This document shows positions 1 to 21,954 of a DNA stretch of 21,954 nt, piece by piece (the first letter of the stretch is position 1; every line of letters begins with the position of its first letter). Where the stretch lies: contig QNDZ01000006.1 of assembly GCA_003646055.1 (NCBI GenBank), forward strand, positions 1-21,954, written 5' to 3'. The stretch is from a bacterium (GTDB taxonomy: Bacteria > Hydrothermota > UBA3072 > B12-G15). The notes under the pieces are model-generated. The model had not been told where the DNA came from and ran no database searches. It was given only the letters and a program-made list of their open reading frames with translations. The translations under genes and the position numbers were made by a program.

Positions 1-834
1 GAAATTTCCAGAGCCAAGGTCAAAACCAAAGTGTTCCTTTTTCTTCCTTGAATACCATGTGATGGGGGAGTCCACCACTGTCTCATATCCATACCAGTCC
101 TTTACCTGTGCAGTGAAGCCAGCGTAATAGTGCAGAAATTGGGGTTTAAGCCTGATACCGTAAATATCGGCTCCATCATTGATGGAGTTGGAGTAAAAGA
201 GCATATTTTCTCCATCTGAAAGGTAGATACCTGTATAGTCCCTTCCCAGTGAATCCCTGTATTTCCCAATATCACCTACAATGTGGAAGGGGTCATCACT
301 TTTAAGGGCGTATGTGTTGTAAAAGACACCAAGATGTGTTTTCCCGCTTCCGTAGCGTGCCTCAGCCCTCTGGAGGTATATTGAACCTGAGTACCTGAGT
401 CTTGTCCAGGCCTCAACAGAGGATAGAAACAGGTTTATGTCAAAGATAACATCAATGTCCATGAGAGAGAGGGAGTCTGTCTCATACAGCATCATCATCC
501 TGTTTACCCCACTGAATGATATGGAGGATGTGTAGGGCATGAGGACATCACCGTTTTTATTCACAACAATCACAGAGTTCTGGTATCCTCCGCTCACAAC
601 GGGATTGTCAGGGTCAGAAACCCATTCCCCGTCCACAATGTACTTGTACTCGTATCTTCCAGGTTTCAACTCTATCACAACTGTCCAGAACCCATTCTCA
701 TCCATCTCCATGGGGGTTCTTCCCCAGCCATTGAAATCACCAGCAATGAACACTGTCCTTGCATCAGGAGCAAAGTATGTGAACCTGACACCTTCATCTG
801 TGTTTATGGGAAAAAGGGCAAGTAAAAGAAGCAT
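1..834 (-). CDS. CBM48 (glycogen-binding) protein with beta-rich outer-membrane-like body, partial
   Basis: The reading frame starts at ATG 834 behind GGAGGG (RBS 6 nt upstream) and stays open to the window edge, giving 278 codons with the C-terminus missing. A very short hydrophobic leader (about residues 1-9) is followed by a CBM48/AMPK-beta-type module at about residues 14-85. It shows A-GDFNGW (W37), G-W50, LKPGRYEYKY (K64) and DGEW (W71)-SDPDNP, which are the family's starch/glycogen-contacting positions. The rest alternates aromatic and polar residues in short beta-strand-like stretches, as in an outer-membrane barrel, but I do not recognise a family. It is the last visible gene of a five-gene operon, 9 bp after the preceding stop. 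The CBM48 call is strong. The barrel reading is inference, and a downstream catalytic domain beyond the edge cannot be excluded. Confidence 0.8.
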   Translation of the reverse strand, partial: MLLLLALFPINTDEGVRFTYFAPDARTVFIAGDFNGWGRTPMEMDENGFWTVVIELKPGRYEYKYIVDGEWVSDPDNPVVSGGYQNSVIVVNKNGDVLMPYTSSISFSGVNRMMMLYETDSLSLMDIDVIFDINLFLSSVEAWTRLRYSGSIYLQRAEARYGSGKTHLGVFYNTYALKSDDPFHIVGDIGKYRDSLGRDYTGIYLSDGENMLFYSNSINDGADIYGIRLKPQFLHYYAGFTAQVKDWYGYETVVDSPITWYSRKKKEHFGFDLGSGNF

Positions 835-843
835 TTTCCCTCC

Positions 844-2148
844 TTAAAAGTAGTATTTTAGAATCAATCTGACTCTGTTCACGGTTGTAATCCCCTCCCT
901 GTCTGCAATATCACCATCATTCACCAGATCAGCATCTGTATGGGATGGTTCACCGTATTCAAGATAGATTTCAGAGTTTGATACGGGTGGCCTGTAGGCA
1001 ATCTGGAAGAATGCACTCTCCCATGCAGTGCGCTGGTCCTCACCAAAGGCAACCCTTGTGTAAAACCACATGCTTTGAGAAAGGTTCAATTTCCCTTCAA
1101 TGCCAAATATAGACCTCTGCCCAATTGAGTACTCAACATTTTTAACACCTATATCCTTGATTTTGTACTGGAATTTAAGCCTTCCTGTTTTTCCCTCTGC
1201 TACAACTTCAAAGAATGCGTGCTTCCATACATCCCCAAATCTGTCCCTTGTTACATCATAGCAGGTCTTGAAGGAGATGTTATTTACAAACTCAACATAG
1301 GCTTCAAGGTAATACCAGTACCTGTTCAGGTTTTCCCTGTATGTTTTCCCTGTGATTGTGATAGCCCTTCTTGGCAGCAGGTAAGAGATTTCTCCATATA
1401 CTCCCCGCTTACCCTGATTATCAGTCCTTGAGGAGTTATATTCATTTGAGAGTTCGTCACGGAAATTCATACCATAAGAATATGCCTTGCCAAGAATAAT
1501 GAATGGACCAAGTGGGACAATTCTGAGTTCCATTGCCCCTGCAAGATTTTCAGAATCAGGTGTATCAGGGTGATACAGGTTTTTTGCAATCTCACCCCTG
1601 AGTTCAAAGGGTCTTTTGAATAATCCAATACGTACTGAGGCTACCTCATTGAAGGAAGATACCCAGTCCTTTTTCAGGTAGAGAAGACCCCATGTGAGAA
1701 ATCCTTCATATTTTTTCAGGTCCCAGATGATTGCCTGAGCCTTCTCTGTTACAGTGTATCGTGAGAAGAGGAAGCCAGAGGCATAACCCCTTTTCCACAG
1801 GTCACATCTAACCCCTTCAGCATTGGCTCCATAGGATTCGTCCCTCACTCTTTCAGATGAAACAAGATAGAGGAGGGGAGAGTCAAACCAGTGCCTATCC
1901 TCAGCCTTGAATGTGGCGATGGAGAAGAAATTTCCCTGGAATGTGAGGTGCATTCTTTTAAACTGAATCTTACCAGGTTCAAAGGAGAGTGCTGTGTATG
2001 TTTCTGTCCTTCCAGGTAGTTTGTAAAGAAAACCCATCTCACCATAATTCTTTTCCTGATATAGATTCCAGTACTCCCATTCAGGACTGGTGTACTGGTA
2101 TTCAAACCATCCGTGAAATTCACCCAGTGAAAGAATGAGCAGAATCAT
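844..2148 (-). CDS. putative outer-membrane beta-barrel protein
   Basis: The product is about 434 aa and I do not recognise a named family. It has a short hydrophobic N-terminus (MILLILSLGEFHGW) and then many alternating amphipathic strands rich in Tyr, Trp and Phe with polar loops. It ends in LILKYYF; a terminal aromatic residue is the usual mark of a barrel assembled by BamA. Size and texture fit a 14-18-strand porin-like barrel. An upstream GTG at 2157 is in frame, but ATG 2148 forms an ATGA overlap with the stop of the preceding gene and has GGAG just upstream, so I choose 2148. Its place between a PorV-like protein and a CBM48 protein suggests a channel or surface protein for glucan handling, which is inference. 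Confidence 0.75.
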   Translation of the reverse strand: MILLILSLGEFHGWFEYQYTSPEWEYWNLYQEKNYGEMGFLYKLPGRTETYTALSFEPGKIQFKRMHLTFQGNFFSIATFKAEDRHWFDSPLLYLVSSERVRDESYGANAEGVRCDLWKRGYASGFLFSRYTVTEKAQAIIWDLKKYEGFLTWGLLYLKKDWVSSFNEVASVRIGLFKRPFELRGEIAKNLYHPDTPDSENLAGAMELRIVPLGPFIILGKAYSYGMNFRDELSNEYNSSRTDNQGKRGVYGEISYLLPRRAITITGKTYRENLNRYWYYLEAYVEFVNNISFKTCYDVTRDRFGDVWKHAFFEVVAEGKTGRLKFQYKIKDIGVKNVEYSIGQRSIFGIEGKLNLSQSMWFYTRVAFGEDQRTAWESAFFQIAYRPPVSNSEIYLEYGEPSHTDADLVNDGDIADREGITTVNRVRLILKYYF

Positions 2149-2804
2149 AGTCTCCACCCCACAGATACAATGGTTGTTTCTCCAAGGTCAGAATTCGTGA
2201 GAAAGCCCATCTCAATATCAAATCGTGGATTGTGGAGATAAAGCCCAATTGCAGGTCTCCCATTCATCCAACCGGCACTACCTGATATAACCCTGTTCAC
2301 AATGAATTCCACCCCTGCATAGAATTTTTTAAAGTCAGGGGTTGTCTCAAATGAGAGGGAGCCACCTGAGGTGATGAATCCGAACCCAAGCCTCTCCCTG
2401 CTTAATGCAAAGGCAAATCCTCTCAAAGAGAACCTTATTCCAGCATTCCAGTCATAGTTCAGTATAAATGATTTTGAGGCAGGTGCAGATTCGTACTTCT
2501 GTGAGAGTGAAACTCCAAATATACCATACTTTATACCTATTGCACTGATAACACGGGTATAACCCCTGTTTACCCGTGTTGCATTCAAGCCGAACCCAAG
2601 ATTTACCCCTTTGAGAATAAATGAGGAATAAAGGTCGCCCTTGTAAAAGTCTTCAATGTTGAAGGGTCTGTAAAAGGTGATATGAACAATTCTTTTGCTT
2701 ATGGAGGCAGGGTTTATAAAGATGTTTTCTGGCCTCTCCATCGGAGATATAGCACCACCCATTCCTGTTAGATATGCAGTTGAAGAGAGTATGAGAAGAA
2801 GCAT
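2145..2804 (-). CDS. PorV/FadL-like outer-membrane protein
   Basis: The product is 219 aa. A short leader (MLLLILSSTAYLTGMGGA) is followed by PENIFINPASIS. The NPA motif near the N-terminus is typical of the PorV/PorQ and UPF0164-type FadL-like barrels of FCB bacteria. The rest is glycine- and aromatic-rich strand repeats such as GVNLGFGLNATRVN and GIKYGIFGVSLSQKYE. PorV-type proteins of about 350-400 aa work with type IX secretion; this one is shorter and may be only a small barrel. ATG 2804 directly follows the TGA of the upstream gene (TGAATG) with no gap, and its own stop overlaps the next start by ATGA, so translation is coupled on both sides. The exact role is unknown. Confidence 0.65.
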   Translation of the reverse strand: MLLLILSSTAYLTGMGGAISPMERPENIFINPASISKRIVHITFYRPFNIEDFYKGDLYSSFILKGVNLGFGLNATRVNRGYTRVISAIGIKYGIFGVSLSQKYESAPASKSFILNYDWNAGIRFSLRGFAFALSRERLGFGFITSGGSLSFETTPDFKKFYAGVEFIVNRVISGSAGWMNGRPAIGLYLHNPRFDIEMGFLTNSDLGETTIVSVGWRL

Positions 2805-3770
2805 TCAGTACCTCACAAATGCCTTTTTCAACATTCCCCTGTTTTCAGATGTGTAGAATTTCAGGATATATATGCCTTTATCAAGGTCATGGATGTCCCA
2901 GGAGTATTCAATGAAGTCTGTTCTTAAACCTTCAATAACATTCTTTAAGAATCTTCCTTCCTCTGTGAAAAGTGCAACTGTGAGGGTTGCTGTGTCAGTG
3001 AGTTCAACATGTATTGTCACAGGACCTGTCTGTGCAATGTCAGGTCTTATATAGACACTTTTGAATTCAGGGAAGGAAACCTTATATTCCTCTGTTTTTG
3101 ATACATCTACAGGTGCAATTAGAGAATCAGGCACACCATCCCCATCACCATCAATTGTTATCTCCCTGAAGATATTTATGATAGCACTCCCGCTTCCCCT
3201 GACAGATGGGTCATCAGGCATTACATCTCCAGCACCTGCATAATCACCACCACATATGAGTGCAGTTAAAGATATTTTCTGAGGATTACCAAGCACTTCA
3301 AATGGTATGGCAACCTCAAGGAAATTCTTTTCTCCAGGACTGCCCGAATTTACACCTCTGTATGATACAGGGGATGTATTCTCACCTAATTTCCTTATAC
3401 CACCCAGGGAAAGGTCACAGTTCCAGAGTGCCACAAGGAAGTCAGGTTTTGCTCCACTGAATCTTACATCCCTTGGATACCAGTCAAGCCCATTGGCATT
3501 ATCAATCCCACCAGTCTCTGTATCAAGAAATATGAGCAGGGCATTATTATTCAGTGTATAAGAGCAACCTATAAAGAGGGTCTCTGCATTCCATGTGAGG
3601 AAGAGGGTGTCAAGTTCATTCTGGCTGCTCCAGTATGAGTCATTTGCATTGTCAATAACCACAGCCTCTTCAGGGGAGAAGTCATTCTCTCCATCAATCT
3701 GGATAGAATGGAAGGTTTCAGGGTAGAGGAGGAGTGTAAAAAGGCTACTTAATACCAAAAATTTCCTCAT
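2805..3770 (-). CDS. secreted CBM9/DOMON-like protein with C-terminal FlgD/T9SS-type domain
   Basis: The product is 321 aa with a signal peptide (MRKFLVLSSLFTLLLYPETFHS). Residues about 20-200 resemble the CBM9-like/glucodextranase C-terminal fold (IDGENDFSP at the start, LTWNAETLFIGCSY, then GLDWYPRDVRF), a beta-sandwich often attached to alpha-glucan enzymes. Near residue 208 is a calcium-binding-type DGDGDGVPD motif. About residues 240-321 form an FlgD-like Ig or sorting domain (LFTEEGRFLKNV, then YSWDIHDLDKGIYILKFYT, ending KKAFVRY), which in FCB bacteria can direct type IX secretion. ATG 3770 has AGGAGG 4 nt upstream and lies inside the end of the upstream gene (26-bp overlap). Likely an exported or cell-surface sugar-binding accessory with no catalytic motif seen. 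Confidence 0.7.
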   Translation of the reverse strand: MRKFLVLSSLFTLLLYPETFHSIQIDGENDFSPEEAVVIDNANDSYWSSQNELDTLFLTWNAETLFIGCSYTLNNNALLIFLDTETGGIDNANGLDWYPRDVRFSGAKPDFLVALWNCDLSLGGIRKLGENTSPVSYRGVNSGSPGEKNFLEVAIPFEVLGNPQKISLTALICGGDYAGAGDVMPDDPSVRGSGSAIINIFREITIDGDGDGVPDSLIAPVDVSKTEEYKVSFPEFKSVYIRPDIAQTGPVTIHVELTDTATLTVALFTEEGRFLKNVIEGLRTDFIEYSWDIHDLDKGIYILKFYTSENRGMLKKAFVRY

Positions 3771-4929
3771 TCACCCTCCTGGTGGCATCCTTGAGTGCCT
3801 GTTCAGGTGTCTTTTTCCCATAAAGGGCTGATTCTATCTCAGGATTCACAATATTCTCCACACCCTGATAATCAGGTATAATGGGTCTTGGAACAGCCTC
3901 TTTGATTGCCTCTGCAAATATCTTTATATAGGGGTGCCTCTCAAAATCTATATTCTCCATACTTTTAACATTCACAGGTAGTTGGCCAAGTTTGTTTGCC
4001 CACAGGGTCTGGATGTTTTCAGAAACGAGGAACTGGAGGAATTTAAGTGCTTCTTCAGTGTGTTTTGACCTTTTGAAAATCACCATATCCGTTCCACCAA
4101 TGGGGGTTGGCCTTCCATACCTTCCTTCTGGCACAGGGACAATCCCAAAGGGAATGTTTGCTTCCTTCAGTGATTTTATCTTCCACGGCCCATTGAAGAC
4201 CATTGCATACTTACCGTTCTGGAATCCCATATCAGGGTCAACTGCACCAGGTTTCCAGGCACCAGCCTCTATACCCTCATCATAAAGTTTCTTGATAAAC
4301 TTCAGTGCCTCAACTGCCTGAGGTGTATCAAGGGTGAACCTTCCATCCTTCATGAGCCTTGCTCCAAATCCATAGAAGAAGGGTAGATGCCACCACAGTG
4401 TGTTTCTCATGGCAAAACCATATATATTCTTGTTTTTATCCGTAAGTTTTTTACCCGCCCTAACAAACTCCTCCCATGTATCAGGTGGCTTTATCCCCTT
4501 TTCCTTGAAAAGTTTTTTGTTGTAAAAAAGGGCAAGGCAATTCACCTGGTCTGGTATGCCATATAGTTTTCCATTTATCTCAACGGATTTCAGGGCAACG
4601 GGTAACAACTCCGATGTATCAAAGTTTTCAATCTTTTTTACAGCACCCCTTGTGGCAAGTTTTGCTACCATTGCAAGGTCAACCCTTGCAATATCTGGTT
4701 CTGAGCCTGTAGCAAGTGCTGTCAGGATTTTGCTCTCCATGCCAAAGAAGGGTATCCTCTGAACCTGGACATTTATTCCTGTGGATTCCTCAAATGCCTT
4801 CACTATCTCCATGAATACAGCATGCTCTTCATCATTGTAAGATTCCCATATCGTGAGATTTTTACCTGTTTTACCTCCTCCACACCCAATAAAAACGAAC
4901 AGGGGAAGGAGCAATAAAAACTTCCTCAT
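3745..4929 (-). CDS. sugar ABC transporter substrate-binding lipoprotein (MalE/SBP family 1)
   Basis: The product is 394 aa. The leader MRKFLLLLPLFVFIGC has lipobox Cys16, so it is probably a membrane-anchored periplasmic lipoprotein. The body is a classic extracellular solute-binding protein of the maltose/oligosaccharide group: LTIWESYNDEEHAVFMEIVKAFEE, GSEPDIARVD, YGIPDQVNCLALFYNKKLF, PPDTWEEF, FQNGKYAMVFNGPWKI, IGGTDMVIFKRSK. Its length is normal for the family. An in-frame ATG nine codons upstream (4956) is rejected because it overlaps the -10 box; ATG 4929 has AAGGAGG upstream. It is the first gene of the operon. No permease or ATPase partner appears in the window, so these would lie left of the edge or elsewhere. 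The ligand is likely a malto-oligosaccharide judging from the CBM48 neighbour (inference). Confidence 0.92.
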   Translation of the reverse strand: MRKFLLLLPLFVFIGCGGGKTGKNLTIWESYNDEEHAVFMEIVKAFEESTGINVQVQRIPFFGMESKILTALATGSEPDIARVDLAMVAKLATRGAVKKIENFDTSELLPVALKSVEINGKLYGIPDQVNCLALFYNKKLFKEKGIKPPDTWEEFVRAGKKLTDKNKNIYGFAMRNTLWWHLPFFYGFGARLMKDGRFTLDTPQAVEALKFIKKLYDEGIEAGAWKPGAVDPDMGFQNGKYAMVFNGPWKIKSLKEANIPFGIVPVPEGRYGRPTPIGGTDMVIFKRSKHTEEALKFLQFLVSENIQTLWANKLGQLPVNVKSMENIDFERHPYIKIFAEAIKEAVPRPIIPDYQGVENIVNPEIESALYGKKTPEQALKDATRRVNEEIFGIK

Positions 4930-4947
4930 TCTGCCTCCTTTTTTGAA

Positions 4948-4975
4948 ATCATACACCCCACCCCATTTTTGTCAA
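4948..4975 (-). promoter_or_regulatory. sigma70-type promoter of the glucan operon
   Basis: On the minus strand TTGACA (4975-4970) and TATGAT (4953-4948) are separated by 16 bp. The predicted transcription start near 4941 leaves a leader of about a dozen bases containing only the ribosome-binding site AAGGAGG before ATG 4929. This also decides the start codon of the gene. Confidence 0.75.
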
Positions 4976-5004
4976 CAGAGGATAAATGATGGGATTAAAA
5001 AAAC

Positions 5005-5032
5005 TTGCATTTTTACTTCGTGTAGATATTAT
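5005..5032 (+). promoter_or_regulatory. possible promoter for the TolB-like gene pair
   Basis: TTGCAT (5005-5010), 16 bp, TATTAT (5027-5032). The predicted start of transcription falls at about 5039, on the ATG of the small ORF described next. The boxes are imperfect and the region is AT-rich, so a chance match is possible. Confidence 0.35.
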
Positions 5033-5038
5033 TTTAAT

Positions 5039-5188
5039 ATGTTGAACTTTGATAATATAGTCGTTCTTTTAAAAACTTGCAGCAATGTGACCACGCTCGG
5101 CTTCCACGATATTCCCTTAATGGAAACTTCGCATATGTGCCAGACATTGGATGGAATTCCCAAACCTACAATGGCGGTTGAACTATGA
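5039..5188 (+). CDS. possible 49-aa ORF coupled to the TolB-like gene
   Basis: ATG 5039 opens a 49-codon frame (begins MLNFDNIVVLLKTC, ends KPTMAVEL) whose TGA overlaps ATG 5185 of the next gene by ATGA. No Shine-Dalgarno precedes it. The predicted transcription start coincides with its first base, so it would be leaderless. The downstream lipoprotein gene also lacks a good ribosome-binding site and could depend on coupling. The sequence resembles no family I know. It could equally be a decayed gene end or untranslated leader. An 8-bp direct repeat GTTGAACT (5041-5048 and 5177-5184) brackets almost the same stretch. Confidence 0.25.
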   Translation: MLNFDNIVVLLKTCSNVTTLGFHDIPLMETSHMCQTLDGIPKPTMAVEL

Positions 5189-6258
5189 GAAAAATTGAAA
5201 GAGTAGTAAAAAATCTCTCAAAGTACATGCTAATTTATACTTTGTTAATTCTTTACCTGCTCATAGTGATTTTCAGTTCAGGGTGCCCGAAAAACCCGGA
5301 GGAACACTATATTTCTGCCCTCCCTTCTTCAGCACAGATTCTTTTTGTCTCTAACATGGATACAGGCAGTCGCACAAAGGAGATATATGCAATGGATGAT
5401 AATGGAGAGGATGTTACCCGAATTACCCATTCTCCCTATCACCATTGTATTGTTGGGATTGACAGAACAAAGAGATACATACTGGCTACAAGGGTTGTGG
5501 AAGATACGGATAGTCCCGAAGGTCTGGGGGATGAGGATAGAAAAAGTTTATGGCTTCTTGACCTTGAGACAGGGAATGAAAAAAGATTGACAGACACTTC
5601 CAATAATGCTGAAGGGGATAGTTTTTCACCTGACGGTGAGTGGATAGTATTTCATATGGTTTTAGCAGGAGAAAATCAGGCGGATATCTATAAAATGAAA
5701 ATAGATGGCTCCGGTCTTACAAGACTGACCCATACGAATGATGCCACAGAAAGTGACCCTTCCTGGTCTCCCGACGGTGAGAATATTGCATTTGTATCGT
5801 ACAGTGCCCAAGTTCCAAGATTTGTTCTTAAGATAATGGATTCTGATGGGAATAACATGAGAACAATTTATGACCCTGCTGATACTGTTGCAACTCCTTA
5901 CTTTAAGCCAGGTGTGTATGACCCTTCGTGGAGTCCAGATGGGCAATGGATTGTTTTTGAAAAACCCGTTCATTACAGTGGTGAGAATGGAGATGCTGGA
6001 ATATGGCACATTTACAAGATACATCCTGATGGAACAGGCCTTGTGGATCTCAGCAAACAGGGGGGCCATGAATCTATGGCAGAATACCTTCCTTCTTTTT
6101 CAGGAGACGGAAGACAGATTGTGTTCAGTGCAAGATATGGCTCATCAGACCCTGCCAATGTGCAGATTGATATATTCGTAATGGACGATAGTGGGAGTTC
6201 TCTCAGCAGACTAACCGATTTTGATACGATTGAAGACTTTGGGGTCTGGATAAAATGA
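5185..6258 (+). CDS. TolB-like PD40 beta-propeller lipoprotein
   Basis: The product is 357 aa. A basic N-terminus and hydrophobic segment (about 15-32) end in the lipobox IFSSGC (Cys34), predicting a lipoprotein. Repeated PD40/WD40-like blades follow: SFSPDGEWIVF, SWSPDGENIAFVS, SWSPDGQWIVF, SFSGDGRQIVF. Each is preceded by a partner strand such as IYKMKIDGSGLTRLTH, as in TolB and its DPP-IV N-terminal-like relatives. Unlike true TolB there is no separate N-terminal alpha/beta domain, and no pal, tolA or tolQR is nearby, so I do not call it TolB. The start lacks a clear Shine-Dalgarno; an internal ATG at 5227 would shorten the leader but has none either. Likely a protein- or peptidoglycan-interaction scaffold in the envelope. 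It is a tandem paralogue of the next gene. Confidence 0.85.
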   Translation: MRKIERVVKNLSKYMLIYTLLILYLLIVIFSSGCPKNPEEHYISALPSSAQILFVSNMDTGSRTKEIYAMDDNGEDVTRITHSPYHHCIVGIDRTKRYILATRVVEDTDSPEGLGDEDRKSLWLLDLETGNEKRLTDTSNNAEGDSFSPDGEWIVFHMVLAGENQADIYKMKIDGSGLTRLTHTNDATESDPSWSPDGENIAFVSYSAQVPRFVLKIMDSDGNNMRTIYDPADTVATPYFKPGVYDPSWSPDGQWIVFEKPVHYSGENGDAGIWHIYKIHPDGTGLVDLSKQGGHESMAEYLPSFSGDGRQIVFSARYGSSDPANVQIDIFVMDDSGSSLSRLTDFDTIEDFGVWIK

Positions 6259-7277
6259 AAAAGAAACTTTACTGGGTTAAAGGTATCTCCCTCACTTTTG
6301 TATTCTTCCTTGCGGGTTGTTTCCTGAGAGACAATTCAGATTTTAATGGGTTTAAAATAATATTTGAAAGTAGCAGAGATGTTCCACAGGGCGCTACTTT
6401 CCCTCAAAAATACATTGAATTATACACTATGAATCCTGATGGCTCCAATGTTATGAGGATAACAAATAACCAGTACTGGGAACACAAACCGCAGGTTTCT
6501 CCGGACGGCACAAAGATTCTTGTAACCATTCACTACTTACCAGAAAATGTAGATGAGACAGACCCTGGATGGGAAATTGCCGTGATGAATATTGATGGTT
6601 CGGGGCTTACAAAACTGACAGATAATGAATATTTTGATGGCAACGCCAGATGGAACGAAGACGGTACAAAAATAGTGTATGTATCTGATTCAAATCAAAG
6701 AACCTCTGAAGATTTAGAAAACCACCTTTTACCTCAATATGATATTTATGTAATGAATGCGGATGGAACCAATAAAACAAAGTTAACCTCTGGTGAGCCT
6801 GGTGATGTCAATGCTGACCCCTGTTTTTCTCCCGATGGGAGTATCTTTTACATCCATTCGGAGGATTATTCCAATCATTTTGATTTATGGAGAATGAATG
6901 GGGATGGTAGTGAGAAAATGCTCTTTTTCAGCCATAATGAGACAATTCAGGCTATTAATGACCCATCTGTTTCACATAATGGTGAGAGGATTGTTTTTGA
7001 AGGAAGAGTTGGGAATAATGCGGAAAGGTTACTGTATAACCTTTTTTCCTTGAATTCCAATGGCTCTGAACTTTTAAGATTGACATTAAACGATGGCGAA
7101 TCTGATATATGGCCCAGTTACTCCCCCGATAATAATTATATTGTTTACTTTACCTATGAGTGGGATGAAAACGGAGGGCATACTCAGAAAATAAGAATTG
7201 CAAAATCGGATGGGAGTGAAGAACAGGAAATTTCAAGTTTTCCATGGGAATCCTTTCCAGGCTGGTTTGAAAAATAA
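6255..7277 (+). CDS. TolB-like PD40 beta-propeller lipoprotein, second copy
   Basis: The product is 340 aa. The signal ends FVFFLAGC (lipobox). PD40 blades are visible at QVSPDGTKILVT, RWNEDGTKIVYVS, CFSPDGSIFYIHS, SVSHNGERIVFEG and SYSPDNNYIVYFT, with linkers like YVMNADGTNKTKLTSGEPG. The start overlaps the previous stop by ATGA, so the pair is translated together. The two proteins share architecture but have diverged, consistent with an old duplication. Degenerate blades (SHNG, SPDN, NED in place of SPDG) may mark surfaces specialised for partners. The partner is unknown. Confidence 0.85.
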   Translation: MKKKLYWVKGISLTFVFFLAGCFLRDNSDFNGFKIIFESSRDVPQGATFPQKYIELYTMNPDGSNVMRITNNQYWEHKPQVSPDGTKILVTIHYLPENVDETDPGWEIAVMNIDGSGLTKLTDNEYFDGNARWNEDGTKIVYVSDSNQRTSEDLENHLLPQYDIYVMNADGTNKTKLTSGEPGDVNADPCFSPDGSIFYIHSEDYSNHFDLWRMNGDGSEKMLFFSHNETIQAINDPSVSHNGERIVFEGRVGNNAERLLYNLFSLNSNGSELLRLTLNDGESDIWPSYSPDNNYIVYFTYEWDENGGHTQKIRIAKSDGSEEQEISSFPWESFPGWFEK

Positions 7278-7333
7278 AAGGCCACCTTGAAAGATTAGGG
7301 TAGTGTAACAAAAAACAATAGGAGGGAAATGCC

Positions 7334-7936
7334 ATGGATATGGACAGAGAACAAAGAGAATTTATGGACAAAAAGCACGAGGTAATGGATAGATTTTATG
7401 ATTTATGCGAGCAGTATAATGGGAGCAATGCGAAATTCATAAAAAGGCGAGTGAAACAGTTGATTGAGGAGGACCCTGATTTTTTAGATTCGTACTTGTT
7501 ACTCTATGAGATACTAAAGAATGAGGGTAATTCCTCTGAGGCAGAAAGGGTATTGAATGATGCATATGAGAGAGCGCTGAGATTGATAACCGATGAAAAT
7601 GGCAACTGGCCAGATAGATTATCCTGGGGTTGGCTGGAAAATAGACATATCATAAGAACCATTTTGAATAAGGCTATTTTATTATGGGAAAAAAGAAAGG
7701 TAGATGAGGCCCTGGATTTATTAAGAAAATTGCTAAAAACAAATCCGGGTGACAATGTTGGAGCACGCTTTTATATACTGGCAATTAGAATGAATATGAC
7801 CCTTGAAGAATTTGAAAGACGCTTTGACAGGGGTGGTTATTACGATATGGATTTGTCTCACTGGTTTGATGAGAATTATAAAAGATTTGATGATGAATTT
7901 GGCTGGTGGGAAAAGGCCATAGAAGAATATATGTAA
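7334..7936 (+). CDS. TPR-family protein (200 aa)
   Basis: ATG 7334 follows GGAGGG (7321-7326); another ATG at 7329 is out of frame. There is no signal peptide, so it is cytoplasmic. The sequence is helical with TPR-like segments (FLDSYLLLYEILKNEGNSSEAERVLNDAYERAL and KVDEALDLLRKLLKTNPGDNVGARFYILAIRM). The motif NWPDRLSWGWLENRHIIR in the middle and the end EEFERRFDRGGYYDMD are, as I recall, shared by a scattered family of small bacterial TPR proteins of unknown function. It sits 56 bp after the TolB-like pair with no terminator seen, so it may be cotranscribed with them. Confidence 0.8.
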   Translation: MDMDREQREFMDKKHEVMDRFYDLCEQYNGSNAKFIKRRVKQLIEEDPDFLDSYLLLYEILKNEGNSSEAERVLNDAYERALRLITDENGNWPDRLSWGWLENRHIIRTILNKAILLWEKRKVDEALDLLRKLLKTNPGDNVGARFYILAIRMNMTLEEFERRFDRGGYYDMDLSHWFDENYKRFDDEFGWWEKAIEEYM

Positions 7937-8118
7937 TGGGAGAGGGGTTTCCCTATACTATTATCTCTTACAAAAATGCTGGAGAATGCCTTGAAAAAGA
8001 AGATAGATTAGAAGAGGCAGTTGAGTGCTATAAAAGTGCAGCAGAATTCTTTAAAAAGGCTGGTAATACTGAAAATGCCAGAACATGTGAAGAAAGGATG
8101 GTGAAACTCAGAAAATAG
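7936..8118 (+). CDS. small single-TPR protein (60 aa)
   Basis: ATG 7936 overlaps the stop of the 200-aa TPR gene as TAATG, which is the reason for choosing it over the ATG at 7906. The 60-residue product contains one good TPR helix pair (KNAGECLEKEDRLEEAVECYKSAAEFFKKAG) and a third helix (ENARTCEERMVKLRK). It may be a genuine small partner of the upstream protein, a detached repeat of it, or the end of a decayed longer TPR gene. Complete coupling to the upstream gene argues that it is expressed. Confidence 0.55.
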   Translation: MGEGFPYTIISYKNAGECLEKEDRLEEAVECYKSAAEFFKKAGNTENARTCEERMVKLRK

Positions 8119-8166
8119 GTCTGAGATGCTGTGAAGTGGACATTGTCTGGCTGAGTGATTACCTGC

Positions 8167-10623
8167 TTATTTGATTACAATGAATTTATGTCTTTCCGTG
8201 AGTTCACCCTGATTTAATTTTATAAAATATATACCAGGGGGAAGGGAGCCGATTATGTAGTTACCAGGTCTGACCTCAGAATACACTTTTATAACACGAC
8301 CACTGATGTCATAGATGTAAATACTGATATCAACACTGCTGTTTACAGAGAACTTTATGTTCTTCCCAATAGAGGAAATAAACCTAATAGATGGTCCGGG
8401 ATTGCCCAGATATGTATATGCCTGTGATGTAGTCTGAATGGAGTCAGTTGGATTGAATCCATAGGTTGAGCCACCCATGTAGTAAAGCCCATCAATTCCA
8501 CCGAAGCCTGTTATTGAGCCTCCATCTCCCCTGAAAACAGCATATGGCATTTTCCCTGTTTTTATCCAGGTGTTGGAAAGGGCATCATAAAAATATCCGT
8601 AATCAAGTGGTGTGTAAGTTTCATCGCAACCACCCAGGATGTAAAAAGTATCTTTGTAAACTGTGGATGCACTCCCCCATATTTTTTGAGGAAGTTTTGC
8701 AAAATCAGAAGTGTTGCATATCCATGTGTTGGTGGAGATTAGATAAAATGCGGTAGAATCAATGGGGTTTGTGCCATCATATCCGCCACCTATGAATATG
8801 GTGTCATTTAATGACCAGTGTGCCATGAGTTCAACCGGGTAGGGTATATCACTCTTTTTTGTCCATGTGTCTGCCTGTGGGTCATACTCCCATGTAGATT
8901 TATATGCTGTACCTGTTGTATTATTGTATCCCCCAAATTTGTACAGTTTACCATTCACAGCTTCACATCCATAAAACCATACAGCCTCCCCTGTACCAGG
9001 TGAAGAAGACCAGTTGTTCCCTGAAATGGAATACTTGAATAGGGTATCTAAAATGGAGTCCAGAGAATAAGAATAACCTCCAGGAATGTAAATTGTGTCA
9101 CCAATCAGTGCAGCGTCAAACATGCAGATATCAACAGGAATAGGCGCACCGGTTGTCCATGTGCCTGCATCCATATTATAAATATATAATTCTGAATGGG
9201 ATGTAAATCCGTCATATCCACCCAGCAGGTAAATAACATTTCCATTTGTTACAACTGCATGGTCCATATCAGGATATGGTAAAGAGTCGCTGAACATATG
9301 CCAGTTTGTGCAAATTATAGTTTTTGATATCGTGTCATTCAGAGGATTTATGTCATCGGGCTGGATAGAGTATGAAAGGAGCGTAAATATGCCATAGTTG
9401 GAGGAACTCCAATTCCCAAAATCAATATCATAAAAATTACCAGGTGTGATCTGGATAGATGTATCACAAACGAAACTGTCATCAAGCATCTCTGTATGGA
9501 ACCACGAAGTATAAGTCCATGAATCTGCATCTGCAGTATCTGAATGGTATTTTACAATTACGGGATATACCTCGTCCTTTGAAACAACTTCAGGTGGCGA
9601 GATGATTGAATCAGCCTTGAGGTCTATATCAAGTTTAATTATTTCTGTAATGGAATTATTCCCTGGGGTTGAGTCCTGGGTGGTTATTGTGACCGTATAT
9701 TTAAGAACATGTGGGTCAAGTTGCGAAATAGTGCAATCACCAAAGTTCAGGTCCAGTATACTGTCAGGGGGAAGAGAGTAAACAGTGGTATCTTTTTCAA
9801 AGAGAATACCCGTTCCTCCTGTATCAGTTATTTCTGTGTGAACACCAAATGTGAATGTTGAATCCCCTGTATTTTTTATTCTTGCAATAACAGGATAATT
9901 AATGGGTGAAAAATATTGAGGAGGAGACAAAAGGTCTGAAACTGCAGCGTCGTACATTCCTCCTTCTGTAAATCCAAGAAGTTGAACATTGTCCACACCA
10001 TAAGCCCAATCCCATGTTTTTGTGGATTCTACCCAGACAAAGTTGACCTGGATTGATTCTGCAGGTAAAAATGATGATAGGTCAAGGGTGTCAACAAGGC
10101 TTGTATCACTTGTGTATATAACCAGGATATTCCAGTTTTGCCATAAATTGTCTTTGAAAAATCTTGCCCACACCTGGCCAGATGAATTGAAAGAACGAAA
10201 ATTAAAACCAACGCTGTAAATCAAAACGAGGCTGTCAAATTCTGATATACAAAGAGAGGGTGTTCTTAGTTTTTCATCACCGGGAGGAGCACTTGAAGAG
10301 GCATCATCATCCGAGTAATAAGCATAGGCTGTTCCAAAATCAGGGGGTTCATAGGAAGATAGGTCTTCCGTAGTTCCAGTAGTCCAGGTTGCACCATCTC
10401 CATTTTCATCAAACACATGCCAACCACTTGGAATACCCGTTTCAAAGTCAGCAAAAAGAATAGTACTCCATGGTCCTTTGGTCAGGTCAACAGACCTCTT
10501 TACCATTAAAGCATAGAAAGGGAAACCGTGATGAATTAAGTCTGGCTTGAAGTCCCCTTCACCTTTACCAGTGTTTATACCAGCATAATTTGAAATTGAC
10601 AAAATTATAAAAACGTAAAACAT
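8167..10623 (-). CDS. secreted six-kelch-repeat protein with T9SS-type C-terminal sorting domain
   Basis: The product is 818 aa with a short signal peptide (MFYVFIILSISNYAGIN). About residues 55-215 resemble a cleaved-adhesin/MAM-like jelly-roll (FADFETGIPSGWHVFDENGDGATWT, then DWAYGVDNVQLLGF). About 220-450 hold two CARDB/Ig-like domains (VSDLLSPPQYFSPINYPVIARIKNTG). About 455-740 carry six kelch repeats with GG doublets and spaced W/Y (VIYLLGGYDG, TIYIPGGYS, KLYKFGGYN, TIFIGGGYDG, FYILGGCDE, LYYMGGSTYG), enough for a closed propeller. The last 75 residues form a type A sorting-like domain (IYIYDISGRVIKVY, SLPPGIYFIKLNQG, ending KFIVIK). Likely exported and surface-attached or released; binding target unknown. 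It stands alone behind its own promoter and converges with the TPR genes. Confidence 0.85.
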   Translation of the reverse strand: MFYVFIILSISNYAGINTGKGEGDFKPDLIHHGFPFYALMVKRSVDLTKGPWSTILFADFETGIPSGWHVFDENGDGATWTTGTTEDLSSYEPPDFGTAYAYYSDDDASSSAPPGDEKLRTPSLCISEFDSLVLIYSVGFNFRSFNSSGQVWARFFKDNLWQNWNILVIYTSDTSLVDTLDLSSFLPAESIQVNFVWVESTKTWDWAYGVDNVQLLGFTEGGMYDAAVSDLLSPPQYFSPINYPVIARIKNTGDSTFTFGVHTEITDTGGTGILFEKDTTVYSLPPDSILDLNFGDCTISQLDPHVLKYTVTITTQDSTPGNNSITEIIKLDIDLKADSIISPPEVVSKDEVYPVIVKYHSDTADADSWTYTSWFHTEMLDDSFVCDTSIQITPGNFYDIDFGNWSSSNYGIFTLLSYSIQPDDINPLNDTISKTIICTNWHMFSDSLPYPDMDHAVVTNGNVIYLLGGYDGFTSHSELYIYNMDAGTWTTGAPIPVDICMFDAALIGDTIYIPGGYSYSLDSILDTLFKYSISGNNWSSSPGTGEAVWFYGCEAVNGKLYKFGGYNNTTGTAYKSTWEYDPQADTWTKKSDIPYPVELMAHWSLNDTIFIGGGYDGTNPIDSTAFYLISTNTWICNTSDFAKLPQKIWGSASTVYKDTFYILGGCDETYTPLDYGYFYDALSNTWIKTGKMPYAVFRGDGGSITGFGGIDGLYYMGGSTYGFNPTDSIQTTSQAYTYLGNPGPSIRFISSIGKNIKFSVNSSVDISIYIYDISGRVIKVYSEVRPGNYIIGSLPPGIYFIKLNQGELTERHKFIVIK

Positions 10624-10636
10624 ATCCCTTTTTTTA

Positions 10637-10665
10637 AATATAAGATAAAATTATCAGAATGTCAA
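10637..10665 (-). promoter_or_regulatory. sigma70-type promoter of the kelch protein gene
   Basis: On the minus strand TTGACA (10665-10660), 17 bp, TATATT (10642-10637). The predicted transcription start near 10630 leaves an extremely short leader before ATG 10623, with AGGGA as the only ribosome-binding candidate. Confidence 0.75.
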
Positions 10666-10715
10666 TAAAGCTTTTAAATATTTAATGGATTGTAACTAAT
10701 GGGTGCACAAATTTC

Positions 10716-10743
10716 TTGACTTTACCTTAAATCAATGTTAGAT
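10716..10743 (+). promoter_or_regulatory. possible leaderless promoter of the carotenoid-type gene
   Basis: TTGACT (10716-10721), 16 bp, weak -10 TTAGAT (10738-10743). Transcription would begin at about 10750-10752, on ATG 10752. No Shine-Dalgarno precedes that ATG, which is what a leaderless transcript would look like. Confidence 0.4.
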
Positions 10744-10751
10744 ATGTTCAC

Positions 10752-11633
10752 ATGGATATATTCAAAACCATTGAAATAGGTTGTTATACTCTTTTTCTTC
10801 TAAATATCCTTGTGTTAAGAAGAAACCGTGAGTTTATCCTGTTATTATCATTGTCATTGGTTTTTGCCTTTCTCTTTGAGAATTCAGCAGTGATTCTTTC
10901 AAAGGACAGTGTTGGTGGATACCACTATTCAGATATGTTTCACCTCTATCTATTACATACACCTCTGTTTGTAATACTCTCCTGGTCGCTAATCATATCT
11001 TCCACCTATTTTTATTTAAAAACAACCAGGATTCCTGAAAGATTGATTCCTATTTTCACAGGGCTCCTTGCTCTCATGTTTGACCTTTCAATGGATATAT
11101 TTGCCATAAGGTTCAGGTTCTGGTTCTGGAATGGTTATTCATTTTCAGATGGATTCTTTGGTGTTCCAGGGAACAACTACCTTGGATGGTTCCTTGTATC
11201 ATGGATATTTGTGCTTGTGTATCAAAGGATAAGGTGGAAAATACTGGCACCAATAATTGCCTTTGCCCTTTATACTTGTGTTATGACACTTATTATTTTA
11301 CCTGTTCAGAATGTCCTTGGTATTGAATACATGTCAGAACTTATCTTTGATTTAGTCCTTATTGTATCTGTTATCCTGATTCATTTAATTGTTTACAGAA
11401 AACACTGGCATAAGCCATACCTGTCTTCAGACATGATACCGTTCATTATAAACAGGATTGCATTCCTTTTGTTTTCCGTGTTTTCTCTGTTTGTATTTTA
11501 TAAATTAGTTTTTCTGCTTGTGGTGGGGATTATGATTTTTATTGAAGCGGTAATTTACACTTCCCTCCATAGGTGCCGAGCGTTCACAAGTTCACAACTC
11601 ACATTTCCTATATTTCTATATCCATTTTTCTAA
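10752..11633 (+). CDS. CruF-like (DUF422/COG2324) carotenoid biosynthesis membrane protein
   Basis: The product is 293 aa with about eight hydrophobic segments across its length. The family signature is visible: FENSAVILSKDSVGGYHYSD in the second segment, HTPLFVILSWSLI in the third, and FDLSMDIFAIRFRFWFWNGY followed by FFGVPGNNYLGWF in the middle, matching the E-G-Y-Y, P-W, D-W-W and GVP-N-GW positions of the carotenoid-synthesis/CruF hydratase family. Members hydrate or modify C50 or other carotenoids in the membrane. No other carotenoid gene is nearby, so the substrate is uncertain. The last 20 or so residues (from RCRAFTSSQL) are encoded by the left inverted repeat of an inserted element, so the natural C-terminus is probably replaced or extended. 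It has no ribosome-binding site and may be leaderless. Confidence 0.7.
   Translation: MDIFKTIEIGCYTLFLLNILVLRRNREFILLLSLSLVFAFLFENSAVILSKDSVGGYHYSDMFHLYLLHTPLFVILSWSLIISSTYFYLKTTRIPERLIPIFTGLLALMFDLSMDIFAIRFRFWFWNGYSFSDGFFGVPGNNYLGWFLVSWIFVLVYQRIRWKILAPIIAFALYTCVMTLIILPVQNVLGIEYMSELIFDLVLIVSVILIHLIVYRKHWHKPYLSSDMIPFIINRIAFLLFSVFSLFVFYKLVFLLVVGIMIFIEAVIYTSLHRCRAFTSSQLTFPIFLYPFF
11572..11600 (+). repeat. left arm of 29-bp inverted repeat
   Basis: Exact inverted match to 11927-11955. It supplies about ten codons near the 3' end of the CruF-like gene. Confidence 0.9.
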
Positions 11634-11926
11634 TAGACTGATTTTTAGTCTGATGTAGTTAATTGGTCTGTATTTTGCTTTTTTCTTTTTTTGGGGTTTT
11701 TTACATGTGTTCACAGGTGTTAGGGTGAATTTACATTATCACTTATTACTTATGATTATTAAATAATAGGAATATTGTCTTTTTAGCGGAGAAATAAGCA
11801 ATAGTGGTGGTTTTAACTTTATGGTTATTAGGATGTTAGGTGGAAAGGAGGTATAATGTAGGCTGGGTGAGTATATGTGGTAAGGCTGCCAGTATTCAGT
11901 AGGAATGGCAGTGTGTGATATGGAAA

Positions 11927-11955
11927 GAGTTGTGAACTTGTGAACGCTCGGCACC
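11927..11955 (-). repeat. right arm of 29-bp inverted repeat
   Basis: Reverse complement of 11572-11600 without mismatch. Just outside it CGCTC (11946-11950) and GAGCG (11964-11968) can pair, and an AT-rich motif (about 11969-11988) resembles, inverted, the bases just inside the left arm. Confidence 0.9.
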
Positions 11956-12109
11956 CTGGCGGGAGCGATATAAAATATAGAAATGGATGTGCCTGTCCCT
12001 CAGGGAGGCAGAGGGAAGATGGTTATTGGGTTTAGAAAGGTAAAGGTTAATAAAGGGATTAAAGATAGATTGTTCTATATCCCCGAAAAGTGATATGGTA
12101 ATTCCCCCC
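11956..12109. other. non-coding stretch between element and tRNA promoter
   Basis: With the element this makes a gap of about 500 bp between protein and RNA genes (11634-12148). I see only a 36-codon ORF (ATG 11983 to TGA 12093, ending RLFYIPEK) without a recognised family, and a small imperfect hairpin around CCCTCAGGG (about 11996-12006). Nothing else is supported. Confidence 0.4.
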
Positions 12110-12136
12110 TTGACATTACAGGATTTTTTGTAAAAT
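12110..12136 (+). promoter_or_regulatory. promoter of the tRNA-Gly/tRNA-Cys/sat unit
   Basis: TTGACA (12110-12115) and TAAAAT (12131-12136) with a 15-bp spacer. Transcription would start about 12143, six bases before the first tRNA base, as usual for tRNA operons. Confidence 0.65.
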
Positions 12137-12148
12137 TATCCTATGAGA

Positions 12149-12223
12149 GCGGGAATAGCTCAGTGGTAGAGCGCCACCTTGCCAAGGTGGAAGTCGCGGG
12201 TTCAAATCCCGTTTCCCGCTCCA
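12149..12223 (+). tRNA. tRNA-Gly (GCC)
   Basis: The acceptor stem GCGGGAA pairs fully with TTCCCGC. The D arm AGCTCAGTGGTAGAGC, an anticodon stem closing CTTGCCAAG (anticodon GCC) and the T arm GCGGGTTCAAATCCCGT are all intact. The discriminator is T and CCA is encoded (12221-12223). Confidence 0.97.
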
Positions 12224-12230
12224 TTTTTCT

Positions 12231-12304
12231 GGCGGCATAGCCAAGTGGTCTAAGGCGACGGTCTGCAAAACCGTTATTCCCCGGTTCGAATCCGGGTGCC
12301 GCCT
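12231..12304 (+). tRNA. tRNA-Cys (GCA)
   Basis: Acceptor GGCGGCA pairs with TGCCGCC, the anticodon loop GTCTGCAAAAC gives GCA, and the T loop is GGTTCGAATCC. The discriminator is U73, the cysteine identity base. CCA is not encoded (TTTAAA follows), unlike the tRNA-Gly seven bases upstream, so a CCA-adding enzyme is needed. Confidence 0.96.
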
Positions 12305-12327
12305 TTAAAAATATTCAGGAGGTTCCA

Positions 12328-13464
12328 GTGCTACCTATTCCCCATGGTGGAAAACTTGTTAATCGTTTTCTTGATGAGAAGAGCAGAGATAATATAATAT
12401 CAGAACTCCCATCACTGAAAAAGATTGAACTTTCAAAGGAACTCGCCTTTGAGGTGGAGAATATAAGCACAGGACTTTTTTCACCCCTCCAGGGTTTTAT
12501 GGGTGAGGAAGAGGTTGAAAGTGTGGTTGAAAACATGAGGTTACCTGATGATACACCCTGGACTATACCCATTGTTTTTGATTATGATGATACACTTGGT
12601 GTAGGGGAAAGGATTGCATTCACATATCAGGGAGAGCCCTTTGCTGTGTTTGACATAGAGGAAAAATTCACCTTTGACAGGGAGAGAATGGCACAAAAGG
12701 TTTTCGGAACAATTGATACTTCCCATCCAGGGGTGAAAGAGGTGCTGGGTTTGAAGGAGTATCTTTATGGTGGAAAAATATTTACATTCAAAAAACTGCC
12801 TGACCCAAACGAAAAATTTGCCCTGACTCCAAAGGAGACAAGGGTTCTTTTTGAGTCAAAGGGATGGAAAAGGGTTGTTGCATTCCAGACAAGGAATGTT
12901 CCCCATCTTGGGCATGAGTATGTCCAGAAGACCGCACTCACCTTTGTTGATGGGATTTTCATAAATCCTGTGATAGGGAAGAAGAAGAAGGGAGATTTTA
13001 AGGATGAGGTGATTCTTGAGGCTTACAGGGCATTGATTGACAACTACTATTTGAAGGATACAGCAGTGCTTGGAATCTGGAACACAAGGATGAGATATGC
13101 AGGCCCAAGGGAGGCAATATTCCATGCCATAGTGAGAAAGAATTATGGTTGCACCCACTTCATTGTTGGAAGGGACCACGCAGGTGTGGGAAACTTTTAT
13201 CCTCCATATGCTGCCCAGGAGATTTTTGACCACTTCCCTGACCTCGGAATAACACCTGTGTTCTTCAGGGAGTTTTTCTACTGCAAAAAATGTGGAACAA
13301 TAACAAACTCAAGGGTATGTCCACATCCTGATGAGGACAGGGTGAATTTTTCTGGAACAAAAATAAGGAATATGCTCATATCAGGTGAAGACCCTTCACC
13401 CCAGTACATGAGGCCAGAGGTTGTTCAGGTAATCAGGAAGTTTTCCAATCCCTTTGTTGACTGA
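12328..13464 (+). CDS. sat: sulfate adenylyltransferase (ATP sulfurylase)
   Basis: The product is 378 aa and makes adenosine-5'-phosphosulfate from ATP and sulfate in the cytoplasm. It has the substrate-binding motif QTRNVPH (187-193) and GRDHAGVG (281-288), typical of the oligomeric bacterial/archaeal Sat. A C-x2-C-x8-C-x-H cluster (C319, C322, C331, H333) forms the zinc site known from thermophilic ATP sulfurylases. There is no C-terminal APS-kinase-like domain, so it is the short form. The start is GTG 12328 with AGGAGG (12317-12322). It lies only 23 bp after tRNA-Cys with no terminator or promoter seen between, so it is probably transcribed with the tRNAs. No APS reductase or kinase is in the window, so assimilatory, dissimilatory or sulfur-oxidising use cannot be told apart. 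Its last 32 bp overlap the convergent small gene. Confidence 0.96.
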   Translation: MLPIPHGGKLVNRFLDEKSRDNIISELPSLKKIELSKELAFEVENISTGLFSPLQGFMGEEEVESVVENMRLPDDTPWTIPIVFDYDDTLGVGERIAFTYQGEPFAVFDIEEKFTFDRERMAQKVFGTIDTSHPGVKEVLGLKEYLYGGKIFTFKKLPDPNEKFALTPKETRVLFESKGWKRVVAFQTRNVPHLGHEYVQKTALTFVDGIFINPVIGKKKKGDFKDEVILEAYRALIDNYYLKDTAVLGIWNTRMRYAGPREAIFHAIVRKNYGCTHFIVGRDHAGVGNFYPPYAAQEIFDHFPDLGITPVFFREFFYCKKCGTITNSRVCPHPDEDRVNFSGTKIRNMLISGEDPSPQYMRPEVVQVIRKFSNPFVD

Positions 13465-13645
13465 TTTTTTTAATGTTTTCTCCCTTCCTCAGTGCATCCA
13501 TTATCCTTCTGCTTTCTGGAGGAAGGGCTGAACTCAGAAATTTATGTACCTCTTCAAGCCATCTGAGTTTCTGGGTACATGAAAGTTTTCTGAATCTTTC
13601 AACTGCATGTTTGTCAACATAAAAGTTGAAACCACCTTTACCCAT
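13433..13645 (-). CDS. small partner of nucleotidyltransferase (TA-like, 70 aa)
   Basis: The product is a 70-aa basic, helical protein. It resembles small proteins I recall seeing next to AbiEii-type nucleotidyltransferases, with a motif like KLRWLEEVHKFLSSALPPESRRIMDAL. ATG 13645 overlaps the nucleotidyltransferase stop by 8 bp (ATGGGTAA), so the two are coupled. Its stop lies inside the convergent sat gene (32-bp tail-to-tail overlap). By context it is a candidate antitoxin or substrate-binding partner. No DNA-binding fold is evident and the function is inferred only from pairing. Confidence 0.65.
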   Translation of the reverse strand: MGKGGFNFYVDKHAVERFRKLSCTQKLRWLEEVHKFLSSALPPESRRIMDALRKGENIKKISQQRDWKTS

Positions 13646-14120
13646 TCATTATCTCCCTCAGTATCTCTATGTCTGATAAATCCTGTTTTCTTCCACTTAT
13701 TGTTTTCAATCTTATAAGGTCCTCAATACACACAACTGGAATGGGTTCACCTTCGGCGTTAAACACGTTTTTTCTTGAATATAGTTCTTTGAAAGGAATG
13801 GGAGGGTTTATCAGAATATCAAGCACCTCAAAGGGATGTTCAGGATTTACGAAGGAGAAAACAACCATGTGTTTTTTCTCTATCCATTCCTTTCTTTTAT
13901 CTTCATCAAGTAGTTCTTCTGGAGCAACAGGGATTGTGGGTTTTAAATCAAGTTTCTCCATTGCCCTGAGCAAATTCTCAATATTTTCACGGGAAAGTTC
14001 CATAACAATATCAAGGTCTGCTGTCATTCTTGGAATACCATAAAGGGTGGCAGCAACGCCACCCACGATAAGATATTTTACTCCCTCTCTATTTAACGTG
14101 CTTATTAACCTTAGGTATAT
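13638..14120 (-). CDS. nucleotidyltransferase of the AbiEii/MNT-like type, apparent ATA start
   Basis: The core GGVAATLYGIPRMTADLDIV carries the GG and DxD motifs of the polymerase-beta nucleotidyltransferase fold (metal-binding Asp pair in DLD). The C-terminal IEDLIRLKTISGRKQDLSDI matches the conserved DLI-x-K-x5-R-x2-D-x2-D end of this group, usually found in toxin-antitoxin or abortive-infection pairs. The first ATG/GTG in frame (GTG 14066) would cut off the first strand (KYLIV). Upstream the frame stays open to a codon ATA at 14120-14118, placed 5 nt after a perfect AAGGAGG and 1 nt after the stop of the clp gene. Starting there gives 160 aa and a normal family N-terminus (YLRLISTLNREGVKYLIVGG). 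Either ATA initiates or the gene has lost its ATG. Confidence 0.75.
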   Translation of the reverse strand: MYLRLISTLNREGVKYLIVGGVAATLYGIPRMTADLDIVMELSRENIENLLRAMEKLDLKPTIPVAPEELLDEDKRKEWIEKKHMVVFSFVNPEHPFEVLDILINPPIPFKELYSRKNVFNAEGEPIPVVCIEDLIRLKTISGRKQDLSDIEILREIMNG

Positions 14121-14121
14121 T

Positions 14122-16482
14122 TCAGCCTCCTTCTACCTGTTTAAATACGATGTTCCCATTCTCCAGTTCTGCCACAACCTTACCTTCTTTTATTTTACCC
14201 TCTATTATCTCGTTTGCAAGTGGGGTCTCAATATATCTCTGGATTGTCCTTTTCAGGGGTCTTGCACCATAGGCAGGGTCGTATCCCTCCCTTGCCAGAA
14301 ATTCCTTAACACTATCGGACATCTCAAATTCAATATTTCTCTCTTTGAGTCTCCTCTTGAGGTCAACCAGCAGTATATCAACAATCTCCTTCACGTGTTC
14401 AAGTGTCAGTGGTCTGAATATGATAATTTCATCTATCCTGTTGAGAAATTCTGGCCTCATTGTCCTTTTCAATGCATCAAAGACCTTCTCCCTCAGGACT
14501 ATATAATTATCAGCGAGTTCCTGTATGATGTCAGATGCAATGTTTGATGTCATGATGATCACCGTATTCTTGAAGTCAACAGTCCTTCCTTTTCCATCAG
14601 TGAGTCTTCCGTCGTCAAGTATCTGGAGAAGCACATTGAAGACATCAGGGTGTGCCTTCTCTATCTCGTCAAATAGAATTACCCTGTATGGTCTTCTCAG
14701 GACTGCTTCGGTCAGGTATCCACCTTCCTCGTACCCAACATATCCGGGAGGTGCACCTATGAGTCTTGATACAGCATGCTTCTCCATGTATTCACTCATG
14801 TCAACACGGACAAGTGCATCCTCTGAATCAAAAAGTACCCAGGCAAGAGCCTTTGCAAGTTCTGTTTTTCCAACACCTGTGGGACCAAGGAATATGAAAG
14901 AGCCAATAGGCCTTCTCTCATCCCTCAATCCACTCCTTGCCCTTCTTATTGCATTGGCAATGGCAGTGACTGCCTCTTCCTGGTCAACAACCCTTTCATG
15001 GAGTTTTTCTTCAAGATGGACAAGTTTTTCCCTGTCCTGTTCAAGCATCTTTGAAACAGGGATTCCTGTCCATTCTGATACAATCTCAGCAATATCCTCC
15101 TCTGTGAGTACATCTGTTAAGCCTTTCTCCTCCATCCATTTCTTTTTCTTATCTTCAAGTTCCTTCTGGAGAAGTTCAATCTTCTTTTTCAGGTCTTCTT
15201 CAAGAGATGGATTGTTTCTTGCCTCCTCCTCAAGTTGCCTTATCCTCCTCTCAATATCCCTTATTTCATCAGGTGTTTCAGACAGTTCAATCTTCCTCCT
15301 TGCGCATGCCTCGTCCATAAGGTCTATTGCCTTGTCAGGAAGATACCTTCCCTGGATGTACTTCTTGGAGAGGACAACTGCTGCTTTGACTGCATCATCT
15401 GTAATCTTCACACCATGATGTTTTTCATAACTTTCTTTAAGACCCATGAGAATTTTTATTGCGTCTTCAACAGATGGTTCTTCAACCCACACAGGCTGGA
15501 ATCTTCTCTCAAGTGCCGGGTCTTTCTCTATATACTTCCTGTATTCTTCAATTGTTGTTGCACCAATGGTCTGGATTTCACCCCTTGCAAGGAATGTCTT
15601 CATGATGTTTGCAGCATCAACAGCCCCCTCTGCTGCACCTGCTCCAACAATTGTATGGAGTTCGTCAATGAAAAGAATCACCCTGTCCTTCTGTTTCTCA
15701 ATCTCTTTAAGTATGGCCTTCATCCTCTCCTCAAACTCACCACGGAACTTTGTCCCTGCAATGAGCCCGGGCAGGTCAAGGGCAAGCACCTTTTTATTCT
15801 TCAGAACATCAGGTACTTCACCCTTCACAATCCTCTGTGCAAGGCCTTCCACTATGGCAGTCTTACCCACGCCTGCCTCTCCCACAAGCACAGGGTTGTT
15901 CTTGGTCTTCCTTGCAAGTATCTGGATGACTCTTTTTATCTCCTTCTCACGATTTATTACAGGGTCTCCAAGTTCTGCTGTCATGTCCCTTGTGTATTTC
16001 TCCAGTATTTTGTACTTGCTCTCTGCATCCGGTTCTTCTATCCTTTTTTCACCACGAACCCTCTTCAATGCGTTGTATATCTTTTCCCTGTTTATACCAT
16101 ACTTGCTGAACAATACTGCAACATCACCACCTGCATCTGTGAGTGCAAGCAGGATATGTTCAGAACCAATATACTGGTCAGTGAGCCTTCTTGCCTCCTC
16201 CCATGCGTCATTTAATACCTTCTGTGCCCTTGGTGTGATATATGCCTGTGTTGTTCCATAGACCTTTGGTCTTCTGTTGAGCATATCAATGAGTTCATTC
16301 CTGAGTTCAAGGTGGTTTATCCCCATCTCCCTCAGTATATCAGGGATTATACCCTCAGGGTCTTCAAGGAGACCATACAGTAGATGCTCGGCATCCATCT
16401 CTGAATGGTTGAATTTTGTCAGGGATGCCTGTGCTATCCTTATTGCCTCCTGTGCCCTTTCAGTGAACCTATCTATATTCAT
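14122..16482 (-). CDS. clpC: Clp AAA+ ATPase, ClpC-length middle domain without ClpP loop
   Basis: The product is 786 aa, a protein unfoldase/disaggregase with two AAA+ rings. The N domain with two Clp-N repeats spans 1-145. NBD1 has Walker A GEAGVGKT (201-208) and Walker B FIDE (271-274); NBD2 has Walker A GPTGVGKT (533-540) and Walker B ILFDE (602-606). The middle coiled coil (about 400-460) is only some 60 residues, as in ClpC; ClpB has roughly twice that. Yet between MTSN (644-647) and RPEFLNRID (676) there are just 28 residues and no L/I/V-G-F tripeptide, so the ClpP-docking loop of ClpA/C/X is missing, as in ClpB. ATG 16482 is chosen over an in-frame start 11 codons upstream (16515) because AAGGAGGTG precedes it. 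It has its own promoter and a palindromic putative operator, and is followed by the TA-like pair. Confidence 0.93.
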
Positions 16483-16503
16483 ATTTTTCACCTCCTTATC
16501 TGT

Positions 16504-16518
16504 ATCTTGTTGCAAGAT
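16504..16518. promoter_or_regulatory. palindromic putative operator of the clp gene
   Basis: ATCTTG-TTG-CAAGAT is a perfect 6-3-6 palindrome lying right after the -10 box and over the predicted start of transcription. It is neither CIRCE (HrcA) nor the CtsR heptad repeat. A bound repressor here would block initiation. Confidence 0.45.
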
Positions 16519-16519
16519 T

Positions 16520-16547
16520 ATTATAGTTTATTTTTTGAAAAAATCAA
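16520..16547 (-). promoter_or_regulatory. sigma70-type promoter of the clp gene
   Basis: On the minus strand TTGATT (16547-16542), 16 bp, perfect TATAAT (16525-16520). The start of transcription is expected near 16513, about 30 bases before ATG 16482. Confidence 0.75.
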
Positions 16548-16611
16548 GCCCAGAACTGATAAATGAGTAAATGTGAAAGTGTCTAAAATTCAAACTGTTG
16601 CATATATCCCT

Positions 16612-16639
16612 TTGACAAATTTTTTATATTTTTTATAAT
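16612..16639 (+). promoter_or_regulatory. consensus sigma70 promoter of the DUF4476 gene
   Basis: TTGACA (16612-16617), 16 bp, TATAAT (16634-16639), with no mismatch in either box. It is divergent from the clp promoter about 65 bp away. Confidence 0.85.
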
Positions 16640-16661
16640 CTTACAAAAATGGAGGTAAAAA

Positions 16662-17255
16662 ATGCTCCCAATTTTTATTATTTTATTGCTGGCAGAACCT
16701 GTTAAGGTGAAAACACCCAGGGGAGATGTGGTTGTAAATGTTTCTGGAAAAGAGAAGGATGTGAGTATTAAGGATGTTAAAAATAGTATTCTGGACAGGC
16801 TTGAAGAAATTGAGAAACTTTTGCCCAAACCAGGAACTGAGATGACACACATGAGAAGGAAGAGGCTTATAAATCTTCTTGAACAGATTGCAGGGCTTGT
16901 TGAGTTTATCCCATCAGAGGGTGTTATATCTATTGGTGATACATTGAAGAAAAAAGAGACAGTTATTGAGGGGATGGATGATGCAAGTTTCAGAAAACTT
17001 GTTGAAAGGTTGAATCAGGAGGAATTTTCTGAAGATAAGTTAAAAATCCTTGAGGTTGCGGCCTCACACAATTATTTTTACGTTTATCAGGTATGTAAGG
17101 TTCTGGAGGGGTTTACCGATGGGGAGGATAGATTGAAGGCGTTAAGATTGCTATGGCCAGTTGTTGTTGACAGGGAGAATGGTTTCAAGATTCTTTCACT
17201 CTTTGAGTTTGAGGATGAAAAAAGTCAGGCTGAAAAAATACTGAAAGAGGATTGA
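16662..17255 (+). CDS. DUF4476-domain protein with signal peptide
   Basis: The product is 197 aa. ATG 16662 follows GGAGG (16651-16655). A short hydrophobic leader (MLPIFIILLLAEP) suggests export. Residues about 35-75 form a charged coil (DRLEEIEKLLP, MRRKRLINLLEQI). About 105-195 match DUF4476: DASFRKLVERLNQEEFSEDKLKILEVAA, YFYVYQVCKVLEGF, KALRLLWPVVVDREN, and ILSLFEFEDEKSQAEKIL, with the typical repeated F-x-D/E-DKL units. The domain is common in Bacteroidota and related phyla and has no known function. The stop lies within the -35 box of the next promoter, so the downstream operon can be expressed separately. Confidence 0.85.
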   Translation: MLPIFIILLLAEPVKVKTPRGDVVVNVSGKEKDVSIKDVKNSILDRLEEIEKLLPKPGTEMTHMRRKRLINLLEQIAGLVEFIPSEGVISIGDTLKKKETVIEGMDDASFRKLVERLNQEEFSEDKLKILEVAASHNYFYVYQVCKVLEGFTDGEDRLKALRLLWPVVVDRENGFKILSLFEFEDEKSQAEKILKED

Positions 17256-17280
17256 CATTGGGAACTATCAAATTTATAAT
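17252..17280 (+). promoter_or_regulatory. consensus sigma70 promoter of the TPR-pepP-efp operon
   Basis: TTGACA (17252-17257), 17 bp, TATAAT (17275-17280): perfect boxes and ideal spacing. The -35 box contains the TGA stop of the DUF4476 gene. Confidence 0.88.
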
Positions 17281-17301
17281 GAAAGAAAAGGCAGGTGAAA
17301 T

Positions 17302-19152
17302 ATGATGGATGATGCCCTTGAAAAGTTGAGGGAGCGCTTTGAGCGTGACCCTGATTCTCTTGTTTTTGCCCAATACGCAGACCAGTTGCGTAAGGCAGGT
17401 GATTATGATGAGGCAATAAGGGTGCTTGAACTGGGACTTCAAAAGCACCCCAATTATGCAACTGGTTATCTCGTACTTGGGCGTTGCTATAAGGAGATGG
17501 GTAATTTCCAAACAGCCATGGAACAACTCCAGAGGGCAGTAGAACTTGATTCTCAGAGTATCCTTGCCCACAGAGAACTCGCTGAGGTGTATGTTAAACT
17601 GGAAATGATAGAGAGTGCAATTTCCACGCTTGAAAAACTTCTGAATTTAGACCCACTTGATGATGAAGCGAGGAAGAAGATAGAGGAATTAAAACCAAAA
17701 CTTGAAGCAAAAGAGGAAGAGATTATTTCAGATATGGGGAAGGAGGACTTTTTCTCCTACTTTGAGGAACAAAAAACAGCAGAAGAGGTGGAAAAGAAGG
17801 AAGAAAAGGTTGAAGAGAAATCAAAGGAGGAGTTTGAGTCCTATTTCAGGGAGGAGAAATCTGAAGCACCCCCAACCGAGGAGAAAAAGGATATTGAAAC
17901 CCTGAGAGGTATAGAGGAGGAAACCAGGGTGATTCAGGAGAATGAGACAGGTGAAAAGGGTGAAGAAGGCACTGCCTCATTTGAGGAACTCTTCGGGCAT
18001 GAGGAGAAGGCCGAGGAGGTTCAGGCTCCATCAACAATGGAGGAACAACCCTTAGAGGAAAGAATTGAACAGGCACCATCTGTTGAGGAAGCACCAGCAG
18101 AAGAAAAGAGAGAAGAACCTGTTGTACCACCTGAAGAGCCAGTAATGGAAAAAGAGGAAGTTGTTGAAGAAACAGCCCCTGTTGAGGAGATTCCTGCTGC
18201 AGAAGAAGAAAAGCCAGGGCTGAAGGATATTTTTGGTGAAAAGGAGGAAGAGGAAGTTGAAACAGTGGAAAGACCACCTGTTGTTGAAGAGGTTAAACCC
18301 GAAGTAGAAGAAGGGATAACTCCACAGATGGAGGAAAAAACAGAAGAGGAGATTGTGGAGGAGACTGTGGCGGAGGTGCTGGAAGAAAGGATTGAGGAAG
18401 AGGAGAAGGTAGAAGAGATTCCACCTCAGGAAGAGATGATTGAAGAGGTGAAAGAGGAACCTGAGGTGGTCTCAGCAGAGCCGGAAGTAGAGGGATTTGT
18501 AGAAGGTGGAGAACAGGAGATACCTGTTATAGGTGAGGAAAAGGTGGAAGAGCCTCAGGTTGCTGAAGAGGAGATTGTTCCACCTGTTGAGGAAGCAAAA
18601 GAAGAGGAGGCGGTTGAAAGGGAAACAATAGTAACAGAGCCTCCACAGGAAACTGTCCCTGAAGTGCCGGGTCTTTCACCCAGATACACGGTTGAACTTG
18701 CAAAGATATATATTAAGCATGGTTTCAAGGAAAAGGCAGAAAATGTGCTGAATAAGGTTCTGGAGAATGAACCAGGAAATGAAGAGGCAAAATTCCTACT
18801 CAAGGATATAAGGGGAGAATCTCTCCTTGAAGAAATAAAAGAGTCCAGACCACCACTTGAGGCAAGTGAGGAAGGTGAGGATACAGGATTGCTTGAGAAT
18901 ATAAAACCAGAGGAACCAGACCTGACTGCTGGTGAAAGTGATATACTTGGAGCAATAGAAGAGGAAAAAAGCCCTGTTGAAACTGGAGAACCACTGGAGG
19001 TGATAACAGAGCCCACTGGTGGTCCTTTTGAGGAAGAGGCAGAAGAGAAGCCAGAGGAGAAAGAGGAGGAAGAAGAAAGAAAAGAGGAAGGATTACCATG
19101 GCCTGAAGAACCCCGCTCCCTCAAAGACCTCTTTGGGGAGGAGGAGGAATGA
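17302..19152 (+). CDS. TPR protein with long acidic Glu/Pro linker
   Basis: The product is 616 aa with no signal peptide. Residues 1-135 hold about three TPRs (LVFAQYADQLRKAGDYDEAIRVLELGL, NYATGYLVLGRCYKEMGNFQTAMEQLQRAVEL, ILAHRELAEVYVKLEMIESAISTLEKLL). About 140-450 are a disordered run dominated by Glu, Val and Pro. Near 455-510 another TPR appears (YTVELAKIYIKHGFKEKAENVLNKVLENEPG), and a second acidic tail follows. A short motif of the form (L/F)-x-x-(L/I)FGE recurs at 17978 (FEELFGHEE), 18217 (LKDIFGEKE) and at the very end (LKDLFGEEEE), with the related aromatic forms FFSYFEEQ and FESYFREE earlier. The layout recalls FimV-type scaffolds but without membrane segment or LysM. The start could also be ATG 17305. 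The stop overlaps the next start by ATGA. Confidence 0.85.
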   Translation: MMDDALEKLRERFERDPDSLVFAQYADQLRKAGDYDEAIRVLELGLQKHPNYATGYLVLGRCYKEMGNFQTAMEQLQRAVELDSQSILAHRELAEVYVKLEMIESAISTLEKLLNLDPLDDEARKKIEELKPKLEAKEEEIISDMGKEDFFSYFEEQKTAEEVEKKEEKVEEKSKEEFESYFREEKSEAPPTEEKKDIETLRGIEEETRVIQENETGEKGEEGTASFEELFGHEEKAEEVQAPSTMEEQPLEERIEQAPSVEEAPAEEKREEPVVPPEEPVMEKEEVVEETAPVEEIPAAEEEKPGLKDIFGEKEEEEVETVERPPVVEEVKPEVEEGITPQMEEKTEEEIVEETVAEVLEERIEEEEKVEEIPPQEEMIEEVKEEPEVVSAEPEVEGFVEGGEQEIPVIGEEKVEEPQVAEEEIVPPVEEAKEEEAVERETIVTEPPQETVPEVPGLSPRYTVELAKIYIKHGFKEKAENVLNKVLENEPGNEEAKFLLKDIRGESLLEEIKESRPPLEASEEGEDTGLLENIKPEEPDLTAGESDILGAIEEEKSPVETGEPLEVITEPTGGPFEEEAEEKPEEKEEEEERKEEGLPWPEEPRSLKDLFGEEEE

Positions 19153-20219
19153 ATCACGAAAAGAGAATAAAGGCGCTCCAGAAGAAGATAAGGAAGGACG
19201 GTCTGGATGGAATGTTGATAACAGAGAGAAAAAATATTTATTATCTCACAGGGTTCACTGGTGATGCTGGACTGCTCTTTGTATCCCCGAATTCTGCACT
19301 TCTTGTAACTGATTATCGTTTTGAGGGTGGAGTTGTTGAAAAGATTCAGGGTGCAAGATACCTGCTTACAAGGGAGGGTTATCTGAAGGGTCTGAAGAAT
19401 GACCCCATATTCAGAAAAAAGAAGGTTATTGGTTTTGAATCCTTTGGTGTGAGATATGGGACTTACAGGAATATAAGAAAAACCTTGAAGGTGAAGTTGA
19501 AACCCATGAAAGATGTGGTTGAGAGGCTCAGGGAGATTAAGGATGAGGATGAGATAAAACTCATGAAGAAGGCTGCGTCCATTGGTGATAAAGCACTTGA
19601 AAAGGTTCTTAAGATTATCAAGCCAGGGATAAGGGAACTTGATATAGCACTGGAACTTGAGTATCAGATGAGGAAACTTGGAGGTGAAGGGGTATCCTTT
19701 ACAACAATAGTTGCCAGTGGGAAGAGGTCTGCAATCCCCCATGGAACTGCCTCCAACAAGAAGATTAAAAAGGGAGAACTCATCACGATTGATTTTGGAA
19801 CATACTATAAGGGATATGCCTCTGATATGACCAGAACCTTTGCCCTTGGCAAGCCATCAAGGTTTTTGAAGGATATTTATGATATTGTTTATCATGCCCA
19901 GAAAATAGCAAGGGAACAGGTGAAGCCAGGGATGAAGATGAAGGAGATAGATGCCCTTGCCAGAAAATATATTGAGGACAGGGGTTTTGGAGATAGATTT
20001 ACACATTCACTGGGTCATGGGGTTGGGCTTGATGTCCATGAATATCCAGGTGTGAATCAGAAATCCCGTGATGTACTCAAAGAGGGTATGGTCATCACAA
20101 TTGAGCCAGGTGTTTATATTCCTGGTAAAGGTGGGGTGAGGATAGAGGATATGGTGGTTTTCATGAACGGGAAAAAGCTTGTCCTCACAAGATTTCCCAG
20201 GGAACTTATAATACTATAA
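19149..20219 (+). CDS. M24-family Xaa-Pro aminopeptidase
   Basis: The product is 356 aa, a cytoplasmic metallopeptidase removing N-terminal residues before proline. It has a creatinase-like N domain (1-130; MLITERKNIYYLTGFTGDAGLL) and a pita-bread catalytic domain (130-356). The five metal ligands are present: D215 (ITIDFG), D226 (ASDMTRTF), H290 (HSLGHGVGLDVHE), E319 (TIEPGVY) and E333 (GVRIED), plus H198 in IPHG. Length is normal. The start ATG 19149 overlaps the TPR stop; efp follows after 9 bp. The pepQ/pepP-efp adjacency is very common in bacteria, which supports both calls. Whether it prefers dipeptides (PepQ) or longer peptides (PepP) cannot be read from the sequence. Confidence 0.93.
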   Translation: MNHEKRIKALQKKIRKDGLDGMLITERKNIYYLTGFTGDAGLLFVSPNSALLVTDYRFEGGVVEKIQGARYLLTREGYLKGLKNDPIFRKKKVIGFESFGVRYGTYRNIRKTLKVKLKPMKDVVERLREIKDEDEIKLMKKAASIGDKALEKVLKIIKPGIRELDIALELEYQMRKLGGEGVSFTTIVASGKRSAIPHGTASNKKIKKGELITIDFGTYYKGYASDMTRTFALGKPSRFLKDIYDIVYHAQKIAREQVKPGMKMKEIDALARKYIEDRGFGDRFTHSLGHGVGLDVHEYPGVNQKSRDVLKEGMVITIEPGVYIPGKGGVRIEDMVVFMNGKKLVLTRFPRELIIL

Positions 20220-20228
20220 GGAGGATGT

Positions 20229-20792
20229 ATGGCAGATACCAGTGATATCAGAAAGGGACTTACCATTGAACTTGATGGACAGATATTCAAGGTTGTGGAA
20301 TTTTTACATGTGAAACCTGGTAAAGGACAGGCATTTGTCAGAACAAAACTGAAGAATGTTGAAACAGGTGCTGTGATTGAGAAGACATTCAAGACAGGAA
20401 CCACCATTTATCCTGTGAGGCTTGAGGAGAGACCTGCCCAGTTTATTTATAAAGAGGGAGATAACTATGTGTTCATGGATATGGAGACATACGAAAATTA
20501 CCCAATTCCCGGTGACGAGATACAGGAAGAAACAAAGTACTTGAAGGAGGGGCTTGAGGTATCCCTGCTATTTGCCAAGGATAGGATTGTTGGGATAAAA
20601 CTGCCCAATTTTGTTGTCCTTGAAATTGTTGAAACAGACCCTGGTATAAGGGGTGATACTGCACAGGGTGGTTCAAAACCAGCAAAACTTGAGACAGGTG
20701 CAGTGGTTACTGTGCCCCTTTTTGTTGAGACAGGGGAGAAGATAAAGATAGATACAAGGACGGGTGAGTACATAGAGCGGGTTAAGGAGTGA
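20229..20792 (+). CDS. efp: elongation factor P
   Basis: The product is 187 aa, the usual length. It has the three beta-domains of EF-P: KOW-like N domain (IRKGLTIELDGQIFKVVEFLHVKPGKGQAFVRTKLKN), OB domain and the C-terminal GDTAQGGSKPAKLETGAVVTVPLFVETGEKIKIDTRTGEYIERV signature. The loop tip that reaches the peptidyl-transferase centre carries Lys32 in KPGKGQ, so modification would be of the lysine type (EpmA-like) or absent; no modification gene is seen here. It relieves ribosome stalling at polyproline, which is apt next to the Pro/Glu-rich TPR protein in the same operon. AAGGAGG lies 4 nt before the start. The stop overlaps the next GTG start. Confidence 0.97.
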   Translation: MADTSDIRKGLTIELDGQIFKVVEFLHVKPGKGQAFVRTKLKNVETGAVIEKTFKTGTTIYPVRLEERPAQFIYKEGDNYVFMDMETYENYPIPGDEIQEETKYLKEGLEVSLLFAKDRIVGIKLPNFVVLEIVETDPGIRGDTAQGGSKPAKLETGAVVTVPLFVETGEKIKIDTRTGEYIERVKE

Positions 20793-21208
20793 AGGTATTC
20801 AATCAGACTTTAACAATTGAAACAAAAGGTTTTTCCCACATTATAGATATAACAAACCAACTTGAATCTGCTGTTGAAGAATCAGGCATTGAGAATGGCA
20901 CTGCACTTGTTTTTGTCCCTGGCTCAACAGGTGGGGTGACCACGATTGAGTATGAACCAGGTCTTTTAAAAGACTTTCCAGAACTCATGGAGAAATTGAT
21001 TCCCTCAAACAGGTCTTATCACCATGACCAGACATGGCACGATGGGAACGGATTTTCGCACCTCCGTTCTTCATTGATTGGAACATCACTTGTACTCCCC
21101 ATTTACAGAGGGAGTGTGATACACGGAACATGGCAGCAAGTGGTTATTGTTGATTTTGACAACAGGCCGAGAAGGAGGAATGTTGTTATTCATCTTCTTG
21201 GTGAATAG
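20789..21208 (+). CDS. yjbQ: YjbQ/UPF0047 family protein
   Basis: The product is 139 aa, a full-length UPF0047 protein. It starts at GTG 20789, which overlaps the efp stop (GTGA). Conserved blocks are visible: GIENGTALVFVPGSTGGVTTIEYEPG, YHHDQTWHDGNGFSHLRSSLIGTSLVLPI and GTWQQVVIVDFDNRPRRRNVVIHL, including the His/Asp/Asn residues of the presumed active site. Members have been reported to show thiamine-phosphate synthase side activity, and the true role is unsettled. Most residues of the GTWQ-DNRPR end are intact. Confidence 0.93.
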   Translation: MKVFNQTLTIETKGFSHIIDITNQLESAVEESGIENGTALVFVPGSTGGVTTIEYEPGLLKDFPELMEKLIPSNRSYHHDQTWHDGNGFSHLRSSLIGTSLVLPIYRGSVIHGTWQQVVIVDFDNRPRRRNVVIHLLGE

Positions 21209-21954
21209 TCTTTTCAGGCCTGTTATTCCTGAGTTCAATGGAGATACTGCTTACACCTACCTTTTGAAACAGGTTGAAATGGGGTACAGGATTCCTGGCA
21301 CACCCACCCATAAGAGGTGTGTTGAATTCATAAATAACCATCTTAAAAAATATGCAGATACAGTTCTATTCCAGAGATTTAATAGGGGTGGTATTGAGTT
21401 TACGAATATAATCGGAGTTTTTAAGGGTAAAGGGAAAGGCCTTCTACTTGGTGCCCATTATGATTCAAGGCCATTTTGTGAAAAAGACCCTCAAGAAGAG
21501 TACAGAAACAGGCCTCTCCCTGGTGCAAATGATGGCGCAAGTGGTGTTGCAGTGCTTATGGAGATTGCAAGGGCTTTGAGCAGAAGGAGGCCAGGAAAGA
21601 CCGTTTATCTTGTGTTTTTTGATGGAGAGGATTATGGCAGAACTGATGAGGATATGTTCATAGGTTCAAGGTATATGGCCTCCAACCTTCAGTTTGACAT
21701 TGGTGAGGTGATTATTATTGATATGGTTGGTGACAGGGATTTAAATGTGTATAGGGAGGGTTATTCCCAGGATTTCTCAAGGGAGTTGAATGATAAAGTT
21801 TTCAGAATATACACTTCCCTTTTTAAGAAAACCTTTATTGATAGTGTAAAATACTACGTGAATGACGACCACATCCCCTTTATACATAGGGGAATTCCAG
21901 CCATTGACATCATTGATTTTGACTATAGATACTGGCACACACATGAGGATACAC
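21180..21954 (+). CDS. M28 peptidase / glutaminyl-cyclase-like enzyme, partial
   Basis: The frame opens at ATG 21180, inside the end of yjbQ (29-bp overlap) and directly after GAAGGAGG, and runs off the right edge (258 codons). A short hydrophobic leader (MLLFIFLVNSLF) suggests export. Zinc-site motifs of the M28/QPCT fold are in order: GAHYDSR (H93, D95), GANDGASGVAVLMEIAR (D118), FFDGEDYG (E150, D151), IIIDMVGD (D181) and YWHTHEDT (H253). The HYDS, DGE-D, GSRYMASNL, IPFIHRGIPAI and WHT-EDT pattern is closer to glutaminyl-peptide cyclotransferases than to aminopeptidase Y types. The second acidic residue is Asp where Glu is usual. The one-base spacing between the ribosome site and ATG is tight; TTG 21183 could also serve. 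Confidence 0.85.
   Translation, partial: MLLFIFLVNSLFRPVIPEFNGDTAYTYLLKQVEMGYRIPGTPTHKRCVEFINNHLKKYADTVLFQRFNRGGIEFTNIIGVFKGKGKGLLLGAHYDSRPFCEKDPQEEYRNRPLPGANDGASGVAVLMEIARALSRRRPGKTVYLVFFDGEDYGRTDEDMFIGSRYMASNLQFDIGEVIIIDMVGDRDLNVYREGYSQDFSRELNDKVFRIYTSLFKKTFIDSVKYYVNDDHIPFIHRGIPAIDIIDFDYRYWHTHEDT

What the first reader, a model, noticed from the sequence alone, without database searches (positions are those of the whole stretch)
1..4975. Compact glucan-capture operon of unusual composition
One promoter drives five overlapping genes: an SBP1 lipoprotein, a CBM9-like protein with sorting-type tail, a PorV-like protein, a large barrel-like protein, and a protein fusing CBM48 to a beta-rich body. 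SBP and CBM48 are established sugar/alpha-glucan families. Finding them tied to two outer-membrane-type proteins, with no SusC/SusD, suggests an alternative outer-membrane route for starch or glycogen fragments feeding an ABC importer. The periplasmic and surface halves being cotranscribed is seen directly; the uptake role is inference.
Basis: partly seen in the sequence, partly recalled or inferred. Interest (0 to 1): 0.7.

Follow-up and report, generated by a model that had tools for sequence, protein, structure and literature searches.

The report
Starch-uptake operon with sugar-binding outer-membrane barrels
An uncultured WOR-3 bacterium carries an operon that joins a maltose-type sugar-binding protein with predicted outer-membrane pores, one of them tipped with a starch/glycogen-binding domain, and related genomes keep these parts together with likely starch-degrading enzymes, which points to a starch uptake route built from pores unlike the textbook ones.

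Summary
The operon is real but cut by the contig end. In a WOR-3 MAG it reads: MalE-like lipoprotein, 321-aa and 219-aa secreted proteins, a large barrel, a CBM48 protein. The CBM48 gene continues on contig C154 (exact 123-bp overlap; 544 aa), followed by a 131-aa CBM48 lipoprotein, a subtilase and one more gene. The large protein and a full-length CBM48 homologue are predicted outer-membrane barrels (about 22-23 and 22 strands); the CBM48 keeps AMPK-type glycogen-contact residues. The barrel occurs in 21 of 147 phylum genomes; 20 of the 21 have the CBM48-barrel and 19 a GH57-like protein, whereas the other 126 show no match to the CBM48 protein's body and at most 24.7 bits to the GH57-like one. 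The SBP-first order recurs in 4 of 20 relative loci. In family f18 the GH57-like gene lies between the barrels, with MalF/MalG-type permeases nearby in the two genomes where visible. The glucan reading is strengthened. 'PorV-like' and 'CBM9-like' found no profile support; TonB plug domains occur in all 147 genomes; SusD was not searched genome-wide. Substrate, direction and sidedness are inferred. Most likely an alpha-glucan utilisation locus with outer-membrane parts unlike SusCD or LamB.

The parts
4948..4975 (-). sigma70-like promoter candidate (TTGACA-16-TATGAT)
   Evidence: 11 of 12 consensus positions; would leave only about 12 nt of leader before the ATG (read); not tested
3745..4929 (-). 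MalE-type solute-binding lipoprotein (394 aa from ATG; lipobox FIGC by eye)
   Evidence: PF13416 7.2e-49; NCBIfam PRK09474 MalE 1.4e-31 but 109.7 of 291 bits; PDB 9xf5, GacH, Thermotoga MalE; 47-49% to two f18 SBPs, 25% to the second SBP of the genome
2805..3770 (-). secreted 321-aa protein, CBM9/DOMON-like by eye only, weak type IX sorting tail
   Evidence: no CBM9 HMM hit; 35% to the f18 G038 protein, 30% over 216 aa to a lipoprotein downstream of the barrel pair in G018
2145..2804 (-).
   Evidence: no meaningful Pfam, NCBIfam or PDB hit; 19-25% identity to positional counterparts; no structure predicted
844..2157 (-). large predicted outer-membrane beta-barrel, about 22-23 strands, no plug domain hit
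   Evidence: model m5d2a7d33445a pLDDT 74.6; usher pores PapC/FimD, OprD/Occ, AlgE among the nearest folds; 21 of 147 genomes
1..834 (-). N-terminal half of the CBM48 plus barrel protein (544 aa in full; the rest is on contig G000:C154)
   Evidence: PF16561/PF02922; 123-bp exact overlap with C154; homologue P0050 (32% identical over the window part) modelled: pLDDT 80.4, 22 long strands in 118-615 by my count

Best explanation
This is an alpha-glucan (starch, glycogen or maltodextrin) utilisation operon of a WOR-3 bacterium. Its outer-membrane parts are not recognisable as SusCD or LamB. Proposed mechanism: secreted GH57-type proteins, encoded elsewhere in this genome and inside the locus in family f18, cut the glucan at or outside the cell surface. 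A small CBM48 lipoprotein, and possibly the 321-aa protein, hold the chain. Fragments pass through two large barrels; the N-terminal CBM48 of one would sit at the periplasmic mouth and bind arriving glucan. The MalE-like lipoprotein then hands oligosaccharides to a MalFG-type importer. Shown: gene order, domains, conserved binding residues, predicted barrel folds, co-occurrence. Inferred: cotranscription, substrate, direction, sidedness, channel function, and pairing with a particular permease.
For: CBM48 contact positions W, K, W, N (aligned to AMPK-beta1) are kept in 16 of 16 A2 rows, in 5 barrel proteins from loci (one of them the window's own again) and in 4 of 4 lipoproteins, the third W being Y in two sequences. 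The small CBM48 lipoprotein is 59-71% identical across four families, against 24-33% for the CBM48-barrels. In 147 genomes: barrel in 21; CBM48-barrel in 20 of these 21 (G001 is cut by its contig end, G009 rests); GH57-like in 19 of 21 at 655 bits or more, at most 24.7 bits in the other 126. Among 16 GH57-like members CBM_21 matches 5 and GH57 2 (best E 1.1e-5 and 0.0015). f18 loci place the GH57-like gene between the barrels, with permeases nearby in G038 and G034. In f29 genome G070 a MalG-type permease lies 1.3 kb from the CBM48-barrel. The window's genome has a CBM48-GH57 gene on C204.
Against: SBP beside the barrel in only 4 of 20 relative loci. In four f29 genomes a WD40-type protein follows the barrel instead, so the barrel may not be glucan-specific. 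The GH57 call on the 1024-aa protein is weak: no PDB hit, hhalign probability 2.8% against a mixed GH57 set, best non-self hmmsearch hit only E 0.035. The only permease pair found in the window's genome is on another contig, beside genes not linked to glucans, and is only 30-38% like those of f18/f29. Nearest folds include exporters (AlgE, ushers), with low Foldseek TM-scores. GH57 itself is common in the phylum (82 of 147 genomes). The first cultured WOR-3 strain, sy37, did not grow on the tested substrates, whose list includes starch and maltose (PMC12285271; passages and section 6 read); whether it carries this locus was not tested.
Confidence: 0.6

Rival explanations
1. Export or display of the cell's own alpha-glucan: the barrels secrete or anchor an extracellular glucan, CBM48 modules hold it, and GH57-type enzymes remodel it.
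For: AlgE, an alginate exporter, heads the Foldseek list of the CBM48-barrel and is among the nearest folds of the other barrel. In three of five f8 loci the barrel lies downstream of trehalose-phosphate synthase and TreT-type genes, identified by Pfam in G013 and by look-alike N-termini in the other two.
Against: A MalE-type SBP in the gene row and MalFG-type genes nearby in f18 and f29 are import parts. No glucan synthase or polymerase was recognised among the operon proteins scanned.
Confidence: 0.15
2. Uptake of trehalose or another small sugar rather than starch; the CBM48 modules are structural.
For: Trehalose genes beside three f8 loci; the PDB relatives of the SBP include a trehalose/maltose binding protein.
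Against: Polymer-binding residues kept in the sequences aligned; the GH57-like protein with CBM_21 matches co-occurs with the barrels.
Confidence: 0.1
3. An envelope scaffold or secretion-linked set (type IX-like): the CBM48 fold serves as a protein-binding beta-sandwich.
For: Weak NCBIfam hit of the CBM48 region to T9SS_plug (0.0024, 17 bits against a cutoff of 100); weak sorting tails in the operon and near it.
Against: Six genomes without the barrel (G035, G037, G079, G091, G097, G099) match the GH57-like protein only in its last 100 or so residues, where the sorting tail lies, so sorting tails do not track the barrel. AMPK-type glycogen contacts are kept.
Confidence: 0.1

Closest known systems
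Bacteroidota starch utilisation system (SusCD-EFG) and PULs
   Same: A locus joining outer-membrane proteins, glucan-binding lipoproteins and alpha-glucan enzymes (Sus composition recalled).
   Different: No SusC- or SusD-type hit in the gene row; the CBM48 is fused to a barrel without a plug hit; import would run through an ABC-type SBP. TonB plug domains exist elsewhere in the genome.
E. coli LamB/MalEFGK maltodextrin system (recalled)
   Same: Outer-membrane pore plus MalE-type SBP plus MalFG-type permeases (relatives).
   Different: Two barrels of about 22-23 predicted strands, no sequence match of the large barrel to PDB chains, a CBM48 fusion, GH57-type rather than GH13 enzymes.
TonB-dependent transporters (Fiu, BtuB, BT1762)
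   Different: No Plug hit in the proteins scanned; the N-terminal domain is a CBM48.
AMPK-beta/isoamylase-type CBM48
   Same: Sequence match 3.7e-13 and kept contact residues.
   Different: Here on a predicted outer-membrane barrel and on a small lipoprotein, not on a kinase subunit or amylase; the L146 position is Y or F.

Membership tests
CBM48 (PF02922/PF16561) | Profile match above curated cutoff | tested here: met
   48.5 and 57.7 bits against cutoffs 22.4 and 26.8; lipoprotein 33.7 and 38.0
CBM48 (PF02922/PF16561) | Glycogen contact residues W100, K126, W133, N150 of AMPK-beta1 (choice and numbers recalled) | tested here: met
   third position Y in two sequences; L146 replaced by Y or F
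Outer-membrane beta-barrel | Predicted antiparallel barrel with porin-like fold matches | tested here: met
TonB-dependent transporter / SusC | Plug domain PF07715 | tested here: not met
   no hit in the window proteins or in three full-length CBM48-barrels scanned
SusD-type system | SusD lipoprotein in the gene row | tested here: not met
   no SusD Pfam hit among the operon proteins on window and C154; genome-wide not tested
MalE-type SBP | SBP_bac_1/8 match and maltose-family nearest relatives | tested here: met
   below the NCBIfam MalE cutoff; ligand not testable here
LamB maltoporin | Sequence or fold match to LamB | tested here: inconclusive
   no PDB sequence hit; LamB chains appear lower among many barrels
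PorV | Profile match to a PorV or FadL-type family | tested here: inconclusive
   no such Pfam or NCBIfam hit for the 219-aa protein; fold not predicted
CBM9 | Profile match to CBM9 | tested here: inconclusive
   no CBM9 hit for any of 7 family members or in PDB
GH57 (the 1024-aa co-occurring protein) | PF03065 match and catalytic motifs | tested here: inconclusive
   2 of 16 members, best 0.0015; 4 of the 5 best non-self hits among 365 ORFs are GH57 genes, none significant and other GH57 genes rank low or are missing; hhalign fails; motif reading recalled

The most novel reading that the evidence does not exclude
A plug-less, 22-strand outer-membrane transporter in which a glycogen-binding CBM48 takes the place of the TonB plug, binding alpha-glucan at the inner mouth of the pore and feeding a MalE-type ABC importer: a third kind of outer-membrane starch route beside LamB and SusCD.
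Probability: 0.3. Interest if true: 0.75.

Novelty: new variant of a known kind. Interest (0 to 1): 0.55.

Why it matters
How starch-sized sugars cross the outer membrane is known mainly for LamB and SusCD (recalled). A set of CBM48-bearing barrels that travels with likely glucan enzymes and, in some families, MalE/MalFG-type parts, in a phylum with hardly any cultures, would offer a testable further solution. It also gives a function hypothesis to two barrel bodies that match no Pfam barrel family in the scans made here.

Tried and rejected
Rejected: the CBM48 protein as a truncated GlgB/GH13 enzyme. The three full-length homologues scanned show CBM48 and no catalytic domain, the model shows a barrel, and no PF00128 was found in the genome.

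Rejected as too wide: 'no SusC'. PF07715 is in 147 of 147 genomes.

Led nowhere: the homologue search with the truncated CBM48 protein gave 31 hits; the 11 whose sequences I read look like multi-CBM48 proteins without this body. The genome-contig scan gave one locus, the sister MAG AUK059. Profile comparison of the GH57-like domain with a mixed GH57 set failed. PDB searches with the GH57-like, barrel, CBM9-like and 219-aa profiles and with one CBM9-like lipoprotein gave nothing useful.

Papers: seven searches after or around this question listed no paper whose title or shown abstract start describes a CBM48 outer-membrane barrel. I read only PMC12285271 (abstract and outline, found passages, section 6); the rest are listings, so absence from print is not shown.

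Choices that narrow the alignments: A1 used the window and 13 of 14 hits (P0032, 99% identical, left out). A2 used the window piece and 15 of the 120 listed hits (289 in all). A4 used 16 GH57-like proteins; partial ones and further copies were left out. A5 used 7 and A6 4 proteins. No row of A2, A4, A5 or A6 was chosen at random.

In fold searches, families missing from the lists are not thereby excluded. The pair of permeases on C138 as partner of this SBP was considered and left open.
Full report
WHERE IT IS. The window is the whole contig C6 of a 1.87-Mb, 80.6%-complete genome. A sister genome carries the same five genes at 95-97% identity (L024); a contig of the same length and match is named 'candidate division WOR-3 bacterium isolate AUK059' (L044).

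THE OPERON. Five minus-strand genes lie head to tail: SBP 4929-3745, 321 aa 3770-2805, 219 aa 2804-2145, 437 aa 2157-844, CBM48 protein 834-1. Neighbours overlap, abut or lie 9 bp apart, and ribosome-site-like stretches precede the SBP and the CBM48 gene. The CBM48 gene is cut by the contig end. Contig C154 ends with an exact 123-bp copy of the window's first bases; read across, the gene is 544 aa. Three more genes follow with two 4-bp overlaps and a 24-bp gap: a 131-aa CBM48 lipoprotein, a subtilase (PF00082 1.5e-51) and a 516-aa protein with a sub-threshold sorting tail. So this is probably an operon of at least eight genes; cotranscription is inferred from spacing.

CONSERVATION. The barrel was found in 21 of 150 genomes and 21 of 147, the same handles, the window's own included. 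Of the 20 relative loci, the CBM48-barrel lies downstream of the barrel in 16, in three of them (f18) after one intervening gene; the other four, all family f29, have a WD40-type protein there (Pfam for one of them). The SBP precedes in 4 of 20 (G001 and the three f18 genomes); a relative of the 321-aa protein is near in 14 of 20. The small CBM48 lipoprotein follows the CBM48-barrel directly in 12 of 20 (f8, f21, f23 and G009), as in the window's genome. In f29 genome G070 the CBM48-barrel and lipoprotein sit together elsewhere, 1.3 kb from a MalG-type permease.

CO-OCCURRENCE. Among 147 genomes, 20 of the 21 barrel genomes have the CBM48-barrel; G109, 80% complete, has only a CBM48 fragment in a 155-aa frame. 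G001 is known only up to its contig end, and for G009 the profile matched only the CBM48 part while BLAST gave 27% over 498 columns. The other 17 genomes with matches match only the CBM48 part, up to profile position 108 of 615. The 1024-aa GH57-like protein is strong (at least 655 bits) in 19 of 21; G101 has no match, G109 only a 28-residue stretch. In the other 126 the best is 24.7 bits. The genomes are not independent: the 21 fall into 7 families and 10 of 79 genera, so I give no p-value. f18 genome G061, 96% complete, is absent from the match lists of all three searches (completeness).

ENZYMES. The 1024-aa protein's relatives lie between the two barrels in f18; its own gene is on C21 in the window's genome. 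Of 16 members, 9 match a sorting tail, 5 CBM_21 and 2 GH57, all weakly. A motif set resembling GH57 (recalled) is nearly invariant, but PDB and profile comparison failed. A canonical CBM48-GH57 gene is on C204 of the window's genome and about 5 kb downstream of the CBM48-barrel in G038. GH57 as such is widespread (82 of 147). No GH13 was found in the window's genome, which is 80.6% complete.

PERMEASES. f18: MalF/MalG-type genes in G038 and G034; in G058 the contig ends. Window's genome: one pair, the second gene cut, on C138. It is 30-38% like those of f18 and f29, while the SBPs are 47-49% alike, so it may belong to the second SBP (C163).

MECHANISM. Best reading: alpha-glucan cleavage outside, capture by the CBM48 lipoprotein, passage through large barrels with a periplasmic CBM48, hand-over to the MalE-type SBP. 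Shown are domains, order, folds by prediction and co-occurrence; transport, direction and substrate are inferred. Export or display of the cell's own glucan is the main rival.

NOVELTY. It would work like a Sus or Mal system but is a member of neither by the features tested. I rate it a new variant of a known kind (sugar-utilisation locus) with outer-membrane parts not recognisable as those of the known systems.

Noticed in passing
window 5185-7277: Two tandem PD40 beta-propeller genes stand between the operon and a TPR gene (7334-7936). In the sister genome (L024) the TPR gene is followed within about 250 bp by the SBP, so the pair is absent there.
   Followed up: partly
L040 7413-9209; also L027, L037, L039 (family f29): The barrel gene is followed by a WD40-repeat protein instead of the CBM48-barrel (Pfam scanned for L040 only; the others by look-alike start): a possible second use of the same pore.
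   Followed up: partly
L026 3190-5394 and 6028-7254; look-alikes in L028, L030: Trehalose-phosphate synthase/phosphatase fusion and TreT-type synthase upstream of the barrel in three f8 genomes.
   Followed up: partly
L047 3289-3684: The 131-aa CBM48 lipoprotein is 59-71% identical between four families while the CBM48-barrels are 24-33% identical: unusually strong constraint on a small binding protein.
   Followed up: partly
L029 13392-14777; counterparts in L026, L032, L035 and others: Lipoprotein downstream of the module with a GDFxGW-type N-terminal domain, a carboxypeptidase-regulatory-like domain and the CBM9-like region of the window's 321-aa protein; SusE/F-like in layout by recall, no SusE/F hit.
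   Followed up: partly
window 8167-10623: Kelch-repeat protein with a sub-threshold type IX sorting tail (1.3e-5).
   Followed up: no
L054 11907-13202 (G000:C21): MGH1-like/GH63-type glycosidase (PF22422 1.3e-62) about 6 kb from the GH57-like gene.
   Followed up: no
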